The notes beneath the pieces were generated by a model. It saw only the letters and a program-made list of their open reading frames with translations. It was not told the DNA's origin and searched no databases. From NCBI GenBank assembly GCA_038744685.1, contig JBCDMB010000003.1:62001-126000 (forward strand): DNA of 64,000 nucleotides, in the 5' to 3' direction. The stretch comes from Verrucomicrobiota bacterium. Lineage in GTDB: Bacteria; Verrucomicrobiota; Verrucomicrobiia; Opitutales; Puniceicoccaceae. The translations under genes were made by a program, and so were the position numbers. Shown here in pieces: positions 1 through 64,000 of this stretch. How positions within the stretch are numbered: the first letter of the stretch is position 1; the number at the start of each line of letters is the position of its first letter.

Positions 1-114
1 GACGTGGTTAGCACGATAAAAGTCAATAAAGTCTCCGATAAGATCAGCTACGCGGAACTTGTTGACGGGGTCTTACCAAAAAAAGGTGACGTGGTAGTTG
101 CAACCGGAAGTTGA
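1..114 (+). CDS. C-terminal end of an unknown protein (partial)
   Basis: An open frame enters from the left edge and stops at TGA 112-114, leaving 37 residues. The tail is a hydrophilic, beta-rich segment containing two similar short stretches (VVSTIKV and GDVVVATGS). No domain can be assigned from so short a piece. A 69-base gap follows before the next gene on the same strand, so the two may be co-transcribed. The frame is in phase throughout and continuous with the window edge, which is why it is listed. Confidence 0.5.
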   Translation, partial: DVVSTIKVNKVSDKISYAELVDGVLPKKGDVVVATGS

Positions 115-183
115 AAGACGAGGATATCAAACAAGCTCCCCCCAACCGAAAACACACGGTAAATCTCCAAGACACACCCACTC

Positions 184-816
184 ATGAAAATCGCCCTTAC
201 CCTTCTTAGCCTCACACTCGTCGCAGGCCTCCACGCTAAGACTTTCGAGGGAGACCTCACCATCGCAGTTGAAGCCGACGGTGAGAGCCAAGAAATGAGT
301 GTCACCACAAAAGGTGACAAGATGTCGATCAAGCTACCTGAGCTTGGCGGTGGATTCGCCCTCATGGATTGGGGCAGTAAGATCGCGAAAATCGTGATGC
401 CTGAACAGCGAATGTTTCTCGAAGCCCCCGCTGCAGATCTCGCACCAGGTGTGCCGGAAGTTGGAGAAGGAGAAGTTGAAGTTACGAACGAAACGAAGGA
501 TATCCTTGGATTCACAACCCGAAAGGTCATTTTCACGAGCGGCACCGATTCTGCGACGCTCTGGATGACTTCAGATTTAGGCTCTTTTACGATGATGGGA
601 GGATTGGATAGTCAGCAGGCTCCAGCCGAATTCCGACAAGCTTTTCCCAACGGAGCCCTTGCTCTCGAGATGATCTACACGGACGGCGAAGAGTCAGCAA
701 CAGTTCGCATCACCGCTGTAAATCCTCGGAGTGTTGCGACAACCGAGTTGGAAGTTCCAAAAGGATACTCGAAAATGTCTCTCCCCGACGGAATGAATTT
801 TCCTGGTATGCCCTGA
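184..816 (+). CDS. exported protein with DUF4412-like domain
   Basis: The 210-residue product begins with a clear Sec signal peptide (MKIALTLLSLTLVAGLHA, cleavage near residue 18-19). The rest is a beta-rich periplasmic domain resembling the DUF4412 family: short alternating strands, a 'KIVMPEQRMFLEAP' segment typical of these proteins, and a 'DILGFTTRKVIF' segment where the family usually has a G-x-x-T/C-x-K motif. Members are thought to be periplasmic or outer-membrane-associated; no enzymatic role is known. It ends 75 bases before a pseudopilin on the same strand. Identification rests on the motif pattern, not on a search. Confidence 0.75.
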   Translation: MKIALTLLSLTLVAGLHAKTFEGDLTIAVEADGESQEMSVTTKGDKMSIKLPELGGGFALMDWGSKIAKIVMPEQRMFLEAPAADLAPGVPEVGEGEVEVTNETKDILGFTTRKVIFTSGTDSATLWMTSDLGSFTMMGGLDSQQAPAEFRQAFPNGALALEMIYTDGEESATVRITAVNPRSVATTELEVPKGYSKMSLPDGMNFPGMP

Positions 817-890
817 TTTGACCCCTAGACTAGGTCAAAATCCACAAAATATCAGTTGACTCAACCCACAACGTAAACGACGTTTCCACT

Positions 891-1589
891 ATGAAATCTA
901 AACCCCGCCCACACTTCAAAAAAGGCTTCACCCTCATCGAGCTCCTGACCGTCATCGCGATCATCGGGATTCTCGCAGCGATCATTATACCGGCCGTTGG
1001 CAACGTGCGTGTGAAGGCAGCTCAAGCCGCATCAGCTAGTGACCTGAAAAACATTGCCACTAGCTACAATTCATTTGCGATTGCAGGTGCCCGTTCGCGG
1101 ACGATCGGCGACGGTGCATGGGCAGAAGGGCAGACCAGCGCCTCTACCCCTGCTGAATGGGCACAAGTCCTAGCCGAGTTTGCTGAACTAAACGATGGCT
1201 CGATCTACTTCATTTCGTCTGCGGACGATGTCGCTGGAATAGCAGTCATACCGAAAGTCATTCTCACGGGTGATCCGGTTGCGCCAACAGCGGATTGGAC
1301 CAGCGCAGCCGATGAAATCAGCTACTCGATGGCTGTGAACATTAGCCCAAATGCACCCGCATCTGTAACACCTATCATCTGGACGAAGGGTCTCGAAACT
1401 GACGGAACATGGGATCCTGATCGTAGCATCTCCCCGTGGGGCGACGACGGTGGTCACATTGCATTTGCGGATGGGCACGTGCAGTTTTACAAGACTACTG
1501 AGGACGAACTAATCGACCCGGTAACTGGTGACACGACGACAAACATCGAAACTGCAGTAGGCTCGACCAATATCGTGGAGACCAACTAG
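891..1589 (+). CDS. type II secretion/type IV pilin-like pseudopilin
   Basis: The 232-residue protein has a short basic leader ending in KKG, then FTLIELLTVIAIIGILAAIIIP, the prepilin N-terminal methylation and hydrophobic helix recognised by prepilin peptidase (cleavage between G and F). The C-terminal part contains GHIAFADGHVQFYK, the His/DG-type tail common in verrucomicrobial and planctomycete pseudopilins. It is therefore expected to be an envelope pseudopilin with a periplasmic globular head. No other secretion genes adjoin it, so its partners are elsewhere. A strong terminator follows directly. Confidence 0.9.
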   Translation: MKSKPRPHFKKGFTLIELLTVIAIIGILAAIIIPAVGNVRVKAAQAASASDLKNIATSYNSFAIAGARSRTIGDGAWAEGQTSASTPAEWAQVLAEFAELNDGSIYFISSADDVAGIAVIPKVILTGDPVAPTADWTSAADEISYSMAVNISPNAPASVTPIIWTKGLETDGTWDPDRSISPWGDDGGHIAFADGHVQFYKTTEDELIDPVTGDTTTNIETAVGSTNIVETN

Positions 1590-1623
1590 ACCGTTTTTTG
1601 AACCCCATACCACGGTTCTTTAG

Positions 1624-1655
1624 AAAAGCCGGCGTTAGAAAACGCCGGCTTTTTT
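1624..1655 (+). terminator. Rho-independent terminator after the pseudopilin
   Basis: AAAAGCCGGCGTT, tetraloop AGAA, AACGCCGGCTTTT form a perfect 13-bp stem followed by a run of T. It lies 35 bases downstream of the pseudopilin stop codon and isolates it from the pyrophosphatase gene. Confidence 0.92.
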
Positions 1656-1700
1656 CTTTGCAAGTCTTCTCAGTCTTTCATTTGTCTTTACGCCACATCA

Positions 1701-3359
1701 GTGGTGAAGAAACCGATTTACATATTTGGACACAAGAATCCCGACGCAGACGCCATCTGCTCGGCGATTGGCTACGCTTCGTTTAAACACGCAATTGGAG
1801 AGACTCAGTTTGTTCCTGCACGCTGTGGGAACTCAAACGCGCGAATAGACACTATCCTCAAACGGTTCGACACTCCCCTTCCGATCTTCATAAACGATGT
1901 CACTCCCCGTCTGGAGGAGATTATGCGGACCGAATATTACCAAGCTGCTCCGGAAAGCACCTGTGCCGAAGCCCTTCAAATGTTCGACCAGCACGATGTT
2001 CGGTCCCTGCCAGTTGTAGGTCCCGATGGGAAAGCCAAGGGTTTGGTTTCCATTTTTGACCTTGGCGAATACTTCACTCCTCGAATCAGTGACCCCCTCC
2101 GCATGAGGCAAGTAAGGTCAACCATCACTGCGATAACCCGGTCGCTCAGAGCAAAAGCTGTCCTGCTTCATGATCCCGACATTTTTGAAGAGCTTTTTGT
2201 TCGAATTGGTGCAATGGATATCCGCTCCTTTGGAAACTTCGCTCAGAAAGAGGTCAGTCCCCGGCAAAGCATAATTGTAGTCGGTGACCGCTGGGATATT
2301 CAGGAGAAAAGTCTCCAACTAGGAGTCCGACTCCTTGTGGTCACCGGAAACCTTGAAATCGAGTCAGAGATGATCGAGAGGGCAAAAGAAAAGGGCGTTA
2401 GCATCATAATCTCTCCCTATGATTCTGCCACTACGTCCTGGATCATCCGATCGGCTTCATTATTGGAGAATCTTTTCGGAACGGATATGATCCGCTTCCA
2501 TCCAGACGATAAGGTGAGGGATGTTCAGCGTCGAATCGCACGAAAATACGCTCCTCTCTATTTCGTTACAGATTCCGACGACAAGCTGTTGGGTGTCTTT
2601 TCGAAAACTGATATTTTCAAACCGCCGGCCACCCAGATTGTCCTGGTTGACCACAATGAAATGACTCAAGCGGTAACTGGTGCTGCCGATGTGGAAATCC
2701 TCGAGATTATTGATCACCACCGTCTCGGGAACATTCCGACAGATCAACCCATACTCTTCATCAATGAACCTGTGGGTTCTACCTGCACCATTGTCGCGGA
2801 TAAATTCTTCAAAGAAGGACTAGAACCGGATCCAGCAATTGCGGGTGTGCTGATGGCGGGCTTGATCTCGGATACACTTCTTCTTACCGGACCAACCACA
2901 ACTGATATGGACCGGACCGTTCTCGAACGACTGTCAAAGATTGCGAAGGTGGATCCAAAAGAACTTGAACAAGCCATATTCAGTTCTGGCTCGGTAATCC
3001 TAAACGCCGAACCAGAGCAAGTCATTCAAATGGACTGCAAACTTTATGAGGAGGGTGAGATTCGGTTTTCAGTTTCACAGGTCGAGGAGCTTGGCTTCAA
3101 CAACTTCTGGCCACACGAGGACGAGTTGAAAATTGCTTTGAAAACGCATGTCGAGAAAGAGGGGCTGGATTTCGCGGCCCTGCTGGTAACAGACATCAAC
3201 CAGCAAAACTCTTTACTTGTGGTTGCAGGATCGGATCAGCTGATTGCAGGAATATCTTACCCTTCAGTCACTTCGGACGACATCTTTGACTTAAAGGGTA
3301 TTGTCAGTCGAAAGAAGCAGCTAATTCCTTATCTCTCGAAACTGTTCGCTAACGGGTAG
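1701..3359 (+). CDS. ppaC: manganese-dependent inorganic pyrophosphatase with CBS and DRTGG domains
   Basis: Family II (DHH superfamily) pyrophosphatase that hydrolyses PPi to phosphate in the cytosol. The N-terminal DHH lobe has the metal-binding motif GHKNPDAD (residues 9-16), and the DHH motif itself (IIDHHRLG) lies near residue 337, followed by NEPVGSTCT. Between them are a CBS domain (about 70-125), a DRTGG-like domain (about 130-245) and a second CBS domain (about 250-305). The DHHA2 domain occupies about 430-550. At 552 residues it is much longer than the CBS-free enzymes (about 310) and matches CBS-PPases, which are inhibited by AMP/ADP and activated by ATP or diadenosine polyphosphates. 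Translation starts at GTG 1701; there is no closer in-frame start before the conserved IFGHKNPDAD segment. Confidence 0.93.
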   Translation: MVKKPIYIFGHKNPDADAICSAIGYASFKHAIGETQFVPARCGNSNARIDTILKRFDTPLPIFINDVTPRLEEIMRTEYYQAAPESTCAEALQMFDQHDVRSLPVVGPDGKAKGLVSIFDLGEYFTPRISDPLRMRQVRSTITAITRSLRAKAVLLHDPDIFEELFVRIGAMDIRSFGNFAQKEVSPRQSIIVVGDRWDIQEKSLQLGVRLLVVTGNLEIESEMIERAKEKGVSIIISPYDSATTSWIIRSASLLENLFGTDMIRFHPDDKVRDVQRRIARKYAPLYFVTDSDDKLLGVFSKTDIFKPPATQIVLVDHNEMTQAVTGAADVEILEIIDHHRLGNIPTDQPILFINEPVGSTCTIVADKFFKEGLEPDPAIAGVLMAGLISDTLLLTGPTTTDMDRTVLERLSKIAKVDPKELEQAIFSSGSVILNAEPEQVIQMDCKLYEEGEIRFSVSQVEELGFNNFWPHEDELKIALKTHVEKEGLDFAALLVTDINQQNSLLVVAGSDQLIAGISYPSVTSDDIFDLKGIVSRKKQLIPYLSKLFANG

Positions 3360-3435
3360 GAGCGGAAACCATAGTATTTTACTAGGTTCTCTGAACTTAG
3401 CTCCTAGTGCGAAACGTGAAAAAATTCGAAAGGCC

Positions 3436-3870
3436 CTAGCCGGCCATCGCAAAAGAAACCAGCCGGATGTCAGCTTCTTTAAGAGCGTTTAACACATCGA
3501 TGGATCTCTGGTGCGGAGAGTCTGGATCCGCGTCAATCGTTACGACCGTCTTTACCCCCGCACGATCCGAAGAAGACTTCAGCCTGGCCAATGTATCCCG
3601 AAGCCGAGGTAGAGACTGAGCATCAGGGGCACCTATGGGCTGGCGATTCAAGAGAACCTGGCCGTTTGGCATTATCTCAACCAGATGCTCACTTGGTAAA
3701 TCCAAATTCTGAGCAGGAGGTGCTTCGGCCGGCAGAGTGATTCCCAAGTCGGCCTCTTGTTGAATCGGAAGAAACATGAAATAAATCAAAAGGAGGAAAA
3801 CTACGTCAATCATTGCGGTAATCTCGTATTTCTCCTCTGACTCGAGGATACTATTCCTCTTATTTCTCAT
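3436..3870 (-). CDS. ExbD/TolR family biopolymer transport protein (second copy)
   Basis: The 144-residue protein has the ExbD layout: a short cytoplasmic N-terminus (ESEEKYEITAMIDVVFLLLIYFMF), one membrane helix at about residues 18-36 that carries the conserved Asp (MIDVVFLL), and a periplasmic domain with the VTIDADPD strand. ExbD works with ExbB to harvest the proton motive force and energise a periplasmic or outer-membrane partner. It is the last gene of the minus-strand operon and begins 3 bases after the preceding exbD stops, which implies translational coupling. Confidence 0.88.
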   Translation of the reverse strand: MRNKRNSILESEEKYEITAMIDVVFLLLIYFMFLPIQQEADLGITLPAEAPPAQNLDLPSEHLVEIMPNGQVLLNRQPIGAPDAQSLPRLRDTLARLKSSSDRAGVKTVVTIDADPDSPHQRSIDVLNALKEADIRLVSFAMAG

Positions 3871-3873
3871 TCA

Positions 3874-4278
3874 CTACTCCTGGTTCGTGGCAAAGATTAC
3901 GTCGTAAAGGCCCGCTGCCGCGGTCGCCTTCATCACATCTTGAACATGTCGATGGGCAGTTCCGGAGTCTGCCCTCAAGTAAACCTTGGTTTGCGGGTTG
4001 CTCTCAAGCACTCTCCTTATGGCCTCAGGCAACTCATCCGGTGCCATCTGGCGCGCTCCGAAAAAAACATTTCCCTCAGCATCAATCGAAATGGTCTGAC
4101 GTGCACCCCTTTCATCGGGAACTTGCGCCTCAGTAGCTATGGGAATCGTAATCTTGATATTTTCCTCGGTGATCTCGCTGGTAATCACCATGAAGAATGC
4201 AATGAGGAGAAAGACCACATCAATCATTGGAGTCAGCTCAAAGCCTTCGTCACCTTCACTGGGCGTCCAAGTGTTCAA
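3874..4278 (-). CDS. ExbD/TolR family biopolymer transport protein (first copy)
   Basis: The 134-residue protein has a cytoplasmic N-terminus, one transmembrane helix (FELTPMIDVVFLLIAFFMV, about residues 13-32) with the proton-pathway Asp, and a periplasmic domain containing 'YLRADSGTAHRHVQDVMKA', a typical ExbD/TolR segment. It sits between exbB (59-base gap) and a second exbD (3-base gap). Two tandem, diverged ExbD copies are common in verrucomicrobial and planctomycete ExbB loci and may form heteromeric stator peptides with the adjacent ExbB. Confidence 0.88.
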   Translation of the reverse strand: MNTWTPSEGDEGFELTPMIDVVFLLIAFFMVITSEITEENIKITIPIATEAQVPDERGARQTISIDAEGNVFFGARQMAPDELPEAIRRVLESNPQTKVYLRADSGTAHRHVQDVMKATAAAGLYDVIFATNQE

Positions 4279-4337
4279 ATTTTTCTCCTATCTTCTCTGC
4301 AGTAGCTGCGTTTCTTCAAAGACAGTGCTTACTCCAT

Positions 4338-5111
4338 TCAGCTTTGGCTTTTTCGGATAGAGGCAACAAACTCGTGGTGGAAATCGCCGATGATCCTACT
4401 AACGCTGGCCGTAATCTTCCCGTATTTATTCTTAAAGAAGAAGAAAAAGAACATCGCTGGAATTCCGATGATCATACCTGTAGCCGTTGTGATCAGGGCT
4501 TCCGAGATGTTGTTAGCCAATTCAGTTGGCTGTCCCATCCCCTGAGCAGCAATCGCATTGAAGGCTTTGACCATCCCGCTAACCGTCCCGAGAAGACCGA
4601 CCATAGGGGCCAGACTAGCGATCACCGAAAGGTAATTGATATAAACATAGGGACCGGAAAGCTCCTCCACCGAAGCCTCTTCCATAGCCTTCTCCATTGA
4701 GTCTGTATCGACAAAGTCAGCGGTCACTCGCTCCAATCCGGCGTCTACGATATTCGTAAGAGGTGACGGGTTGTCGGCACAGATCTGCCGCGCCTCTTCC
4801 ATATGGAAACCGTTTGCCTGTTCAGCAACCTGTTCAACAACGTCGACGTTGAGAAGCTTTCTAGGTTTTACGGCGATGAAGTTATAGACAATCAAGCCGA
4901 GACCGGCAATGGAAAGAGCTCCCAGGGGAACCATCGTCCAGCCACCGACCCTTATCATGTCCATGATGCTACGACCACCTTCGCCTTCTTCAATGATGAC
5001 CTCTTCCACCACAAGTTCTTCATCCTGTGCCTGTAAGGTTCCAAAAAATGGGGCGCTACACGCGAAGATAGTGATTAAGACAGTAAAGAGTTTTTTCTGC
5101 ATGCTTGTCAT
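4338..5111 (-). CDS. MotA/TolQ/ExbB proton channel family protein with N-terminal signal peptide
   Basis: The 257-residue protein has an N-terminal signal sequence (LFTVLITIFACSAPFFG, cleavage near LQA-QD) followed by an acidic stretch, then three transmembrane helices at about 56-79, 150-175 and 200-225. The TolQ/ExbB signature is visible in 'IASLAPMVGLLGTVSGMVKAF' and 'ALITTATGMIIGIPAMF'. With the two downstream ExbD proteins it should form a proton-driven motor in the inner membrane. Two ATGs (5111 and 5102) could serve as start. The extra exported N-terminus is typical of ExbB variants linked to TPR proteins. Confidence 0.9.
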   Translation of the reverse strand: MTSMQKKLFTVLITIFACSAPFFGTLQAQDEELVVEEVIIEEGEGGRSIMDMIRVGGWTMVPLGALSIAGLGLIVYNFIAVKPRKLLNVDVVEQVAEQANGFHMEEARQICADNPSPLTNIVDAGLERVTADFVDTDSMEKAMEEASVEELSGPYVYINYLSVIASLAPMVGLLGTVSGMVKAFNAIAAQGMGQPTELANNISEALITTATGMIIGIPAMFFFFFFKNKYGKITASVSRIIGDFHHEFVASIRKSQS

Positions 5112-5179
5112 AGGGTGTCTGTTACGAAACTTGAAATTAAATTGGAGGGCAAGGCTTTTGGTGGTCTGGAAAGGACCCC

Positions 5180-6310
5180 TTAACTATCCGGCAACCTCTC
5201 AGCCCAAACGGATTCCGGATAAAAGAACTTTAGCTGATAGCGGACTTCTCGAGCCGCCGATTGAAAGTCCTCCGCCTCATACAATTCGCCAGTCCTGAAT
5301 AAAAGTTCCGGGGTCCAGGGATCGTTTGTAGTCGAGTAGACGAGGCCTTTGGCGAATGCCGATAGTGCCTCCCGACTCTTTTCTTGGTTTTCAAGGAGAG
5401 ACCCCTTTACCAATTCAAGAAGTGAGTAATACGGGCTCTCGGTACTGATGCTATCAAATTGATCCAAGATTGCATCCACCATAAACGCTCGATCCTCTTT
5501 GAGATGGATGTAGCCCTCCCAGAGGAATGCTTCGGGGTGAGCCTCGATCGTTGAAGCAAGCTGGACGTCTTTATACAGGTTCCTCGAACGTTCCCAGTCC
5601 TCACGTAGCCGAAACTCGTTAGCCAGATTCAAATAAACGGGAACAAATACCACCTCTCCAGGACCCAGTGGAAAAAGTTTAACGATATCGTAAGCACGGT
5701 TATAGTCACCGTCCTCGATTAACGCAGCTGCTACCTCCACTGTTTGATCCCGAAACAGGGTCGTTAAACGATCTTTCGGGAAAGTTTCCAGAATTGAAGC
5801 AACCTCAGCCACTTTCTCGGCAGCCAACAGCTCCGAAATCAGTTGTGACACCGACCGGTGAATCTGCACTTCAGTGGGATCAAGGGGAACGTACTTTAGT
5901 AGTGGGTAAATCTCCTTACGAAGAAGCTCGAGTGCCTCATCTATCTGACCTTCATCTCTCAGTCTCGAGTATAGAGCAGTGTCTAGCTCGGGGCTATATC
6001 GAACAATAAAATTAAGGTTGTCCTCGGGCAGAGTGATGGAAGAACCAATCGAAGGATCGAGAATTTCCAATCCAAGAGAGTTTAAATCCAGGAGCGTGAT
6101 GGAAGAAAACTGGTTGGGCCCGTCCACACGAGTAGCCTCAACAGGATTGTTCCCATACTTCTCGATAGCTTCTTCATAGCTCTCCGAAACCTCGAGAGGA
6201 TCTGATGACGAGGAGGCAGGTGCCGAGGCCGAGGATTGTCCAGCGACCCAGTTCGCGCTTGAGAGCACGACCACCGCCGGCAGCCACAAGGTTCTAAATA
6301 CTATTCGCAT
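5180..6310 (-). CDS. exported TPR-like protein, unknown function
   Basis: The 376-residue product has a signal peptide (MRIVFRTLWLPAVVVLSSANWVAGQ, cleavage about residue 24) and a Ser/Ala-rich linker. The rest is all-helical with degenerate TPR-type repeats (for example 'LEEALEL...', 'NLANEFRLREDWERSRNLYKDVQ', 'LLFRTGELYEAEDFQSAAREVRYQL'). It overlaps the 3' end of the 1009-residue TPR gene by 17 bases and lies 68 bases upstream of exbB, so it belongs to the operon. A role as periplasmic scaffold for the ExbB/ExbD motor is inferred from context only. Confidence 0.75.
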   Translation of the reverse strand: MRIVFRTLWLPAVVVLSSANWVAGQSSASAPASSSSDPLEVSESYEEAIEKYGNNPVEATRVDGPNQFSSITLLDLNSLGLEILDPSIGSSITLPEDNLNFIVRYSPELDTALYSRLRDEGQIDEALELLRKEIYPLLKYVPLDPTEVQIHRSVSQLISELLAAEKVAEVASILETFPKDRLTTLFRDQTVEVAAALIEDGDYNRAYDIVKLFPLGPGEVVFVPVYLNLANEFRLREDWERSRNLYKDVQLASTIEAHPEAFLWEGYIHLKEDRAFMVDAILDQFDSISTESPYYSLLELVKGSLLENQEKSREALSAFAKGLVYSTTNDPWTPELLFRTGELYEAEDFQSAAREVRYQLKFFYPESVWAERLPDS

Positions 6311-9300
6311 ACTCCACTAGTTCGTTAAAGCCTTCGATGTTCTGGTAGCTCTCATTCTCCAGAGCTTCGTTCAAGGTTCGCCGCGCATCTTCGATCTGCC
6401 CCATCTCAACCAGGGTCTTCGCATCCATCAAATACGCCCGAACCGCCCACTCATCAAAAAGGCCGTATCCAAGAAATGTTCTTTCGAAAAACCCGTGCGC
6501 TTCGGGAAATAACCCCTCTTCAAAATACGTAACACCCACCCGGTATAGTGCTTCAGCATGAGGTTCACCCCGCCAATCCGGAGTTTTTAGAATCGACAAT
6601 AGCTTCTCCCTCGCTGCCTCTAACTCACCACTCTCACCAAGAATCCGTGCCTGCGCGATGAGAGAACGGTAGATCTCTGGGTCCGCTGGGAAATTCTCCT
6701 CAGCTTGTTCATACAATTGAAGGGCTTCCTGCTCGCTCCCCTCACTGAGAAGAATGTCGCCAAGATTCAGATAGGCTGAGACTTTTTCCGGAACATTTTC
6801 TTCGTAGTCTATCGCTGCCCTGTACGCCAATTTTGAGAGCACTGGATCAGTCCGCTCTTTTCCTTCTCCAATCCAGACAAGGATCGCAGGACTCGCGAGC
6901 TCAAGGTCAGATTCCTGAATCACTAAAGGAGAACGAGGCGGAGAGCCCAGATCCTCAAGCGCCATCTGCATCCGCATCGCAAGCGTTCTTTTGTTGGTTT
7001 GCTTGGCTTGGTTAAACTCGCGTTCGAAGACGGCCGTGGGTGTATCTTTGGGAAAATCGTCTAATTGCGCACGATAGCTTTCGAGGTAAGGCTGTAGTGG
7101 CTCCGTGCTTGCCTCAAGGCTTTTACTGAACTCCGCACTTTGCCGCAGCTCTTCGTATAAGGATTGGTCCAAATCCGGGTCGTCCACAAACTGCTGATAC
7201 AAGGCACCGCGATTCGTAGCTATCTCTTTTCGGAACTCTTCATCCGTTTCCAGTTTTTCGAGAAATGCCAGAGAAGATTCGAGCCGCCGGAGTGTCTCGT
7301 CGTACTCGTTCACATAAGTTGTAATCATTGGGTCAACCCCGAGATTCGCAGGGTCGTTTCCGAAGCGGAGAATCGCGTTCTGGTACTGCGTCAAAGCATC
7401 TCCCGGACGACCCTGCTTCTTACGAATTTCCCCGAGGAGAAAGATTGCTTGGGTAAGCTGCCCGTCTTCTCCGTGCTTATCGATGTACTCTTGGTAAGTT
7501 TCAGCTGCTCTCTTGAGCACATTGTTCCTTTCGAGTATCTTGGCTTTCTGAAAATAGGCACTTGTGATAAACCCAATGTTGTCCGTGTGCAGATCAACTT
7601 GCTCATAGTGAGCGATTGCCTTCAAAATATCGGCTCGGGCTGCATCTATTTCTCCAAGGAAGAACTCCGCCTCTCCACGAAGGCCACTATTCGGAAAAGT
7701 CAGAGCAAACTCTTCGAATAGTTTTTCCGCTTCGTCTGTTTTGTCTTGCCCGTAAAGCGCAATGGCACGCCGGTAAAACGCATCTTCCCGGTAAACACTG
7801 TCAGGAAACTGATCAGAGACCACTAAATCGAACCGATTCATTGCCTCCTCGAGCTGTGAATCGAAAAGAAAACCAAGCCCTTGCCAGTAGTGAATACCAT
7901 CCTCTGCGCTTTTACCTTCGACTGCCGGCGCAATCAGACTGAGGCGTCCCTGCAATTCTTCGATGTCACCTTTGTTTAAGAGGTAGTTCCCAAGTAGAAA
8001 AACGACTTGTCCAGCTTCAACAGAGTCCGGAAACTCCTCTAGATAACTGTCGACAGTCTCATAGAACGAGTCCTCGTCATTAGAATCCAGATACGCAGAC
8101 GCCAACGCCAATAAAACCCTCTTACGAAACTCCTGGTTGGCAATCCTGCCGCCCAACATCTGTTCGCCCAAGTCTCTCGACAACTCTTCAAGACCGAGCT
8201 TCGTGGCCGTGATAAATGCCGCAAACTGGAACTCTTGAGCAATTGGATCATCCGGGAACCGATCTACAAAACGAAGATAGGCCCAGACTGCCTCATAATC
8301 TCTACCCGCTAGATAATAATTTCGCGCGACCCGCGCCATCAACTGTGACGTGTAGGGTTCAACTTGACGCACTGCCTCCAGCTGAACTCGAACGTCCTCG
8401 AGCTCAAATAAGGCATCGGCCATTCTTTCCTCAGAGCGACCCAGGGCCCGCATTCTCTCCACCATTGCGGCTTGCTCTCTTTCAAGATTTTCGAAGTAAC
8501 GAATTATTTGATCCCGGTTGAGAGTTGCATTGTAAAGAAGAGCCGCCTGAGCAAACAGACCTTTGTCGGCAAGCTGGTCTCCCGCCTGCATCAGAGCAAC
8601 ATTGAGGGAAACGCTGTAACGGGAGGGATTATCTACAGTGATTAAAGGCAAAAGTTCCAGAATCCCATCCATGTCATTGTCTTGGATAAAGGCCTCGAGA
8701 AGATAGCTTGCAGCCAAAGCACGTTGCTCTTCCGAAACTGACTGATCCAAAAATCTCCGGAAAACCGGTTTTCCACGCTCCCAATCCTCAAGCGAAAGAA
8801 GAGTCAGTGAAAGCTTCTGCAGAATCTCGAGTCGTTTCGCCTCACGGTGACGCCTGTCTAGCGGATCGGTAACAAGCCTTTCGTAGTCCGCAGCTGCGTC
8901 CTCTAACTGGCCAAGGCCTCGGTAGGCATCTCCCCGGAACTCAAGCGTGTCGATCAAACGTCCTTCTTCGACACCAGACTCTATGGCTTCACTGAACGCG
9001 GCAATAGCCTGTTCCAAGTTACTATTTTCCTGAGCCTCGCTGTAATCCTGAAGGTAACCCAAACCAATGAAGAAAAATACCGGACCGAGCTGCGAACGCT
9101 CTTCTTCACTCCCATCCTCATACCGTTTGGCAATTTCCTCTAAAAAAGGCCGCGCCGCTCTAAAATCATTCCTTTCCGTGAAATCTGATGCACGTGCCTG
9201 AAGATCCGAAATACCCATGGATTCAGGATTTTCTTGCGCTGAAACGCTAGAAAGGGTCCCGAAAGAGAGAACTAGAGCGACAAGGAATCGTAGGAACTTC

Positions 9301-9323
9301 TGTGGTGGGGAAAATGGGGTCAT
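6294..9323 (-). CDS. large exported tetratricopeptide repeat protein
   Basis: The 1009-residue protein starts with a signal peptide (LRFLVALVLSFGTLSSVSAQ, cleavage about residue 29). Almost the whole mature part is TPR arrays, including clear units such as 'AIAAFSEAIESGVEEGRLIDTLEFRG', 'AEKLFEEFALTFPNSGLRGEAEFFLG' and 'ALQLYEQAEENFPADPEIYRSL'. It is the promoter-proximal gene of the operon that ends with ExbB and two ExbD proteins. Such TPR-ExbBD loci suggest a periplasmic scaffold or cargo-recognition protein driven by the proton motor; the cargo is not evident. Confidence 0.85.
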   Translation of the reverse strand: MTPFSPPQKFLRFLVALVLSFGTLSSVSAQENPESMGISDLQARASDFTERNDFRAARPFLEEIAKRYEDGSEEERSQLGPVFFFIGLGYLQDYSEAQENSNLEQAIAAFSEAIESGVEEGRLIDTLEFRGDAYRGLGQLEDAAADYERLVTDPLDRRHREAKRLEILQKLSLTLLSLEDWERGKPVFRRFLDQSVSEEQRALAASYLLEAFIQDNDMDGILELLPLITVDNPSRYSVSLNVALMQAGDQLADKGLFAQAALLYNATLNRDQIIRYFENLEREQAAMVERMRALGRSEERMADALFELEDVRVQLEAVRQVEPYTSQLMARVARNYYLAGRDYEAVWAYLRFVDRFPDDPIAQEFQFAAFITATKLGLEELSRDLGEQMLGGRIANQEFRKRVLLALASAYLDSNDEDSFYETVDSYLEEFPDSVEAGQVVFLLGNYLLNKGDIEELQGRLSLIAPAVEGKSAEDGIHYWQGLGFLFDSQLEEAMNRFDLVVSDQFPDSVYREDAFYRRAIALYGQDKTDEAEKLFEEFALTFPNSGLRGEAEFFLGEIDAARADILKAIAHYEQVDLHTDNIGFITSAYFQKAKILERNNVLKRAAETYQEYIDKHGEDGQLTQAIFLLGEIRKKQGRPGDALTQYQNAILRFGNDPANLGVDPMITTYVNEYDETLRRLESSLAFLEKLETDEEFRKEIATNRGALYQQFVDDPDLDQSLYEELRQSAEFSKSLEASTEPLQPYLESYRAQLDDFPKDTPTAVFEREFNQAKQTNKRTLAMRMQMALEDLGSPPRSPLVIQESDLELASPAILVWIGEGKERTDPVLSKLAYRAAIDYEENVPEKVSAYLNLGDILLSEGSEQEALQLYEQAEENFPADPEIYRSLIAQARILGESGELEAAREKLLSILKTPDWRGEPHAEALYRVGVTYFEEGLFPEAHGFFERTFLGYGLFDEWAVRAYLMDAKTLVEMGQIEDARRTLNEALENESYQNIEGFNELVEYANSI

Positions 9324-9451
9324 TCACCTCCCACAATTGCCTATCTCTCCCCTTTTGATCAAGCCAGAAACCTTGGAAAGCCTGAATCAAAAGACTCATC
9401 CGCAATTTCTGATCGCATCGTTCGAACCGCTATTTCAGGCTTGGAGTGATC

Positions 9452-10309
9452 ATGTTCAAGTCTATCCAGCCCCTTGTATTTTCCTTTGATGTCGAGTGGG
9501 TTCCCGATCCTTTCGCAGCCTCCAGATTATTCAATTGCTCAGTCAACACCCCGGGGGAAAGAGAACATGCAATCAAACGCCTTTGGGAATATGGCGGAGC
9601 CACCGAGGAGAATCCTCAACCTTATCTGAAAACCGTTCTCTGCCGGGTTGTAACGCTAGCGGGTGTCCTTCGCGAAGCGACGAACACTTCGAAAGAACCT
9701 AATCTTCGAATGATTTCCCTGCCTATGCGCACGGATCTACCATGGCAAGAACAGGAGAAGAACATCTTACAAGGATTCTTCCAATCCGTTGGGGAAAGGA
9801 AACCTCAATTAGTTGGTTTCAACTCCACGCAAGCCGACCTACCCATTCTCGTTCAGCGAGCGATCGTAAACGGACTCTCCTGCCCAAAATTTGCTTCTCG
9901 ACCGGAAAAACCATGGGAAGGGGTCGACTACTTCAGCGCACACAGTGAGCACAACATCGATCTCGCACCGATTCTCGGTCGATATAACCAGATGCCCGCT
10001 CTCAACGAGCTGGCTCGGCTCTCTGGAATCCCTGGTAAAATAGATACCAGCGGGAGTGGTGTAGCAGAGCTATGGTTGGAGGGTCGCCTCGAAGAAATAC
10101 TTGCTTACAACGAGTGCGACGCCCTAACAACCCACCTTGTCTGGGCACGTTTTGCCCATTTCGCAGGCCTGCTTACGGCGAAGGCCTATGACGCGGAAAA
10201 GGAGGCTGTTCGCGATCTGACGTTCTCGCTGATTGAAAGTGGGAAACCCAAACTCCAAAAATTTCTAGACGAGTGGGACAGGCTGGAGGCAATTCAATTG
10301 CCAGAGTGA
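9452..10309 (+). CDS. predicted 3'-5' exonuclease related to the PolB exonuclease domain
   Basis: The protein begins with LVFSFDVEWVPD, the DxE exonuclease I motif of the DnaQ-like fold. It continues with 'QLVGFNSTQADLPILVQRAI' (Exo II, N-x(3)-D-type) and ends with 'LAYNECDALTTHLVWARFAHFAG' (Exo III, ECDALTT). This matches the DNA_pol_B_exo2 group of stand-alone PolB-like exonucleases. Two in-frame starts exist: GTG 9446 and ATG 9452. ATG 9452 is preferred because GGAG at 9443-9446 sits at good spacing before it. It is divergent from the TPR operon; a repair or RNA-processing role is plausible but unproven. Confidence 0.85.
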   Translation: MFKSIQPLVFSFDVEWVPDPFAASRLFNCSVNTPGEREHAIKRLWEYGGATEENPQPYLKTVLCRVVTLAGVLREATNTSKEPNLRMISLPMRTDLPWQEQEKNILQGFFQSVGERKPQLVGFNSTQADLPILVQRAIVNGLSCPKFASRPEKPWEGVDYFSAHSEHNIDLAPILGRYNQMPALNELARLSGIPGKIDTSGSGVAELWLEGRLEEILAYNECDALTTHLVWARFAHFAGLLTAKAYDAEKEAVRDLTFSLIESGKPKLQKFLDEWDRLEAIQLPE

Positions 10310-10328
10310 TCGAAAGAAACGCTCTCTA

Positions 10329-10510
10329 GGGCACTTCGACTAACCTCCTTTGGCTCGTGATTGCGGCAGCACCTAAAGGGCGAGGCACTTTTGGGTTTGA
10401 GCCGCGTTGCGGCTTCGCAGACGGGCTTCTAGCCCGCCAAGCGAAGCCGTCGCCTTGCTCAGAACCAAAATTGCTCTCGTCACGGCCAAAGGAGGTTAGT
10501 CGAAGTGCCC
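10329..10510. repeat. 182-bp imperfect palindromic element (MITE- or REP-like)
   Basis: The ends are perfect 26-bp inverted repeats at 10329-10354 and 10485-10510, beginning GGGCACTTCGACTAACC. The interior is also largely self-complementary: GAGGCACTTTTGGGTTTGAG pairs imperfectly with the segment at about 10461-10480, GCTTCGC at about 10412 pairs with GCGAAGC at about 10441, and the centre is GGGCTTCTAGCCC. The whole could fold into one long hairpin or cruciform. It fills the gap between two convergent genes, and its right end touches the stop codon of the hydrolase gene. It has no reading frame of its own. It may act as a bidirectional terminator or be a non-autonomous mobile element. Confidence 0.85.
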
Positions 10511-10511
10511 T

Positions 10512-11300
10512 CTAGAACTTCTCGTCAAAAAGCTCTTCCATATATTCGTAAGCACGCTTTGCAGACAACGGATTGTATTCTGCCTGGCCTTTCATAGCGG
10601 CACTCGGATCAGTGAAAGAATGCACCGTATTCGAAAACTGCACCAGCTGCCAGTCCACTCCAGTGCCTAGCATTACAGTGACCCATTCATCGACGTCAGA
10701 TTGCGGAACGAAAGGATCGTCGGCACCATGTAAAACCAAAACGCTCGCGGTGATATCCTTGCTGTCGGCCTCTAAAGTGGGCGAGAGAAGATCTCCATGA
10801 AAGGAGACAACCGCATCAAGATCAGCACCGGTCCGGGCAAACTCCAAGACAGCCCCACCCCCAAAACAGAAGCCTATCGCGGCCACTTCACCGTTCTTTA
10901 GCGGTAGACCTTGCTCGGCCAGCAAAACCTCGAGAGCCTTCGCCATTCTTGCACGCATCAAGGAACGATCACCCCGTAAAAATCCAGCGGCACTGCTGGC
11001 TTCTTCCATGTTTGTTGGGCGAACCCCTACTCCATAGAGGTCAACCATCATCACAACGTAATCATCGTCAGCGATCATACGCGCTTTCTCGAGAGACTGT
11101 TCAGTCGGTCCCATCCAATTCGGCACCATAAGAACAGCCGGGCGCCTGTCGTTGTCATCCTGATCCCAGACTATCGTGCTCTGAAACTGAACACCATCGA
11201 GCTCGTAACTCACCACCCGGGTCGCGGGATCATCCATTCCGGAGAAGGCGAAGGAAAAGGTGGTTAAAGTGAAAAAAATGGCTAAGAGGGCGAATTTCAT
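10512..11300 (-). CDS. exported dienelactone hydrolase family protein
   Basis: The 262-residue alpha/beta hydrolase has a signal peptide (MKFALLAIFFTLTTFSFAFS). The catalytic triad of the dienelactone hydrolase family is visible: Cys in GFCFGGG, Asp in VLHGADDPFVP, and His in NTVHSFTDP; 'VDLYGVGVRP' is a further family segment. The reading frame extends upstream to 11513, but that would run antisense into thrS and lacks a leader, so ATG 11300 directly before the signal peptide is chosen. Substrate is unknown; periplasmic ester or lactone hydrolysis is the family-level expectation. Confidence 0.85.
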   Translation of the reverse strand: MKFALLAIFFTLTTFSFAFSGMDDPATRVVSYELDGVQFQSTIVWDQDDNDRRPAVLMVPNWMGPTEQSLEKARMIADDDYVVMMVDLYGVGVRPTNMEEASSAAGFLRGDRSLMRARMAKALEVLLAEQGLPLKNGEVAAIGFCFGGGAVLEFARTGADLDAVVSFHGDLLSPTLEADSKDITASVLVLHGADDPFVPQSDVDEWVTVMLGTGVDWQLVQFSNTVHSFTDPSAAMKGQAEYNPLSAKRAYEYMEELFDEKF

Positions 11301-11340
11301 GATGGGCGATTGGTAGAGGGTATTCTCTCCAAAGTCAATT

Positions 11341-11358
11341 GGCACCGGAAACGGTGCC
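11341..11358 (+). other. perfect hairpin with GAAA tetraloop upstream of thrS
   Basis: GGCACCG, loop GAAA, CGGTGCC form a 7-bp perfect stem with a GNRA-class loop, 57 bases before the thrS start and 40 bases upstream of the divergent hydrolase gene. No T-run follows, so it is not a terminator. It may structure the thrS leader RNA; no T-box consensus was seen. Confidence 0.4.
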
Positions 11359-11415
11359 CACGCTAGTGGAGCTCCGAAACAATTCGATTGCGATTTTCCG
11401 GCAGCACCCTCCAAC

Positions 11416-13260
11416 ATGGCCCGTATGCCCGAGATGACACCATTGGAGGAGATACGCCATTCTGGCTCCCATATTTTGGCAACTGCTGTCTTACGCTTGT
11501 TCCCAGAAGCCAAACTCGATGTCGGTCCTCCGACTAAGGATGGGTTTTACTACGACATTGATCTGGACCATCAGCTTACTGCCGAAGACCTCGATAAAAT
11601 CGAGGCTGAGATGAAAAAGGTCATCAAGGAAAACCAGCGGTTTGAACGATTCGAACTTCCCCGGAACGAGGCAGAGAAATTAATCCGGGAGACCGGACAA
11701 GAACGATACAAATTGGGTCGACTCAGTGATATACCGGAAGGAGAACCGATTTCATTCTACCGAAACGGTGAGTTTACTGACCTTTGCGCTGGCACACACG
11801 TAGCCTACACGAAAAAGGTAAAGGCGTTCAAGCTGCTCAGTATCGCCGGGGCCTACCACCGAGGGAACGAAAAGAACAAACAGTTACAACGGATATACGG
11901 GACAGCCTTTGCCTCCAAGGAGGAGTTGGAAGAACACCTTCAGCAAATGGAAGAGGCGAAAGCCCGGGACCATCGAAAAATTGGCAAGGATCTTCAGCTT
12001 TTTCATATCGATGACGCGGTCGGCCAAGGCCTCGTTTTATGGACCCCCGCGGGCGCATTAATCCGCCAGGAGCTGCAGAATTTCATCAGCGCGAAACTGT
12101 CCGAGCAAGGCTACCAGCAGGTTTTCACTCCGCACATCGGTAAACTGGATCTGTTTCGGACATCCGGCCACTTCCCCTACTACCGTGAGTCGCAGTTTTC
12201 TCCGATTCTTGAGCATGGGGCGTTGGATGAACTGTCGTCCGAGGGCCTCTCCTGTGCGGAACTCTCTTCCCGACTGGAGAAAGGAGAAACCGAAGGTTAC
12301 CTACTAAGACCAATGAACTGTCCGATGCACATAAGCATTTTCGACAGCCAGCCCCATTCCTATCGCGATCTCCCAGTCCGGCTCGCCGAGTTTGGCACAG
12401 TCTACCGGTGGGAGCAGTCTGGAGAGCTCAACGGACTCACCCGCGCTCGGGGATTTACGCAGGACGATGCTCATATTTTCTGCACTCCCGATCAACTCGC
12501 TGCCGAGATCGACGGTTGCCTCACTTTGGTTCAAGACGTCTTTCGCACTCTGGGCATGGACGAATACCGGGTGCGACTTGGCCTCCGGGACCCTAATTCA
12601 GAAAAATATACCGGAAACGAAGAGAATTGGATTCGTGCAGAAAAGGCCCTCAAGGAAGCCGCGCAAAACATCGGAGTCAGTTTCACCGAAGAAACCGGGG
12701 AGGCAGCCTTCTACGGACCCAAGATTGACTTTGTCGTCAAAGACGTGATCGGACGCGAATGGCAGCTTGGAACAGTTCAGGTCGACTACAACCTACCGGA
12801 ACGCTTCGACCTGGAGTATACGGGAGCAGACAACCGCAAGCATAGACCCGTCATGATTCACCGGGCTCCTTTTGGCTCTCTCGAGAGATTTACTGGCGTT
12901 CTAACCGAGCATTTCGCAGGAAACTTTCCCACGTGGCTGGCTCCCGAACAAGTCCGGCTCCTACCCATGAATGACGATTTGGCCCCGTGGTCTGCAAGTC
13001 TCGCAAAACGATTGCGAGGCAAGGGTTTCCGCGTCGGCGAGGATTCACAGGCGGATAAACTAGGCGCAAAGATAAGACGGGCAGAAAATGCAAAAGTCCC
13101 CCATATGTTAGTTCTGGGAAGAAAGGAAAAGGAGGAGAATATCGTTTCTCTACGTAGTCGCATCCGCCCGGACGCTCCTTCGTCTCTGACTATCGAAGAA
13201 TTCGAGAATTGGTTACGCGAAGAGATTCACACCCGAAGGCTTCCCGAAATGAGGCAGTAG
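11416..13260 (+). CDS. thrS: threonyl-tRNA synthetase lacking the TGS domain
   Basis: Class II synthetase that charges tRNA-Thr and edits Ser-tRNA-Thr. The 614-residue protein starts almost directly in the editing domain: HSGSH near residue 15 and the CAGTH motif near residue 128 are the metal-binding residues of the second additional domain. The catalytic core shows motif 2 (YRWEQSGELNGLTRARGFTQDDAHIF), the zinc ligands (Cys in RPMNCPMH, His in DDAHIF, His in MIHRAPFG) and motif 3 (GSLERFTGVL). A C-terminal anticodon-binding domain follows. The usual 60-residue N-terminal TGS domain is missing; the upstream frame runs only to a stop at 11314 and encodes nothing like it. Confidence 0.95.
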   Translation: MARMPEMTPLEEIRHSGSHILATAVLRLFPEAKLDVGPPTKDGFYYDIDLDHQLTAEDLDKIEAEMKKVIKENQRFERFELPRNEAEKLIRETGQERYKLGRLSDIPEGEPISFYRNGEFTDLCAGTHVAYTKKVKAFKLLSIAGAYHRGNEKNKQLQRIYGTAFASKEELEEHLQQMEEAKARDHRKIGKDLQLFHIDDAVGQGLVLWTPAGALIRQELQNFISAKLSEQGYQQVFTPHIGKLDLFRTSGHFPYYRESQFSPILEHGALDELSSEGLSCAELSSRLEKGETEGYLLRPMNCPMHISIFDSQPHSYRDLPVRLAEFGTVYRWEQSGELNGLTRARGFTQDDAHIFCTPDQLAAEIDGCLTLVQDVFRTLGMDEYRVRLGLRDPNSEKYTGNEENWIRAEKALKEAAQNIGVSFTEETGEAAFYGPKIDFVVKDVIGREWQLGTVQVDYNLPERFDLEYTGADNRKHRPVMIHRAPFGSLERFTGVLTEHFAGNFPTWLAPEQVRLLPMNDDLAPWSASLAKRLRGKGFRVGEDSQADKLGAKIRRAENAKVPHMLVLGRKEKEENIVSLRSRIRPDAPSSLTIEEFENWLREEIHTRRLPEMRQ

Positions 13261-13304
13261 GTCTCGCAAACACTCTCGTCGAGGCAAACCGGAATCCTCT
13301 TTGA

Positions 13305-16300
13305 CTAGGCTCTCTGTTCTTTCCTGTTCTCGATTTGAGCGGCCACTCTTTCTAATGCTGCCTCGAGATCCTTCGGCTGAACAGGTTTAGTTAAGTAACC
13401 GTTCATGCCAGCCTTAATAGCCTCTTCCCGGTTGTCTCTTGTAGCTCCAGCGGTTAGGGCGATTATCCATGGCCGCTTCTCTTCAGGAACGGAATCAATA
13501 ATTCTACTGGCAGCTTCCATCCCATCCATTTCCGGCATTTGGATATCCATGAAAATTGCATCGAATTCCTTTGAAGTCGCCCTTTCTACCGCCAAGGCCC
13601 CATTCTCAACCACTTCACAACCGTAGCCCATCCTCTTTAGGAGAAGACGGATCACCTTCTGGTTCACCGGGTTGTCCTCGGCTACCAGGATCTTGATCTC
13701 ATTCTCCTGGAACTGCAAAAACTCATCATCCCCTCCCTCGTCGGATTCAGTTTTCTTGGGAGATTCTTCTCCGTCCAAGAAGGAATATATCCGCTTCTTT
13801 GAAACCGGTCGCGCCAGACGAACAGCTGGAACCGGCAACTCCTTCCCTTCATTTTGGATACCGACAACCCCCACAGGCCGCGAACTCCTGTTCCAGTCGC
13901 TTAATAAGTTAGCCAGCTCAGCATTATCGAGATACTTCTCGTCTAAAAATATCCAGCAATCTTGACCAACTCTCTCCACAGCGGATAAGAAATCATCGGC
14001 GGTTTCTACGAGCTCAACCTTTATTCCCCTTGAATTCAGACAGGATTTGAAATGTTTACGCCGAGTCGGCAGGTCGAAGAAACAAATCGCCTCGCCTCCC
14101 AGCCTACTCTCATGAAATCCTTCCTTTTCGAAAAACGCTGGGAAAGGCAAAACTACCTCGAAAGTCGATCCCTTACCCTTTTCGCTTTCGCACCGAGTGT
14201 CACCACCCATTCTCTGAGACAGTTCTTTCGTTATCGCTAGCCCTAGACCACTCCCCCCAAACTTCCGAGAGATAGATGCATCTACTTGGCTGAATGTCTG
14301 AAAAACGCGGTCTTGCCGATCTTTCGGAATGCCGATCCCGGTGTCGGTTACGGTGAAATGAATTAGACACCGATCGTTCGGCAACCGCTCCCTCAAGCCC
14401 ACCTCTACGGTGATCGATCCAGTCTCTGTGAACTTAACTGCGTTTCCAATTAAATTGAAAAGAATTTGCTTTATCCGAGTGATATCTCCGACAACGAATT
14501 CGGGGACTTCAGGATCAATCCAAAGTGAGTAGTCCAGATCTTTCTGGGCCAGAATAGTTGAAAAAAGCGCCACAGACTCTTCCACCGCTATCTCAATGGA
14601 GAACCTGTTTTGCTCGAACTCAATTTTACCGTGTTCAAGACGTGAAAAATCGAGAATATCGTCCAGCAGCATGAGAAGAGTTGAGCCCGAGTTATGGATC
14701 GTTTCCACATAGTCCTCTTGCGAGTGGTCAAGATCAGTCTCGCGAAGCAGAGCCGTCATCCCGATTACCCCGTTCAATGGGTTACGAATCTCATGACTTA
14801 CCATTGAGAGGAATGCACTTTTTGCGTCACTTGCTTCCTCCGCCTTCTTCTCGCTCTCACGAGCCTTATCCAATGCTTCAGCGAGCTGATCGTTGAGCCT
14901 TTCGGCCTCCTCCTTAGAACGAAGCAACGCTGCCTCATAGTCCTTCCGACTCGAAATATCCTGAATGACGCCAAAAACCTTTGAGGTGACCCCACCCTCA
15001 CGGAGAGCCAAGCCCCTTAGAAAAACCCACTTTTCCCGGCGATCGCTCCCCTTTACCTCGTACTCACCTTCAAACTGCTGACCAGATTCGACTGCTTGAT
15101 CGATCAGTTTTCGAATTTCGGTTGCATCATTCTCCTGGAAGAACCCCAGAGTCATCGTAACGTCCGGAACCTGATCCGGATTCACTCCAAAAATCCGATA
15201 GGTTTCGTTCGACCAATAGAGGCTGCCTTCTTGAAGATCCATTTCCCAAGAGCCAATTTCAGCGAGACGCTGACTCTCCATGAGAAGAGACTCACTCTTA
15301 CGTAGGTCAGCCTCTGCCCTTTTCTCCCGTGAAATATCTGTTTCGATAACAACGAAATTTGCCGGAACTCCTCCTTCATCAAGGACCGGATTTCCCGTAA
15401 TACGCCGCCATGAGGAGTCCTCACCGGGAAGGTGAACTGAAATCGTTAAGCTGAACTCTTCACCCTTAAGAATCGCATTTTGAACCACCTCTTTCTCTTG
15501 ATCAATCGCATCAAAGGTCAGGGGTAATAAGTCCCAAATCTTTCGCCCATTTAAATCCATGCTGCGCCGCTCAGCCCGCCCTTGAAAGGAAGGATTTGCC
15601 CATTCTAGAACCCCCTCCCGGTCAAGAATCGCGATACCGGATAGCGACTGGCGAGTCGCCATCTCCAACCTGTGCAGCTCTGCTTCCCGAAGAACTCCGT
15701 CCGTAAGGTCAATGTAAGCCCCCAAAATAAACTTCTCCGCTTCAATCTCATCTTTTCGAACCGCGCCGCGAAAGCGATACCAACCCCACGTATCATCTCC
15801 TCGCCTCATACGATGTCGTACACTGAAAGTTCCCATCCCTTCCTTCCACAAGGGCTCGAGCTGGTCGAGTAGCTTTCGCCTGTCGTTAGGATGGATCCTA
15901 TTCTCCCAGTCTTTGACCGTGTGAATCGATTCCCCCGGGCCTAGAAGTAGCATGCCCATCATCCGTTTGTCTGTTTCGACGATCTCTCGATCCAGATCAA
16001 TACGCCACTCCGATATACGCGCAGCCTCCATGGCCATCCTCGTTCTCAATCCTGCCTCCCGGAGGTCGCGTGCCGATTGTTCACTCAGCTCAAGTGCTTC
16101 CCGCTTCCGCAACAACGCGGGAATGATCAAGGCCAAAGCCAGCGCGAAAATGACTAAGATGGGTATCAAGGCCATCCAAGTCTCTCGCCATGCCGGACCC
16201 GAACTGATTTTCTTCAAAATGAAAAACGGCCTTGCGCTGATACCTTCTACCGGGTCCTCACCAGGAGTGAGAACACCCAGGCCCTGATCCAGAGCTGTTT

Positions 16301-17117
16301 CCAGAGGTACGTGATCACGAAAAACCCAAACCTCGTTTCCAGAGTGGGCACCCTCGCCTGTAGTAATCATCGAACGCCAAACTTCAGGGAACTCATCGAC
16401 AATCCAGGTACTTTGCTCCTTAGAAAGCAAAACGGCCCATGGGTCGTCGCCCCGCGAATCGTAAATCCATTGTCCGTCAGGAGAGACGATAAATAGATCC
16501 GGCTCTTGCTCGAGACTTCCGCCAATCATGTTGTCGAGCAAATGATCAGCGAATAAATCCGCCACTAGATAACCCGCCCGTGCTCCAGAGGGAAAAAACA
16601 ATCCCGTCCCAATAAACACAGTGGGCTCACGACTACCTGCTACTTCGACAGTTGAAAACTCCGAGACCAGAATCTCGTTCTCGGGCAACTCCCTTAGCTC
16701 TTCGAGAAACTCTTTATCCAGAGAGGAACCTCCCCCCGAACCTGTATCGAGAGCGGCCTCTTCTAACTCTCGGTTTTCAGGACCGGACTGAGCGAGTAGC
16801 AGTTCCTCTCCGGAACGGTCCAACACACGGACACTGCGGATTCGCTGATCTTTGGACACAATCGATAGAATAGCATTGCGGAACTCGTCCGAAGAAAGCG
16901 AAGCGGTCGAAAGAAACTCGATTTGCCTTAAATTCTCTACCACAGCGAAGAGATCCAGATCCAGTCTAACTCGCTGTAGATCAACCATCGATCCAGCTTC
17001 ATCTACAGTTTCCTTCATTTCGGCTCGCCAGATCCACCAAAAAGATAGCAGCACAATGACCGTAAAAAAAACGCCGACGAAAAAGGGCTGTCCAAAAAAG
17101 GTCTCCTTTGATGTCAA
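13305..17117 (-). CDS. membrane hybrid sensor histidine kinase (three PAS domains, receiver)
   Basis: Sensor kinase of about 1270 residues. Two transmembrane helices (about 13-32 and 315-335) flank a periplasmic sensor region resembling a Cache-type domain. Then come three PAS/PAC domains (about 365-480, 490-600, 610-730) and a coiled coil. HisKA carries the phospho-His in MVSHEIRNPLNG (about residue 775). The HATPase domain has DTGIGIPKDRQDRVFQ and GGSGLGLAI. A degenerate receiver-like region follows, then a complete receiver with the phospho-Asp in IFMDIQMPEMDG (about 1190) and the Lys in YLTKPVQP. The frame is open to 17210, but TTG 17117 is preferred because GAGGAG lies 8 bases upstream and the protein then starts just before the first helix. 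No cognate regulator adjoins it. Confidence 0.88.
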   Translation of the reverse strand: MTSKETFFGQPFFVGVFFTVIVLLSFWWIWRAEMKETVDEAGSMVDLQRVRLDLDLFAVVENLRQIEFLSTASLSSDEFRNAILSIVSKDQRIRSVRVLDRSGEELLLAQSGPENRELEEAALDTGSGGGSSLDKEFLEELRELPENEILVSEFSTVEVAGSREPTVFIGTGLFFPSGARAGYLVADLFADHLLDNMIGGSLEQEPDLFIVSPDGQWIYDSRGDDPWAVLLSKEQSTWIVDEFPEVWRSMITTGEGAHSGNEVWVFRDHVPLETALDQGLGVLTPGEDPVEGISARPFFILKKISSGPAWRETWMALIPILVIFALALALIIPALLRKREALELSEQSARDLREAGLRTRMAMEAARISEWRIDLDREIVETDKRMMGMLLLGPGESIHTVKDWENRIHPNDRRKLLDQLEPLWKEGMGTFSVRHRMRRGDDTWGWYRFRGAVRKDEIEAEKFILGAYIDLTDGVLREAELHRLEMATRQSLSGIAILDREGVLEWANPSFQGRAERRSMDLNGRKIWDLLPLTFDAIDQEKEVVQNAILKGEEFSLTISVHLPGEDSSWRRITGNPVLDEGGVPANFVVIETDISREKRAEADLRKSESLLMESQRLAEIGSWEMDLQEGSLYWSNETYRIFGVNPDQVPDVTMTLGFFQENDATEIRKLIDQAVESGQQFEGEYEVKGSDRREKWVFLRGLALREGGVTSKVFGVIQDISSRKDYEAALLRSKEEAERLNDQLAEALDKARESEKKAEEASDAKSAFLSMVSHEIRNPLNGVIGMTALLRETDLDHSQEDYVETIHNSGSTLLMLLDDILDFSRLEHGKIEFEQNRFSIEIAVEESVALFSTILAQKDLDYSLWIDPEVPEFVVGDITRIKQILFNLIGNAVKFTETGSITVEVGLRERLPNDRCLIHFTVTDTGIGIPKDRQDRVFQTFSQVDASISRKFGGSGLGLAITKELSQRMGGDTRCESEKGKGSTFEVVLPFPAFFEKEGFHESRLGGEAICFFDLPTRRKHFKSCLNSRGIKVELVETADDFLSAVERVGQDCWIFLDEKYLDNAELANLLSDWNRSSRPVGVVGIQNEGKELPVPAVRLARPVSKKRIYSFLDGEESPKKTESDEGGDDEFLQFQENEIKILVAEDNPVNQKVIRLLLKRMGYGCEVVENGALAVERATSKEFDAIFMDIQMPEMDGMEAASRIIDSVPEEKRPWIIALTAGATRDNREEAIKAGMNGYLTKPVQPKDLEAALERVAAQIENRKEQRA

Positions 17118-17125
17118 TGGCTTTA

Positions 17126-17131
17126 CTCCTC
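17126..17131 (-). promoter_or_regulatory. Shine-Dalgarno site deciding the histidine kinase start
   Basis: On the minus strand this reads GAGGAG, 8 bases before the TTG at 17117. No comparable site precedes the upstream in-frame TTG (17210) or GTG (17141). Confidence 0.5.
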
Positions 17132-17227
17132 GGCCTTCCACGAAAAAGTTGAAACAGGATACCCTCCCTCTTTCAATGCGATAAAAAACGCGGGATAGTG
17201 GGTAACACAACCGCTACATTTGTTTCA

Positions 17228-17869
17228 ATGAACCTGTCTTTGGAAAAGATCTCACCGGACTACCTTTCAGATCGAGCGGTCGAGGCCTCGGAAATCTGGG
17301 GTCACTCGCTAGTTTTGACGGAGGGCCAGTCCACTATGATCTGGGGGCCTTCAGGTGCAGGGAAGTCGACTCTGTTGCGGATCCTCTACGGGATCGAGAA
17401 AAAGTATTCAGGATCTCTTTTGTATGGCTCAGAAAACGCCTTTCGGTTGAGCCCGACCGAAATGGCAAAACTACGAGCGACAAAACTCGCGTTTGTCTCT
17501 CAGGATTTTCAACTCTTTGAAACCGAAAGCGGATGGACAAACCTCGCATACGCTCCATACCGGGAGAAAAATGTAACATCCGAGACTCTCTCGTCTTGGG
17601 CCGGCGAGCTGGGAATCGCTACACTACTCGATCGCCCACCAGAAACCTGGTCGCAGGGGCAACGCCAACGGGTTGCTATCCTTCGCGCCCTCGCGACTCC
17701 TTTTCGTTGGATATTCCTCGATGAACCCGTCAGCCACCTCGATCCTGCTTCAGCTGAATCTGCTCTGAAACTTGTTCAAAGAGTCTGTAACGAACGCGGT
17801 GCTGGTTGGCTACTCGCCCAGCAAACGGCCGATAACCAATCGGGGGCAGAGAACGTGTATCGAATATGA
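17228..17869 (+). CDS. ABC transporter ATP-binding protein (LolD/FtsE type)
   Basis: Single-domain ABC ATPase of 213 residues from ATG 17228 (an in-frame GTG exists at 17198, 10 codons earlier). Walker A is GPSGAGKSTLL, the Q-loop is FVSQDFQLFE, the signature is WSQGQRQRVAI (SQGQ instead of SGGQ), and Walker B is WIFLDEPVSHLD. The next gene encodes an FtsX/MacB-like permease, so the pair should form a mechanotransmission or lipoprotein-release type ABC complex. It is divergently transcribed from the sensor kinase with 110 bases between the chosen starts. Confidence 0.88.
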   Translation: MNLSLEKISPDYLSDRAVEASEIWGHSLVLTEGQSTMIWGPSGAGKSTLLRILYGIEKKYSGSLLYGSENAFRLSPTEMAKLRATKLAFVSQDFQLFETESGWTNLAYAPYREKNVTSETLSSWAGELGIATLLDRPPETWSQGQRQRVAILRALATPFRWIFLDEPVSHLDPASAESALKLVQRVCNERGAGWLLAQQTADNQSGAENVYRI

Positions 17870-17894
17870 AGTTACACCGAAAACCTGCCAGACT

Positions 17895-17900
17895 GGGGAG
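17895..17900 (+). promoter_or_regulatory. Shine-Dalgarno site deciding the permease start
   Basis: GGGGAG lies 6 bases before GTG 17907. It supports that GTG rather than ATG 17925 or the long in-frame extension back into the ATPase gene. Confidence 0.5.
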
Positions 17901-17906
17901 AGCGAA

Positions 17907-19124
17907 GTGAGTCCATCTCATGAAATGGATCGGCCCTCGCTACTACCGCGACCCAACCGCTCGAGATGGGTAAGCCAATTCGGACTCGGAATTGCAGCCT
18001 TAATTGGGTGGATCCTCATAGTCGCTTCCTTTCAGAGCTTTCTCGATTTCCGCACTCTTCTTTACGAGGGTAAAGATTGGTTTCGCGACGATCTGGTTTT
18101 TCTCAACAAAGAGGTACGGCTAACCGATAGCATTGGCCTCTCCGACTCTGAGATCGACATGAGGCTTCTTGATAAAATTCGTGCCGTGGATGGAATAGCC
18201 TTTGCAGAACCCGTTTACCGAAACGACTTTGCCGCGGCCGTGCAAATCGGTGGGGGTGTGTTTCCCACGATATACAGTGAGATCTTTCTGGAAGCCGTCC
18301 CGCTGGAACTTTTCGTCCCAGAGGTTGCCGAATGGCAATGGCAGGAGGGAGACGCTCTTGTTCCGATCCTAATCCCTCGCCAATTCCTCAATCTTTACAA
18401 TTTCGGGTTCGCACCTGGCAAAGGCTTGCCACCTGTCTCTGAGGAGACCGCAAAAAGAGTCCGCTTCTCTCTACTCTGCTATCCCACTTCCGGCGGCTCG
18501 CCAGAAGTGTTCACAGCATCTATAGCGGGTTTTAGTGATCGGATAGAGTCGATCGTTGTGCCCCTTTCATTCCTCGCCTACGCAAACCAACGGTTCGGAA
18601 GAGGTTCGAACGAAACGTATGGACGCGCTGCGATTGCCCTGACCAATCCGGATTCCGCAGAGTTTCACCGACTCCTCGAAGACAATCGTCTTAGGGCTGG
18701 ACGCGACACCCGAGAGACCGCCCGTCTAAGGATGCTTCTTGATCTATGCCTAGTTGCCTTCGGTTCGGCAGGAGTGATTATCCTCCTTCTCAACTTGCTT
18801 CTCTTTCTCGCAGACATCGAAACTTCAATCTCCGACCACCGAAGCCGAATTGAGAAACTCTATTTCCTCGGCTATACACCGTCCGCTTTAGCTCGGCGGC
18901 TCGTTTTCCGAAAGATCGTGGGTCTGGGTCTTCCAGCACTCGTGGGACTCGCTTTTGCTTGGTATGGTAGAGAGAAAATTATTCAACCACTGAGCAATGC
19001 GGGAATCGAAATCTCGCCGCACATCGCCAACCTGACAATCCTTCTTTGGACTATCCTCATCTTCGGATCAGCCTTTTGGCTCATCACCCGAATACAGAGT
19101 CGACTTAAAGGTATGTACCGCTGA
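17907..19124 (+). CDS. FtsX/MacB-like ABC transporter permease
   Basis: The protein of about 405 residues has one N-terminal transmembrane helix (FGLGIAALIGWILIVASF), a periplasmic domain of about 230 residues, and three C-terminal helices (LDLCLVAFGSAGVIILLLNLLLFL; IVGLGLPALVGLAFAWYG; LTILLWTILIFGSAFWLI). This is the topology of FtsX, LolC/E and MacB permeases. The cytoplasmic loop 'RSRIEKLYFLGYTPSALARRLVFRK' is the coupling segment contacting the ATPase. GTG 17907 is chosen because of the GGGGAG site; the start lies 37 bases after the ATPase stop. Substrate is unknown. Confidence 0.85.
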   Translation: MSPSHEMDRPSLLPRPNRSRWVSQFGLGIAALIGWILIVASFQSFLDFRTLLYEGKDWFRDDLVFLNKEVRLTDSIGLSDSEIDMRLLDKIRAVDGIAFAEPVYRNDFAAAVQIGGGVFPTIYSEIFLEAVPLELFVPEVAEWQWQEGDALVPILIPRQFLNLYNFGFAPGKGLPPVSEETAKRVRFSLLCYPTSGGSPEVFTASIAGFSDRIESIVVPLSFLAYANQRFGRGSNETYGRAAIALTNPDSAEFHRLLEDNRLRAGRDTRETARLRMLLDLCLVAFGSAGVIILLLNLLLFLADIETSISDHRSRIEKLYFLGYTPSALARRLVFRKIVGLGLPALVGLAFAWYGREKIIQPLSNAGIEISPHIANLTILLWTILIFGSAFWLITRIQSRLKGMYR

Positions 19125-19136
19125 GTTTCACCCTCA

Positions 19137-19529
19137 ATGTTCGTCCATCTGGTTGCCATTTTTATAGGAGGGGGACTCGGTGCTTGCTCCCGCTATCTGA
19201 TCAGTCTCGGTGTGGCCAATTTTTTTGAGGAGAAGCACGGACTTCCTTTGGGGACAATGCTATGCAATGTCAGCGGCTCTTTCCTTATCGGCGTGGGAGC
19301 CGCTTACGCCGTCGGAACCTCGTTTGAGAATCAACCTTTTTTCCGCCATTTCTTGCTAATTGGATTCTTTGGGGGGTACACCACGTTTTCGACTTTCAGT
19401 CTCGAAACCATCACCTTGCTGCAAAATGGGAGAACAGGTGCAGCTGTCCTTGCGGCTGTCGGCACGGTTGTCCTCTGTCTTTTCGGAGTCGCTCTCGGCT
19501 CAGCCTTGGGAAACTGGATACGCACCTGA
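19137..19529 (+). CDS. crcB: fluoride ion channel/exporter CrcB (Fluc)
   Basis: The 130-residue, four-helix membrane protein carries the Fluc signatures GGGLGACSRYLIS (residues about 11-23), GTMLCNVSGSFLIG (with the conserved Asn) and GFFGGYTTFSTFSLE (the Phe/Thr pore track and central Na+ site). It forms a dual-topology dimer that exports fluoride. It begins 12 bases after the permease stop and is therefore probably read from the same transcript; there is no room for a fluoride riboswitch directly before it. Confidence 0.95.
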   Translation: MFVHLVAIFIGGGLGACSRYLISLGVANFFEEKHGLPLGTMLCNVSGSFLIGVGAAYAVGTSFENQPFFRHFLLIGFFGGYTTFSTFSLETITLLQNGRTGAAVLAAVGTVVLCLFGVALGSALGNWIRT

Positions 19530-19556
19530 ACCTATTCCTTGGACTTTCTAGTCGGC

Positions 19557-20705
19557 TCACAACCGCTCGAGGAGAGTCCCTTTTACCCACCTCTCCGCAA
19601 GGTCCAGAACTTGTCCCAATGATGGGAATTTTCCAGTCCGAACGTAGTACCCACTAGCGCAAACCCCGCACGCCAAAACAGCCGGATCACTAAGCCCAAG
19701 CAAGTGAGATCCCATCACTCCAGCACCAAACGTATCCCCCGCTCCGGTTGAAACGAGAGGCTTTTCAACAAAAGGACCGGGCACATATACAGCTCCTTCC
19801 TCTCCTGCACTTGCAGCACCATCGTTAGGATGGACAACAATACGATCCACCTTAATTCTCTCCCGCAAGAATAGGGATAGATCGGCTACTGTGCTGGGCT
19901 CTCTATCTCCCTTGAAAGAAGCGCCAAAAATCGCCGCCATCTGCCAAGCCTCTTTGAGATTCAAACTGAGGATCGTGTGGCACTGATTTGTAATTTCCCC
20001 CACCAAATCGACCAAACTGCTTTGATCCTCAAACGGCCTTTGATCGAACTCCGCCAAATCCATGAAAAAAGAGACCTCTTTCACTTTTCGACCCACTGCT
20101 GCCAAGCGCTCTGCGAGCCCCCTCCAAATCGTTCCTACGTTAACCAGCTTTCCCCAATTGACCGCACCAATAAAGTCTATCGTTCTCAGCTCCTTGTCCA
20201 GCTCGTCTAAACCCATCCGTTCAATTAAACGCTCCCAGTGGATGTCTGAACAAAAACGCAGATCACTCAACATCACTTTTCCATCACGAAACTCAAGGCA
20301 ATCGCTGTGAGCAGGATCGGCCAGCGATATCATTTGCTTCATCTTATCATCCATGGCCTCTCGAAAAACCGGCAGAATCTCCTGATTTCCCAGAGCACCA
20401 ACATAGGTGATCTCTGTTTGTTTTCCGAGAAATGAGTGAAGAGCCGAAGAGAGTAGCGGCCCATTTCCCCCGAATCGATCGCCGTGATTTTGGACGGTGA
20501 ATGAAGTAGCAATTCCTGCTGCCTCCAATACCTTCGAACCAAACTCTGCCATCGTATCCGGTTTTTCAACCTCGATAAACGTGTCTATAAATCCGTCGAA
20601 ACCGCAGAGTCCGCTCCACGGCTCCTTTATTTTGAGCTCAACCGTGCGGCGAAACTCGGCAACCACATCGACCAATTCAGAGGGATCCAAAAAGACTTTT
20701 TTCAT
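19557..20705 (-). CDS. PfkB-family sugar kinase (copy 1)
   Basis: The 382-residue ribokinase-fold protein has a typical N-terminal substrate-binding region (GFDGFIDTFIEVEKP, then GGNGPLLSSAL and TYVGALGN) and a C-terminal nucleotide site with the catalytic Asp in STGAGDTFGAGVM. Substrate cannot be read from the sequence. A second, clearly related copy lies at 59327-60457 in this window; shared blocks include GxDGFIDT, RFGGNGP/KLGGNGP, FxDGKVML and SGYYVRx. The gene stands alone, convergent with crcB and separated from the Cys-rich peptide gene upstream by a terminator. Confidence 0.85.
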   Translation of the reverse strand: MKKVFLDPSELVDVVAEFRRTVELKIKEPWSGLCGFDGFIDTFIEVEKPDTMAEFGSKVLEAAGIATSFTVQNHGDRFGGNGPLLSSALHSFLGKQTEITYVGALGNQEILPVFREAMDDKMKQMISLADPAHSDCLEFRDGKVMLSDLRFCSDIHWERLIERMGLDELDKELRTIDFIGAVNWGKLVNVGTIWRGLAERLAAVGRKVKEVSFFMDLAEFDQRPFEDQSSLVDLVGEITNQCHTILSLNLKEAWQMAAIFGASFKGDREPSTVADLSLFLRERIKVDRIVVHPNDGAASAGEEGAVYVPGPFVEKPLVSTGAGDTFGAGVMGSHLLGLSDPAVLACGVCASGYYVRTGKFPSLGQVLDLAERWVKGTLLERL

Positions 20706-20775
20706 CCACTAATACCGAATTTTATTGGTGTAAAACCTTCCACCACGAAACCCGATTCCAAGAGATTCTACGATC

Positions 20776-20809
20776 AAAAAAGGGCGCACACCACGAAAGG
20801 TGTGCGCCC
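20776..20809 (-). terminator. Rho-independent terminator for the Cys-rich peptide gene
   Basis: An 11-bp perfect GC-rich stem (GGGCGCACACC at 20782-20792 with GGTGTGCGCCC at 20799-20809) has a 6-base loop. On the minus strand it is followed by six T (20781-20776). It lies 31 bases after the stop of the 46-residue peptide gene. Confidence 0.92.
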
Positions 20810-20840
20810 GAACAATCAATCGATTAGAGTCAGAGAAAAC

Positions 20841-20981
20841 CTACTGACAACCACCGCAAATTGGGCATTCGCAAGCACTCGGTAGACAACCGTTGCAGGT
20901 CTCGCAAGACTCGCAATCAAGTGCGAAGACCGATGCTGTGAGCCCAATCACTAGATGAACAGAAATAAAAATAAACTTCAT
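20841..20981 (-). CDS. 46-residue cysteine-rich exported peptide
   Basis: A complete small gene. ATG is at 20981 with AAAGG 8 bases upstream, stop TAG at 20841, and a strong terminator just beyond. The first 20 residues form a signal peptide (MKFIFISVHLVIGLTASVFA). The mature 26 residues contain eight cysteines in two clusters: C-x2-C-x2-C-x2-C, then after four residues C-x-C-x2-C-x2-C. This spacing suits metal clusters or a tightly disulphide-bonded fold. No family is recognised; metal binding is an inference. Another Cys-rich exported protein is encoded 66 bases upstream on the same strand. The start codon, ribosome site, signal peptide and terminator together argue it is real. Confidence 0.8.
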   Translation of the reverse strand: MKFIFISVHLVIGLTASVFALDCESCETCNGCLPSACECPICGGCQ

Positions 20982-21046
20982 TAGTTATACCTTTCGTAAA
21001 AATTTTTGCGATGTGACGGAATCTATCCGACACAGAAAACAGTTCT

Positions 21047-21379
21047 CTACGAAAGTCTGGGTGGAGGCCCGGGAGGACACTCCAGTCGCAACCAACCCTG
21101 TTCTGAATCGTTGGCCAACATCGATTCGAGGCAAAACTCAGTCGTCATCCTCACATCCAAGGCCAGAAAATAGAGTGAGCTAACCGGACAAAAACAAGCG
21201 GATCCGCTATTCGAACACATCTCAGAATTCGAACAGCAAGAATCCGCAGAGGCTGTCTCGGTGCAGCAACACTGCTCTTTTTCCAAAGCCGCCAAAAGAC
21301 CTCCTACATCCAGCCCTTGAGACAATGAAAGAAACAGCAGAGTCGATGAAAGAGTGACTGCTGCAATTTTCCTCCACAT
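21047..21379 (-). CDS. small exported Cys-rich protein, unknown
   Basis: From ATG 21379 the product has 110 residues; the frame extends to a TTG at 21415, but ATG 21379 starts directly at the signal peptide (MWRKIAAVTLSSTLLFLSLSQG). The mature region carries a dense Cys cluster (QCCCTETASADSCCSNSEMC, then CSNSGSACFC), a hydrophobic middle (VSSLYFLALDV) and a proline-rich tail (CPPGPPPRLS). The composition recalls small DUF2946-like exported proteins tied to metal handling, but the match is not firm. It precedes the 46-residue Cys-rich peptide gene, so the two may share a transcript and a function. Confidence 0.6.
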   Translation of the reverse strand: MWRKIAAVTLSSTLLFLSLSQGLDVGGLLAALEKEQCCCTETASADSCCSNSEMCSNSGSACFCPVSSLYFLALDVRMTTEFCLESMLANDSEQGWLRLECPPGPPPRLS

Positions 21380-21483
21380 AGATTTAAGGAAACATGACTG
21401 ATAGACTACTGTCAAACGAATGCTCCTCGCAACAGACGAAGATCGCTTAAACCCGACCTCTTATGGAGAGATCAAGAGAGGCA

Positions 21484-23679
21484 CTACCACTTCGCCTCCT
21501 TACCTCGGACAAAGCTTCTGACCTCCCTAAAGAGCCGGATTGCCGCATTCGTTTCTGGTGAACGCCCAAAACGAACTTCCATAAGACGTTCCATGAGCTT
21601 CATCTTAATCCCGAAAACGTCTTCCGTTTTGGAACGTTCCAGCCTTTTGATCTCTCTGCCTGCCTTTTGCCTCAACGGTGCAAGGCCTCGACCAGGCCGA
21701 TAACGAAGCCACTTCGCTCCAGGCCCGAACGAGAGAAACCAAGCTAGAAAAACGACTAGCAACGTAACTCCAAGAAGAACTGCCCAAGCGACGACCGACT
21801 CTCTCAAGGCAACTCCAAACTCTTTCGCCCAATTGCTCACGAATCTCCAACTCCCGGAAACCCAATCCTTCAGCACAACACCCATTTCTTTTACAAGGGC
21901 TGAAATCCCGCTCACCATCTCTTGCTGAGTTGATTCGTCAAAATTGATGACTCGCCGATACCACATGACTCGGAGACTATCGATCCAAGCCTGAAAATCA
22001 GCCTCTTGGAAAAACCCCGTTTCTCCAACCGCCGCCGCAGTAAATCCACTGGCATTCCATCCACCAGGCGTCGGGTCAAACCGTACCCAGTTTGTCCCGT
22101 CAAACACTTCTGCCCAGGCATGAGCGTTTCGATTGCGGACGACAAAATAATCCTCGTAGGAATTCCATGAACCGCCACTGAATCCAACAACCATTCTCGT
22201 AGGAATTCCTGCCGCCCTTCCAAGCAAGGTAAAGGCACCTGCAAACAACTCACAATGCCCGTCCCGCTCCTCCTGTATCCACTGCACCACTGGATCACCC
22301 TCACCAAAACTTCCCGGTGAAAGTGTATACGAATGCCGACCTCTCAAATAGGCCATTATTCGTTCAGCCTTTTCAATGGGATCTTCTATTCCTTCTGTAA
22401 TCGAACCGGCCACTTCCTCCAAATAAGCCCTCTCCTCGACCTGCATCGGAAGAGACAAGGTGGTGTATGGATACCGATTGAGTGCCGATCGCCCTGACGG
22501 CACTTCTCCGGTTGTAAGTGGCACATCGTCTTTCCCTGCCGGCAAAAACCGATCAACCAAAAAATCCTCAATCTGAAACGAGAAAACGGAGGTCGTTGCT
22601 TCAGGGATACGAAAGACCATTAGCCCAGGATTTGCTTGGAGAGGCTGGCGACCCTGAAAGGCCATTTCCCGGAACGGACCAAGAATCGGTAGGTAGCGGC
22701 TTACGCCACCCTCCATGTAGAAAGTCCAAGTTTCCGGCGAATTTTCAGCACCCGCAAACCAGCGACTCGGATAAGGAGAGAGACGATTCACTTGAGGAAG
22801 CATCCGCGTTCCGCGGGACGTAAGAAATAGACTATTTGCAAAAGATCCGCGGTCGTAGCGATCCAGGATCAACATTCTCCAATACGGCTCTGCAGGAATC
22901 GACGACAATCCGGGAACGTCAATCCGCAGAGCTACACCGTCGTCTTGCTGTATGCGGGTGACCTCTCCAAACCGCACCGTATCGTTGAATCCACTCATCC
23001 CTTGTTGCTGCAGTCGCAAGAACGGAATCGCCTGATCCAAATACACCCGTGGAATTGAAACAAAGAGGATTCCGGTTGTGGCCACCAACAGGACCAAAAG
23101 AATCGCTAGTGACCGAAACAGGCCTCCACTCAATGAATGCCTGACGAAAACGATAAACTCCCTCCAATTAAAAGTGTCCCAGATTTTCTCCGAAGTCTGC
23201 TTTTCTTCGGTGGATTCTAACAGGTTTACCAGGTAAAGGATACCGATCGAGAGTATGGAAAACAAAAATGCCTGAAGTGCGAAAAGCATCGACAAGGTGA
23301 ACACCCCGGAAACCACCGCTAGAAACATAGCGAGTAGAATTAGCTGCAAATCTTCCCTGTTCCCTCTTGGGATGACCAGCCGCAGAAGGAGGAGGGCCAT
23401 CAACAGGCGGATGAGAGGAGGGATAAGATCCTGACCACTTGTCACCAAATCGACAATGAAGACAAGAATAAGAACCGGAGTCGCCAGTCTGCGCAGGAAA
23501 ACGGGGATCATTCCCGGCAGTCTCGGTGCAACAGTAACTACAAACGTCACCAAAAATACAATACCCAAGACCACTCCCTGAGCCATATCTAAGGCCGCCA
23601 CAGTCCATAGCGAGAGAAGTGCCAACGCCTGACCGGCGAACCATTTGAGTCGATGTAACTGGACAACGTCGCTAGTCAT
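21484..23679 (-). CDS. TgpA-like transglutaminase-domain membrane protein
   Basis: The 731-residue protein has about six N-terminal transmembrane helices (DUF3488-like region, residues about 10-215), a periplasmic domain, a transglutaminase core and a final transmembrane helix (VVAWAVLLGVTLLVVFLAWFL) with a DUF4129-like cytoplasmic tail. The papain-like triad is visible: Cys in DGHCELFAG (about 476), His in NAHAWAEVF (about 519) and Asp in RFDPTPGG (about 534). TgpA-type proteins act on envelope proteins as transglutaminase or protease; the substrate here is unknown. Its ATG overlaps the stop of the DUF58 gene by 4 bases, showing coupling in the MoxR-DUF58-TgpA operon. Confidence 0.93.
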   Translation of the reverse strand: MTSDVVQLHRLKWFAGQALALLSLWTVAALDMAQGVVLGIVFLVTFVVTVAPRLPGMIPVFLRRLATPVLILVFIVDLVTSGQDLIPPLIRLLMALLLLRLVIPRGNREDLQLILLAMFLAVVSGVFTLSMLFALQAFLFSILSIGILYLVNLLESTEEKQTSEKIWDTFNWREFIVFVRHSLSGGLFRSLAILLVLLVATTGILFVSIPRVYLDQAIPFLRLQQQGMSGFNDTVRFGEVTRIQQDDGVALRIDVPGLSSIPAEPYWRMLILDRYDRGSFANSLFLTSRGTRMLPQVNRLSPYPSRWFAGAENSPETWTFYMEGGVSRYLPILGPFREMAFQGRQPLQANPGLMVFRIPEATTSVFSFQIEDFLVDRFLPAGKDDVPLTTGEVPSGRSALNRYPYTTLSLPMQVEERAYLEEVAGSITEGIEDPIEKAERIMAYLRGRHSYTLSPGSFGEGDPVVQWIQEERDGHCELFAGAFTLLGRAAGIPTRMVVGFSGGSWNSYEDYFVVRNRNAHAWAEVFDGTNWVRFDPTPGGWNASGFTAAAVGETGFFQEADFQAWIDSLRVMWYRRVINFDESTQQEMVSGISALVKEMGVVLKDWVSGSWRFVSNWAKEFGVALRESVVAWAVLLGVTLLVVFLAWFLSFGPGAKWLRYRPGRGLAPLRQKAGREIKRLERSKTEDVFGIKMKLMERLMEVRFGRSPETNAAIRLFREVRSFVRGKEAKW

Positions 23680-24821
23680 CCAGTTAGTTCTAACCCCACG
23701 TTTCCGTCCTGAGTCGGAAGGAAGCGAATCAGATTCCCACGACTGGTCCCTCTTCCTGCATGTCCGGTGAACAAATCAGCAAGCGCGAGCTTGTCGTTTA
23801 GATCGTGCAAATCTGCCAAATGCCGAACTGACTTTACACCCTCCCGGTTAAACGAGTAACCGCTCAAACGATCCTGAACGAAAAGACTTCCTGCAATGGA
23901 AGATACTTTTGAAAGAAATTTTTCAAAGAGTGCCTGATTGGTCCAAAGGGTCTCGCTACAGTCCACATGGAGAACGAAAGATCCTGTTCCATCGTCCGCT
24001 AGCTGCCGGACCATCAGCTTACCCGTGCGCGCTGTCGCCTTCCAGTGGATCTGGCGAAGCGGATCGCCCTTCGAGTAGTCTCGCAAATGAAGCAAATCCG
24101 TTCCGGATCCCACCTTTTGGTGGGCCCCTCCGGCAAGAGTAGTCCGCCGGGGAAGTGGGATCCTACTCGACCGCGACTCCAGTGCGGGCCAAACAAGGAA
24201 ATCCTCGGTCACAAAGGACCCAGTTTGTTTTCGCAAAAATCCGAAAGGAAACGTCGATTCCGGACCCTCTACCTGGACCGTTTCTATTCCCCGTTTTTGC
24301 ACCTGGAAAGAGAAATCAACGGACACCTCCCGACCCGCCTCAATCCTCTCCCGCAAAAATATTCGCTGAATCGGCTCGTTGCCAACTCTCAGAACGAACC
24401 ATATCGCCCGGCTCGAATACCAGACTTTCCCGTTCCGAATCAAGAGAGAGGCTGAAATAGGCTCCCCCGCACGACACTCTGAGGGCAAACGCAATTCCCA
24501 TTGCAACTTTTGAAAATTAACGACCGAAAGAAAGCCATTCACAATCAAGAGAGCGAAAACGAAAGAGAGAACAAGAAAGAGAATATTACTTGCGGTGTTG
24601 TAAGCAGCCACACCAATCCCAATTGCAATCAATACAAGGAGCCAACCGGAAACCGTCGGCCTATTTCGCTGTCGTTTGGGAGGAACGAAAAGGAACAACA
24701 ACCTTTTCCACCATGCAAATCCCAGCAGTTTGGGAAACGAATCGTCACCCGTGTAGCGCGGACTGGCCGACCGCAACTCACCCTCGGTAGGTCGCTCAGA
24801 ATTTCGAAAAGAACCTTTCAC
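23676..24821 (-). CDS. DUF58 domain membrane protein
   Basis: The 381-residue product has two hydrophobic helices (SGWLLVLIAIGIGVAAYN; ILFLVLSFVFALLIVNGFL) and then the DUF58 domain with the diagnostic 'LRDYSKGDPLRQIHWKATARTGKLMVRQL'. DUF58 proteins are partners of MoxR ATPases and share a degenerate von Willebrand A fold. The frame is open to 25022, inside the MoxR gene. GTG 24821 is chosen because it lies 13 bases after the MoxR stop with AGGA just before it. Confidence 0.9.
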   Translation of the reverse strand: MKGSFRNSERPTEGELRSASPRYTGDDSFPKLLGFAWWKRLLFLFVPPKRQRNRPTVSGWLLVLIAIGIGVAAYNTASNILFLVLSFVFALLIVNGFLSVVNFQKLQWELRLPSECRAGEPISASLLIRNGKVWYSSRAIWFVLRVGNEPIQRIFLRERIEAGREVSVDFSFQVQKRGIETVQVEGPESTFPFGFLRKQTGSFVTEDFLVWPALESRSSRIPLPRRTTLAGGAHQKVGSGTDLLHLRDYSKGDPLRQIHWKATARTGKLMVRQLADDGTGSFVLHVDCSETLWTNQALFEKFLSKVSSIAGSLFVQDRLSGYSFNREGVKSVRHLADLHDLNDKLALADLFTGHAGRGTSRGNLIRFLPTQDGNVGLELTG

Positions 24822-24834
24822 AGTTCCTACCGCC

Positions 24835-25806
24835 TCAAGGTGCTGGAATTTCTTCAATGACCCTTCGGAGAATTCCTTGGACAGTCTTCCTCTCCTCAAT
24901 TGTATCCGTAGAAGCCGAACGAGGAACCAAACGGTGGACCAGCACGGGCAGCGTCGAGAAAAACACATCGTCCGGAGTAACAAAATCCCTTCCCTGACAG
25001 ATCGCCCGAGCCTGAACCGCACGTTTTAAAGAGAGAAGTCCGCGAGTGCTCACTCCAGAACGAAACCCTGCCTCAGTTCGAGTGGCTTGAACGATTTTAA
25101 GCAGGTAATGCTGCACGGATTCCTCCAGATAAACCTGGGATGCCATCTTTTGAATCTTCAATAAATCATCGGTCGTCATGACTGGTTCAATACGAAGGTC
25201 ATCATACGCCATGTTAGGATCCCGCAGGATATCCAGTTCCGCGTCGTAATCTGCGTAGCCGACAGATATCCTCATCGAAAAGCGGTCCATCTGGCTTTCG
25301 GGAAGCGGGAAAGTTCCCTCAAACTCGACCGGATTCTGGGTCGCGAACACCAAAAACGGGCTTCCCACTTCGAAGGTGGACCCGTCGATCGACACCCGAG
25401 ATCGGTCCATTACCTCCAGCAAACTGGACTGGGTTTTCGGGGTCGTTCGGTTTATCTCGTCGGCAAGAACAATATTCGCAAAAATCGGTCCCTTTCGAAA
25501 GACAAACTCCCGGGATTTTTCATCAAAGACTGACACCCCCAACACATCGGAAGGAAGGAGGTCGCTCGTGAACTGAATTCTCGAAAAAACTCCGTTGAGA
25601 GACCGCGCAAGACAGTAAGCGAGTGTCGTCTTGCCCACACCGGGCCGATCTTCAACTAGAAGGTGCCCTCCAGCTACCACGCAGACTAACACCTGCTCGA
25701 TCACTTGCTCCTTTCCCCGAATTACGGACCCAATACTACGTGACAACGCGGTGAGCTGATTTCTCGCCCACGCCACCTGCGATTTTTCAAGGGGAGGCGC
25801 TTCCAT
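24835..25806 (-). CDS. MoxR-family AAA+ ATPase
   Basis: The AAA+ chaperone-like ATPase of about 323 residues has Walker A EDRPGVGKTTLA, Walker B LADEINRTTPKTQSSLLE (DEIN), sensor 1 FATQNPVEFEGTFPLPESQMDRF and a lid region with 'GVSTRGLLSLKRAVQARA'. MoxR proteins remodel or activate partner proteins that carry von Willebrand A-like domains, matching the DUF58 gene next door. It is the first gene of the MoxR-DUF58-TgpA operon. The start is ATG 25806 or the GTG just before it at 25809. Confidence 0.93.
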   Translation of the reverse strand: MEAPPLEKSQVAWARNQLTALSRSIGSVIRGKEQVIEQVLVCVVAGGHLLVEDRPGVGKTTLAYCLARSLNGVFSRIQFTSDLLPSDVLGVSVFDEKSREFVFRKGPIFANIVLADEINRTTPKTQSSLLEVMDRSRVSIDGSTFEVGSPFLVFATQNPVEFEGTFPLPESQMDRFSMRISVGYADYDAELDILRDPNMAYDDLRIEPVMTTDDLLKIQKMASQVYLEESVQHYLLKIVQATRTEAGFRSGVSTRGLLSLKRAVQARAICQGRDFVTPDDVFFSTLPVLVHRLVPRSASTDTIEERKTVQGILRRVIEEIPAP

Positions 25807-25809
25807 CAC

Positions 25810-26105
25810 TCAAATATTGCCCCTTTCCTGTCCTGATGCAACCTTCCGTCTAGTTCCCTTCAAAGCAAAAGATTTGGCCAATCAACTTACGCCCTCGCCT
25901 TCGATTAGAGGTGCATTGCGTTTCGTTGAGCAACAAGTGAAAAAAATCTGGGATCATTGTCGGAAGAGTTCCAAACAAACCCTCCGAATAGGACATCCTC
26001 CAAAACCTCTTTTTACATTCGCCATGTATCCATTCCTCGCCTTTCCTGCAGTCAAGGTAACGAATCGACCCCGAACAACCAATTGAAAAACCAGAATATA
26101 CTGTT
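25810..26105. other. divergent intergenic region, no gene seen
   Basis: These 296 bases separate the minus-strand MoxR operon from the plus-strand DinB-like gene. Reading frames here are short and show no recognisable protein. It presumably holds the promoters of both transcription units; no hairpin with a T-run or repeat was found. Confidence 0.4.
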
Positions 26106-26651
26106 GTGAACCAAAGCGCGCTGACGCCTCCCGTTTCTGCAAACCTCTCTCTACTCAGTCAATGCGCTGCTCTTCTGGAGACCTTTTCTCCCGAGATTTA
26201 TTCTGCTAAAGAACCTCCTGTTTTTCCTTCAAGTATCGGTGCTCATGTCCGCCATGTGCTCGATCACTACGACTCTCTCCTTGCAGGTGTTTCCGCTGGA
26301 CTCATCGACTACCACTCCCGCGAGAGAGATGCGGATACCGAAGTTCACATCAGCCGAGCCCTAGAACGAATCAGAGACATCCGAGACCAAATGACTGATG
26401 CGAAGTGGTCTGAAACCGATCTATCCGAATCCTTGCAACTTCGAGTGTCCGCTGAAGATCCCCCAAAGACGATTTCTTCAACCCTGGAAAGAGAATTATT
26501 TTTCAGCCTCAGCCACTCGATCCATCATTTTGCTCTCATCGCTATGACAGCCCGCAGAAACGGATCTGATATTCCATCCGATTTTGGAGTAGCGCCTTCC
26601 ACTCTTTCCTATCGCAAAACGCTCGAAGAGAAGAGTAATTCGTCTTCCTAG
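26106..26651 (+). CDS. DinB-like four-helix metalloprotein
   Basis: The 181-residue protein has the helical-bundle pattern of the DinB superfamily: an N-terminal helix, then GAHVRHVLDHYDSLLAG (His near residues 46-53) and later FSLSHSIHHFALIAM (His cluster near 140). These provide the three-His metal site of the family. The function of this branch is unknown; relatives include thiol-dependent transferases. GTG 26106 is the only reasonable start. It is followed after 20 bases by an NRDE-family gene. Confidence 0.7.
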   Translation: MNQSALTPPVSANLSLLSQCAALLETFSPEIYSAKEPPVFPSSIGAHVRHVLDHYDSLLAGVSAGLIDYHSRERDADTEVHISRALERIRDIRDQMTDAKWSETDLSESLQLRVSAEDPPKTISSTLERELFFSLSHSIHHFALIAMTARRNGSDIPSDFGVAPSTLSYRKTLEEKSNSSS

Positions 26652-26671
26652 GCCAAGAAAGGGGGATCCCT

Positions 26672-27436
26672 ATGTGCACGGCTACATGGATGAGCGGGGA
26701 CAGTTTTCGTTACCTCCTTTTCAATCGTGATGAGCAGGTAAGTCGTGAGACCGAGCTGCCCCCGAGCCTTTCAGAGCCTGCTCACATGCCGAGATACCTT
26801 GCACCCCACGATCCGAAAGGAGGAGGAACGTGGATTTGCGCAAACGAGTACGGTTTGGTCGCAGCTGTCTTGAATCCCTACGAAAAAGACGTGGGAAGCC
26901 CCGAAAAGGAAGTAGAACCCGCCACCAGCAATTTCACCAGTCGTGGCGTATTGCCATTAGTGGCAGTGGGCAGCAAACGAATCGACGATGCCGCCGATGC
27001 CATTGAAAGCACGGTTGCGAAGGGCGCCTTCCGCCCATTCCTCCTTCTCCTCATGTCCGGAGATCGCCCAGCGGAAGATACAAGTATGGCATGGGATGGA
27101 CAGAGACTATCCTACCAGAAATTATTCGATTTTCGACAACCTCTCACAACCTCCTCCTTCGAGAGTGGCTCGGTTATCGCGCACCGCCGGAAGCTGTACC
27201 AAGACCTCTCGGTCGGTGATCCTAAGCTCCATGAGCTTCTTGATTTCCACTCCATCTTTGACCACTCGAATCCTGCATTCGGACCTGCCATGGTCCGCGA
27301 GGATGCCACCACCCGTTCACTCTGCACGGTCAAAGTTGGAACATCCGAGGTTGTGATGAGGCACCAGTTTTTCGATCCGACCACCACCCAGTTTTTGGCC
27401 CCATCAGAAGTCCGTTTGCGACGCAAAATACTCTAA
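26672..27436 (+). CDS. NRDE family (TANGO2-like) protein
   Basis: The 254-residue protein begins MCTATW, placing a Cys directly after the start as in this Ntn-hydrolase-like family. It contains the family's name motif in LLFNRDEQ (residues about 17-24) and the DPKGGGTWICANEYGLVAAVLN block. TANGO2-like proteins are cytosolic and have been linked to haem handling and lipid metabolism in other organisms; the bacterial role is uncertain. GGGGG 7 bases before ATG 26672 supports the start. It lies between the DinB-like gene and the three-domain fusion gene, both within 25 bases. Confidence 0.85.
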   Translation: MCTATWMSGDSFRYLLFNRDEQVSRETELPPSLSEPAHMPRYLAPHDPKGGGTWICANEYGLVAAVLNPYEKDVGSPEKEVEPATSNFTSRGVLPLVAVGSKRIDDAADAIESTVAKGAFRPFLLLLMSGDRPAEDTSMAWDGQRLSYQKLFDFRQPLTTSSFESGSVIAHRRKLYQDLSVGDPKLHELLDFHSIFDHSNPAFGPAMVREDATTRSLCTVKVGTSEVVMRHQFFDPTTTQFLAPSEVRLRRKIL

Positions 27437-27445
27437 CTGACTGAA

Positions 27446-30046
27446 GTGAATCGAAAATCGATAACCAATTTCCGGCGGTGGCTTTATCTTTTGCTCATCG
27501 CCTACGCCTTCCTTCTTATTGTTTCCCACCTAAAGAGAAGTCTTTCTCCCGTAGAGGTAGAGCCGGCAGAATCTCAGCAGCTCTTTACCGCAAGAGGTTT
27601 TGGAAAAGATAGTGGGAAGGAAATGGGAATCACCTATCTCGACTACGGTCCTCCGGATGGAATCCCCCTTCTTTTGGTTCATGGCAGTCCAGTCGGGTCG
27701 TCCGTTTTCAACAATCTGGTGAAAGAACTACCCAACGACTTTCGTATCATTGCACCTGATCTCCCAGGGCACGGGCACTCTACCGTCGATGTGTCCGATG
27801 GTTCTTTTCTCGCGGACGCCGATTACCTTCATCAACTGCTTGAACACCTGGGTCTCTCTTCCGTAAACGTCGTTGCCTATAGCCGCGGTGGTGGGCCGGC
27901 TCTTCAGTTAATCGATCAATATCCAGAGTCGGTCCAAAGTCTTGTTCTCCTCTCGTCGATTGGGGTGCAGGAACTTGAGCTCCTTGGGAACTACACGCTC
28001 AACCACGCCCTTCACAAGCTGCAGTACGCACTTCTCGTCCTAATCGAAGAGCTCACACCCCACTTTGGATATCTCGACAACGCCATTCTCAATTCTGACT
28101 ACGCCCGCAGTTTCGCGGACGCGGATCAACGTCCCCTCCGGGAAATAATGGAGGCAGTCGACGTGCCCACCCTCATCCTTCATGGAAAGAACGACGCCTT
28201 TGTCCCTCTCGCCGCAGCCAAGGAGCACCATCGCATTATTCCTCACAGTGAGAGCAAAACCATTTCCGGTGGACACATTGTTCTTGTCCAAAAGGCAGGA
28301 GAAGTCGCTCATCACATCGAGGATTTTGCTCGCCGGTCAGAGTCAGGTATCGCCAAAGTTCGCGGAGAAGCATCGCCAGAACGTCTATTACAGGCAGTAG
28401 ACAGCGGAAGCGCTCAAACCGCGATCGCTACTACCCGTGGAGGACTCCTCTTCTTATCTCTCATCATTATCCTGGCAACGTTTGTTACTGAAGACTTCAC
28501 CTGTATCATCGCCGGAATCCTCGCTGCCGCCGGCACGATTCCGTTTTGGGTTGCGGTTTCTGCTTGTTTCATAGGTATCTTCGTCGGCGACCTCATTATC
28601 TTCTATTTGGGTCGATGGTTTGGAGCCAAGGCGGTCCGTCGCGCCCCTCTCCGTTACTTCTTGACCGAAGAAAGGCTTGCGTTCGCAACGACCTGGTTCG
28701 AAAGGCGGGGAGCTACAGTAATCATCACGAGTCGCTTTATCCCCGGAACCCGACTGCCTATCTACTTTGCAGCAGGAACAGCTCACGCCGACACCGCCAA
28801 GTTCCTCTTTTACTTCTTCATTGCAACTGCAATCTGGACCCCACTTTTGGTCGGTCTGGCAACCCTGCTCGGAAATCCTATCCTTCAGTTTTTTTCCCAC
28901 TTCGAGGAATGGGCTCTCCCCGGGTTAATCGGCCTAATTCTCTTTATCGCCTTCCTTCTCAGGTATGTAGTTCCCCTGTTTACCCACAGGGGGAGGCGTC
29001 TCATTTACGGACGATGGAAACGCAAGGTCAGATGGGAATTCTGGCCGCGTTGGATTTTTTACCCTCCTGTGGTTCTTTGGGTGATCTGGCTCGGGATTCG
29101 CTTCCGGCGCCCTTCTCTTTTTACTGCCTCCAATCCGGCAATGGAAGCGGGAGGTATCGCCTTTGAATCCAAAACCGTGATCGACCGTGAACTACGAAAG
29201 GGAGCTGGTCAGGTTGCGAAGACACTCGCCCTATCGACGAACTCGGAAGTCGAAAAGAAGGTGGAAGATATCCGAGCATTCCAACAGACACTCTCTTCAC
29301 CGTTTCCGCTTGTCCTCAAACCTGACTTTGGCGAACGAGGGGACGGCGTGCGAATCGTCTCAAATGAAGAAGAACTAGAGACAGTCGTGAATCAAGACGA
29401 AGAGCTGGCACTAGCCCAGGAGTTCATTCCCGGATTGGAGTTTGGAGTTTTTTTCGAAAAAGCTGAATCTGAGAAGACAGGTAGAGTTACCTCAATTACC
29501 CGGAAAATTCATACCTCAGTCTTGGGAGACGGACGACGGACTTTGGACGAGTTGATTCTCGATGACCCTCGAGCCGTCCTATCCTACCCGTACTTTCGAA
29601 AAGCACACAGACACCGACTCATTACCATCCCAGAAGAAGGTGAGACGGTGGAACTAGCTACCTTGGGCTCCCATTGCCGTGGAAGTCTTTTTCTCGATGG
29701 ACAGGATCTACTCACGCCTTCGCTAACGAAGGCCATAAACAAGATTTTTGAAGGAACAAGTGGGCTTTGCTTTGGCCGAATGGACGTCAAATGTCCAAAC
29801 GAAGATGATTTTCGAAGCGGTGAGAACATCGTTGTCCTTGAGTTCAATGGCGTGACCTCAGAATCGACTCACATCTATGATCCGACACACTCGCTCTGGT
29901 ATGCCTACAGGGTCATTTTCTCTCAATGGAAGCGTGCATTTAACGTTGCAGATCTAAACGAAAAGGCAGGAGCTGAGCGTTGGTCTTCCACGAGAACCCT
30001 TCGCCTCCTATGGCGAGCTCTTTTAGGAATCGCGCCTGAGAAATAA
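27446..30046 (+). CDS. three-domain fusion: alpha/beta hydrolase, DedA-type membrane domain, ATP-grasp
   Basis: The 866-residue protein opens with a transmembrane anchor (WLYLLLIAYAFLLIVSHL). An alpha/beta hydrolase (about 65-290) follows with oxyanion HGSPVG, Ser in AYSRGG (about 145), Asp in GKNDAF (about 249) and His in SGGHIV (about 276). Next is a DedA/VTT-type multispan region (about 325-520) with the conserved SRFIPGTRLP (about 431). The C-terminal third (about 590-850) is an ATP-grasp-like ligase: VLKPDFGERGDGV, AQEFIPGLEFGVF, and the metal-binding VLEFNG near 799. The start is GTG 27446, 9 bases after the NRDE gene stops. The combination suggests lipid-linked acyl or amino-acid ligation at the membrane, which is inference. 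Confidence 0.85.
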   Translation: MNRKSITNFRRWLYLLLIAYAFLLIVSHLKRSLSPVEVEPAESQQLFTARGFGKDSGKEMGITYLDYGPPDGIPLLLVHGSPVGSSVFNNLVKELPNDFRIIAPDLPGHGHSTVDVSDGSFLADADYLHQLLEHLGLSSVNVVAYSRGGGPALQLIDQYPESVQSLVLLSSIGVQELELLGNYTLNHALHKLQYALLVLIEELTPHFGYLDNAILNSDYARSFADADQRPLREIMEAVDVPTLILHGKNDAFVPLAAAKEHHRIIPHSESKTISGGHIVLVQKAGEVAHHIEDFARRSESGIAKVRGEASPERLLQAVDSGSAQTAIATTRGGLLFLSLIIILATFVTEDFTCIIAGILAAAGTIPFWVAVSACFIGIFVGDLIIFYLGRWFGAKAVRRAPLRYFLTEERLAFATTWFERRGATVIITSRFIPGTRLPIYFAAGTAHADTAKFLFYFFIATAIWTPLLVGLATLLGNPILQFFSHFEEWALPGLIGLILFIAFLLRYVVPLFTHRGRRLIYGRWKRKVRWEFWPRWIFYPPVVLWVIWLGIRFRRPSLFTASNPAMEAGGIAFESKTVIDRELRKGAGQVAKTLALSTNSEVEKKVEDIRAFQQTLSSPFPLVLKPDFGERGDGVRIVSNEEELETVVNQDEELALAQEFIPGLEFGVFFEKAESEKTGRVTSITRKIHTSVLGDGRRTLDELILDDPRAVLSYPYFRKAHRHRLITIPEEGETVELATLGSHCRGSLFLDGQDLLTPSLTKAINKIFEGTSGLCFGRMDVKCPNEDDFRSGENIVVLEFNGVTSESTHIYDPTHSLWYAYRVIFSQWKRAFNVADLNEKAGAERWSSTRTLRLLWRALLGIAPEK

Positions 30047-30491
30047 AGAGATTCTTCCCGATGTTGTAGCAGCGAAAAGTGTTGGATACTCCGGAAGCCG
30101 GATCAATCCATTGATCCGAAACGGTGGCAACCTCCCTAAATTTGGTGTTACAGAAAAAAAGACAGACCCGGATGCGCCGATGGGATGTTCTTTCCTTCGA
30201 AAACCAGGTGGGTGCTCTCCTTGAAGGCTTTGTCTTCCGATGGGCGGCTTGACAGCACCTTCTCGGGTTCGAGCTCCCTTTTTGATAGAGTAAGGAAAGA
30301 AACGGTTTTAAGGCCGAACGCTCCAGGAATGTCTTGGACTCCAAGCAAACACGCAAAATCATGGAGTGCAAGTTCTGACCTCAGACCAGAAACTCCTTCA
30401 TCTTCGGATTTCAAATTCGACGACCTGAACGCAGTTTTGGTTGACCTCCCCACTCCGGGTGGACAATCCTCACCGCTTTCCTCAAAGGAAT
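30047..30491. other. intergenic stretch, possibly a decayed minus-strand gene
   Basis: There is no convincing gene in 445 bases. A minus-strand frame at 30148-30453 (101 codons, GTG start) has a protein-like middle (FACLLGVQDIPGAFGLKTVSFLTL) but no recognisable family and no clear ribosome site, so it may be a gene remnant. A plus-strand frame over the same bases runs into the tRNA and is a shadow. Confidence 0.3.
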
Positions 30492-30567
<76 letters not shown>

Positions 30568-30629
30568 CTTTCGGGTCTACATCAAAGTCTGAGCGACATG
30601 AACTCTTGGTTCCCTGGAGGATCCTAAAG

Positions 30630-30800
30630 ATGGATGAAGCACGCTTACAAATTCTCAATTCACAGCAGGTTCTCTCAGCAACAACGCTCCGCAATCCAGT
30701 TACATCCGGCGGTTGGCAAATCACTGCAAAGACCGATTTCGGTGCTTTTATACCACTTGAGAGAATTTTTGAGACTTTAAGTATTACCCAACAAATTTAA
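30630..30800 (+). CDS. possible 56-residue hypothetical protein
   Basis: A short frame begins at ATG 30630 with GGAGG 9 bases upstream and ends at TAA 30798-30800. The product (starting MDEARLQILNSQQ, ending TLSITQQI) has no signal peptide, membrane helix or known motif. It follows tRNA-Phe on the same strand. It could be a real small gene or a fragment; the ribosome site is the only support. Confidence 0.3.
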   Translation: MDEARLQILNSQQVLSATTLRNPVTSGGWQITAKTDFGAFIPLERIFETLSITQQI

Positions 30801-30864
30801 GATCGCCTGAACCTGGGAGCCTCTTCAAAGATGCCTATTTTAGTGTGGTCGATCTATATTCGTG

Positions 30865-31773
30865 ATGTCCGAGCCTTTTGACGTAGTTGTTATTGGTGGT
30901 AGCTTTGCCGGCCTTTCAGCTGCAATGCAAGTAGCGCGCTCCAGGCGCAGTGTTTTAGTTCTGGATACCGGAAAATCCAGAAATCGTTTTGTAACGAGGG
31001 CTCATGGACTTGTTGGCTTTGATGGCCAACTCCCCAAAAATATCTTACAACAATTCCGTGATGAACTGATGGCTTACCCTTCGGTGTCACTGGCTAGTCT
31101 TGAAATAAAGCAAGCTTGCAAGAAGAGAAGCGGATTTGAGCTCCTTGCTGAAACGGGAGAGGCGTTTCTTACGAAAAGAGTTATTTTGTCTTTCGGCATA
31201 GTGGATCGACTTCCCGATGTGCCGGGTTTGCCTGAGTTGTGGGGGAAACAGGTCTTTCACTGCCCTTACTGCAACGGATACGAGGCAAGAGACCAAAGGC
31301 TTGGCGTCTTGGCGACTCAACCCTCCTCCTTGGAACAGGCCACAATGCTATTAGAATGGAGTAGTAAAGTTAATCTGTTCACCAACGAGATACTGCCGTT
31401 AGATGGCAGCGAGCGGCAACAAGTTTTGGACCAAGGGATTGTTATAAACGATACCAAGGTCGCTTCTCTGGAAACCGCTGGTGACCATCTGACGGCAGTC
31501 TCACTTACCGATGGAAGCAGCGTCCAGACCGACACTCTTTTCACCCTAACCAATACGACACTGTCGAACAATCTCGCCGAACAACTTGGATGCGATATTG
31601 AAGAGGGACCGTTTGGTCCGTTTATTTCGGTGGACCCCTACAACCAGGAAACTTCTATCTCTGGCGTTTATGCGGCAGGAGATATCACCCGATCCTTCCA
31701 TAAGTTGTCTTTCGCCATTGCTGACGGAAATCTAGCTGGGGTTAGCGCGCATAAATCATTGGTTATGGGTTGA
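30865..31773 (+). CDS. thioredoxin-reductase-like FAD/NAD(P)-dependent oxidoreductase
   Basis: The flavoprotein of about 302 residues has an N-terminal FAD-binding Rossmann motif (VVVIGGSFAGLSAA), a redox-type CxxC in VFHCPYCNGYE, and the C-terminal FAD motif GVYAAGDITRSFHKLSFAIADG. The second nucleotide-binding motif is degenerate (RLGVLATQPSSLEQA), as in the short TrxR-like group that differs from true TrxB. It probably reduces a disulphide or small thiol partner. ATG 30865 is preferred over the preceding GTG 30862. No thioredoxin or glutaredoxin gene adjoins it. Confidence 0.87.
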   Translation: MSEPFDVVVIGGSFAGLSAAMQVARSRRSVLVLDTGKSRNRFVTRAHGLVGFDGQLPKNILQQFRDELMAYPSVSLASLEIKQACKKRSGFELLAETGEAFLTKRVILSFGIVDRLPDVPGLPELWGKQVFHCPYCNGYEARDQRLGVLATQPSSLEQATMLLEWSSKVNLFTNEILPLDGSERQQVLDQGIVINDTKVASLETAGDHLTAVSLTDGSSVQTDTLFTLTNTTLSNNLAEQLGCDIEEGPFGPFISVDPYNQETSISGVYAAGDITRSFHKLSFAIADGNLAGVSAHKSLVMG

Positions 31774-32156
31774 CCACTTGATCTTCATCTCTGAGCCCCT
31801 TTCAAATCATCGGTTAGTTGCACGAATTCAAAGCCAAGGGTCACTCTCTTGACTCAATTATACCCAGTTATTTCCATGGCCGGATGGCCTCGGAGATGCT
31901 GGCTTTGAGATTGAAAACATTCAGTCCACCCGAGACAGCCGAAGCGAACCGCTCGAATTGTTGCTTTCGGAAAAGTGGTAATTTCCAGTCAAAATGATTG
32001 CTCAAAAGCTCGATAGCCCATTGAAAACAGGAATTTGAAGATCAATGAGTCGAAACGGGGAGAATCACTGGAGATAAGAACTTCGAAGATGGAAATTTCT
32101 CACATCGACACTCTTTGTAGAATCGTGCCCATCAGGAGCAGAAAGAAGTCCGACAG
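31774..32156. other. intergenic region with a probable gene remnant
   Basis: The stretch is 383 bases without an intact gene. A 42-codon frame with no start, ending at a TAA near 31980, reads like the C-terminus of a methyltransferase-type protein (LGDAGFEIENIQSTRDSR, then EPLELLLSEKW). It is preceded by an in-frame stop, so it looks like the tail of a decayed gene. Nothing else is recognised. Confidence 0.3.
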
Positions 32157-32162
32157 TTGCCC

Positions 32163-32867
32163 ATGACCGTCTCGGTAGTCATTCCCATCTTTAACGAGAA
32201 AGACACTTTGGGAAAAATTGTTTATCAAGTCTGCGCCGTGGATGGTTTGTCTCTAAAAGAGATCATACTTGTCGATGATTGCTCTACAGACGGAACTCGA
32301 GAGATTCTCGAGTCAGGTTTTTCAGAACCTGTTTTCAAAAAAGTATATCATGGGAAAAACGAGGGTAAGGGTGCGGCCCTCCGAACAGGATTCCGCCAGG
32401 CAACAGGTGATATTATTGCGATACAGGACGCAGACTTGGAGTATGACCCGTCAGAGCTGCCCAGACTGATAGGGCCGATTGAAGAAGGAAAGGCCGATGT
32501 AGTCTTTGGTTCTAGATTCACAGGTGCGGGGCCTCACCGAGTCGTGTTTTACTGGCACATGATTGCCAATCGGTTTCTCACGATGTTGTGTAATATGCTG
32601 ACCAACATTAACCTCACCGATATGGAGTGCTGCTACAAACTATTTCGCCGTGAAGTGCTCGCACGCATTCAAATCGAAGAAAACAGATTTGGTGTAGAGC
32701 CTGAGTTGGTCGCCAAAACCGCTCGTTTGGGAGTCCGGATTTTTGAAGTTGGAATTTCTTATTACGGGAGGACCTATGAAGAGGGAAAGAAAATTGGGTG
32801 GAAAGACGGTGTGCGTGCTGTCATCTCTATATTTAAATACGGGCTTATCCAGCGGGTGCAAAAGTGA
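32163..32867 (+). CDS. family 2 glycosyltransferase (DPM1/polyprenyl-phosphate type)
   Basis: The soluble GT-A glycosyltransferase of about 234 residues begins [14 protein letters not shown] and has [13 protein letters not shown] and the [20 protein letters not shown] block. The metal-binding DAD is in [11 protein letters not shown], and [14 protein letters not shown] lies near the acceptor site. No membrane helix is present. This matches dolichol- or polyprenyl-phosphate mannosyl/glucosyl transferases. The frame also offers TTG 32157, but ATG 32163 is the likelier start. It is an isolated gene between a remnant region and a minus-strand operon. Confidence 0.87.
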
Positions 32868-32937
32868 GGCACCTCAGTAGAGTCAAAGACCATACTCAGA
32901 AACAACCGCACCCTCTAGCACAGGTCCGCGTCAACCA

Positions 32938-33726
32938 TTAGCTCGGCAGATACCTCCCAACCCGGTCTAGAACATGGCCAATGCCATCAGCCAATGGAAT
33001 CAATCCTTCGACTTGAACTGACCCGAGAGCTACCCCTGCATGGGCGTCCGTCTTCCGGGTAAGAATTTCCATCGCTACTTTTGCAGAAGAAAACTTTACA
33101 ACTGCATCGGCTCGAATTTCACGCTCCAGCCCTCTTCGAGGAATAAGTCCATCCCCTGTCTTTTCAATGGTTGCTGCAAGATCCTCTCCATCGACGAGAA
33201 AACTTACCGTTCCATTCGGACACTGCTCCAAAATTGTTCTAGCCCATGAATCGCCGCGCCCTATCTCGGCGATTGAGAACAGCGCTGTCGCCAGCGCCAA
33301 GCGAACGTGTAAAATGCGGAAGGCAGGGTCCTCAAGCGACTTTCCTTTCGGCTTAAGAAGTGACTGGAAACGGAGAAACAAACGTAATAGTCGAAAAAGG
33401 TATATCGGCCTGGACCAACCTCGATACACGATAGGAAGCGCAAAACCTCCACGGATGAAACGCACCGTGTTCTCAACTGACCCTAGTCCGATCAGAATCA
33501 CAGGCTCGTCTTTCGCAGAACTACCCCATCGGACCTGTCCGTCTTCAACATGCAAGTAGGCAGAATCGCCAGCAGAGTTAGTAAACTGAATGGAGCCTTT
33601 GCTTGATCCCAGTATCCGTGCAGCCTCCGGGTCGAATTTGATGAAATCTTCGAAAGACGGAAGGATCCCGCGAAAAAAAAGACCCGCACAAACCTCAAGG
33701 TCGGGAACGGAGGATTCGGCAATCAC
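32938..33726 (-). CDS. protein with two SCP2-like sterol/lipid-carrier domains
   Basis: The 262-residue protein is built from two halves that each resemble the SCP2 fold. The first has GSIQFTNSAGDSAYLHVEDGQVRWG followed by PVILIGLGSVENTVRFIRGG. The second has GTVSFLVDGEDLAATIE and later AVVKFSSAKVAMEILTRKTDAHAGVALGSVQVEG. A basic helix-rich stretch (WSRPIYLFRLLRLFLRFQSL) lies between. SCP2 domains bind hydrophobic ligands. Its GTG start overlaps the stop of the upstream glycolipid-synthase-type glycosyltransferase by 4 bases, suggesting a joint role in lipid handling. The assignment is by pattern only. Confidence 0.55.
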   Translation of the reverse strand: MIAESSVPDLEVCAGLFFRGILPSFEDFIKFDPEAARILGSSKGSIQFTNSAGDSAYLHVEDGQVRWGSSAKDEPVILIGLGSVENTVRFIRGGFALPIVYRGWSRPIYLFRLLRLFLRFQSLLKPKGKSLEDPAFRILHVRLALATALFSIAEIGRGDSWARTILEQCPNGTVSFLVDGEDLAATIEKTGDGLIPRRGLEREIRADAVVKFSSAKVAMEILTRKTDAHAGVALGSVQVEGLIPLADGIGHVLDRVGRYLPS

Positions 33727-34973
33727 GGGGCCAGGGATCTCAGTTTACTCAGAATGTCCAACGGGTGTTTTTCAGGTCGCACCGTGTTCATTGCTCCAAC
33801 GACTTCATCCCGTTTAGCAGGCTCCTGAATCCATTCTTTGATGATCGTAGGTAAATGGTGCGTCCTCTGAAGGAGTGATCCGATACCATTCTTACGACAG
33901 TACTTTACCGTAATACATTCCTGCGGCATGACTCCTCCAACTCCGTTGAATATCAAAGGACAACGAGTCAAAATTGCCTCACTAGTCGTTCCCGTTCCAG
34001 AACGGGCAACTACCGCCGATGCGCCAGAGAGCAATCTACTCATCTTTTCGTAATAAGGAATGGGTCGAACCGGAAGTAGGGGGTGATTTTCCTGCCAACG
34101 ACGAATCTCTGCAATAGTTTCGGTCTTCCGTCCACAAAGTGCCACTACCTGCGGATAGACTTTGGCTTCGTAGAGAGAATTCAATGCTCTGATGTGATTG
34201 TTCGCCCCGTTGGCTCCGGTTCCGAGCACGAGAACGAAACGGTCCCCGTCAAAACCAAACTCATCACGGAGATATCGGGCCTTCTCCTCATCCGAAAACG
34301 GCTTCTTGTAGAACGCTGGATCAAGAAGGAAACCTCCGACCCAATTGCGATCGTCTCCCAATCCATGAACCGAAGCCGCATTGCAAACCTCTTCAACAGC
34401 TCCTATAAATAGGTCAGCTTTAGGGTTTACCCAATGGCGACTAAATCCATATCCATCCGACAGTTCTCCGCAGTAAGTCACACACTTCAACGTCCGACCG
34501 GGCAAAGCCCATTTTGCCAAGTCAAAGAAGCCATGATTCAGGTGAGCGTGTGTACTAACGATAATGTCAGGCTCCACTTTACGCACTCTTTCAGTGAAGC
34601 GGTCTCTTCCCCAAATCTTGTCACCAGAGTCGTGCAGTGATGCGTGCTCGAGAAAGTTAAAGTAAACGTGATGTAGCTTTGGCCAAAACTGCTGAATCCG
34701 ATTGTACAACTTTACCCCAAAATCGTAAAGCCCGTGAGTATCCTCTAATGCTTGATGAATCTCAACCTTAAGGCCGAAACGGCTACCTTCATCCGTTTCG
34801 GACCAAGCCTTGAGCGCTCGGGCTCTCATGTCGTGACCACCGCCTGTACTCGAGGTTAGCACGAGCACCCTTCGAGGCGGGAGAGAGTGATCCGGCACCC
34901 GGGTGAGCGGGGAATCCCTATTCTCTCGTGCCTCTGTCTCTTGATCCTCTGATAGACTCACTGCACCACGCAC
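33723..34973 (-). CDS. MGDG synthase/MurG-type glycosyltransferase
   Basis: The 416-residue GT-B enzyme has an N-terminal acceptor-binding domain with VLTSSTGGGHDMRARAL (the Gly-rich loop of MGDG synthases and processive diacylglycerol glucosyltransferases) and STHAHLNHGFFDLAKW. The C-terminal donor-binding domain has VLGTGANGANNH and ARSGTGTTSEAILTRCPLIFNGVGG. It should transfer a sugar to a diacylglycerol-type lipid at the inner membrane face. It is transcribed with the SCP2-like gene (4-base overlap). Galactose or glucose as donor cannot be told from the sequence. Confidence 0.88.
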   Translation of the reverse strand: MRGAVSLSEDQETEARENRDSPLTRVPDHSLPPRRVLVLTSSTGGGHDMRARALKAWSETDEGSRFGLKVEIHQALEDTHGLYDFGVKLYNRIQQFWPKLHHVYFNFLEHASLHDSGDKIWGRDRFTERVRKVEPDIIVSTHAHLNHGFFDLAKWALPGRTLKCVTYCGELSDGYGFSRHWVNPKADLFIGAVEEVCNAASVHGLGDDRNWVGGFLLDPAFYKKPFSDEEKARYLRDEFGFDGDRFVLVLGTGANGANNHIRALNSLYEAKVYPQVVALCGRKTETIAEIRRWQENHPLLPVRPIPYYEKMSRLLSGASAVVARSGTGTTSEAILTRCPLIFNGVGGVMPQECITVKYCRKNGIGSLLQRTHHLPTIIKEWIQEPAKRDEVVGAMNTVRPEKHPLDILSKLRSLAP

Positions 34974-35007
34974 CTCATACCCGTCGCTGGCCGCATCTTT
35001 GATTCCA

Positions 35008-35517
35008 TCATTTCAGCAGCCGCTTCTTCTTCTCTTTTTTTCGCAGCATCTTCTTCAGCTTGGACCGGTCTGCCTCATTGACGATAAATCCGACGCAGTC
35101 TTTCGTGCCGCACTTACAAGGATGGTCCAGCGCGCTTTCCAAAGCATATCCGTAGTCGAAAGTTAATTCCTCTCCCGGAAGAATCTCCCGAAGAGCCACA
35201 AACCAGATCCTTCCCCGGTAGTTGACCGCTTCACAATTAGGTTCGCAGCTATGGTTTGCAAAACGGGCTACGTTTCCGGGCTTATTTCCATCGAGGTCGT
35301 ATTTCTTATTTAACTCAAAAATATACACCTGACCCGAACCATTTTTTTTGCCTTTTGCGTCCTGGGAAATCGCACGCTTTTCCGATTCCGCCTTGGTGAT
35401 TTTCTCACCTCGATATTCGATTACATACTCGCCTTCGTCGATCAAACGGCGCGAGTACAAGCCTCGATTGTGAATCGAAGACTTGCGCACCACGTAGGGA
35501 CGCGACTTGTTGCTCAT
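35008..35517 (-). CDS. SET-domain protein-lysine methyltransferase
   Basis: The 169-residue protein is almost entirely a SET domain. Visible blocks are SSIHNRGLYSRRLIDEGEYVIEYRGE, the S-adenosylmethionine and knot motif RFANHSCEPNCEA, the catalytic ELTFDYGYALE, and a post-SET Cys segment (PCKCGTKDCVGFIV). The C-terminus is a basic tail (SKLKKMLRKKEKKKRLLK). It transfers methyl groups to lysine, but the bacterial target is unknown. The Cys-rich post-SET motif is of the eukaryote-like kind and suggests ancient transfer. It lies alone between the glycosyltransferase and the pseudopilins. Confidence 0.9.
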   Translation of the reverse strand: MSNKSRPYVVRKSSIHNRGLYSRRLIDEGEYVIEYRGEKITKAESEKRAISQDAKGKKNGSGQVYIFELNKKYDLDGNKPGNVARFANHSCEPNCEAVNYRGRIWFVALREILPGEELTFDYGYALESALDHPCKCGTKDCVGFIVNEADRSKLKKMLRKKEKKKRLLK

Positions 35518-35566
35518 TCAGAACCAAAAATGATTTGGCTCACCGCGGGCAACTCGAAAACAGAGA

Positions 35567-36139
35567 TTACTCCCAGCTAACGACTTCGGGAAAGCCATTG
35601 GCGTCATCTTCCTCGGAAAAAAACACGACTGACGCTCTGAGACCCCCAGTTGGCAAACGACCCCGGGTCTGTGAAGTGAGGTTACCCTCTTGCAAGCCAT
35701 CGATCCTGCCGTCCCGATTACTATCTACAGCCATGTAGATGTTGGGATTTCCAAACGCATCAACAATTGTTCCATCCGCAACGCCATAAGGCGAATCCGT
35801 CGCAATCGAATCTTCTGCAAACGAGTAGAGCCGAATATTCTTTTTGTTGAACGTGGTATCTCCTTCGTCTCCGGTCAAAACAGCGAAAAAATCGCCGGTT
35901 TCGGTCTGCGGAAAATCAAATCGGGGGTAATAACCATACTCCTGACGAAAGGATTCAACCGCAGCCACCCACTGGCTGAACATAGATTTGGTCTTAGTCT
36001 TCTTCGCGTTTTCCCTTACTGCACCGACGGCCGGTATGATGATCCCGGCAAGAATACCGATGATCGCAATCACCGTAAGAAGTTCAATTAGGGTAAAACC
36101 TTTGGATTTTCTGTTTAATTTCTTTGTCATGGCTATCAT
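35567..36139 (-). CDS. type II secretion pseudopilin (GspG-like)
   Basis: The 190-residue protein has a basic leader ending in KSKG, then FTLIELLTVIAIIGILAGIIIP, the class III signal and hydrophobic helix. The C-terminal half resembles the GspG pseudopilin fold: 'FGNPNIYMAVDSNRDGRIDG' looks like the WGNPYxY/calcium-loop region. An internal ATG at 36130 is an alternative start. Its ATG overlaps the stop of the upstream pseudopilin by 4 bases, so the two are co-translated. The secretion ATPase and secretin genes are not in the window. Confidence 0.9.
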   Translation of the reverse strand: MIAMTKKLNRKSKGFTLIELLTVIAIIGILAGIIIPAVGAVRENAKKTKTKSMFSQWVAAVESFRQEYGYYPRFDFPQTETGDFFAVLTGDEGDTTFNKKNIRLYSFAEDSIATDSPYGVADGTIVDAFGNPNIYMAVDSNRDGRIDGLQEGNLTSQTRGRLPTGGLRASVVFFSEEDDANGFPEVVSWE

Positions 36140-36699
36140 TCGTTGAGGTAAATATTGTCGGGGTTTCCATTCGCTGCCTTATCGACGATTCCGCTCGATG
36201 GATTGGTCAGGTCACCATCTTGTCCCCGCGAGAATAGGACAAAGCCGAACCGATTCCAAGAAGAGGAGTCGTTGTTGTACTGATAGACATATGGATTGCC
36301 CCACGGGTCCAAAAATTTGTTGTCAGAGGCAAAAGTGTTACCGTTCTCCGGACTCTCGAGTTCAAACTTAGAGACATCCACCAACGCTCTCTTCGTGGTT
36401 TCAGAACCGTTGGAATCACGGAAAGAATCGCCGTTCGGATCCGTTTGTCCCGTGAGTGCCTGATACAGTGTTTCTGCATTTTCTTCCCAACTGGCGCCTG
36501 TCGCGATCGGATAAGATCCATGTTCTGCGCGGTAGGCCTCGAGAGAAGATGCCAGGGCAGACAACTCTGCGGCCGCCTTTGTACGCGCCTGCCTCTGATA
36601 AACGCCAGCAGCGATTCCAAAGGAAATTGCTGATAAAACCGCAATCACTCCAATCACTGTCAGAAGCTCTACCAATGTGAAGCCAGCATTTCTTTTCAT
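36136..36699 (-). CDS. type II secretion pseudopilin
   Basis: The 187-residue protein begins MKRNAGFTLVELLTVIGVIAVLSAISFG, with prepilin peptidase cleavage after Gly6. It contains the GspG-type segment FLDPWGNPYVYQYN near residues 133-146, and a DPNGDSFRD stretch that may bind calcium. It is the first gene of a two-gene pseudopilin operon with the downstream paralogue (4-base overlap). It probably builds a short pseudopilus tip or shaft of a secretion system encoded elsewhere. Confidence 0.9.
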   Translation of the reverse strand: MKRNAGFTLVELLTVIGVIAVLSAISFGIAAGVYQRQARTKAAAELSALASSLEAYRAEHGSYPIATGASWEENAETLYQALTGQTDPNGDSFRDSNGSETTKRALVDVSKFELESPENGNTFASDNKFLDPWGNPYVYQYNNDSSSWNRFGFVLFSRGQDGDLTNPSSGIVDKAANGNPDNIYLNE

Positions 36700-36866
36700 A
36701 CCTAAATCTTGTTCATCTCATTCCGCGCCGCAACCGAATTCTACCCGCAAGATTCATCGGATGTTTACAATTCAACTCGAGATTTTTGCATGAAAAGGAC
36801 GTCTGAAATCAAAAAATCGCTAACAGGGGCATTGCTTCCCGGCGTTCATTTACCCAAAACAGGGAC

Positions 36867-38021
36867 GTGACAAGCGATACTAGTATTCGATACCGAAAAA
36901 CCCCAAAGACACCCTTTGTATTCGGAAACATTCTTTTAGCTGCTCTCGGTGCCTCCCTCGTTTTCTTCGGACCCGAACCTTTTTCCGTTTCCACAGTTCT
37001 TCTAGTCGTCCTGTGCCTTGCTATCGGTGGGGTGCTTACTCTGATCCCATTCTTACTAGACCAGTTTTCCCTACTTAACGTCAGTCGGAATCGTGCCTCT
37101 CAAGCGGCAGTGAATTTACGCGCCGCACTTTCGAGATCAGAGGAGATTTTGACCGAGTTGCGAGAAAAGGAAATGAGTGAAAACCCTCTCAGACTCGTCT
37201 CCGAGAGGCTTCCTCAGCTTGTTGGTGAGAAGCTGAAAGACTCTTTGGATCACGAATTTCGTGAGCGTTTTGCGGAAGAACTTCTGAATCGGGTAAAAGA
37301 AGAAACGAATACACTGCTGCAAAAGGCAGCTGCTGAACAGAAAAGGCTACAGGAAGAGATTCTTGCCCAATTCGAGCAAGTGCGAGACTACCCCAAGATC
37401 GTCGAGAAGTTGTCGGATCAATTGCAGTCCTTCTCGGCACACGCAGCAAAGCGCGAGCTCGTCCAGACCGGCTTGGAACAAATATCCGTGGAAGTAAAAC
37501 GCCTGGAGATTAAGCTGGACGACTTACGCCGTTCACAGCTTTTCGGAGTGCCGACCCTCAGTGAAGAAGAGCCTTCTCCCATTCCCGCAAAGGGAGCAGC
37601 TGCATCTCAACCCTCTAAAGTAGAAGAATCAAAGGAACTGGATTCGAAGGCGCAAAAACAACCGGGAAAGAACGGTGAAGGGCAGACTTCTCCGAATAAA
37701 GACGAGTCTGCTACTGCTGCTGTTTCTTCCTCCGAAAAAAGGGAGGCTGAATCGATCGGTAAAAAGGCATCAATCGTTGTCTCAGCTTTCGTCGGTATCC
37801 AAAACGGAGTTTACCTCAGAGGGGATCACCCGCTTCTTTCCCCGGAAAAAGGCGTTCGGCTAGAAATGACCGGAATCGGTGAATGGATATGGACAGCCGA
37901 GATTGAGGACTCTTTTCAGGCAGAGCTCTTCCTCAATGACGAAACACCAGCCGAAACGGGAAAATTTACGGTAAGGCCAGGAGATCACCTCATTCTGGAT
38001 CCCACCTTCCCGTCTCCCTAG
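36867..38021 (+). CDS. membrane protein with coiled coil and CBM-like C-terminal domain
   Basis: The 384-residue protein starts at GTG 36867 and has two adjacent membrane helices (FVFGNILLAALGASLVFFG; VSTVLLVVLCLAIGGVLTLIPFLL). A long coiled coil follows (about 75-220, for example EEILTELREKEMSENPLRLVSERLP and KLSDQLQSFSAHAAKRELV) and then a charged low-complexity linker (about 225-300). The last 80 residues (SIVVSAFVGIQNGVYLRGDH, then GEWIWTAEI and FRVRP-like KFTVRPGDHLI) look like a small beta-sandwich similar to starch-binding or AMPK-type carbohydrate modules. Function unknown; the CBM resemblance is weak. Confidence 0.6.
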   Translation: MTSDTSIRYRKTPKTPFVFGNILLAALGASLVFFGPEPFSVSTVLLVVLCLAIGGVLTLIPFLLDQFSLLNVSRNRASQAAVNLRAALSRSEEILTELREKEMSENPLRLVSERLPQLVGEKLKDSLDHEFRERFAEELLNRVKEETNTLLQKAAAEQKRLQEEILAQFEQVRDYPKIVEKLSDQLQSFSAHAAKRELVQTGLEQISVEVKRLEIKLDDLRRSQLFGVPTLSEEEPSPIPAKGAAASQPSKVEESKELDSKAQKQPGKNGEGQTSPNKDESATAAVSSSEKREAESIGKKASIVVSAFVGIQNGVYLRGDHPLLSPEKGVRLEMTGIGEWIWTAEIEDSFQAELFLNDETPAETGKFTVRPGDHLILDPTFPSP

Positions 38022-38103
38022 CGTTACTTACGGGAGTATTCATTACCGCAAGAGGACCAAAAAGGCCCTGTGGAAGACTGAGAAAACGGAGGCGATCGGG
38101 ACC

Positions 38104-39537
38104 TCAGCCCTTTACCAATTCAAAAGCCGCCAGGGCGCGCTCTCTTCCTTCCTTATGCTCAATCATCGGGAATGGGTATGTCTCTCCCAACTCAACGCCC
38201 GCCTTCTCCAATTCATCGTCTGGGGCTTCCCATGGCTCGTGAATGTATGACTTTGAGAGGTGCTTCAGTTCCGGGACATATTTTTTCACGTAAAGTCCTT
38301 CTGGATCGAATTTTTTTCCCTGTGTCATCGGATTAAAGACACGAAAATAAGGCGCAGCATCGGCCCCACAACCTCCACTCCACTGCCAGCCAAGGGTATT
38401 GGACGCGAGGTCGGCATCCACAAGACAATCCCAAAACCACTTTGCACCCGCGTTCCATGGCTGCAGCAAGTGCTTCACCAGGAATGACGCAACAATCATC
38501 CTTACCCGGTTATGCATCCAACCCTCGCTGTAAAGCTGCCTCATCCCAGCATCAACAATCGGATACCCAGTTTCGCCACTCTCCCATTTCTTTTGAGAAT
38601 CTACCGAAACCTCCCACGGAAACTCCGCGTACTTATCGCGAAGTGGCCTTTCTGGTGTTTGCGGGAAATGATAAAGAACGTGGTAAGCAAATTCTCTCCA
38701 ACCAATCTCTGACAAAAAGGTTTTACCTCCTTGGGTGTGAGCCTGTTCCTTGCGGACCGCTAAAGACCATACTTGTCGAGGACCTATCAGGCCCCAATGA
38801 AGATACGCAGAGAGGCTAGAGGTTCCGTCGATACCGGGAAAATCCCGATCAGTATCATACGCACTCACTGGTCCTGAGAGGAAGTCCGAAGCTTTCTTGT
38901 GCGCCGCTTCTTCGCTCACCTCCCACCGAGCCAGCAGCTTTTCTCCCCAGTCGAGCTCGGGTAAAAGTCCCATCGACTCCAAGGAGTCTGACCGCGGGGA
39001 AGATTTCGGGATCAGCAGGTTTTCCAGATCGACCTGAACCGGCTCACGCATCGACCGTGAACCCGCATTTTTCCAAAATGGAGTGAACACCTGGAACGGT
39101 TTTCCTTGCTGGGTAGCCACCTCCCACGGCTCCCACAGTAACGAAGAGTTAAAGCTCTCAACCACTTTCCCAGCCTCCTTGAGACGCTTCTTAATCTCGG
39201 AGTCTCGACGGATGATTCTTGGCTCGTAACGTCGGTTCCAGAACACTCCAGCTGCCGCTGTTTCTTTGAGTAATTCCTCCAAAATTTTATCACTGGAACC
39301 TTTCCGAACTACCAGCGCTAACCCGAGGGCAGCTAAATCCTTTTCCAGAGAAGCAATAGCTTCGTGAAGAAAAACCTTCGAAGCTCCTCCAGGCTTCCAC
39401 TGTCCTTCCGCATCCTCATCGAGAATGAAAACCGGAACAATCGAATAACCCATCTCGATCGCCTGTGCGAACGCAGAGTTATCCTGTATTCGAAGGTCTT
39501 TTCGGAACCACAGTAAAATCGTCTTTTCAGACTCCAT
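38104..39537 (-). CDS. phrB: deoxyribodipyrimidine photolyase (CPD class I)
   Basis: The 477-residue DNA repair flavoenzyme uses blue light to split cyclobutane pyrimidine dimers. The N-terminal antenna-binding domain starts LLWFRKDLRIQDNSAF. The FAD domain has GTSSLSAYLHWGLIGPRQVW, EIGWREFAYHVLYHFP, GYPIVDAGMRQLYSEGWMHNRVRMIVASFL and LASNTLGWQWSGGCGADAAPYFRVFNP. The electron-transfer Trp residues are in place. Length fits class I enzymes. It is a single gene, convergent with the coiled-coil membrane protein, 42 bases upstream of the amidase stop. Confidence 0.95.
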   Translation of the reverse strand: MESEKTILLWFRKDLRIQDNSAFAQAIEMGYSIVPVFILDEDAEGQWKPGGASKVFLHEAIASLEKDLAALGLALVVRKGSSDKILEELLKETAAAGVFWNRRYEPRIIRRDSEIKKRLKEAGKVVESFNSSLLWEPWEVATQQGKPFQVFTPFWKNAGSRSMREPVQVDLENLLIPKSSPRSDSLESMGLLPELDWGEKLLARWEVSEEAAHKKASDFLSGPVSAYDTDRDFPGIDGTSSLSAYLHWGLIGPRQVWSLAVRKEQAHTQGGKTFLSEIGWREFAYHVLYHFPQTPERPLRDKYAEFPWEVSVDSQKKWESGETGYPIVDAGMRQLYSEGWMHNRVRMIVASFLVKHLLQPWNAGAKWFWDCLVDADLASNTLGWQWSGGCGADAAPYFRVFNPMTQGKKFDPEGLYVKKYVPELKHLSKSYIHEPWEAPDDELEKAGVELGETYPFPMIEHKEGRERALAAFELVKG

Positions 39538-39579
39538 AGTAGCGACGAGCGGTCGCCCGCTACCTAATCTCCGGCAAAA

Positions 39580-40347
39580 TCACCACTCGTCAGGAAACAG
39601 TCCATGCATTCTCGCGGTCGGGAAATACCGGCCGGGACAAACCGTGTGGTGCTTCCCGTCAATCTCCCGGTGAACTGCAAATTTCGTCCGATTCGGGATG
39701 AGATCGCGCAGGTAACCCGTCAAAGCGGTGAGGGAAGCGATCTGCCGAGCAGTCGGACGGCTGGACTGAAAGTTGCCGACAAGACAGACTCCCACACCTT
39801 GCTCGTTCACCTTGGAAGACTTTACATGACCGCCATGAAGTTGCCGGTCCCACCGAGGTCCGATTTCGATTTCTCCGTCCGCCGATTTGGTGCCGTTGCC
39901 AATGACAAAATGGTAAGCCAATCCATTACGCATTCCTCTTCTTCGGTGGTAGTTGTCGTAGATTTGTGCGTTACCTGTGCCCACTCCTGCGTGGTGAACC
40001 ACAATATACCGCCAGGTCCGAAGACCACCTCGCTTCGGCTCTGAAACACGTTTCACCTCGGACAACACATTATCGCCAGGCAATTGAAGCACCTGCCCGA
40101 CCCGAATCAAATCACCGGTGATTCCGTTCTCAAAACGAATCGCGTCAACTGAAGTACCGAACTTTGCCGCGATCCCCGAAAGGGTATCTCCACTGCGAAC
40201 GGTGTAGGTACCGCCGGACGCACTGTACGCTCGGAGCGGCCACAAACCGAGGGTGCCGGTAGAGATACCAGCACTTACCAAGCTGCAAAAACGTCGACGG
40301 TCCACTCGCAGACCCAACCACAAAACCCGCCGTTTCTCAAGAATCAT
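39580..40347 (-). CDS. LysM-containing N-acetylmuramoyl-L-alanine amidase, Tat-type signal
   Basis: The secreted murein hydrolase of about 255 residues has a twin-Arg-like leader (DRRRFCSLVSAGISTGTLG) and a LysM peptidoglycan-binding domain (YTVRSGDTLSGIAAKFGTSVDAIRFENG, about 48-92). An amidase_2/PGRP-like domain follows: zinc ligands include His in VVHHAGVG and the His/Cys region of GKHHTVCPGRYFP; LAYHFVIGNG and NEQGVGVCLVGNF are family blocks. It cleaves the amide between muramic acid and the stem peptide. ATG 40347 is preferred over TTG 40365. Confidence 0.88.
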   Translation of the reverse strand: MILEKRRVLWLGLRVDRRRFCSLVSAGISTGTLGLWPLRAYSASGGTYTVRSGDTLSGIAAKFGTSVDAIRFENGITGDLIRVGQVLQLPGDNVLSEVKRVSEPKRGGLRTWRYIVVHHAGVGTGNAQIYDNYHRRRGMRNGLAYHFVIGNGTKSADGEIEIGPRWDRQLHGGHVKSSKVNEQGVGVCLVGNFQSSRPTARQIASLTALTGYLRDLIPNRTKFAVHREIDGKHHTVCPGRYFPTARMHGLFPDEW

Positions 40348-40511
40348 GTCTAAACTCAATCGCAAAGGTCTCGGCCCAGTTCCAAACTTTCACTGGTAAA
40401 AGGAGGCCTCGACCCAAACCTCATTGATCAATGGATTCTCAACCCCTGAATCGTCTACTCGCACGATAAGTCCCTTTACCAATTCTTCGAGTGGGACTAG
40501 GGTCTCGGTAT

Positions 40512-41360
40512 ATGGTTCTTCATTGGCACACAGAACCGTTTCTTTTGATCGGCCTTTTATTGCCTGCCTGGCTTTATGCACTCTGGACCGGCCCTTTCCG
40601 CTCGGAGTCGGATTCGTATTCCTTGGGACGGTCTATTTCATTCTATCTGGGACTTGCGATTACCTACCTGGCAGTGGGCTCACCACTCGATCAATTGGGA
40701 GAGGACTATCTCTTCTCCGCTCATATGATCCAGCACCTGCTCCTTATGTATGTTACGCCGGTGCTCTTTGTTATCGGCCTGCCGCCGCAACAGGTTGATC
40801 GATTTCTGAGCAAACACCCAAGGCTGGTCTCGATTTTCCATTCGCTTCTTCATCCGGTTCTGACGGGAGCCGTTTTTACACTATCCTTCAGTCTCTGGCA
40901 TGTCCCCACACTCTATGAGGCAGCACTTTCCAATAAGACGGTTCATATCCTTGAACACCTTACTATCTGGATACCATCGATAGGAGTAGCTTGGAACCTG
41001 TTTACTCCCTCCAAGATTCTTCCACCGATTAGTTACCCCGCAAGGCTTCTCATGCTTTTTATCCTCATGATCACGCAACTTCCGGTGTTTGGAGTTCTCA
41101 CGATGTCAGGGACCGTGCTTTACCCAACCTACGAATGGGCTCCAAGGATAATTGATCTTAGCCCTATCGATGATCAGGTCCTCGGCGGGCTTCTTATGAA
41201 AGTAGGTGGAATGGTTTTCGTTTTACCCATTTTTGGCTACTGCTTTTACCAATGGGCCAAAACCACACAATCGGACGAGATCTTCGAAGAGAAAACTCCG
41301 AAGGTTCCGTCGAGGACTTCAACTACCCCGCTCGAAGACTCGTCATCAATCGGTGCCTAA
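40512..41360 (+). CDS. ctaG: cytochrome c oxidase assembly factor CtaG-like (caa3 type)
   Basis: The membrane protein of about 282 residues has seven helices and the CtaG_caa3 family signatures: GSPLDQLGEDYLFSAHMIQHLLLMYVTPVLFVIGLPP, LWHVPTLYEAAL and HILEHLTIWI. The conserved His residues in HMIQH, WHVP and LEH are thought to bind copper for the oxidase. ATG 40512 is chosen (AGGG about 9 bases before); an in-frame GTG at 40491 is the alternative. The next gene, DUF983, often travels with ctaG and oxidase genes, and here overlaps its 3' end. Confidence 0.9.
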   Translation: MVLHWHTEPFLLIGLLLPAWLYALWTGPFRSESDSYSLGRSISFYLGLAITYLAVGSPLDQLGEDYLFSAHMIQHLLLMYVTPVLFVIGLPPQQVDRFLSKHPRLVSIFHSLLHPVLTGAVFTLSFSLWHVPTLYEAALSNKTVHILEHLTIWIPSIGVAWNLFTPSKILPPISYPARLLMLFILMITQLPVFGVLTMSGTVLYPTYEWAPRIIDLSPIDDQVLGGLLMKVGGMVFVLPIFGYCFYQWAKTTQSDEIFEEKTPKVPSRTSTTPLEDSSSIGA

Positions 41361-41746
41361 GAGGGTTGTGTCCTCGGTGTGGTGGTCCGGGCCTTTTTCG
41401 GGGCGATCCTTCCGACACCCACAAGATGAAAAAATGGGGGTTCCGTCTTCGCAGTGAGTGTCCCTACTGTGGTTTGCGCTACGAAGAAGAAAGTGGCGTG
41501 ACCCTATGGACAACGGTGTTTGGGTATGTACTCGTAGTCTTACTGGCAGTGTGCCCGATTCTCCTTCTTGTTGCTCTGGACTGGGTGCCCGTTTTCGCTG
41601 CGACCATTCTTGGGGTTGTCTTGTCTTTCGGACTACCAGTCTTGCTCTACCCTTTTCTCCTACGGATCACCCTGGCCTGTTGGTTTGGGTTTCACCCTGA
41701 TGCATTTGATCAAGAAAATGAACCGGCCAAATCCCCTTACTCTTGA
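41252..41746 (+). CDS. DUF983 family membrane protein
   Basis: The 164-residue protein has the DUF983 layout. An N-terminal zinc-ribbon-like part (RGLCPRCGGPGLFRG and SECPYCGLRYEEESG, four Cys) is followed by two transmembrane helices (FGYVLVVLLAVCPILLLVAL; FAATILGVVLSFGLPVLLYPFLL). The family often sits next to cytochrome oxidase genes. The start at ATG 41252 overlaps ctaG by about 109 bases; no better start precedes the CPRCG motif, so the true start is uncertain. The next gene begins near its stop. Confidence 0.8.
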   Translation: MGQNHTIGRDLRRENSEGSVEDFNYPARRLVINRCLRGLCPRCGGPGLFRGDPSDTHKMKKWGFRLRSECPYCGLRYEEESGVTLWTTVFGYVLVVLLAVCPILLLVALDWVPVFAATILGVVLSFGLPVLLYPFLLRITLACWFGFHPDAFDQENEPAKSPYS

Positions 41747-42266
41747 GCCTCTGGACGATGCCAGTCTCCGCGGGCTCCTTTTCCTCTCCTGCTTTGGCTG
41801 CCTCATTGCCGCAAAGTGTGCGATCTCGGAAGCCTTACGCCTATACTACGGTTTCGCTATCAACTCCGCACTCTTCATCTGGCTACCCTCTTTGGTAATT
41901 GGAGGTGCGGTTTGCCTTCTTTACATTGCGGGCCCGGGATCGAGCTTTCATGCCTACTGGAAGTCAAAACAGTTTTTAATTCCTGCCGCCCTGATCTGGT
42001 TGACGATCGCTTTCAGTGTGGTTCGACAAGTTCCTTCGGTATTGGTTCCCGGAGTCATCTGTCTTGTCGCGGCGGCGGCAGCTTTTGTCCTCGGAAGAAT
42101 TCGCAATTCGATCGCAGTAAGTTTTTTAGCCGCTTTTTGGGCCTTCGGTGCCGCGTTGTCTTTTTTCTATCCTCCGGTAGGTTCCTATTCGATCTTCGCG
42201 ATTTTACTGGTTCTCTTCGGATCGATACCGTGTGGGATCGGTTATTTCCACCTGAAAGCACCTTGA
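41718..42266 (+). CDS. multispan membrane protein, unknown
   Basis: From ATG 41718 the product is 182 residues (ATG 41700 would add six). About five to six hydrophobic helices are visible: LLFLSCFGCLIAAKCAI, FIWLPSLVIGGAVCLLYIAG, FLIPAALIWLTIAFSVV, VLVPGVICLVAAAAAFVLG, ISFLAAFWAFGAALSFF-like and FAILLVLFGSIPCGIGYF. It has no recognisable family motif. It overlaps the end of the DUF983 gene by 29 bases, placing it in the ctaG operon, and may contribute to respiratory-chain assembly by association only. Confidence 0.7.
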   Translation: MNRPNPLTLEPLDDASLRGLLFLSCFGCLIAAKCAISEALRLYYGFAINSALFIWLPSLVIGGAVCLLYIAGPGSSFHAYWKSKQFLIPAALIWLTIAFSVVRQVPSVLVPGVICLVAAAAAFVLGRIRNSIAVSFLAAFWAFGAALSFFYPPVGSYSIFAILLVLFGSIPCGIGYFHLKAP

Positions 42267-42273
42267 GCTTGGC

Positions 42274-42299
42274 CTGATACCGAACTCAGGAGGTATCAG
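42274..42299. terminator. possible bidirectional terminator hairpin
   Basis: CTGATACC and GGTATCAG form an 8-bp stem with a 10-base loop between the convergent membrane-protein and sufS genes. It has no strong T-run on either side, so it is only a candidate. Confidence 0.35.
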
Positions 42300-42312
42300 C
42301 GTTTCAGAGGCT

Positions 42313-43554
42313 CTAACGTAAAACAGCGATCGACCTTTCTAAACTAGTAAGAAACGTATCAACTTCCTGTTCCGTGTTATAGAACGCGAAGGAGGCGCGG
42401 GTCGTCGCAGTGAGACCAAGATGCTCAAGCAAAGGTTGGGTGCAGTGATGTCCCGCGCGAACCGCGACCCCATCTCGGTCAAGGAACGTTGCCAAGTCAT
42501 GAGGATGAACTCCATCCACAACGAAAGACGCAACCCCTACCTTTCTAGGCGCTTCACCGACGAGGCGCACTCCCGTTAGAGACTCAAGGCCAGCAGTCGC
42601 TTTTTTCAAGAGGGTATCCTCCTGGCGCTCCATCCTCTCGTAGCCGGTATCCCCAATAAACCGAATGGCCTCCGCCAGTCCGATCGCACCAGCGATATGC
42701 GGAGTTCCTGCCTCAAACCGAGCTGGCGGCTCGGCAAAAGTCGTTCCAGAAAAAGACACTCTCTCAATCATGTCGCCTCCTCCTTGGTACGGAGCCATCT
42801 TCGCGAGCAATTCTTTCTTTCCGTAGAGGACACCGATCCCTGTTGGACCGAACACTTTGTGTCCCGAGAGAACATAGAAGTCGCAATCAAGATCGGTCAC
42901 ATCAACGGCTAGATGAGGCACAGCCTGTGCACCATCCACCAGCACAGGAACTTCAACCTCATGCGCGAGAGCGACCATCTCCTTCGCAGGATTTATAGTC
43001 CCAAGGGAATTCGAAACATGACAAAACCCCGCCATTACTGCCTCCTCGGAGAGAGCCTTTCGAAAGTCTTCAAGATCCACCTCTCCCTCGGGGGAAATCA
43101 AAACAGGCCTAACCGACAACCCCAGCTTTTCCCCAGCGATCTGCCAAGGAACAATGTTCGCGTGATGCTCCATAACAGTGAGGACAATCGTCCCACCCGG
43201 CTTGGCAACTGAAGGCAGAAAGCTCGATGCGACAAGGTTTACCGATTCGGTCGCATTTCTTGTAAAAATGATTTCGCCAGCCGAAGCCGCACCCAGAAAA
43301 CCAGCCACAGTTTCCCTTGCCGATTCGTAAGCGGCAGTCGCTTCCTCGCTCAAAAAGTGGAGTCCCCGATGGATGTTGGAGTAACCCTCGCGATAGAATT
43401 GACTGAGTGAGTCGATAACCCTTTGAGGTTTTTGGGTGGACGCTGCATTATCAAAATACACTAAAGCCTTTCCATACTTTTCCCGCGCAAGGATCGGAAA
43501 CTCAGCCCTGATCTTATCCACATCCAGATCCATTTCGATAGTCATTCCATTCAC
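42313..43554 (-). CDS. sufS: cysteine desulfurase SufS
   Basis: PLP-dependent group II cysteine desulfurase (413 residues) that supplies sulphur for Fe-S cluster assembly. Visible features: YFDNAASTQKP at the N-terminus, the PLP-stacking His in MEHHANIVPWQ, the PLP Asp/Gln in VDGAQAVPH, the Schiff-base Lys in LSGHKVFGPTG (about 229), and the persulfide Cys in RAGHHCTQPLL (about 369) with the short loop typical of SufS. Nearby in-frame ATGs (43554, 43545) make the exact start uncertain. No sufBCD genes adjoin it, so it is a stand-alone copy. Confidence 0.95.
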   Translation of the reverse strand: MNGMTIEMDLDVDKIRAEFPILAREKYGKALVYFDNAASTQKPQRVIDSLSQFYREGYSNIHRGLHFLSEEATAAYESARETVAGFLGAASAGEIIFTRNATESVNLVASSFLPSVAKPGGTIVLTVMEHHANIVPWQIAGEKLGLSVRPVLISPEGEVDLEDFRKALSEEAVMAGFCHVSNSLGTINPAKEMVALAHEVEVPVLVDGAQAVPHLAVDVTDLDCDFYVLSGHKVFGPTGIGVLYGKKELLAKMAPYQGGGDMIERVSFSGTTFAEPPARFEAGTPHIAGAIGLAEAIRFIGDTGYERMERQEDTLLKKATAGLESLTGVRLVGEAPRKVGVASFVVDGVHPHDLATFLDRDGVAVRAGHHCTQPLLEHLGLTATTRASFAFYNTEQEVDTFLTSLERSIAVLR

Positions 43555-43728
43555 CTCGTTACCCTATCTGGCCCTACCCTAAAACGCAAAAGGGAGCCCA
43601 GATTTTTCAGAAGCGGTTTTTATGGTCAGTAATTAAATTTCGCAAGAATTGCCTGCGCGCCGGCGAGGGCACTTCACCCATTGTAAGAGGAACCGTGTTT
43701 GCCCGTTGAAGATCTTCTGCGAACTGCC

Positions 43729-45066
43729 CTAACTTAGGCCGAAAGCTCTCATTGCCTGCACCAAGCGCACGAAACCTCCAATGTTCGCTCCCGCTTGGTA
43801 GTTTTCCGGTCCCGCATAACGACTTCCGAAGTTCAAACACCGCTGATGGATTCCCTTCATAATCTCTTGAAGGCGAGTATCGACTTCCGCAAAGCTCCAT
43901 TGCTCCAACGAAGCGTTCTGCTGCATCTCGAGAGCAGATACAGCTACTCCACCCGCATTAGCTGCCTTCGCAGGTCCAAAGAGAATTCCTTCTTCGAGAA
44001 AACGGTGAATGGCACCCGGTTCACACGGCATATTCGCTCCTTCGCAAACCAGTTGGCAACCGTTTCCAAGCAAGGTCTCTGCGTCTGTCTCTGAGATTTC
44101 GTTTTGCGTAGCGCAGGGAAAAGCAAGGTCACATTCCAAATCCCAAACCGTTTCATCAGGACGATACTCTACCCCGTCCCGCCCCGTTGGATACTCCGAA
44201 AGTCGACCTCTTTCGATTTCCTTCAGACTACGCAGACAGTCCACGTCGATTCCGGCCGGCGCGTAAACAGAACCGCCCGAGTCTGAGCAGGAAATCACCC
44301 TTGCGCCCTTCTGCTGCAACTTCTGGATGGTATAAATGGCAACATTTCCCGAGCCGGAGACTACAGCGGTTTTTCCTTCCAGACCCTCACCGCGTTCTCC
44401 CAACATCGACTCCGCAAAATAAACGCATCCGTAGCCAGTAGCCTCTTTCCGAACCAGAGAGCCACCCCAGGATGCGTCTTTCCCGGTGATTACCCCCAAT
44501 TCATAACGGTTCGTCAAACGCTTGTATTGCCCAAACAAATACCCGATCTCACGACCGCCTACACCGATATCTCCTGCTGGAACATCCGTCTGCTGGCCAA
44601 TGTGCCGATGCAACTCCGTCATGAAACCCTGGCAAAAGCGCATCACCTCGTGGTCTGACCGACCTCGTGGATCAAAGTCAGATCCTCCCTTTCCTCCTCC
44701 AAGCGAGAGTCCGGTCAGACTATTTTTAAAGATCTGTTCAAACCCAAGAAACTTGATGACCCCAAGGTTAACCGTGGGATGAAACCGCAGGCCTCCCTTG
44801 TATGGACCGAGCGCACTGTTGAATCCGACCCGAAACCCACGGTTTACATTGACCCTTCCGCTGTCTTCAGCCCACACCACCCGAAAGACCGCCTGCCTTT
44901 CCGGTTCGCAGACGCGCTCCAGCAAATTGAGCTCTTCAATTTCCGGAAACTCTGTGAGCACTGGCTCAAGAGAAGGGAGAACTTCTTCAACAGCCTGAAT
45001 GAAGATCGGCTCATTGTGATTGCGCTGACGGACAATCTCCAGAACGGATTCGAGGTAGTCGTTCAT
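43729..45066 (-). CDS. gdhA: glutamate dehydrogenase (NADP type)
   Basis: The 445-residue hexameric type enzyme reductively aminates 2-oxoglutarate with ammonium. The substrate pocket is in GPYKGGLRFHPTVN, and GGGKGGSDFDPRGRSDHEVMRFCQ holds the catalytic Lys region. PAGDIGVGGREIGYLFGQYKRL and the Rossmann motif VSGSGNVAIYTIQK follow. Length and sequence fit the NADP-dependent anabolic group. The frame is open to 45150 through a REP palindrome; ATG 45066 (MNDYLESVLEIV) is the natural start. It is divergent from the YcjX-like gene. Confidence 0.96.
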   Translation of the reverse strand: MNDYLESVLEIVRQRNHNEPIFIQAVEEVLPSLEPVLTEFPEIEELNLLERVCEPERQAVFRVVWAEDSGRVNVNRGFRVGFNSALGPYKGGLRFHPTVNLGVIKFLGFEQIFKNSLTGLSLGGGKGGSDFDPRGRSDHEVMRFCQGFMTELHRHIGQQTDVPAGDIGVGGREIGYLFGQYKRLTNRYELGVITGKDASWGGSLVRKEATGYGCVYFAESMLGERGEGLEGKTAVVSGSGNVAIYTIQKLQQKGARVISCSDSGGSVYAPAGIDVDCLRSLKEIERGRLSEYPTGRDGVEYRPDETVWDLECDLAFPCATQNEISETDAETLLGNGCQLVCEGANMPCEPGAIHRFLEEGILFGPAKAANAGGVAVSALEMQQNASLEQWSFAEVDTRLQEIMKGIHQRCLNFGSRYAGPENYQAGANIGGFVRLVQAMRAFGLS

Positions 45067-45118
45067 AGGAAAAGCATGGAGATTTGTTACAAAAGGTGCG
45101 AGCCTCAAAAGCACCAAT

Positions 45119-45144
45119 GGAGGGACATCGGCCTCGATGTCCGC
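45119..45144. repeat. REP half-element (first stem-loop)
   Basis: GGAGGGACATCGG...CGATGTCCGC matches the left half of the REP palindromes at 50827 and 54052 with one base change (GGCCTCG for GGCCCCG). It folds as GACATCG/CGATGTC. It sits between the divergent gdhA and ycjX genes. Confidence 0.85.
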
Positions 45145-45225
45145 AGGCATTCAACAAGGACATTTGCGAACCAGCAAATAGAAATCCCTCGCAACCATTC
45201 GCAGCAGCCCCTAACTCTCGACCTC

Positions 45226-46506
45226 ATGCCGCCGTTCTTCAAAAAGGTCAGTCGATACCGCAGGATCGTCGCTGTTGGCCCAAGGCATTCAGGGAAATCC
45301 GTTCTTCTCGCTTCACTTCTTGATCACCTGAGGAAAGATCCGGCGAGGTTCCTTCGGACAACTGACGAGTGGATTCGACACCAGGTGGTGCCTTATCCGG
45401 GCGACTTCCCCGCGCTACCACTGGACCGAATCTTAAAGGAAGCTTCTGAAGCGGCGCTTTGGCCGGAAGTAACCGTGAAGCCAGCAGCTTTGCGTTTCTC
45501 CGCTCAAAACCGAAAGGCGTGGAAGCGTGATCTCGTTTTGGATTTTATCGACTTCCCTGGAGAGAATCTAGCCGACTTTCTCGGCCAAGGAGATTTTCAA
45601 GCCTGGAGTGATCGAGTCACCGATCTTTTCCCAGACCCTCTTGACCCACCTTCGGTCGAGGGGATGGCTCAACTTAGAAAAGCTGAATCAGAGAACGCGA
45701 GTCCCGAATCCCTAGCCGAGATCTACGCAAAAGTCGTGGTGGAGGCTACCCGAAGAGGTCGATATCTCACGACGCCAGCCAGCCTCTGCTCCCGCGTCTT
45801 TGAAACATCTTCCACCAGTGAGAACGAAGATTTTGCACCACTGAAAAACGGGAACAGAAACAGGAATTTTCTTTCGAAATTCAACGCCTATCAGGAATGT
45901 TACGTTCGGCCCCTGGAGAAGTTGATCGCGAATGCAGACGCTCTAATCATCCCGATCGATGTTGGCTGGATTCTCTCCGGTGGACCTTCCGTTCTTAGAG
46001 ACCAACACGCGCTCCTCTCTTCTCTCGGCGAGCTTCTGGCTCGCCTTGATTCGATATGGGCAAGACTAGCCTCCTTCCTCGGACGCTCATTCACTCCAGT
46101 AGATGATTCCAAATTCCCGGGAAGGCTCAGCAGTATCGTACTCGTCGCCACGAAAATCGACCTGTTCCGACCAGAAGACCGGTCCCGTCTCGAAGATCTA
46201 GTGCGAGCACTCGGCGAACCAGTCATTCGAGGGGCCGGATTTCACGGAATCCAAGTTCTTTACACGGCTTGCTCGGCGGTCCGCTCGACAACAGACAGTC
46301 CTTCGGCAGACGGATCACTGAATGGTTTCCGAGAAGGAAAACCCGTTTCTGTCACTCCTCCGAAAATTCCCGAACGGTGGCCGGACCAGTGGGACCCCAA
46401 GGATTTCCGCTTCCCTCGCCTAGACCCAAGAATTGCCCGAAACGGCCTTTACCCTCCGGCCCACATCCATCTGGATCGGGTGGTTAGATCGATTATTGAG
46501 GCCTAG
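45226..46506 (+). CDS. YcjX-like P-loop ATPase/GTPase (DUF463)
   Basis: The protein of about 426 residues begins MPPFFKKVSRYRRIVAVGPRHSGKSVLLASLL, with Walker A GPRHSGKS at about residues 16-23. Further YcjX-family blocks are FIDFPGENLADFLG (switch region), YVRPLEKLIANADALIIPIDVGWILSGG and VLVATKIDLFRPED (NKxD-like, here TKID). YcjX is a stress-linked protein of unknown role usually followed by YcjF, which is absent here. The long in-frame extension back to 44779 lies antisense to gdhA and is rejected. ATG 45226 is the family-consistent start. Confidence 0.85.
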   Translation: MPPFFKKVSRYRRIVAVGPRHSGKSVLLASLLDHLRKDPARFLRTTDEWIRHQVVPYPGDFPALPLDRILKEASEAALWPEVTVKPAALRFSAQNRKAWKRDLVLDFIDFPGENLADFLGQGDFQAWSDRVTDLFPDPLDPPSVEGMAQLRKAESENASPESLAEIYAKVVVEATRRGRYLTTPASLCSRVFETSSTSENEDFAPLKNGNRNRNFLSKFNAYQECYVRPLEKLIANADALIIPIDVGWILSGGPSVLRDQHALLSSLGELLARLDSIWARLASFLGRSFTPVDDSKFPGRLSSIVLVATKIDLFRPEDRSRLEDLVRALGEPVIRGAGFHGIQVLYTACSAVRSTTDSPSADGSLNGFREGKPVSVTPPKIPERWPDQWDPKDFRFPRLDPRIARNGLYPPAHIHLDRVVRSIIEA

Positions 46507-46547
46507 GCCAGCGCCCAAGGCCTCAGATAAAACGCCAAGACGAAAAC

Positions 46548-46580
46548 AAAAAAAAGCCCAGCCTCCTAGATGGCTGGGCT
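46548..46580 (-). terminator. Rho-independent terminator for the PEP-CTERM gene
   Basis: AGCCCAGCC at 46555-46563 pairs with GGCTGGGCT at 46572-46580 in a 9-bp stem. On the minus strand it is followed by a run of eight T. It lies 26 bases past the stop of the minus-strand PEP-CTERM gene. Confidence 0.9.
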
Positions 46581-46606
46581 CCGAGTTAGGTAAGTGAATA
46601 GACCCC

Positions 46607-47404
46607 CTAGGAAGCGACCCGCCGGCGACGCGTTAGAACGAGAACACCCGCTCCGATTGCCGCGAAGAAGGAGAAGACTGAAGGCTCTGGAACGGCTGTC
46701 GGAGAAAAAGTATCACCCGAGTTCAACTCAAGGGCCAAAATCGTTGTGCTGGTTCCGGACATTGTCCACTGAATATCATATTCTGTGATAGGGTCGGTAT
46801 AGCTGGCGAGATCCCACATGAATGAAAACTCTTTGATCTCCGAATCTCCGAAACCTGTGTCCTCCACACCTAAGGTTCTTTCAAAGAAGTAGTCCGTGTT
46901 GTTTGCGAAAACATCCCCGCCGTTAAGAGTCAAGATAGGTAAGCCATCGATCCATCCATCGCTACCTTGACCGATCCGGACTTGGAAAATGATCGTTTCA
47001 ATGTCAGGAATTAAGTTCGTGTCAAAAACGTTGTGCGTTGCTGGAATGTGAGGACCGATAAAACTAAAAGGTGCTCCGTATATCGAAATCGTAGCCGGGT
47101 AACCGTTCCCAGAGATCTTCCCGAAGGCCGCATCACCCGTTGGGTCATCGTCGTCACTTTCTGCCGTGCCAAACGTCAAGACCGACTCAATTGCTTCGGG
47201 CCAAGGCGTGTCTCCAGGAAATGATCCAAATCCGTCACCAGCACCAGCGTTAACAGAGGCAATCTGTGGATTGCTGATGGTGAGGTTGTCCCACTCGTCG
47301 TAATCAGTGACGCCTGTCAAGGATACGTCAATAAATCCGTTAGCGACCACCGGGATCAGAGCCAGTACCAAAATGCAGTTGGTATCCTTTAAACGAACTT
47401 TCAT
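46607..47404 (-). CDS. PEP-CTERM sorted exported protein
   Basis: The 265-residue protein has a signal peptide (LKDTNCILVLALIPVVANG) and ends with the full PEP-CTERM tripartite signal: AVPEPSVFSFFAAIGAGVLVLTRRRRVAS (VPEPS motif, hydrophobic helix, Arg-rich tail). These proteins are processed by exosortase and exported with exopolysaccharide. The mature part is acidic and beta-rich, with no known enzymatic domain. It stands alone with its own terminator. Confidence 0.92.
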   Translation of the reverse strand: MKVRLKDTNCILVLALIPVVANGFIDVSLTGVTDYDEWDNLTISNPQIASVNAGAGDGFGSFPGDTPWPEAIESVLTFGTAESDDDDPTGDAAFGKISGNGYPATISIYGAPFSFIGPHIPATHNVFDTNLIPDIETIIFQVRIGQGSDGWIDGLPILTLNGGDVFANNTDYFFERTLGVEDTGFGDSEIKEFSFMWDLASYTDPITEYDIQWTMSGTSTTILALELNSGDTFSPTAVPEPSVFSFFAAIGAGVLVLTRRRRVAS

Positions 47405-47633
47405 GTCTCTTCTGTTTTTCGATATTTATGTTGATTCTGTCTAAAGCTCTTGAGACTCAATCCCAACTGTTGAGATCGTCAAGCTTAATGAGGAGGTTTT
47501 CCAAGCTTTTTTCTTAACGCCTTACAGGAAAGGTACTGCTGCTGGTCGGATTCAATCCTCCACGTCTGAAAATCACTATTCTGATCCTTTCCACCTGATC
47601 TCTGGCCAAGTTAGGGAGTTTATCCTATGAGAG

Positions 47634-48500
47634 CTAATCGTCTCGATTCCAGCTGCTAAAGTTAGGATCATCGTAGATAGAAGCCTGATTCGACCACCTC
47701 CTCATATCCCGGATTTCCTCCTCGCTTAGAAACGCGGTGCTTCCGTCAAGATGAGAAACTACCGCTTCACCGCCGAACTCGAGAGATAAATGACCCATAC
47801 TCGCTGGAATTTCAGGATCATATGAACCCCAAGCAACAGTCCCAGGAGATTGTGGGGGAGTGACTCTAAAAAATCCTACTGGTTCGTCAAAAAAAGGGGT
47901 AGATCCTCCGATAGATGCTGCAAAGACGATCAGATTGGACGGGTTGTGTGCATCCTCCGGCCGCAGGACCCAGAAGTTGCGGGGAAGAGCTGGATCCCTT
48001 ACGAATCGCCCGCTAGGTGAATACCCTGGATCAGAGCGCCGACCATCCTGGTGCCCACCGACAAAAGTAGAATTGATCCCAAACGACGGATTCAGACTCA
48101 CAGCGTACGGGCTCTCCTTTGCAAATTCATCGTAAAACCTTAGGTGATCAGAGACAAAAAGGCCCCTCACCCCTCCATCCATATATTCTGCAAGCCTCCA
48201 TGGGTACCGTTTCGCCTCTTCACTTGCGGGATGAAGCCTGCGTCCACCAGGGACGATAAGGATCTCGCCTACGTTCGCGTAGCCCGGAAGAAACTGGCCG
48301 TTATTTTCAAGGGGCGTCAGAAGATATGCTTGGATGAGTGATCGAGCTCCGGCTTTAACCTCAACTTTCTCTGCGCTACTTCTGGCTGAGCTTACTCCTG
48401 CGGCAATGATTCCGCTTAGCAAGCCGATGATTGCAATTCCGACCAAAAGCTCTATCAAAGTAAATCCTTCGCCACTGTGTTCTTTGTTTCGGCAAAACAT
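47634..48500 (-). CDS. pseudopilin with His/DG-type C-terminus
   Basis: The protein of about 288 residues starts MFCRNKEHSGEG/FTLIELLVGIAIIGLLSGIIAAG, a prepilin leader and helix. Near the C-terminus is VVSHLDGSTAFLSEEEI, the HxDG-type segment shared with the pseudopilin at 891. GGAGG 9 bases upstream of ATG 48500 decides the start over the longer frame to 48533. It begins 20 bases after the InlB-repeat protein stops, so the two are in one operon, which suggests that the pseudopilin serves in export of that protein. Confidence 0.88.
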   Translation of the reverse strand: MFCRNKEHSGEGFTLIELLVGIAIIGLLSGIIAAGVSSARSSAEKVEVKAGARSLIQAYLLTPLENNGQFLPGYANVGEILIVPGGRRLHPASEEAKRYPWRLAEYMDGGVRGLFVSDHLRFYDEFAKESPYAVSLNPSFGINSTFVGGHQDGRRSDPGYSPSGRFVRDPALPRNFWVLRPEDAHNPSNLIVFAASIGGSTPFFDEPVGFFRVTPPQSPGTVAWGSYDPEIPASMGHLSLEFGGEAVVSHLDGSTAFLSEEEIRDMRRWSNQASIYDDPNFSSWNRDD

Positions 48501-48520
48501 CAGTTTTTTCCTCCAAAAAA

Positions 48521-49870
48521 TTACTGTGTCCAAATGATCTCAATTCGTACAAAAACGGAGTCAGTGTCAGGATCCGGCGAGAGAATCTTGGCAGTGACCG
48601 TTTCCGTTCCGTCTCCATTGAACACTGGGTTTGGCTGTTCCTCAGTGTAATCGATTCCAGTCCCATCTCCGTTGTAGTTCCACGTGACCAAATCCGTTGA
48701 TACCTGCACTCGATAGACGAGATCGGTTGCTCCCATCTGTCGCCGGAAAACGTAGAATACCTCACCTTCAGAATTAACCACTAATTTTGGAGTGATCCTG
48801 TCTGCGTCATACACCTCTGGAAACCCTCCGAAAGCATACTCCATTATATTGGGGAAAGGATCTCCATCGGGGTTGGCGTTCGCAGGAGATCGTTGGCTGT
48901 AAGGCGGGTTTGGTATCATAAACGCGGGCGTAATGGTGTCTGTCATCCACGCAAAATAAGTCTCAGGGGAAAAGACGCCCCTAACGGTTGGATCCTCATC
49001 GAGAATAACTGTCTCGAACTCGTTGTCTCCCGACAGGTCCCCCGTCCAACCCACAAATTTAAACTCGAAGCCTTCCACAGCGGTAACCTCAACAGTATCT
49101 CCAACTTGATATACTATGCGGGGTTCGCTTTCGCCCGCCTTGTTGTGGAGGACTTGGTAAAAGCCAGAAAATCCAGAATTCGCCGTGATATCAAAACGAA
49201 CACCGTCAAGGTAGCTCGTCGGAGTCCCAAGCGTGTCCAACGACAGGTCCCAAAGACTGAGAGATGATGAAGCAGACTCAAAAATAACAAAAAAATCATA
49301 AATTGAAGTGCCAGAAAGGTCCCATTCCCAAGCGGTAAAAGTTTGGGCGAAGAGACCAGCACCCAACTGCAAAAAACCCGTTCCGGTGGGCGCTGGTGCC
49401 TCAATAAGTAGACCATCTGCACTTTCTCGATAGAGCAATGAAGCACTCTCGATGTCGGGCACGCTTCCTACAGATGAGGTTTGAAACAAAACTGAGGAAA
49501 CGTCGAATTCTGGAGCCCCATAGGTTAGGAACGTCAGTGGTGAATTAAAATCATATATACCTCCTGACGAGGTGATTATAGCCCCTGGAGCTCCGATTTG
49601 GTAGAGCCGGGCGTCTAATTGAACAGTGCCTTCGACAGGAAACAAATTAACAGGATTCCCTTCATCGGACGGTGGAACATCTGAAGTGCCACCCGCCTCT
49701 GGAATCTCAAATTCTGTGTATGGATCTACAAATGAGCGAGTCCAAGCCGCATTTTCACTGACACCACCCTCAGGGATCACAGGTTCAACAATGATTCCAT
49801 TCACGCTCAGACTCCCGGTGGTTAAAGTCCACAGAGTCCCTAGCTTAACACTAGCCTTTCTTAAATCCAT
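48521..49870 (-). CDS. secreted protein with InlB-type repeat and Ca-binding-like segment
   Basis: The protein of about 449 residues has a weak signal-like N-terminus (MDLRKASVKLGTLWTLTTGSLSVNG). A large beta-rich region lacks known motifs. A divergent InlB B-repeat-like module (VEVTAVEGFEFKFVGWTGDLSGD) lies near residue 275, followed by the 'NANPDGDPFPNIMEYAFGG' segment, a thrombospondin-3/dockerin-like motif common at the ends of verrucomicrobial secreted proteins. The C-terminus resembles 'YRVQVSTDLVTWN', a beta domain found in the same proteins. ATG 49870 follows AAAGG by 8 bases. A pseudopilin gene follows. Confidence 0.75.
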   Translation of the reverse strand: MDLRKASVKLGTLWTLTTGSLSVNGIIVEPVIPEGGVSENAAWTRSFVDPYTEFEIPEAGGTSDVPPSDEGNPVNLFPVEGTVQLDARLYQIGAPGAIITSSGGIYDFNSPLTFLTYGAPEFDVSSVLFQTSSVGSVPDIESASLLYRESADGLLIEAPAPTGTGFLQLGAGLFAQTFTAWEWDLSGTSIYDFFVIFESASSSLSLWDLSLDTLGTPTSYLDGVRFDITANSGFSGFYQVLHNKAGESEPRIVYQVGDTVEVTAVEGFEFKFVGWTGDLSGDNEFETVILDEDPTVRGVFSPETYFAWMTDTITPAFMIPNPPYSQRSPANANPDGDPFPNIMEYAFGGFPEVYDADRITPKLVVNSEGEVFYVFRRQMGATDLVYRVQVSTDLVTWNYNGDGTGIDYTEEQPNPVFNGDGTETVTAKILSPDPDTDSVFVRIEIIWTQ

Positions 49871-49903
49871 TCTTTTGCCTTTCAACCAATCCCTCTGCTC
49901 CAA

Positions 49904-50265
49904 AATGTTGAGCCGCTCTTCGCTGCTTCAGCGACTCATCAGACGATGCATAATTCCTCTATTCAGGAATACAAAGGGGAATCAGTCTCAATATCAACAA
50001 AGACTGTCCGAAATTTTAAGGCTGCCCATCTAATCGGCCGATTTCCTCAATTCATTTCCTTGGCACCCAAGAGAACTAGTGAATTCCCCTAGTCGAATTC
50101 TTGGAAATCAATAGGCGTTAGCTAGACTGAAGGCAAAAGAAATAAGGGCTCTGAGCAGATTAACCTAGAGACAGGATTTTGAAGCCTGGTTGCTGTCCAA
50201 CGCTCCTCCAACCTCTGTAACTAACATCATGAGAAATCCAGTCCTCTGGAAAATGCGCCGGATGA
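49904..50265. other. intergenic region, nothing recognised
   Basis: These 362 bases (together with 33 more up to the chosen start of the InlB-repeat gene) hold no convincing gene, tRNA, terminator or repeat. They lie upstream of the InlB-repeat gene and downstream of the EVE gene, both on the minus strand, so a promoter is expected here. Confidence 0.35.
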
Positions 50266-50730
50266 TCACGAAGACGCCATCTTCAAGATCCAATCATACT
50301 CACTCTTCCGAACAGGAGTAATGGAGAGACGATTTCCGCGTTGAAGAATTCTCATTTCCTTGAGCGACTTGGTCTCACGCATTTCGGCGAGGGTGACCAT
50401 ACGTGAGAATTTTTCGACAAACTTTACGTCCACAAGAATCCAGCGGGGATTCTCCGGGTCGGATTTAGGATCGTAGTATTTTGCCTTTGAATCAAAAGCG
50501 GTTGGATCCGGGTAGGGACCAGATACAATCTCGGCCAACCCTACCACCCCTGGTTCCTTACAGTTTGAGTGGTAATAAAGAACCCGGTCGCCGATCTCCA
50601 TCTCATCCCGCATAAAATTGCGGGCTTGGTAGTTGCGAATGCCATCCCACGGCTCGACGCCTCCTTTCGCATTTTTCAAATCATCGATGGAAAAATCATC
50701 CGGCTCCGATTTCATCAACCAATACTTCAT
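50266..50730 (-). CDS. EVE domain protein
   Basis: The 154-residue protein is a complete EVE domain (PUA-like fold): MKYWLMKSEPDDFSIDDL, WDGIRNYQARNFMRDEMEIGDRVLYYHSN and GVVGLAEIVSGPYPD are characteristic. EVE domains read modified bases in DNA or RNA and are related to human THYN1. ATG 50730 matches the family start; the frame to 50916 runs through a REP element and is rejected. No restriction-modification genes are nearby. Confidence 0.93.
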   Translation of the reverse strand: MKYWLMKSEPDDFSIDDLKNAKGGVEPWDGIRNYQARNFMRDEMEIGDRVLYYHSNCKEPGVVGLAEIVSGPYPDPTAFDSKAKYYDPKSDPENPRWILVDVKFVEKFSRMVTLAEMRETKSLKEMRILQRGNRLSITPVRKSEYDWILKMASS

Positions 50731-50826
50731 AGGAAGAGGTAAAGCACTCTCCGCACGACAGAGCAACCTTCTCTCTTCAAGAGAAAGGGTAACCTCCAAA
50801 CTGAGTTCGTCCCCAAAACGGTTTCT

Positions 50827-50897
50827 GGAGGGACATCGGCCCCGATGTCCGCATCTCCGGCCGGGCGCAAGAAAGACGCCGAGGCCGGCGTCCCTCC
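50827..50897. repeat. complete REP palindrome (two stem-loops)
   Basis: The element starts GGAGGGAC and ends GTCCCTCC. It contains two hairpins: GACATCGGCCCCGATGTC and GACGCCGAGGCCGGCGTC, joined by a short spacer ending in GCAAGAAA. It is nearly identical in both halves to the copy at 54052. It lies between the EVE gene and the SDR gene. Confidence 0.9.
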
Positions 50898-50925
50898 AAC
50901 AACTACCTACGGACAACCCTTCGTC

Positions 50926-51837
50926 CTACGTTCCACTCCTCAAAATCTCCTCATACCCTTTGCGAAAGCCGGGAAAGGATGGCTTCCAAGAGCTCTCTGC
51001 AAGTGCTTTGTCAATCCGCACGCGCCGGTTTGGTGGACCCCCCGCCCGATTCACCGTCATTCTTCGACCCCCTACTGCGTTCGGATCAAAAACCGGCGGC
51101 GGCAGTCCCAAGGTCTCGGCGATCCATGAGGCCACTTCTTCTTTGGTTGATGGGTTTCCGTCGGATATGTTGAACGCCTTTCCACAAACTCCCTCGTCAC
51201 TCGCAAACCGCACTACCGCAGAAACGATGTCATCGAGATAGATCAGGTTGAGGTAGTAGTCACCCCGTCCCGGCAAAACCGTCGCACCACTCCGTAAGCT
51301 ATCCAACAGGTAATGGCGTGTAGGTCCATAGATCCCGGCAAGACGCAGTACCACGCTGCGATCCGCAAGCGCTGAATCGCCGAGAAGCACCTCCTCCGAG
51401 TCGAGAAGGATTTGCCCTGATTCCGGCAGATCGCCCCCTGCGTCTTCCTCCCGCACCTCCCGCCCGTCCGAAAACGGATAGACAGTCGTTGAGCTCGTGT
51501 AAAGGATGCGACCCGGTTGCGCAGAACGCGCCCACTTCGCCAAAGACTCATTCCCACCGATATACGACTTTCGATAGCCCTCGATTCCACCGCCCGCCGA
51601 GCTCACGCAATTCAGAGCGATCTCTGGCTCTCTGGGGACCTTTGTGTGCCACAAATCTGAATCTACCTCCGCGACCACGCCAACAAAGTTAGGGTTTTCG
51701 ATCGATGCGAGGATCTCCTTGTTTCGAGAAACCCCGAATACCCGCCGGCCCTCTGTAAGCCACTGCCTCGCAACTGCACACCCAACATAACCACAGCCAA
51801 GGATCACTCCATCCCCACCCTTTTGATCTACAGCCAT
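50926..51837 (-). CDS. NAD-dependent epimerase/SDR family protein (YeeZ-like)
   Basis: The 303-residue extended short-chain dehydrogenase starts with the Rossmann motif VILGCGYVGCAVARQWL, then SSAGGGIEGYRKSYIGG, the catalytic YTSSTTVYPFSDGR (Ser/Tyr) and the NLIYLDDIVSAVVRF block. It resembles YeeZ-type proteins of unclear substrate. ATG 51837 (MAVDQKGGDGV) follows the symporter stop by a single base, showing an operon with the symporter. An ATG-containing extension to 51912 is rejected because it would overlap the symporter. Confidence 0.85.
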   Translation of the reverse strand: MAVDQKGGDGVILGCGYVGCAVARQWLTEGRRVFGVSRNKEILASIENPNFVGVVAEVDSDLWHTKVPREPEIALNCVSSAGGGIEGYRKSYIGGNESLAKWARSAQPGRILYTSSTTVYPFSDGREVREEDAGGDLPESGQILLDSEEVLLGDSALADRSVVLRLAGIYGPTRHYLLDSLRSGATVLPGRGDYYLNLIYLDDIVSAVVRFASDEGVCGKAFNISDGNPSTKEEVASWIAETLGLPPPVFDPNAVGGRRMTVNRAGGPPNRRVRIDKALAESSWKPSFPGFRKGYEEILRSGT

Positions 51838-51838
51838 T

Positions 51839-53323
51839 CTAACTTCTTTCGTTGATTGGTTCGTCGCTTTTTCCCGTGACAACACGCCCTCTCCAGCAAA
51901 ACGCAAATGCAAAGGTGAACGCAGTGTTGATCAAAGGAACCCACGTCCATCCCAATTCAATCCAGCCCTGCTCTGTCGAAAGGAGAAGGCCGCCTGAAAG
52001 CGCCGCTCCAATGACCATCGCAAGGAGATTTCCCCGGTCAGAGCCTCTAGGGGAGCGAGCAAGCAAACCCAGAAGAAAGATTCCCAGGAGAGACCCATAA
52101 GTAATGCCGGCGATCTTAAATCCAAGGAAAACCAAGCTCTGTTCATAGCCATCCAAGAGGATCGCAACTCCAGCCAGAACGACTCCGAAAACCACTATTC
52201 CCAATCGCGAAAACCAAACAGAACTCCGAAAACGATCTCCCAAAATGTCGTAAGCCACCGAAGAGCTGAGTGCATTCAATGCCGAATCCAGACTCGACAT
52301 CGCCGTAGCCAGAATCCCAACGAAGAGCAAGGCACTTAGACCGGACGGAGCCACTTCAGCTATAAACCAAGCAAAGACATTATTCGCGCCCACCTCATCG
52401 GGTATAAGAATCCCCTCCCTTCCCATCCAGAGATAGAGTGCCACTCCAACAAGGAGAAAGAGACCCGCCACCGGTATACCTAGAAACCCGCTCAATATCA
52501 CGCTCCAGCGAGCCCGTCCCACGGATCGGCAGGTGAGCATTCGTTGCGTGAGATCCTGATCACATCCAAGGGCCGCCGTCGTCATTACCAACCCATTCAG
52601 GCAGGCGAGATAAAAAAGGTTCCAATCACCGAACCAGGAAGATCCTTCTGCAGGCGTCCAGTAAAAGATCCGGAGCTTCTCTTGCTCCGAAGCCTGCTGC
52701 CAGAAGTCTGTCCAACCAATTTCACCAAGGAAATAGGTAAAAACCGCAATCCCTCCACCGATGAAAACCACGGCTTGGATGCAATCGGTCCAGACGACGG
52801 CCCGAATCCCTCCGGAAGCTGTGTAGATCAAAGCGACGGTGGTGAATACGAGAACGGATACCCAAACCGGGACACCAAAGAAAAGGGCTAAACCACCTGC
52901 CGCCAGTGAAAGCCGGATCGCGGATGCGTTGATCCGGGTGACCAGGAAAAAGACGGCACCTGTCTTGTGAGACGTCGGACCGAATCGATTCCCGAGGAAT
53001 TGGTAGATCGACACACACTGAAGCCGGTAGAACGCTCCGAGGAACAAAAATGCGACTACAAATCGGGCCGCAAGCGATCCGACACCAAACTGCAAGTAAC
53101 TCAAGTCTCCCTCAAACCCAGCGCCGGGCACCCCCAAAAACGTAAGGGCGCTAATCTCGGTTGCGGTGATGGAAAGCAGAACGGCCGGCCACGGAATGTT
53201 CCGACCCCCTACATAAAAATCCTCAACCCCCTTCTGCTTCCGCGAGGTCCACCAACCCCCAAAAAGGATCGCAGCAAAATACACCGCAACTACCGCGATC
53301 TCCAATAGACCAAAAGACACCAT
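51839..53323 (-). CDS. sodium:solute symporter (SSS family)
   Basis: The 494-residue membrane protein has about 13 hydrophobic helices and SSS family features: FYVGGRNIPWPAVLLSITATEISALTFLGVPG in helices 1-2, RFVVAFLFLGAFYRLQCVSIYQFLGNRFG, and TALGCDQDLTQRMLTCRS in the loop before helix 8, which is the usual family signature region. It should import a sugar, amino acid or similar solute with Na+. The substrate cannot be deduced. The downstream SDR gene (1-base gap) may act on the same solute. Confidence 0.9.
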   Translation of the reverse strand: MVSFGLLEIAVVAVYFAAILFGGWWTSRKQKGVEDFYVGGRNIPWPAVLLSITATEISALTFLGVPGAGFEGDLSYLQFGVGSLAARFVVAFLFLGAFYRLQCVSIYQFLGNRFGPTSHKTGAVFFLVTRINASAIRLSLAAGGLALFFGVPVWVSVLVFTTVALIYTASGGIRAVVWTDCIQAVVFIGGGIAVFTYFLGEIGWTDFWQQASEQEKLRIFYWTPAEGSSWFGDWNLFYLACLNGLVMTTAALGCDQDLTQRMLTCRSVGRARWSVILSGFLGIPVAGLFLLVGVALYLWMGREGILIPDEVGANNVFAWFIAEVAPSGLSALLFVGILATAMSSLDSALNALSSSVAYDILGDRFRSSVWFSRLGIVVFGVVLAGVAILLDGYEQSLVFLGFKIAGITYGSLLGIFLLGLLARSPRGSDRGNLLAMVIGAALSGGLLLSTEQGWIELGWTWVPLINTAFTFAFAFCWRGRVVTGKSDEPINERS

Positions 53324-53383
53324 AGGATCGGTGGAGAAAAGCAGTGAAGATCATGAGAGACGACTCAATTCAAAGAACTCATT

Positions 53384-53455
53384 GAGGGACCCCGCGGACG
53401 CGGGGCCCGGGATTCCTGCAGGACGCAACGAAGACGCCGAGGCCGGCGTCCCTCC
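53384..53455. repeat. REP palindrome variant with altered first stem
   Basis: GAGGGAC...GTCCCTCC ends are kept, and the second hairpin GACGCCGAGGCCGGCGTC is identical to the other copies. The first hairpin is instead CCCCGCGGACGCGGGG, and the spacer differs. It lies 61 bases after the symporter start, upstream of the transposase gene. Confidence 0.8.
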
Positions 53456-53469
53456 AAAACGAGATCCAT

Positions 53470-53495
53470 GGAGGGACATCGGCCCCGATGTCCGC
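53470..53495. repeat. REP half-element directly upstream of the RAYT gene
   Basis: GGAGGGACATCGG...CGATGTCCGC is identical to the left half of the full REP copies. It is 14 bases from the variant copy at 53384 and 42 bases before the RAYT start. Confidence 0.88.
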
Positions 53496-53536
53496 ATTCC
53501 ATTGCCATCAACCAAAATCTCTTCAATAAAAAGATT

Positions 53537-54028
53537 GTGCCTTCAAACGACACAAAAAACGAAAATCCACGGCGCAAACGCCCCGCACATCATCCTCCAA
53601 TTACAAGGTTCAATTGCTCGATCCTGATTTTCGTCACCATTTGCACTCAGTCCCGAAGGGCAAGCCTCGCCAATCCTACTGCTTTGGAAGCGTTTCGAAA
53701 AACGTTCGCTAAAACGGATCGCTGGATCGTTGGCAAATTTATGCTAATGCCCGATCACGTTCACTTCTTTTGCTCACCCGCACAAGATCCTCCCATGCCC
53801 CTTAAGAACTGGATCAGCCACTGGAAACGGATCTTTACGATGAATATCCGAAAGACGAATTCACTCTTCATGTGGCAAAGGGATTTCTGGGATACGCAGA
53901 TGCGGAGTGGGGAGAGCTACTCAGCAAAATGGAATTACGTTAGAGAGAATCCTGTTCGAGCGGGGCTCGTATCAGAACCAAACGACTGGCTTTACCAAGG
54001 CGAGTTGAGTCAATTGTCTTTCTCATAG
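53537..54028 (+). CDS. REP-associated tyrosine transposase (RAYT, IS200-like)
   Basis: Y1-type single-strand transposase of about 163 residues. The HUH motif is in MPDHVHFFCSP (residues about 72-77), preceded by the hydrophobic strand ILIFVTICT. The catalytic Tyr is in WNYVRENPVRAGLV (about 134), the family signature. FMWQRDFWDTQMRSGESY is a further RAYT block. GTG 53537 is a reasonable start; the frame extends to ATG 53468 but that runs through the REP half-element. REP palindromes flank it on both sides (53384-53495 and 54052-54122), the standard arrangement for RAYT-REP systems, which mobilise REP sequences. Confidence 0.9.
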   Translation: MPSNDTKNENPRRKRPAHHPPITRFNCSILIFVTICTQSRRASLANPTALEAFRKTFAKTDRWIVGKFMLMPDHVHFFCSPAQDPPMPLKNWISHWKRIFTMNIRKTNSLFMWQRDFWDTQMRSGESYSAKWNYVRENPVRAGLVSEPNDWLYQGELSQLSFS

Positions 54029-54051
54029 GATTTACGCGAGAAATAAACCAT

Positions 54052-54122
54052 GGAGGGACATCGGCCCCGATGTCCGCGCTCCCAGATGGATGCAACAAAG
54101 ACGCCGAGGCCGGCGTCCCTCC
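54052..54122. repeat. complete REP palindrome downstream of the RAYT gene
   Basis: GGAGGGACATCGGCCCCGAT at the left and GACGCCGAGGCCGGCGTCCC at the right are identical to the copy at 50827; only the spacer (GCTCCCAGATGGATGCAACAA) differs. It starts 23 bases after the RAYT stop. Confidence 0.92.
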
Positions 54123-54146
54123 ATAGAGGATTGCCGATCGAAAACC

Positions 54147-55043
54147 TCATCCTCCCAGAACAGCTCCCACACTCTCTCCTATAAAGACCTCAATCCTCTC
54201 CAGCAAAGGCTCACCTGCATCCTCGAACACGTAATGGCCGGCATTTTCGTAACGCTCTACCTCCGCATTTGGCATCCTTTGGATCCATTCATTGAGAAAC
54301 ACCTCATCAAAGCAAAAATCTTTGAGCCCCCAGGCCAGTAGGCAGGGTTTGGTCGCCAAATTCTTCAAACCTTTCTCCGCTTGAAGAATTGTCTTCCAAG
54401 TTGGATGACTTCTCCGCCATGGAATATCTTCGACAAACCGAGAGACGACGCGGCGCGATTTTCTTTCTCTCCAAGGAAATAGAAAACCATCTTCCACTGC
54501 TTCAGCCAATGGGTTCACAACTCCCTGCCGTGCAGCACCAATCGCAAACGCATTGAACTGTTCCATCAAAATCCGGCCGAGCAAAGGAACCCGGGCCAAA
54601 CGGATCTGCCACGGCATACGATGGACTGGAAAGGCAGCGGTATTGAGAAAGACTGTCGCCAGTATTTTCTCTGCCTGAAGACCAGCCCGGTGGGCTCCAA
54701 TCGCCCCACCCCAATCGTGAGCGACCAGCGCGTAGCGGTTTACACCCAATTCGCTAAGGACCATTCCAAGATTGTCCGAATGCTGCTCCATTCGTAGCGG
54801 AGCCTTCTGGGGATCGGACAAACCACACCCTTGGTGGTCTACAGCGATACAACGATAGGAGGATCGGAGCCGAAGGATCAGGTCTCGAAACAGGAACGAC
54901 CAAGAGGGGTTCCCATGAACCATTACAACAACAGGACCTTCTCCTTCATTGACCACCGACAGCTCGCCGGTCTTCACCCGGACCCTCCTCGGCGTGAACG
55001 GATAAAGCAACCGGAGGGAAGGCGGGACTTCCTCGACCACCAT
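54147..55043 (-). CDS. haloalkane dehalogenase-like alpha/beta hydrolase
   Basis: The 298-residue enzyme has HGNPSWSFLFRDL (oxyanion region), the nucleophile Asp in VAHDWGGAIGAH (about 108) as in haloalkane dehalogenases, GLKDFCF for the acid region and His in NAGHYVFEDAG. The same HGNP/HDWGG pattern occurs in OleB beta-lactone decarboxylases, and no ole cluster is nearby, so the reaction is open. It begins 3 bases after the glyoxalase stop, and the two form an operon. Confidence 0.88.
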   Translation of the reverse strand: MVVEEVPPSLRLLYPFTPRRVRVKTGELSVVNEGEGPVVVMVHGNPSWSFLFRDLILRLRSSYRCIAVDHQGCGLSDPQKAPLRMEQHSDNLGMVLSELGVNRYALVAHDWGGAIGAHRAGLQAEKILATVFLNTAAFPVHRMPWQIRLARVPLLGRILMEQFNAFAIGAARQGVVNPLAEAVEDGFLFPWRERKSRRVVSRFVEDIPWRRSHPTWKTILQAEKGLKNLATKPCLLAWGLKDFCFDEVFLNEWIQRMPNAEVERYENAGHYVFEDAGEPLLERIEVFIGESVGAVLGG

Positions 55044-55046
55044 CCC

Positions 55047-55430
55047 CTACCGTTCGAGAATCTCTACCTCGTAGCCGTCAGGATCAGTAATGAAGGCCAT
55101 CTTGCTTCCGCCGCTGGTAAATTTCTCTTTCCAATTCTCCGGCCAGATCTCAACACCCTCGTCTTCCAGCTTTTGGCAATGCTCGACGATATCATCCACC
55201 CCGATGCAGGTATGCATCAGATCTTCAGGAAATTCGACTTTGAAATCCGGGGAGTAAGTCAGCTCCAGCATGTGCGCATTCCCCGGAAGCTCGAGGTGGG
55301 CGATCTGATTGCCCGCCGGGGACTTGTCGTTCCGCTTCGCCACCACGAAACCGCAAGTCTTAGAGTAGAACTCAATCGACTTTTCCAGATCGCTTACGCG
55401 AATTCGAGTGTGGAGGAATCGTATACCCAT
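55047..55430 (-). CDS. gloA: glyoxalase I / lactoylglutathione lyase-like protein
   Basis: The 127-residue vicinal-oxygen-chelate protein has the metal ligands in FLHTRIRVSDLEKSIEFYS (His), ELPGNAHMLELTYS (Glu), MHTCIGVDDI (His) and DPDGYEVEILE (Glu), in the order of glyoxalase I. It would convert the methylglyoxal-thiol adduct to lactoylthiol. Co-transcribed with the dehalogenase-like gene. Confidence 0.9.
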   Translation of the reverse strand: MGIRFLHTRIRVSDLEKSIEFYSKTCGFVVAKRNDKSPAGNQIAHLELPGNAHMLELTYSPDFKVEFPEDLMHTCIGVDDIVEHCQKLEDEGVEIWPENWKEKFTSGGSKMAFITDPDGYEVEILER

Positions 55431-55722
55431 ACCGTGAAGTAAGTCTCATGCCCGGAGAGGTTGCCAGCGGAAATTGCTCTAAACGTTCGATTGGAGTAAC
55501 ACCAAACCCGCGGGATAACCGAGCCCTGTAGCACGAAGGCGATAGCCATTGTAACCAGCTAGGCCAAAACTCGGCGTCGCCACCGCCAGCTGTTACTGCG
55601 TAAACCAGAAAACAAACCAAAGAGTCTGGTTCTCGCCGCCGAGGCCTAGACTTTCTATGAAAATGAGACACAAACACAAAAATTGCTTGCACAACAATAG
55701 ATTTGGATTGTTTCTATTGCAT

Positions 55723-56439
55723 ATGAAGATGGACAAAGCTTCTTTCATTTCGGCATGTGTTGCTGGATTTTCAATCACCAGTAGTTTCGGAATGGTTAAT
55801 CCTCCTTTCATTGAGACTTTTGACACCAACGACTCTGGTTGGCTGGATGGTGATTCTGGAACTCCAGATTATTTTTCTTCGGATGGTGTTGGAGACTCTG
55901 GATACATTTCCTTCAGCCCGGCCTCTTTTACTACAGGCACGACTGGTCCAGGGGGCTTTGGTGACCCTCTAGCCATCTTGATGCGCGGAAACGCAGGTAG
56001 TGCTAGTGGCGATGCGTTCGTGGGAGATTGGATCACAGAAGGGGTAACTGAAATCTCGGTAAACGTTCGTCACAATTTTGGATCGGATCTAAATTTTTAC
56101 GCACGTCTCAACCGTGGTTTCGGGCAAGCTGCTAGCACCGCGAACAACGCTGTCTACTCAATCGCCCCAAACACTTGGACAAAAATAACACTTCCCATCG
56201 AAGACAGTAATCCCCCTTTCTTGTCGTATGGTGGCGGAACGTTTGGTTCGGTGTTTTCTGACCTCAATGATCTTCAATTTGGTTTGTATCTACCTGCATC
56301 CACAGCCTTTGATTCTCTGAAATTCGACATAGACAACGTTAGCGTGGTCCCTGAACCGAGTTCTTATGCACTGCTCTCTGGCCTTATCGTTGGAGTGGGG
56401 GTCCTACTACGCAGACGCGGAAGACAAATAAGATCATAG
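55723..56439 (+). CDS. PEP-CTERM sorted exported protein
   Basis: The protein of about 238 residues has a signal peptide (ASFISACVAGFSITSSFGMV) and ends VVPEPSSYALLSGLIVGVGVLLRRRGRQIRS, a full PEP-CTERM signal. The mature part is a beta-rich, Gly/Asp-rich domain similar in style to lectin-like sandwich domains (FIETFDTNDSGWLDGDSGT at the start and LKFDIDNVSVV at the end). Start at ATG 55723 or 55729; the frame extends further upstream without a better signal. It will be anchored or released by exosortase. Confidence 0.9.
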   Translation: MKMDKASFISACVAGFSITSSFGMVNPPFIETFDTNDSGWLDGDSGTPDYFSSDGVGDSGYISFSPASFTTGTTGPGGFGDPLAILMRGNAGSASGDAFVGDWITEGVTEISVNVRHNFGSDLNFYARLNRGFGQAASTANNAVYSIAPNTWTKITLPIEDSNPPFLSYGGGTFGSVFSDLNDLQFGLYLPASTAFDSLKFDIDNVSVVPEPSSYALLSGLIVGVGVLLRRRGRQIRS

Positions 56440-56485
56440 GTTTCTCAGAGCCTCTCGAGAGACATCAACACTATCATGTGTAAAT

Positions 56486-56508
56486 TTCCTATCCAAAGTG
56501 GATAGGAA
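56486..56508. other. 10-bp inverted repeat downstream of the PEP-CTERM gene
   Basis: TTCCTATCCA and TGGATAGGAA form a stem with a 3-base loop, 47 bases past the stop. No T-run follows on either strand, so a terminator role is doubtful. Confidence 0.3.
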
Positions 56509-56715
56509 CCATTTCTCATTCAACCATACGATGGGAACCAACGCCTTTGAATGATTTCCATGCGTTGAACCCGAACGGCTGACCCCCTTGGAAATTATCC
56601 TAGGAATTCGGAAAGCTGAGCCAGACGGCCTGTGTCTCGGCCCAGTGCGATCCACACTGAATCAGTCAATAGAAATCGCGAAGAAATAGACAAGGAGGAC
56701 TACTGGCCAAAGCCT

Positions 56716-57537
56716 TCAAACCAACTCAGCCTCGACGGCTTTCCGCGCTTGTTTCGCCATTTTGACCATCGTCATGTGAGCGTCGTGAGAGTCTGCTAGC
56801 GGCTTTCTAAAGGGGATTTCTAACTCCTCTCCGTTATCAACTTTAATTTTCATCGATTCGTGGGTGATGTCCTCGAGGGACGCCGAATCCGCTTCCCGTT
56901 GCGCGAAGTGCTTCACATAGAGGAGCACGGCGTCGCTGTGATCCTCGTTCATGTGATTGACCATGCGCTGAACCACCTCCGGGCTCAATGGCTCGGCGTT
57001 TTTCTTGATCATTTTGTGACCTTTACCGTCGATGCCTTTGACATGCTCGACCACATCCAGGTTTTCACCGGTCACGTCAAATGCTCTACCAAAACCGACG
57101 ACTAGACGCCCTTCCGATGGCCTTAGGCGGATCAGGTGAAAATCAGCCATTCCCATTAAAGCCCTCACCACCCCACCGAGTTCAGTCTCAAATTCGACCA
57201 TCGCTGCCTTCCATGGCTCTGAGTCGCGCTCGATTTCCTCAGCCTCGCATTGAAAAGTCACCCGTTTACGAGCGAAAAGCTGCTTCGCCGTTTTCTCATC
57301 TTCAATCACCATGAGCGATGCGGTCTTCTGCTCGCGAATGTTCTGGGTGTGAGCCGACATCTCGCTCACGTAGATGAAGAAGTCACGATTGGCTGTGTGG
57401 ATCGCAGGCGTGTAGCTCACTTCCGGAACACCAGAAGCACTCACTGACCCTACCATCACGCTCTTGTAGTCCTTGAGCAGCTCCTCGTATTCGTGAAGTG
57501 CGGATTGCTCCGGCGAAAGTTTAGCAGTGGTGGCCAT
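56716..57537 (-). CDS. HugZ-like haem-binding/oxygenase protein
   Basis: The protein of about 273 residues combines a split-barrel pyridoxamine-phosphate-oxidase-like domain (EYEELLKDYKSVMVGSVSASGVPEVSYTP; RKRVTFQCEAEEIE) with a C-terminal DUF2470-type domain (VNHMNEDHSDAVLLYVKHFA). This is the HugZ family architecture, known for haem degradation in Helicobacter and Campylobacter. The His residues of the C-terminal domain are candidate haem ligands. ATG 57537 (MATTAKLS) is the likely start. No haem uptake genes are nearby. Confidence 0.85.
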   Translation of the reverse strand: MATTAKLSPEQSALHEYEELLKDYKSVMVGSVSASGVPEVSYTPAIHTANRDFFIYVSEMSAHTQNIREQKTASLMVIEDEKTAKQLFARKRVTFQCEAEEIERDSEPWKAAMVEFETELGGVVRALMGMADFHLIRLRPSEGRLVVGFGRAFDVTGENLDVVEHVKGIDGKGHKMIKKNAEPLSPEVVQRMVNHMNEDHSDAVLLYVKHFAQREADSASLEDITHESMKIKVDNGEELEIPFRKPLADSHDAHMTMVKMAKQARKAVEAELV

Positions 57538-57616
57538 GGGTAAACCCAGAAGCAAATCCGGTGCCGTGGCAAACAGTTCTTTTGAAGCCCCGGATGAACG
57601 CAGAGGGCCTTTTCGG

Positions 57617-58549
57617 CTACTGGCGACTCCAAACGCGGAGAATTTTGATCAGTAACTGTTCAATCGCAGCGGTCCCGTTGAAGTTGAGAGCCAACAATCC
57701 GGCGGTCATTTCCGTTTCCTCGACAGCAAGAACCAACTTGCGAATCCTCTGAACGACCTCATTGCGTTCTTTAGAGCGTGACACCACCCAATCGCGTAAA
57801 GCTGACGAAATTCCCGCGAGCAAATCGCTTCGCGCGCCTCTCTCGACCCCTGCACTGACAGCGGCTCGCTGCTCGTCATCCATGTCATCCGGAAGATCCT
57901 CGAGAGCCTCTTCCAATCGACTCGCGGACAAAAGAGTAAGGGTTTCCTGAAAACGCTGAACAAGCCCATACGTGCGCAAGACCGTCTCTGAGGTCTCCTT
58001 CCGGTCGCGTGGAGGCTTCTCAATTCGAGTCAACCAAAGGTCAAAATCCTCAAGCCACGATTTCCACTCAGGTGTCTCGATCGGGACGAGGCCACCAGGG
58101 ATCTTGAAGCTAAGGCAGCGGCTCCGAATCGTATCCAAAAGATCATTGGGCCGGGCGCTAATCAGAATAAGGTTGGTATCAGCAGGCGGCTCCTCGAGGG
58201 TTTTCAAAAAGGCATTCGAAGCCTGAAGGTTCATTCGATCAGCTTCGACAATGATACCCACCTTCCGGCCACCCTGGTTTGCCGTGTGGCTGACGACCTT
58301 TACCAGATCGCGGATTGGCTCGACTCCGATTTGCCGCATGCGGTTTATCGGGCGAATGATCCGACAGTCCGGGTGCTTTGCTGGCGAGCCGCTTGTCCCT
58401 AGAATTTCACCAGCAAGCTTCTCCGTTACTTTCTCCAACGAGTTTAGTATCGGTCCATGAAGAAGCACAGCATGCCCCAACCTTCCCTTTCTAAAGGTCT
58501 CTAGAGGAATCCCGGCGGGATCCCAGTGATCCTTCTTCGCTTCAACCAT
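57617..58549 (-). CDS. holB: DNA polymerase III delta' subunit
   Basis: The 310-residue clamp-loader subunit starts with a RecA-like AAA fold: LGHAVLLHGP, then a zinc-less region, VGIIVEADRMNLQASNAFLKTLEEPPADTNLILIS and LLDTIRSRCLSF (the SRC motif). The Walker A is degenerate (LHGPILNSLEK), as expected for an ATP-inactive delta' stator. It overlaps tmk by 8 bases, a conserved bacterial pairing. Confidence 0.92.
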   Translation of the reverse strand: MVEAKKDHWDPAGIPLETFRKGRLGHAVLLHGPILNSLEKVTEKLAGEILGTSGSPAKHPDCRIIRPINRMRQIGVEPIRDLVKVVSHTANQGGRKVGIIVEADRMNLQASNAFLKTLEEPPADTNLILISARPNDLLDTIRSRCLSFKIPGGLVPIETPEWKSWLEDFDLWLTRIEKPPRDRKETSETVLRTYGLVQRFQETLTLLSASRLEEALEDLPDDMDDEQRAAVSAGVERGARSDLLAGISSALRDWVVSRSKERNEVVQRIRKLVLAVEETEMTAGLLALNFNGTAAIEQLLIKILRVWSRQ

Positions 58550-59201
58550 TCCGGAAGAAACGCTCTTGAGTTTCTTCCCAAATCTCGTCCTCGATCAACT
58601 CCTTCGATTGGGTTCCATCGAACACCGAGTAGCGGCCCGGTAGGGATTTTGCGAGAAGAAGATACCCTTCGCGAACGGCTCGGTAGAAACCAATGTTTTC
58701 AGCCTCCATTCGATCCGGCAAGTCGCTCACCCGGTGACGAATACGTTCGATCCCGATTTCAGCGGGGATATCGAGAATAATCGTCCAATCCGGCATAAAA
58801 TTTCCTACTGCAAACCGATTGATCACCGTGACGGGCTCCTTGGAGAGCTGGCGAGCTACCCCCTGATAGACGGTTGTCGAATCGAGAAAACGATCACAAA
58901 TGATGATCTTGCCCTCATCGATCGCCGGGAGGATCTTTTCCCTAACGAGTTGCGCTCTGGCAGCCGCGAAAAGGAGTAGCTCCGCCTCAGGCACCATGCC
59001 CGAGCCACTGTTTGAATGTTTGAGAAGATGCCGAATTTCCTCACCGAGATCCGTTCCTCCCGGTTCGCGGGTGACTTCCACATCATAACCAGCATCCTCA
59101 AGTTTACTCGACAGAAGACTGATCTGGGTCGTCTTACCACTTCCCTCAGATCCCTCAAAAGAGATCAACAAGCCGTTTCGTTCCGGGACATTTTTCGACA
59201 T
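58542..59201 (-). CDS. tmk: thymidylate kinase
   Basis: The 219-residue enzyme phosphorylates dTMP to dTDP. P-loop FEGSEGSGKTTQ (residues about 16-27), the DRX-type motif CDRFLDSTTVYQG, TREPGGTDLGEEIR and the LID region (RIRHRVSDLPDRME) are all visible. The absence of basic residues in the P-loop at the usual type I position fits the bacterial type II form. The gene precedes holB with an 8-base overlap. Confidence 0.95.
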   Translation of the reverse strand: MSKNVPERNGLLISFEGSEGSGKTTQISLLSSKLEDAGYDVEVTREPGGTDLGEEIRHLLKHSNSGSGMVPEAELLLFAAARAQLVREKILPAIDEGKIIICDRFLDSTTVYQGVARQLSKEPVTVINRFAVGNFMPDWTIILDIPAEIGIERIRHRVSDLPDRMEAENIGFYRAVREGYLLLAKSLPGRYSVFDGTQSKELIEDEIWEETQERFFRNG

Positions 59202-59326
59202 CCCTACTTTTTATTCTGCCTGACCGACGGTTGACGAGACCCAAAACCACGAATTTACGGTCAAACGATCCCCCTCGCTTCACGCCCACAGCGAAAACGC
59301 ACCCTCAAGATGTTCAAGGTCATGTT

Positions 59327-60457
59327 CTAAGAAGGGAGCGTCGCAAATTCCGTATTTTGCAAAAAGGCCCCTATGGCCCCCAAAGAGGGGCTTTCGGCTG
59401 ACCTCACGTAATACCCCGAAAACGCACAACCGATCACCAAAGCTGAGTCTGGCGACAATCCGAGAAGCCGTGCAGCCACAAACCCGGCGTTGAAGTGGTC
59501 ACCGCCGCCCGTCGTAATTGTGGGATCTGCGGTGAAAAAGCCATCGGTGTAAAAAGTGTCCTCTTTCGTCGCACACGCAGCACAATCCAGCGGATGGACA
59601 ACCACGCAATCTACTCCGATCTCGGAACGAATGGAACGCGCCATCCCCCGAATGTCTTCCTCGTTGCCGTGTCCGCTCGGAAGGCCCAAAACACGCGAAA
59701 CATGCTGAGCTTCACTCAAATTCAATCCGAGAGTAGTGGAACCAAAAGCGCAGAAGCGTCCCAAGAGACGAAGGACGCCTACCAGGTCACCATCAGAGCG
59801 TTTGGCGGGGTCTGCCAAATCGAAAAAGAAGCTCCGGTGGTCACGGGGACCTAAATTCGGATAGACCTGGTCGATCAGACTCTGCAAAAACCCGGTGAGG
59901 AACGGCAGCATCGTCCAGTTGACTACAGCGAACAAATCCGTCCGAGAAAGCAGGTCGAAAAACGCACCTTCTCCCATTTTTTCCAGCACTTTTGAGTAGG
60001 TAACCTCCTCGAGAGAATCCATCAAACCCAGCATCACCTTGCCATCTTTAAACTCCAACGCATACGTCACACCGGGTTCAGCCAAAGACACCGCATCGGT
60101 TTTCGCTGCCATATCTTTAAATACCGGATGGATTTCCGGAATCCCCAGAGCCCCTACGTAACGCGTTGGGAAACCCGCAGCAAGAACGGCGTTGGCAAGT
60201 ATGGGTCCGTTTCCACCCAGTTTCTCAGTGATCTTTCCCATCTCGATGTTTGTGCTCTTGCCCGCAGCAGCCACGATGCGATTCCCAAAAGCGGCCATCT
60301 CACGAATCGGTTCATAGTTGTCACCGGGACCAAATCGCCGATCCACCGGATTGATGATGGTATCGACGAAACCATCGAGACCGACCAACACACTTCTTGT
60401 GGATGCCTCACTCGCTTTTGCCGAGAGCTCTTGAATCGCTGCGGTTTTCTTATCCAT
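59327..60457 (-). CDS. PfkB-family sugar kinase (copy 2)
   Basis: The 376-residue protein is a paralogue of the kinase at 19557. Both have GxDGFIDT/GLDGFVDTIINP at the start, LGGNGPILANAV versus FGGNGPLLSSAL, YVGALGIPE versus YVGALGN, and a similar C-terminus with SGYYVRSAESPSLG. The catalytic motif here is GGGDHFNAGFV, retaining the Asp but replacing GAGD by GGGD. Substrate unknown. It lies alone, 126 bases upstream of tmk. Confidence 0.83.
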   Translation of the reverse strand: MDKKTAAIQELSAKASEASTRSVLVGLDGFVDTIINPVDRRFGPGDNYEPIREMAAFGNRIVAAAGKSTNIEMGKITEKLGGNGPILANAVLAAGFPTRYVGALGIPEIHPVFKDMAAKTDAVSLAEPGVTYALEFKDGKVMLGLMDSLEEVTYSKVLEKMGEGAFFDLLSRTDLFAVVNWTMLPFLTGFLQSLIDQVYPNLGPRDHRSFFFDLADPAKRSDGDLVGVLRLLGRFCAFGSTTLGLNLSEAQHVSRVLGLPSGHGNEEDIRGMARSIRSEIGVDCVVVHPLDCAACATKEDTFYTDGFFTADPTITTGGGDHFNAGFVAARLLGLSPDSALVIGCAFSGYYVRSAESPSLGAIGAFLQNTEFATLPS

Positions 60458-60569
60458 CCGCCGAAGGAAAAGACTTCCGCGACATGGATCAAATCATTTT
60501 CAGTCGCGCCTTTCTTCAGGGTGCAATTAGAGCCACGAGGTCATGTGGAAACCACACCACTTCAACGGG

Positions 60570-60585
60570 GCGGACTAAAGTCCGC
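60570..60585. repeat. short palindrome GCGGACT/AGTCCGC
   Basis: GCGGACTAAAGTCCGC is a 7-bp inverted repeat with a 2-base centre in the gap before the tolQ-like gene. No second copy was noticed in this window. It is unlike the RAYT-linked repeats. Confidence 0.4.
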
Positions 60586-60694
60586 GCTCCTCAAGACGAC
60601 CGAACAGCCGATCAAGAGATGAAAATCAAAGATCAACCCTTTTACGGTTGAGCCTTTCGACGTGCTTCCACTACTTCTTTCACCGTCTCCGACT

Positions 60695-61381
60695 ATGACC
60701 GAAGTTTCCTTTTTAGCTGCGTCCGATCCATCGCTTTTCACCTATTTTCTCCTCTCCAATTTCGCTGGGAAAATCATCATTTTCCTATTGGGATTGGGAA
60801 GCATCCTCGCTTGGACTGTAATGATTGCAAAGGGTTACGAGCTCAAACGGATTCGGCGCGGAAATCTCCGATTTGAGAAGTCTTTGAACAGAGACTCACC
60901 ACTCGTTGAAATTGACGTAAAATCGATGAAAACCAGGAGAAACCCCTATGCTACTCTGGTCGTTGCGGCGGTTCAGGCGTTCTACCGGTGGGAGGGTCCT
61001 GAATCCGAAGGTCATCCCAAGCAAATGAATCAGGTCGAGAACGCTCTGCAGCGAGTCATTGCAAAGCAGACGGTCGCCTACGAATCGAAAATGGTCATGA
61101 TGGCCTCCATTGTTACTGGTGCCCCTTTTCTCGGACTACTTGGAACCGTCTGGGGGGTAATGGATGCATTTGGCGGGGTTGCCCTGGCTGGCTCGGCCAC
61201 CATTCAAAGTCTGGCGCCTGGCGTTTCCGGTGCTTTACTCACCACCGTGGCGGGTCTCTTGGTAGCGATTCCGTCCGTCTTCGGCTACAACTACCTACTC
61301 TCGCAGATCCGAAACCTAACAATGGAGTTGGAAAATTTCGCCAGTTCGGTTGCCGACCGGATTGAACTCGAGATCCGATAG
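60695..61381 (+). CDS. tolQ: TolQ/ExbB-type proton channel protein
   Basis: The protein of about 228 residues has three transmembrane helices: FAGKIIIFLLGLGSILAWTVMIA, the conserved MMASIVTGAPFLGLLGTVWGVMDAFGG and ALLTTVAGLLVAIPSVFGYN. This is the TolQ/MotA/ExbB domain. ATG 60695 is used, although GTG 60662 in the same frame is possible. With the next two genes it forms a TolQ-TolR-TolA/TonB-like set that drives outer-membrane constriction or transport. It is more TolQ-like than the ExbB at 4338, which has a signal peptide. Confidence 0.88.
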   Translation: MTEVSFLAASDPSLFTYFLLSNFAGKIIIFLLGLGSILAWTVMIAKGYELKRIRRGNLRFEKSLNRDSPLVEIDVKSMKTRRNPYATLVVAAVQAFYRWEGPESEGHPKQMNQVENALQRVIAKQTVAYESKMVMMASIVTGAPFLGLLGTVWGVMDAFGGVALAGSATIQSLAPGVSGALLTTVAGLLVAIPSVFGYNYLLSQIRNLTMELENFASSVADRIELEIR

Positions 61382-61391
61382 ACGTTTTTTC

Positions 61392-61799
61392 ATGGCAAGA
61401 CGCTTTAAGAGCAAGAGAGAGCTGGGGGCGATGTCCGAGATCAACATTACCCCACTTCTCGATCTCGCTTTTGCGCTTCTGATCATATTTGTGATCACCA
61501 CGCCGCTCTTGGAGCAACCGGTGGCAGTTCAGCTTCCCAATTTGGTCCAATCTGAAGAAATCGTCCGCGATGCTCCCGAGGACCCAATCCAAGTGTCTAT
61601 CGACAGCGAGGGTGATTTCTATTTCGGTTCAGAGCTGGTCGATGCAACGGCTCTAGGACAGATTCTCAGCGGCTATTCCAACGACCGCATCTTTATCGTC
61701 AGGGGCGATCGGGAGGTAAGCTACGGAAAAGTGGCTGAGGTTCTCGATATTTTTCGTAACCTCGGCCTATCGCGGGTGGTCGTCGCTTATTCAGAGTAG
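61392..61799 (+). CDS. tolR: TolR/ExbD-type protein
   Basis: The protein of about 135 residues has one transmembrane helix with the conserved Asp (MSEINITPLLDLAFALLIIFVITTP) and a periplasmic domain (VSIDSEGDFYFGSE, FIVRGDREVSYGKVAEVLDIFRNLG). ATG 61392 (MARRFKSKRELG) starts 10 bases after tolQ stops. It partners TolQ in proton-driven work. Confidence 0.9.
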   Translation: MARRFKSKRELGAMSEINITPLLDLAFALLIIFVITTPLLEQPVAVQLPNLVQSEEIVRDAPEDPIQVSIDSEGDFYFGSELVDATALGQILSGYSNDRIFIVRGDREVSYGKVAEVLDIFRNLGLSRVVVAYSE

Positions 61800-61807
61800 G
61801 CACTCCG

Positions 61808-62620
61808 ATGACTCCTCTTTACAAAAAAGTCTTTCAGTGGGTCTCCGGAACTCACGTTGCTTTCCTTCTCGCTCTTGTAGTCATTTCACTCGTCTCCTGC
61901 GAAGAGGAGATCGAGGCTTTTCAGTCTGCCAGCGTTTCTCCACCCCTGCCGCAGCCAGTTCAGGTGGATCCACTTCTTCCGATTGAGGATCTCCCACAAA
62001 TCCCACTGGATCTGACCACTCTCATCCTTCTTCCTCCCGAATCTTTGAGTGCTATTCGGCCTAAGCCCGAACCTGAACCAGAGCCGGAACCAGAACTAGA
62101 GCCAGAGCCCGAACCCGAACCAGAGCCGGAACCTGAGCCTGCCCCCGAACCGGAACCCGAGCGCGTTTCTTACGAAGATTTTGTAAAAATGCATGGGCAG
62201 CCAAAACCAATCGTTAGAGAAACCCCGCGGCCTCAAAACCCAGTGGAAATTCCTGACATTCGCCCAGACACAAGTGCTCTTGACGATCTACTCGCCGCCT
62301 CGGATCGCGATTTGGCGGCGGGTTTGGGTGCCGCGCAGCAGAGGGCCATTTTGACCTATGTTGAAGCGCTTCGGGCAAGGCTAAACGCAGCTTGGAATCG
62401 ACCGCCGAGTCTCTCGGGAAGGGATTTACAGGCCATCGTGAATTTTCGCGTCAATCGCGATGGAACCCTGAGTAATGTTCGAATCATCGACTCGTCTGGA
62501 AACCGTCTCTTTGACTCTTCGATCGTCCAAGTGTTCGAGACGGTAAACAGAGTGGACCCGCCCCCACCGCAAGCCGCTCGAAACTACAACATCCCCTTCC
62601 GCAATACGGTGGGGAGGTAA
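61808..62620 (+). CDS. TonB/TolA-like energy transducer with Glu-Pro linker
   Basis: The 270-residue protein has one N-terminal membrane helix (GTHVAFLLALVVISLVS), a long periplasmic linker of alternating Pro-Glu (about residues 75-115) and a C-terminal TonB/TolA-type domain (YVEALRARLNAAWNRPP, IVNFRVNRDGTLSNVRIIDSSGN). It should connect the TolQR motor to the outer membrane. It starts 8 bases after tolR. The linker composition varies between species and is expected to be rigid and extended. Confidence 0.88.
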   Translation: MTPLYKKVFQWVSGTHVAFLLALVVISLVSCEEEIEAFQSASVSPPLPQPVQVDPLLPIEDLPQIPLDLTTLILLPPESLSAIRPKPEPEPEPEPELEPEPEPEPEPEPEPAPEPEPERVSYEDFVKMHGQPKPIVRETPRPQNPVEIPDIRPDTSALDDLLAASDRDLAAGLGAAQQRAILTYVEALRARLNAAWNRPPSLSGRDLQAIVNFRVNRDGTLSNVRIIDSSGNRLFDSSIVQVFETVNRVDPPPPQAARNYNIPFRNTVGR

Positions 62621-62719
62621 ATCGAACAGTAGAAGCACCTGAAAAATCGGCCTCGATTGTTTGAAAACCCCAAAATAACGGTTCCATTCCCTCTCCTTTC
62701 ACTTAACACCACCACAATT

Positions 62720-63259
62720 ATGAAAACAAAAATCGCATTAGTCCTCGGCTCGCTTTTCGTTGCAGCCTCAGTTTCCTACGCAGCTTCTTGTGCTGCATGC
62801 GCGGGAGGCGCCAAGGCAGCCAAGACATCAACGCCTATCGGTATGGACGTCGTCGAAACCGCGGCCGGTGCTGGAGACTTCGGCACCCTCGTAGCAGCAA
62901 TTGAAGCTGCTGGTCTAACTGGCGCGCTTCAGTCGGCTGACAACATCACCGTCTTTGCTCCGAACGACGCAGCATTCGCGGCTCTCCCCGACGGCGTAGT
63001 CGAGACACTGCTCCTCCCTGAGAACAAAGACACTCTTGTCGCAATTCTTACCTACCACGTCATTCCGGTCGAGGTGTTTGCAGCAAATGTGACCCCCGGT
63101 TCGGTAAATACGCTGGAAGGCTCGCCGATTGAAATTGCCATCACCGACGGAACCGTGACGGTCAACGATGCAACCGTGATCGCAACTGACGTGGAAGCCA
63201 GCAACGGCGTGATTCACGTAATTGATCAGGTTATCCTTCCGCCAAGCGTCGAGCTCTAG
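62720..63259 (+). CDS. fasciclin-domain exported protein
   Basis: The protein of about 179 residues has a signal peptide (MKTKIALVLGSLFVAASVSYA), a short Cys-bearing segment (ASCAACAGG) and a single fasciclin/FAS1 domain: NITVFAPNDAAFAALP (FAS1 box 1) and VIATDVEASNGVIHVIDQVILPP (box 2). FAS1 domains mediate adhesion or binding in the envelope. A terminator follows at 63283. It may be read with the Tol set, but a 99-base gap suggests its own promoter. Confidence 0.92.
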   Translation: MKTKIALVLGSLFVAASVSYAASCAACAGGAKAAKTSTPIGMDVVETAAGAGDFGTLVAAIEAAGLTGALQSADNITVFAPNDAAFAALPDGVVETLLLPENKDTLVAILTYHVIPVEVFAANVTPGSVNTLEGSPIEIAITDGTVTVNDATVIATDVEASNGVIHVIDQVILPPSVEL

Positions 63260-63282
63260 GAAACCCTTTTCTGGTTTGGACC

Positions 63283-63311
63283 AAGCCCGGCAGCAATGCC
63301 GGGCTTTTTTC
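63283..63311 (+). terminator. Rho-independent terminator after the fasciclin gene
   Basis: AAGCCCGGCA, loop GCAA, TGCCGGGCTT form a 10-bp perfect stem followed by a T-run. It separates the fasciclin gene from tRNA-Cys. Confidence 0.93.
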
Positions 63312-63352
63312 TTGTCATCGCCTCGATTCCCACAAGTGTGTGGGACGGGAGT

Positions 63353-63427
63353 GGCGCGGTAGCCAAGTGGTAAGGCCGGGGACTGCAAATCCTCTATTCG
63401 ACGGTTCGATTCCGTCCCGCGCCTCCA
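63353..63427 (+). tRNA. tRNA-Cys (GCA)
   Basis: Acceptor GGCGCGG pairs with CCGCGCC. The anticodon loop GGACTGCAAATCC gives anticodon GCA, the T-arm is present (GACGGTTCGATTCCGTC), the discriminator base is U as required for cysteine tRNA, and CCA is encoded. The length is 75 bases. Confidence 0.97.
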
Positions 63428-63494
63428 ATTCTATTTTGACTAGACGGAACCAACCTTTCCTTTAATACTGATCGTTTCTGCTTACCGCAATATC

Positions 63495-64000
63495 ATGTCA
63501 GACCAACCACTCAAAGACCTAGACCCTCGCATCCGCAAACAAGTCGAAAAAGCTCGTAACAGTATCCGTTCAGGAAGCGCCGCTTTCGCGATCGAAATCT
63601 GCATGGGCCTAGTCGAAAAGTATCCTGGATGCGTAGAAGCACGGGAGGTTCTCCATGACGCGCAACGGGCTGCGAATGCTGGAAAGAAGAAGTCGTTTCT
63701 GTCTGGGATCACATCCAAGCCACTTTCGAAAATTAGCTCGGTCTCCCTCAAGAAAGATCCAGCGAAAGCAATGGTCCAAGCCGAAAAAATCCTTAAGGAC
63801 GACCCTGAAAGTGTGGATGCCCTAAAGCTCCTGGGTGAGGGAGCAGCAGCTTGCGAGCTCCCACACACTGCCGCCTTTGCTTTTGAGGCTGCCTACAATA
63901 TCAACCCTGACGACCTGAACGTGGGCAAAAAGCTCGCCACGTTCTATCTGGAAGCCGACCGTGTGGAGGACTGTATCCGCGTGTGCGAAAAAATCATTCG
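63495..64000 (+). CDS. TPR-type protein, N-terminal part (runs off the window)
   Basis: An open frame begins at ATG 63495 and continues to the end of the window (168 codons). The product is cytoplasmic (no signal) and helical. TPR-like repeats are visible, for example SAAFAIEICMGLVEKYPGCVEAREVL, KAMVQAEKILKDDPESVDALKLLG and HTAAFAFEAAYNINPDDLNVGKKLA. A minus-strand frame over the same bases is a shadow. Function unknown. Confidence 0.8.
   Translation, partial: MSDQPLKDLDPRIRKQVEKARNSIRSGSAAFAIEICMGLVEKYPGCVEAREVLHDAQRAANAGKKKSFLSGITSKPLSKISSVSLKKDPAKAMVQAEKILKDDPESVDALKLLGEGAAACELPHTAAFAFEAAYNINPDDLNVGKKLATFYLEADRVEDCIRVCEKII

Follow-up and report, generated by a model that had tools for sequence, protein, structure and literature searches.

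Among the closest described systems is CutF of Rhodobacter capsulatus, a Sec-exported protein of 118 aa with a CxxxC motif and the C-terminus P109EPEGPPPRL118 (PMC9973294, PMC8456105). As described in PMC9973294, copper binding delays the co-translational export of CutF itself, and an mRNA stem-loop over the cutO ribosome site then unfolds. The same source describes the relatives of CutF as small and poorly conserved, and collects them by a length below 150 aa, a signal peptide, a PP among the 15 C-terminal residues and a same-strand neighbor. CruR of Bordetella pertussis, a DUF2946 protein, contains CXXC and RAPP motifs and is linked to Rho-dependent termination (PMC9426467); the gap between CruR and the next gene is stated as 162 nt in PMC9973294. 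Arrest of CruR in vitro was shown in 2025, and other RAPP leaders precede metal genes (PMC12992588). Bufferin precursors have Sec signal peptides and Cys motifs and are described as MNIO-modified RiPPs (PMC12452194).

In the open-licence literature, a cassette of a leader and an exported metallothionein-like micropeptide was not found. A search of the same literature for exported, secreted, periplasmic or extracytoplasmic metallothioneins returned a fungal case only, and no cysteine-rich small proteins of Verrucomicrobia were found there. Metallothioneins are about one-third Cys and contain no aromatic residues. Here, we describe two small ORFs of a Verrucomicrobiota bacterium that apparently constitute a CutF-like control unit with an exported metallothionein-like micropeptide as its target.

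Results

Organization of the Locus

The window, i.e., the whole stretch of DNA analysed, comprises 64,000 nt of contig JBCDMB010000003.1. The following features were located in the window:

21047–21379, minus strand: P0002, a CutF-like leader, Cys-rich and predicted to be exported; its length is 110 aa with the ATG start, or 122 aa if a TTG at 21415 is the start
21053–21079, minus strand: codons of the polyproline C-terminus of P0002, CPPGPPPRL
21044–21055, minus strand: predicted 5' arm of a stem, CUUUCGUAGAGA, covering the last two codons of P0002, its stop and 3 nt
21012–21034, minus strand: inner hairpin in the loop of the stem, from fold prediction
20991–21002, minus strand: predicted 3' arm of the stem, UUUUUACGAAAG, containing the P0001 ribosome site
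20990–20995, minus strand: P0001 ribosome site GAAAGG
20841–20981, minus strand: P0001, 46 aa, with the ATG at 20981, the stop ending at 20841 and the mature codons at about 20844–20921
20782–20809, minus strand: strong intrinsic terminator 3' of the P0001 stop

The first-pass annotation had reported a 46-residue ORF with eight Cys at 20841–20981, and these coordinates proved right. The plus-strand reading of this interval is broken by stops, and the true strand is minus. P0001 has the sequence MKFIFISVHLVIGLTASVFALDCESCETCNGCLPSACECPICGGCQ (46 aa, translated from the minus strand) and occurs in one copy in its own 3.64-Mb genome. The claimed ATG and ribosome site were both present, the latter as GAAAGG at 20995–20990 with AAGG located 8 nt 5' of the ATG. 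The claimed anatomy of a signal peptide followed by a 26-residue mature part with 8 Cys was also borne out: the signal sequence is MKFIFISVHLVIGLTASVFA, presumably cut after A20, and the mature part is LDCESCETCNGCLPSACECPICGGCQ, of which about one-third is Cys. The Cys residues of the mature part are spaced C-x2-C-x2-C-x2-C-x4-C-x-C-x2-C-x2-C, its net charge is −4, and it contains neither aromatic residues nor His.

As a control for chance, the window was dinucleotide-shuffled 300 times (19.2 Mb in total), and ORFs of 30–80 aa were collected. None of the 218,688 ORFs in shuffled DNA had at least 8 Cys in the last 26 residues, while 1 of 561 in the real window did. The full codon score of P0001 was lower than that of all 481 coding windows because of its Cys content. 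By synonymous codon choice alone, P0001 ranked at percentile 71 among the coding windows and at percentile 90 among 441 off-frame windows.

The terminator consists of an 11-bp stem followed by six T (fold z −5.8). It had been regarded as belonging to P0001 alone; its strength was confirmed, but it more likely ends a P0002–P0001 unit.

Along the minus strand, a TgpA-like transglutaminase gene is followed by P0002, P0001, the terminator and the ketohexokinase gene. In the congener G003, the transglutaminase and kinase genes adjoin, at a distance of about 114 nt versus 778 nt here, and neither Cys-rich ORF is present; the cassette as a whole was therefore either acquired here or lost in G003. The transglutaminase and kinase genes of G002 are located on separate contigs. 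No cassette-like ORFs were found upstream of the G002 kinase, and the approximately 4.5 kb downstream of the G002 transglutaminase contained no P0001-like peptide and a single Cys-rich ORF (87 aa, 9 Cys), which overlaps a larger one. An 11-nt element, AATCTCTTGGA (window 20757–20767, minus strand), is located just 5' of the ketohexokinase gene and 3' of the terminator. It is identical in three congeners and likely represents a promoter or regulator site of the kinase; thus, the cassette sits between the transglutaminase gene and the likely kinase promoter.

None of the genes beside the cassette in the window was identified as a metal gene, and there was no Rfam RNA at the locus. A mobile element was considered and dropped, as there were no direct repeats. 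A second ketohexokinase-type gene at 59327–60457 (minus strand) of the window is about 37% identical to that at 19557–20705. At 62657–63259 (plus strand), the window encodes an exported protein, presumably fasciclin-like, with the mature start SCAACAGG, which is another exported CxxC motif.

P0002 and Its Resemblance to CutF

P0002, the partner ORF, had been missed by the first-pass annotation. Its alternative TTG start is preceded by GAGGAG, and its stop is separated from P0001, on the same strand, by 65 nt. By a crude script rule, the start of P0002 is signal-peptide-like. P0002 contains 10 Cys, arranged as CCC...CC...C...CFC..., and its C-terminal end is LECPPGPPPRLS, the last residues being CPPGPPPRLS. 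This end resembles the CutF end EGPPPRL as given in PMC8456105. P0002 is shorter than 150 aa, carries a signal peptide by the script rule and has PP in its last 15 residues, as in the published collection of CutF-like proteins. That collection also uses a same-strand gene within 1,000 nt, mostly within 100 nt, and here P0001 follows at 65 nt. However, P0002 contains neither CxxC nor CxxxC, the latter being the metal-binding motif of CutF, and no RAPP motif of the CruR type. It matched no Pfam family even at E 10, and so none to DUF2946 (PF11162). As there is no CxxxC or CxxC and no match to PF11162, we describe P0002 as a protein that may work like CutF and do not class it as DUF2946. Judged by its sequence, P0002 looks like a CutF-like metal-sensing leader.

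The likeness to the CutF–CutO system comprises a short, Sec-exported, Cys-bearing leader, a polyproline C-terminus with GPPPRL in common, a same-strand target a short distance downstream, and a predicted stem-loop over the ribosome site of that target. In contrast to the CxxxC of CutF, P0002 has CCC, CC and CxC clusters, and it has no sequence-family match; the target is a 46-aa exported peptide with 8 Cys here and a multicopper oxidase there. P0002 also shares with CruR its upstream position, its export, a Cys motif and a PP near the C-terminus; CruR is metal-responsive, and P0002 may be so as well. P0002 differs from CruR in having no CXXC or RAPP, and in a 65-nt gap with a stem as opposed to Rho termination and a 162-nt gap.

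Predicted Structure over the P0001 Ribosome Site

The P0002–P0001 junction was predicted to fold into a 12-bp stem (z −3.6), and none of 200 shuffles reached this value. Five of the six bases of GAAAGG pair with the arm at the end of P0002, with a probability of 0.92–1.0 in five fold windows of 111 to 641 nt. Of 49 other starts taken in the window, none had a contiguous helix of at least 12 bp over the ribosome site, and of 3,000 random positions 0.5% had one. Mean pairing over the P0001 ribosome site was ordinary (17 of 49 starts were equally high), and an opening cost as high as that of P0001 was found at 4 of 49 starts. Opening the P0001 site required 7.9 kcal/mol in free RNA. For a P0002 stop occupied by a ribosome, with folding allowed only in the RNA downstream of it, the cost was 2.4 kcal/mol. 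When the final 30 nt of P0002 were shuffled 300 times, no shuffle attained the observed opening cost. By prediction, the ribosome site of P0001 is shielded by a stem-loop as described for the target of CutF. An 18-nt near-palindrome, TCGTAAAAATTTTTGCGA, is located at 20994–21011 of the window, just 5' of the P0001 ATG; besides lying in the stem, it could be a protein operator.

Homologue Searches in Close Relatives

In four genomes of the family, P0001 matched only itself and one weak site in G003 (E 0.193) amid ordinary longer genes. In 372 genomes of the order, it matched itself and gave 16 weak matches with E values of 0.0136–0.0859. Inspection of 14 of these 16 (G455 and G442 were left out) revealed no small exported Cys-rich ORF. 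There was no match to P0001 in plasmids, phages or PHROGs, and there were chance matches only in PDB sequences. No Pfam family was matched, NCBIfam gave a chance match only (an aldose dehydrogenase model), and no curated profile of a known metallothionein family was matched. Four Cys in C-x2-C spacing occurred at 28 places in the four family genomes, and P0001 was the only small exported ORF among them.

Searches with P0002 of 52 relatives, 372 genomes of the order, 387 genomes of the phylum, plasmids and viral contigs gave no credible homologue among the matches inspected; the best other match in the 387 phylum genomes had an E value of 4.4e-4. Inspection of 14 + 5 match loci of P0002 showed none that was small, exported and Cys-rich, and most were antisense or out-of-frame readings.

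Recurrence of a Similar Gene Pair in Other Families

The 387 phylum genomes were also searched with a DNA pattern that contained only the eight Cys codons in the spacing of P0001, with at most one mismatch. The pattern matched 67 genomes, mostly at CTG/TTG repeats, which were judged by eye and removed before counting. Among the matches listed, which comprise the first places in each genome, the exact non-repeat ones were the window itself and three others, of which G077 and G053 belong to one genus of family f42 and G068 to family f44. The matches in G077, G053 and G068 are small exported Cys-rich peptides, e.g., MKTILMTALVAMTLMGTALAAPAQEKCKDCCKCEACKCAPCACCKCETCKCAK, although export was not part of the search pattern. 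Each of the three peptides is located directly behind a CutF-like ORF with a signal-like start, a Cys cluster and a PP-type end. These leaders end in ...TDPPLLRPPIVS, ...TDSPLLRPPIYSCI and ...RTDRPAVPPPIAEG, with gaps to the peptide of 47, 40 and 75 nt, and the G068 leader requires a GTG start within a longer frame. When both strands of other loci (450,149 bases) were scanned, six leader-like ORFs were found; for the 100 nt preceding any one site, this amounts to an expectation of roughly 7e-4, G053 and G077 not being independent of each other.

The peptides of G053 and G077 have 44 of 53 residues in common, including all 12 Cys, and their dN of 0.11 and dS of 1.38 indicate strong purifying selection. 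The flanking genes of the two are unrelated (GCV_T, HAD and MFS versus HSP90, ABC and LptD); thus, the pair has been kept and the genomic place has not. The distant counterparts contain 12 and 15 Cys, of which the 8-Cys spacing of P0001 is a subset. Their Cys number at least 12 and lie in CxC, CC and CxxC runs, which makes them metallothionein-like.

Downstream of the peptide, a terminator-like hairpin is present in L162 (coding strand) and L163 (flagged on the other strand), and none was flagged in L164. The ribosome site pairs with the 3'-terminal 30 nt of the leader in L052, with 2% of 300 shuffles scoring as high, and also in L054, but there 31% of shuffles scored as high; no such pairing was seen in L055. 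P0002 showed no significant similarity to the leaders of G077, G053 and G068, and P0001 showed none to their peptides beyond the Cys residues, and a common origin of the P0002–P0001 cassette and the distant pairs is unproven. Nine less repetitive one-mismatch matches (L053 and L165–L172) were inspected, and none contained a module of leader and peptide.

Two further ORFs were observed at these loci. In G077, a small exported CPVM...YVCCGGC protein (L052:740–1018, plus strand) with no credible Pfam match is encoded directly upstream of the CutF-like leader, and it resembles a YHS-type metal protein. In G359, a congener of G053 and G077, L053:491–1540 (minus strand) contains an exported ORF of 349 residues with 75 Cys in partly masked sequence.

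The first-pass annotation had stated that absence of conservation of the frame or of the Cys pattern in close relatives would refute the gene. On that measure it would be refuted, as neither the family (3 other genomes) nor the order (371 others) yielded a credible homologue. In more distant families, however, the exact Cys spacing turned up three times, always behind a partner ORF of the same kind.

Discussion

A metal chelator, a redox carrier and an antimicrobial or signalling peptide had been proposed as roles of P0001. Metal chelation is the best supported of the three, since P0002 directly upstream resembles a metal-sensing leader of the CutF type. Like metallothioneins, the mature part of P0001 is about one-third Cys and has no aromatic residues; it differs from them in its export by a signal peptide, its length of just 26 residues and the lack of a family match.

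We consider it somewhat better than an even chance that P0002, P0001 and the terminator constitute a two-gene metal-response cassette, in which a metal-sensing leader licenses an exported metallothionein-like chelator. P0002 would be exported during its synthesis, and its Cys cluster would sense a soft metal outside the cytoplasm. The ribosome translating P0002 would linger on the CPPGPPPRL-stop codons, slowed by metal on the emerging Cys cluster, and would then cover the 5' arm of the 12-bp stem, so that the P0001 ribosome site is freed. P0001 would then be made and exported, and its 26-residue part with 8 Cys would bind the metal in the periplasm, acting as a metallothionein-like chelator of minimal size. 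Sequence and computation show both exported ORFs, the motif, the predicted stem, the terminator and the recurrence in two other families; from there we infer co-transcription, metal sensing, stalling, the metal concerned and chelation. The parallel with CutF suggests that this metal may be copper.

The stem and the gene order would also fit if the stem just tied P0001 synthesis to P0002 translation, with both products being exported metal-binding or structural proteins and the nascent chain sensing nothing. Stalling is deduced and P0002 has no canonical CxxC or CxxxC, both of which are consistent with such plain translational coupling. However, coupling needs no polyproline end, yet GPPPRL matches CutF, and a PP-type end was present in all three of the other leaders. 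We regard plain coupling as rather unlikely.

P0001 might instead be a secreted antimicrobial or signalling peptide with four disulfides in 26 residues, and P0002 its partner or precursor. The signal peptide, the small size and the 8 Cys agree with this, as does the orphan status of P0001, which is frequent among fast-evolving secreted peptides. Most antimicrobial peptides of this kind are cationic, whereas P0001 has a charge of −4 and no aromatic residue. The metallothionein-like appearance of the distant counterparts, and the fact that no transporter or immunity gene was seen next to P0001, also argue against a disulfide-rich peptide, and we find this explanation improbable.

A bufferin-type RiPP precursor, with its Cys modified by an MNIO enzyme before export, would resemble P0001 in its Sec signal peptide, its short Cys-bearing chain and metal buffering as the proposed role, the first two being features of bufferin precursors in PMC12452194. 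However, PF05114 (MNIO) had no match in the genome carrying P0001 (97.8% complete), while the control was positive in 2 of 14 control genomes, and there was no MNIO enzyme among the nine scanned neighboring proteins of the distant counterparts. As no MNIO enzyme was found in this genome, P0001 is probably not a bufferin, and we give this origin a very small chance.

Equally unlikely is a chance reading frame without function. The lack of a homologue in the congeners would agree with chance and the codon statistics of P0001 given above leave room for it, but the shuffled small ORFs produced no such frame, a ribosome site, signal peptide, terminator and stem are all present, and a similar leader–peptide pair recurs in other families. 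Attenuation of ketohexokinase transcription by P0001 as a Cys-codon leader peptide, to which the order of a Cys-rich small ORF, a terminator and a same-strand gene would correspond, is the most unlikely, as the 11-bp terminator folds alone and persists in a 221-nt fold of ORF and terminator, P0001 carries a signal peptide, the 11-nt element 5' of the kinase, which lies beyond the terminator, is kept in three congeners, and in G003 the kinase is present although the P0001 ORF is missing.

The preferred reading of a metal-sensing leader that licenses an exported chelator can be extended beyond this locus. Tentatively, and at slightly less than an even chance, we propose an undescribed "sense and sequester" cassette of Verrucomicrobiota, in which a CutF-like nascent exported sensor would directly license an exported, unmodified metallothionein-like micropeptide. 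It would be present in at least three families and at different genomic places, with a sequence that is almost free except for the Cys spacing, the polyproline leader end and the gene order. Such a nearly free sequence would explain why annotation pipelines and searches by homology miss the module. Its architecture, i.e., the leader end together with the Cys spacing, allows it to be found where homology is of no help.

The known targets of CutF-like leaders are metal enzymes, transporters and chaperones. If our proposal is true, an exported Cys-rich micropeptide as the target of a CutF-like leader would represent a two-gene, regulator-free metal buffer, and a class of tiny secreted Cys peptides too short for annotation would gain a function.

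Follow-up and report, generated by a model that had tools for sequence, protein, structure and literature searches.

The E. coli nuclease TnpA_REP (structure 4ER8; PMC8266576, PMC6006769) and the system analysed here share an HUH/Y1 nuclease of about 165 aa with the positions W94, Q95, D/E100 and R104, a REP hairpin preceded by a 5' tetranucleotide, inverted REP pairs, and a REP-associated tyrosine transposase (RAYT) gene flanked by its own REPs. In E. coli, no change in the tetranucleotide GTAG is tolerated (PMC8266576), residue 101 is histidine and the REP stem is bulged, whereas our system has GGAG as its tag, threonine for H101 and a perfect stem of 7-8 bp. In the same phylum, Opitutus terrae carries several REP hairpin families with repeat-specific REPtrons, whose tag is GTAG (by mutation GTGG in the family GTAG-20) rather than GGAG (PMC3733652). 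These REPs and REPtrons were described in 2013 (PMC3733652), so that a verrucomicrobial RAYT-REP system is not new in itself, contrary to the initial annotation of our locus.

The Group 3/subclass 2.5 REPtrons of Stenotrophomonas and Marinomonas (PMC8266576, PMC6006769) share with our system perfect stems and one essential loop base, which in Marinomonas is T13 (PMC8266576), the position of a conserved T13 in the REPs of our clade. Marinomonas REPs are also concentrated near the RAYT, as in the genome studied here (PMC8266576, PMC6006769), but the tag of this group is GTAG and its tyrosine motif is YI[VI]ANP instead of YVRENP. More distantly, IS200/IS605 elements (IS608, ISDra2) have the same fold, and their hairpin is likewise recognised as single-stranded DNA with a 5' guide tetranucleotide.

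In the window, that is, the whole 64,000-nt stretch of DNA analysed, we find what we read, with a probability of about 0.88, as a REPtron, in which a domesticated single-strand nuclease of the HUH/Y1 type (RAYT) has REPs of its own family on either side and probably acts on them. The unusual feature of this system is its GGAG tag, which the initial annotation had overlooked. Its features are the following.

45119..45142, + strand: solo REP in the intergenic gap that separates ycjX from the likely start of gdhA (pattern, covariance model)
50827..50850, + strand: left REP of a pair located between the epimerase gene and the EVE-domain gene (pattern, covariance model)
50874..50897, - strand: iREP, right member of the 50827 pair, 23-nt spacer (pattern, covariance model)
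53384..53406, + strand: diverged REP, stem GGACCCCGCG GA CGCGGGGC, tag TGAG, unique in the genome
53432..53455, - strand: GC-stem iREP on the right of the 53384 pair (pattern, covariance model)
53470..53493, + strand: REP upstream of the RAYT, GGAG + hairpin GGACATCGGCCCCGATGTCC (pattern, covariance model, folding)
53537..54028, + strand: RAYT (TnpA_REP) gene, 163 aa from GTG (Pfam Y1_Tnp, NCBIfam, AlphaFold model)
54052..54075, + strand: left REP of the REP/iREP pair that follows the RAYT downstream (pattern, covariance model)
54099..54122, - strand: iREP, right member of the pair downstream of the RAYT, 23-nt spacer (pattern, covariance model)

No Rfam family covers the window REPs. Elsewhere in the window, Rfam identifies a 6S RNA at 30161-30332 (-), with a tRNA adjoining at 30492-30564.

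The RAYT gene and the anatomy of its REPs

The gene at 53537-54028 is well supported as a RAYT (TnpA_REP) of known kind. The open reading frame predicted to encode a Y1/HUH transposase is present, with the motifs DHVH, WQRDFWDTQMR and Y-VRENP, and its product matches Pfam Y1_Tnp in a profile search and narrowly passes the NCBIfam model NF047646 (REP_Tyr_transpos; 82.8 bits, cut-off 80), while two paralogues reach 101 and 87 bits on the NCBIfam REP-associated tyrosine transposase model. E. coli TnpA_REP (4ER8) is its best PDB sequence match and also the best PDB match in a fold search with its AlphaFold model (pLDDT 89; E 1.1e-8), with ~22% identity over the aligned fold. At the E. coli-numbered positions 94, 95, 100 and 104, the residues W, Q, D and R are kept, and position 101 holds Thr instead of His. 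Together with REPs that flank the gene and are dispersed beyond it, these matches uphold the initial assignment to a RAYT with REPs. An IS200/IS605 transposase was considered and rejected: the IS200 NCBIfam model gives 25.9 bits, far below its cut-off of 55, the tyrosine motif has NP (YVRENP) and not YxxxQ, no tnpB was recognised among the neighbouring ORFs, and the gene does not occur in many identical copies, its nearest paralogue being 62% identical. The GTG at 53537 is most likely the start codon, since the sole upstream ATG (53468), from which the protein would have 186 aa, overlaps the upstream REP and homology begins only after that ATG.

The RAYT is flanked on both sides by REPs in inverted arrangement, REP 53470 upstream and the REP/iREP pair 54052/54099 downstream, and the same holds for most loci of its clade. 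All five elements of the initial annotation lie at the positions it gave, and those with two stems are REP/iREP pairs (BIMEs or REPINs). The window repeat reads TGGAG-GGACATCG-GCCC-CGATGTCC-G, and the supposed second stem, taken in its own orientation, reads TGGAG-GGACGCCG-GCCT-CGGCGTCT, that is, the REP unit with other stem letters, inverted. Both stems are real, but they are a single REP type (GGAG + hairpin) in opposite orientations, which rules out two distinct stem modules. The proposal that each stem-loop is a unit that can be swapped falls as well, because the "halves" are this one REP facing either way and REPs often stand alone. The variant at 53384 does differ in its first stem, as noted initially, but it is a REP pair in the usual register whose left stem has diverged and whose tag has decayed to TGAG. 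The REP pattern matches the window four times on the + strand and three times inverted, with zero matches in window shuffles, and regular single REPs fold as single-stranded DNA at -8 to -9 kcal/mol, a stability that few or no shuffles equal.

The REP unit consists of GGAG and a hairpin of the form GG(N5)-loop-(N5)CC. Among 31 distinct REPs, the hairpin has 7 bp with 99.5% of cells paired and a covariation of 0.884 against 0.151 when shuffled; across the clade, stem pairs 1 and 2 vary little or not at all, the other five covary, and the loop keeps T13 and C15. The invariance of the GGAG tag in this clade set follows from how the set was picked. Outside the REP, a single flanking base is conserved at either end, a T in front and a G behind, both more weakly than GGAG, so that the REP unit measures ~26 nt. 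A CT cut site beside the tag was discarded: CT precedes 26% of REPs, a share not above that expected from base composition. The loop (REP positions 12-15) reads CTCC in many clade REPs (L092-L171), the exact complement of the tag; a pairing of this loop with GGAG was considered, but other GGAG or GTAG REPs do not show it.

The GGAG clade and residue 101

A GTDB genome scan yielded 80 loci, most of them from genomes named as Verrucomicrobiota, Lentisphaerae or Kiritimatiellae and a few from MAGs with other labels. The sequence tree places the window RAYT, with strong support, in a large clade that comes mostly from Verrucomicrobiota, Kiritimatiellota and Lentisphaerota and is associated with GGAG REPs (SH-aLRT 99 in a tree built without columns 94-104). 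In most of its members, Thr or Arg stands in place of H101. Counting hairpins that are repeated on both sides of the gene, chosen without regard to their flanks, GGAG stands at the hairpin foot in 48 of 71 loci of this clade; among other Y1 loci, the foot carries GTAG in 12 of 26. The canonical GT[AG]G is absent from the 5' foot of the REP, with GGAG found in the window and in most clade loci that have REPs. Since GT[AG]G is likewise missing from class 3 and subclass 2.6 (PMC6006769), GGAG excludes the window system from the canonical GTAG-REP class and not from the RAYTs.

Residues 94, 95, 100, 101 and 104 have been discussed for contact with the tag (PMC6006769), and column 101 separates GGAG from GT[AG]G best among the columns compared. 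With further class-level loci included, and with unclear tags read by eye added to the clear ones, residue 101 at GGAG loci is T in 49, R in 38, V in 2 and H in 1; at GT[AG]G loci it is H in 59, R in 4 and Q in 1. Closer reading adds L177 (H), L202 and L203 (R) to the GGAG loci. Four rows inside the GGAG clade have H101, one of which, L258, has GTAG-tagged REPs. Beside the clade stands a sister group of 10 rows with mixed tags, partly on one and the same hairpin, and GGAG also occurs in a distinct group formed by L026 and related, longer RAYTs. The tag has therefore changed more than once; on the tree we count 4-6 independent tag switches, a number too small for the sign test to be significant. 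Residue 101 is strongly tied to the tag by clade, but the tie is not strict: H stands with GGAG in L176 and L177, and R with GT[AG]G in L070, L075, L090 and L260, so that a strict coupling of H101 to GTAG was rejected.

We propose, tentatively and with less than even confidence, that an old, mostly PVC clade switched from GTAG to GGAG along with the tag-contacting residue 101, and that its enzymes read GGAG and may cut elsewhere (at CC, where GTAG enzymes can use CA). An alternative, itself less likely than not, is that GGAG arose by drift at a position that the enzyme tolerates and has no role of its own. Stenotrophomonas TnpA_Sm, which tolerates tag changes for binding, offers a precedent (PMC8266576), and the exceptions at residue 101 in both directions are in keeping with drift, as is one small subclade (L058, L082, L176) in which the hairpin GCGGGGTGCCCTCACCCCGC carries GTAG, GTGG or GGAG. 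Drift accounts less readily for a GGAG that is kept across a multi-phylum clade while the stems vary freely, or for the separation of both tags at position 101.

The tag is what looks new. GGAG was not found in the main text of PMC3733652, PMC6006769, PMC2817692, PMC8266576 or PMC8049555, and the tag variants given in the text of the PMC3733652 survey are GYAG, GYRG, GTRG, GTMG and GTGG. Provisionally, the GGAG-tagged clade is apparently undescribed.

REPs across the genome and among relatives

The assembly (G000; 3.64 Mb, 56 contigs) holds at least 83 REP covariance-model matches at E <= 0.3 among 150 candidates scored, and covariance-model and pattern matches together give the 88 REPs analysed, a lower bound, with ~75-80 copies lying beyond the window. 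A handful of copies would have spoken against the link between palindromes and RAYT put forward initially; the ~83-88 found point the other way. The 88 REPs form 60 clusters, 22 of 28 neighbour pairs are a REP followed by an iREP, and 84 REPs lie outside coding-like segments; REP 45119 is one of the four exceptions and stands upstream of the part of gdhA where homology begins. A plasmid search found no relative.

Loop and stem distinguish three REP subfamilies, each of which is also scattered genome-wide. Within 12 kb of RAYT I (C3, the window), II (C6:122906) and III (C5:14066), respectively, there are 7, 1 and 1 REPs of subfamily I, 0, 8 and 0 of subfamily II, and 0, 0 and 10 of subfamily III. 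Each subfamily is concentrated at its own RAYT: the excess near the cognate gene, REPs right beside it left out, is strong, with binomial p values of 5e-4, 3e-9 and 1e-8, which are inflated by REP pairing since the test counts REPs as independent although many are paired. Subfamily III includes pairs of a GGGC-stem and a CCAC-stem REP with a nearly fixed spacing of 33-34 nt, resembling a fixed mobile REPIN, on contigs C4, C5, C14, C16, C27 and C43. The genome has 15 Y1_Tnp matches in all. One, at C15:60029 (L026), is a longer RAYT of another group with GGAG-CGGCGACTTCAGTCGCCG hairpins on both sides, a second and separate GGAG type, and those at C14:21300 (L083), C42:5065 (L084) and C21:29255 (L087) are RAYTs with their own GTAG-tagged hairpins.

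Of 87 genomes, 6 have a RAYT of the window clade and 81 do not; at least 10 REPs are found in 5 of the former and 4 of the latter (Fisher p = 2e-5, or 1.6e-4 when the own genome is left out), so the palindromes are far from equally common in genomes without this RAYT, the other outcome that the initial annotation had named as adverse. The four exceptions (G005, G056, G057, G084) have 10-34 true GGAG REPs and no RAYT of the window clade was found in them; RAYT loss or assembly gaps could explain them, given that all are fragmented drafts and that E. coli strains without a RAYT still keep REPINs (PMC8049555). Conversely, G030 has a RAYT of the clade and a single REP model match, and its REPs are 23 nt long, which the model may miss. 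Two genomes of the same genus, G001 and G002, keep the gene order and lack the RAYT block and one REP pair: the SSF-abhydrolase gap, which holds the RAYT block and measures ~820 nt in the window, is ~160 nt in G001 and ~150 nt in G002, while the distance between the epimerase and EVE genes, where the 50827 pair sits, is 198 nt in the window, 44 nt in G001 and 37 nt in G002. The REP model matches once in each of the two genomes, and no RAYT of the window clade was found in either. Empty sites thus exist at the level of gene order, although the intergenic DNA is too diverged for the junctions to be placed to the base; they may reflect gain in the window genome or loss in both G001 and G002, either of which fits.

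It is very improbable that the REPs and the RAYT are the relic of a decayed IS200-like element that no longer acts. The decayed REP 53384 and the genomes that have REPs without the window RAYT clade would agree with such a relic, but the catalytic motifs are intact, close RAYT pairs are under purifying selection (dN/dS ~0.1-0.2), several exact REP copies are present in the genome, and the IS200 score is far too low. Weaker still is the notion that the hairpins are ordinary RNA elements (terminators, mRNA stabilisers) selected at gene ends beside a RAYT that is a mere neighbour, which would suit their stable folds and near-exclusive location between genes but hardly the conserved bases beyond the stem (GGAG and, less strongly, a T and a G at the flanks), the absence of any overlap between REPs and the terminator-like sites found in the region, the clustering of each stem/loop subfamily at its own RAYT, the tracking of RAYT presence by REP abundance, or the empty sites.

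Proposed action of the RAYT and its meaning

By analogy with E. coli TnpA_REP, the window RAYT of this REPtron would bind one REP strand as folded single-stranded DNA, reading the tetranucleotide 5' of the hairpin, the hairpin itself and perhaps also the conserved loop base T13. It would then cut next to the REP and rejoin it elsewhere, and REP/iREP pairs would in this way spread into intergenic DNA, often near the RAYT. GGAG would play the role that GTAG has in other systems.

Three REP families in one genome, each around its own RAYT, provide material for the question of how REPs spread. Near-identical hairpins that carry GTAG, GTGG or GGAG in close relatives offer a test of the tag reader and of cut-site choice. 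Moreover, a large clade with GGAG, despite the strictness of GTAG in E. coli, constitutes a natural set of enzymes and REPs for testing how the tag is read.
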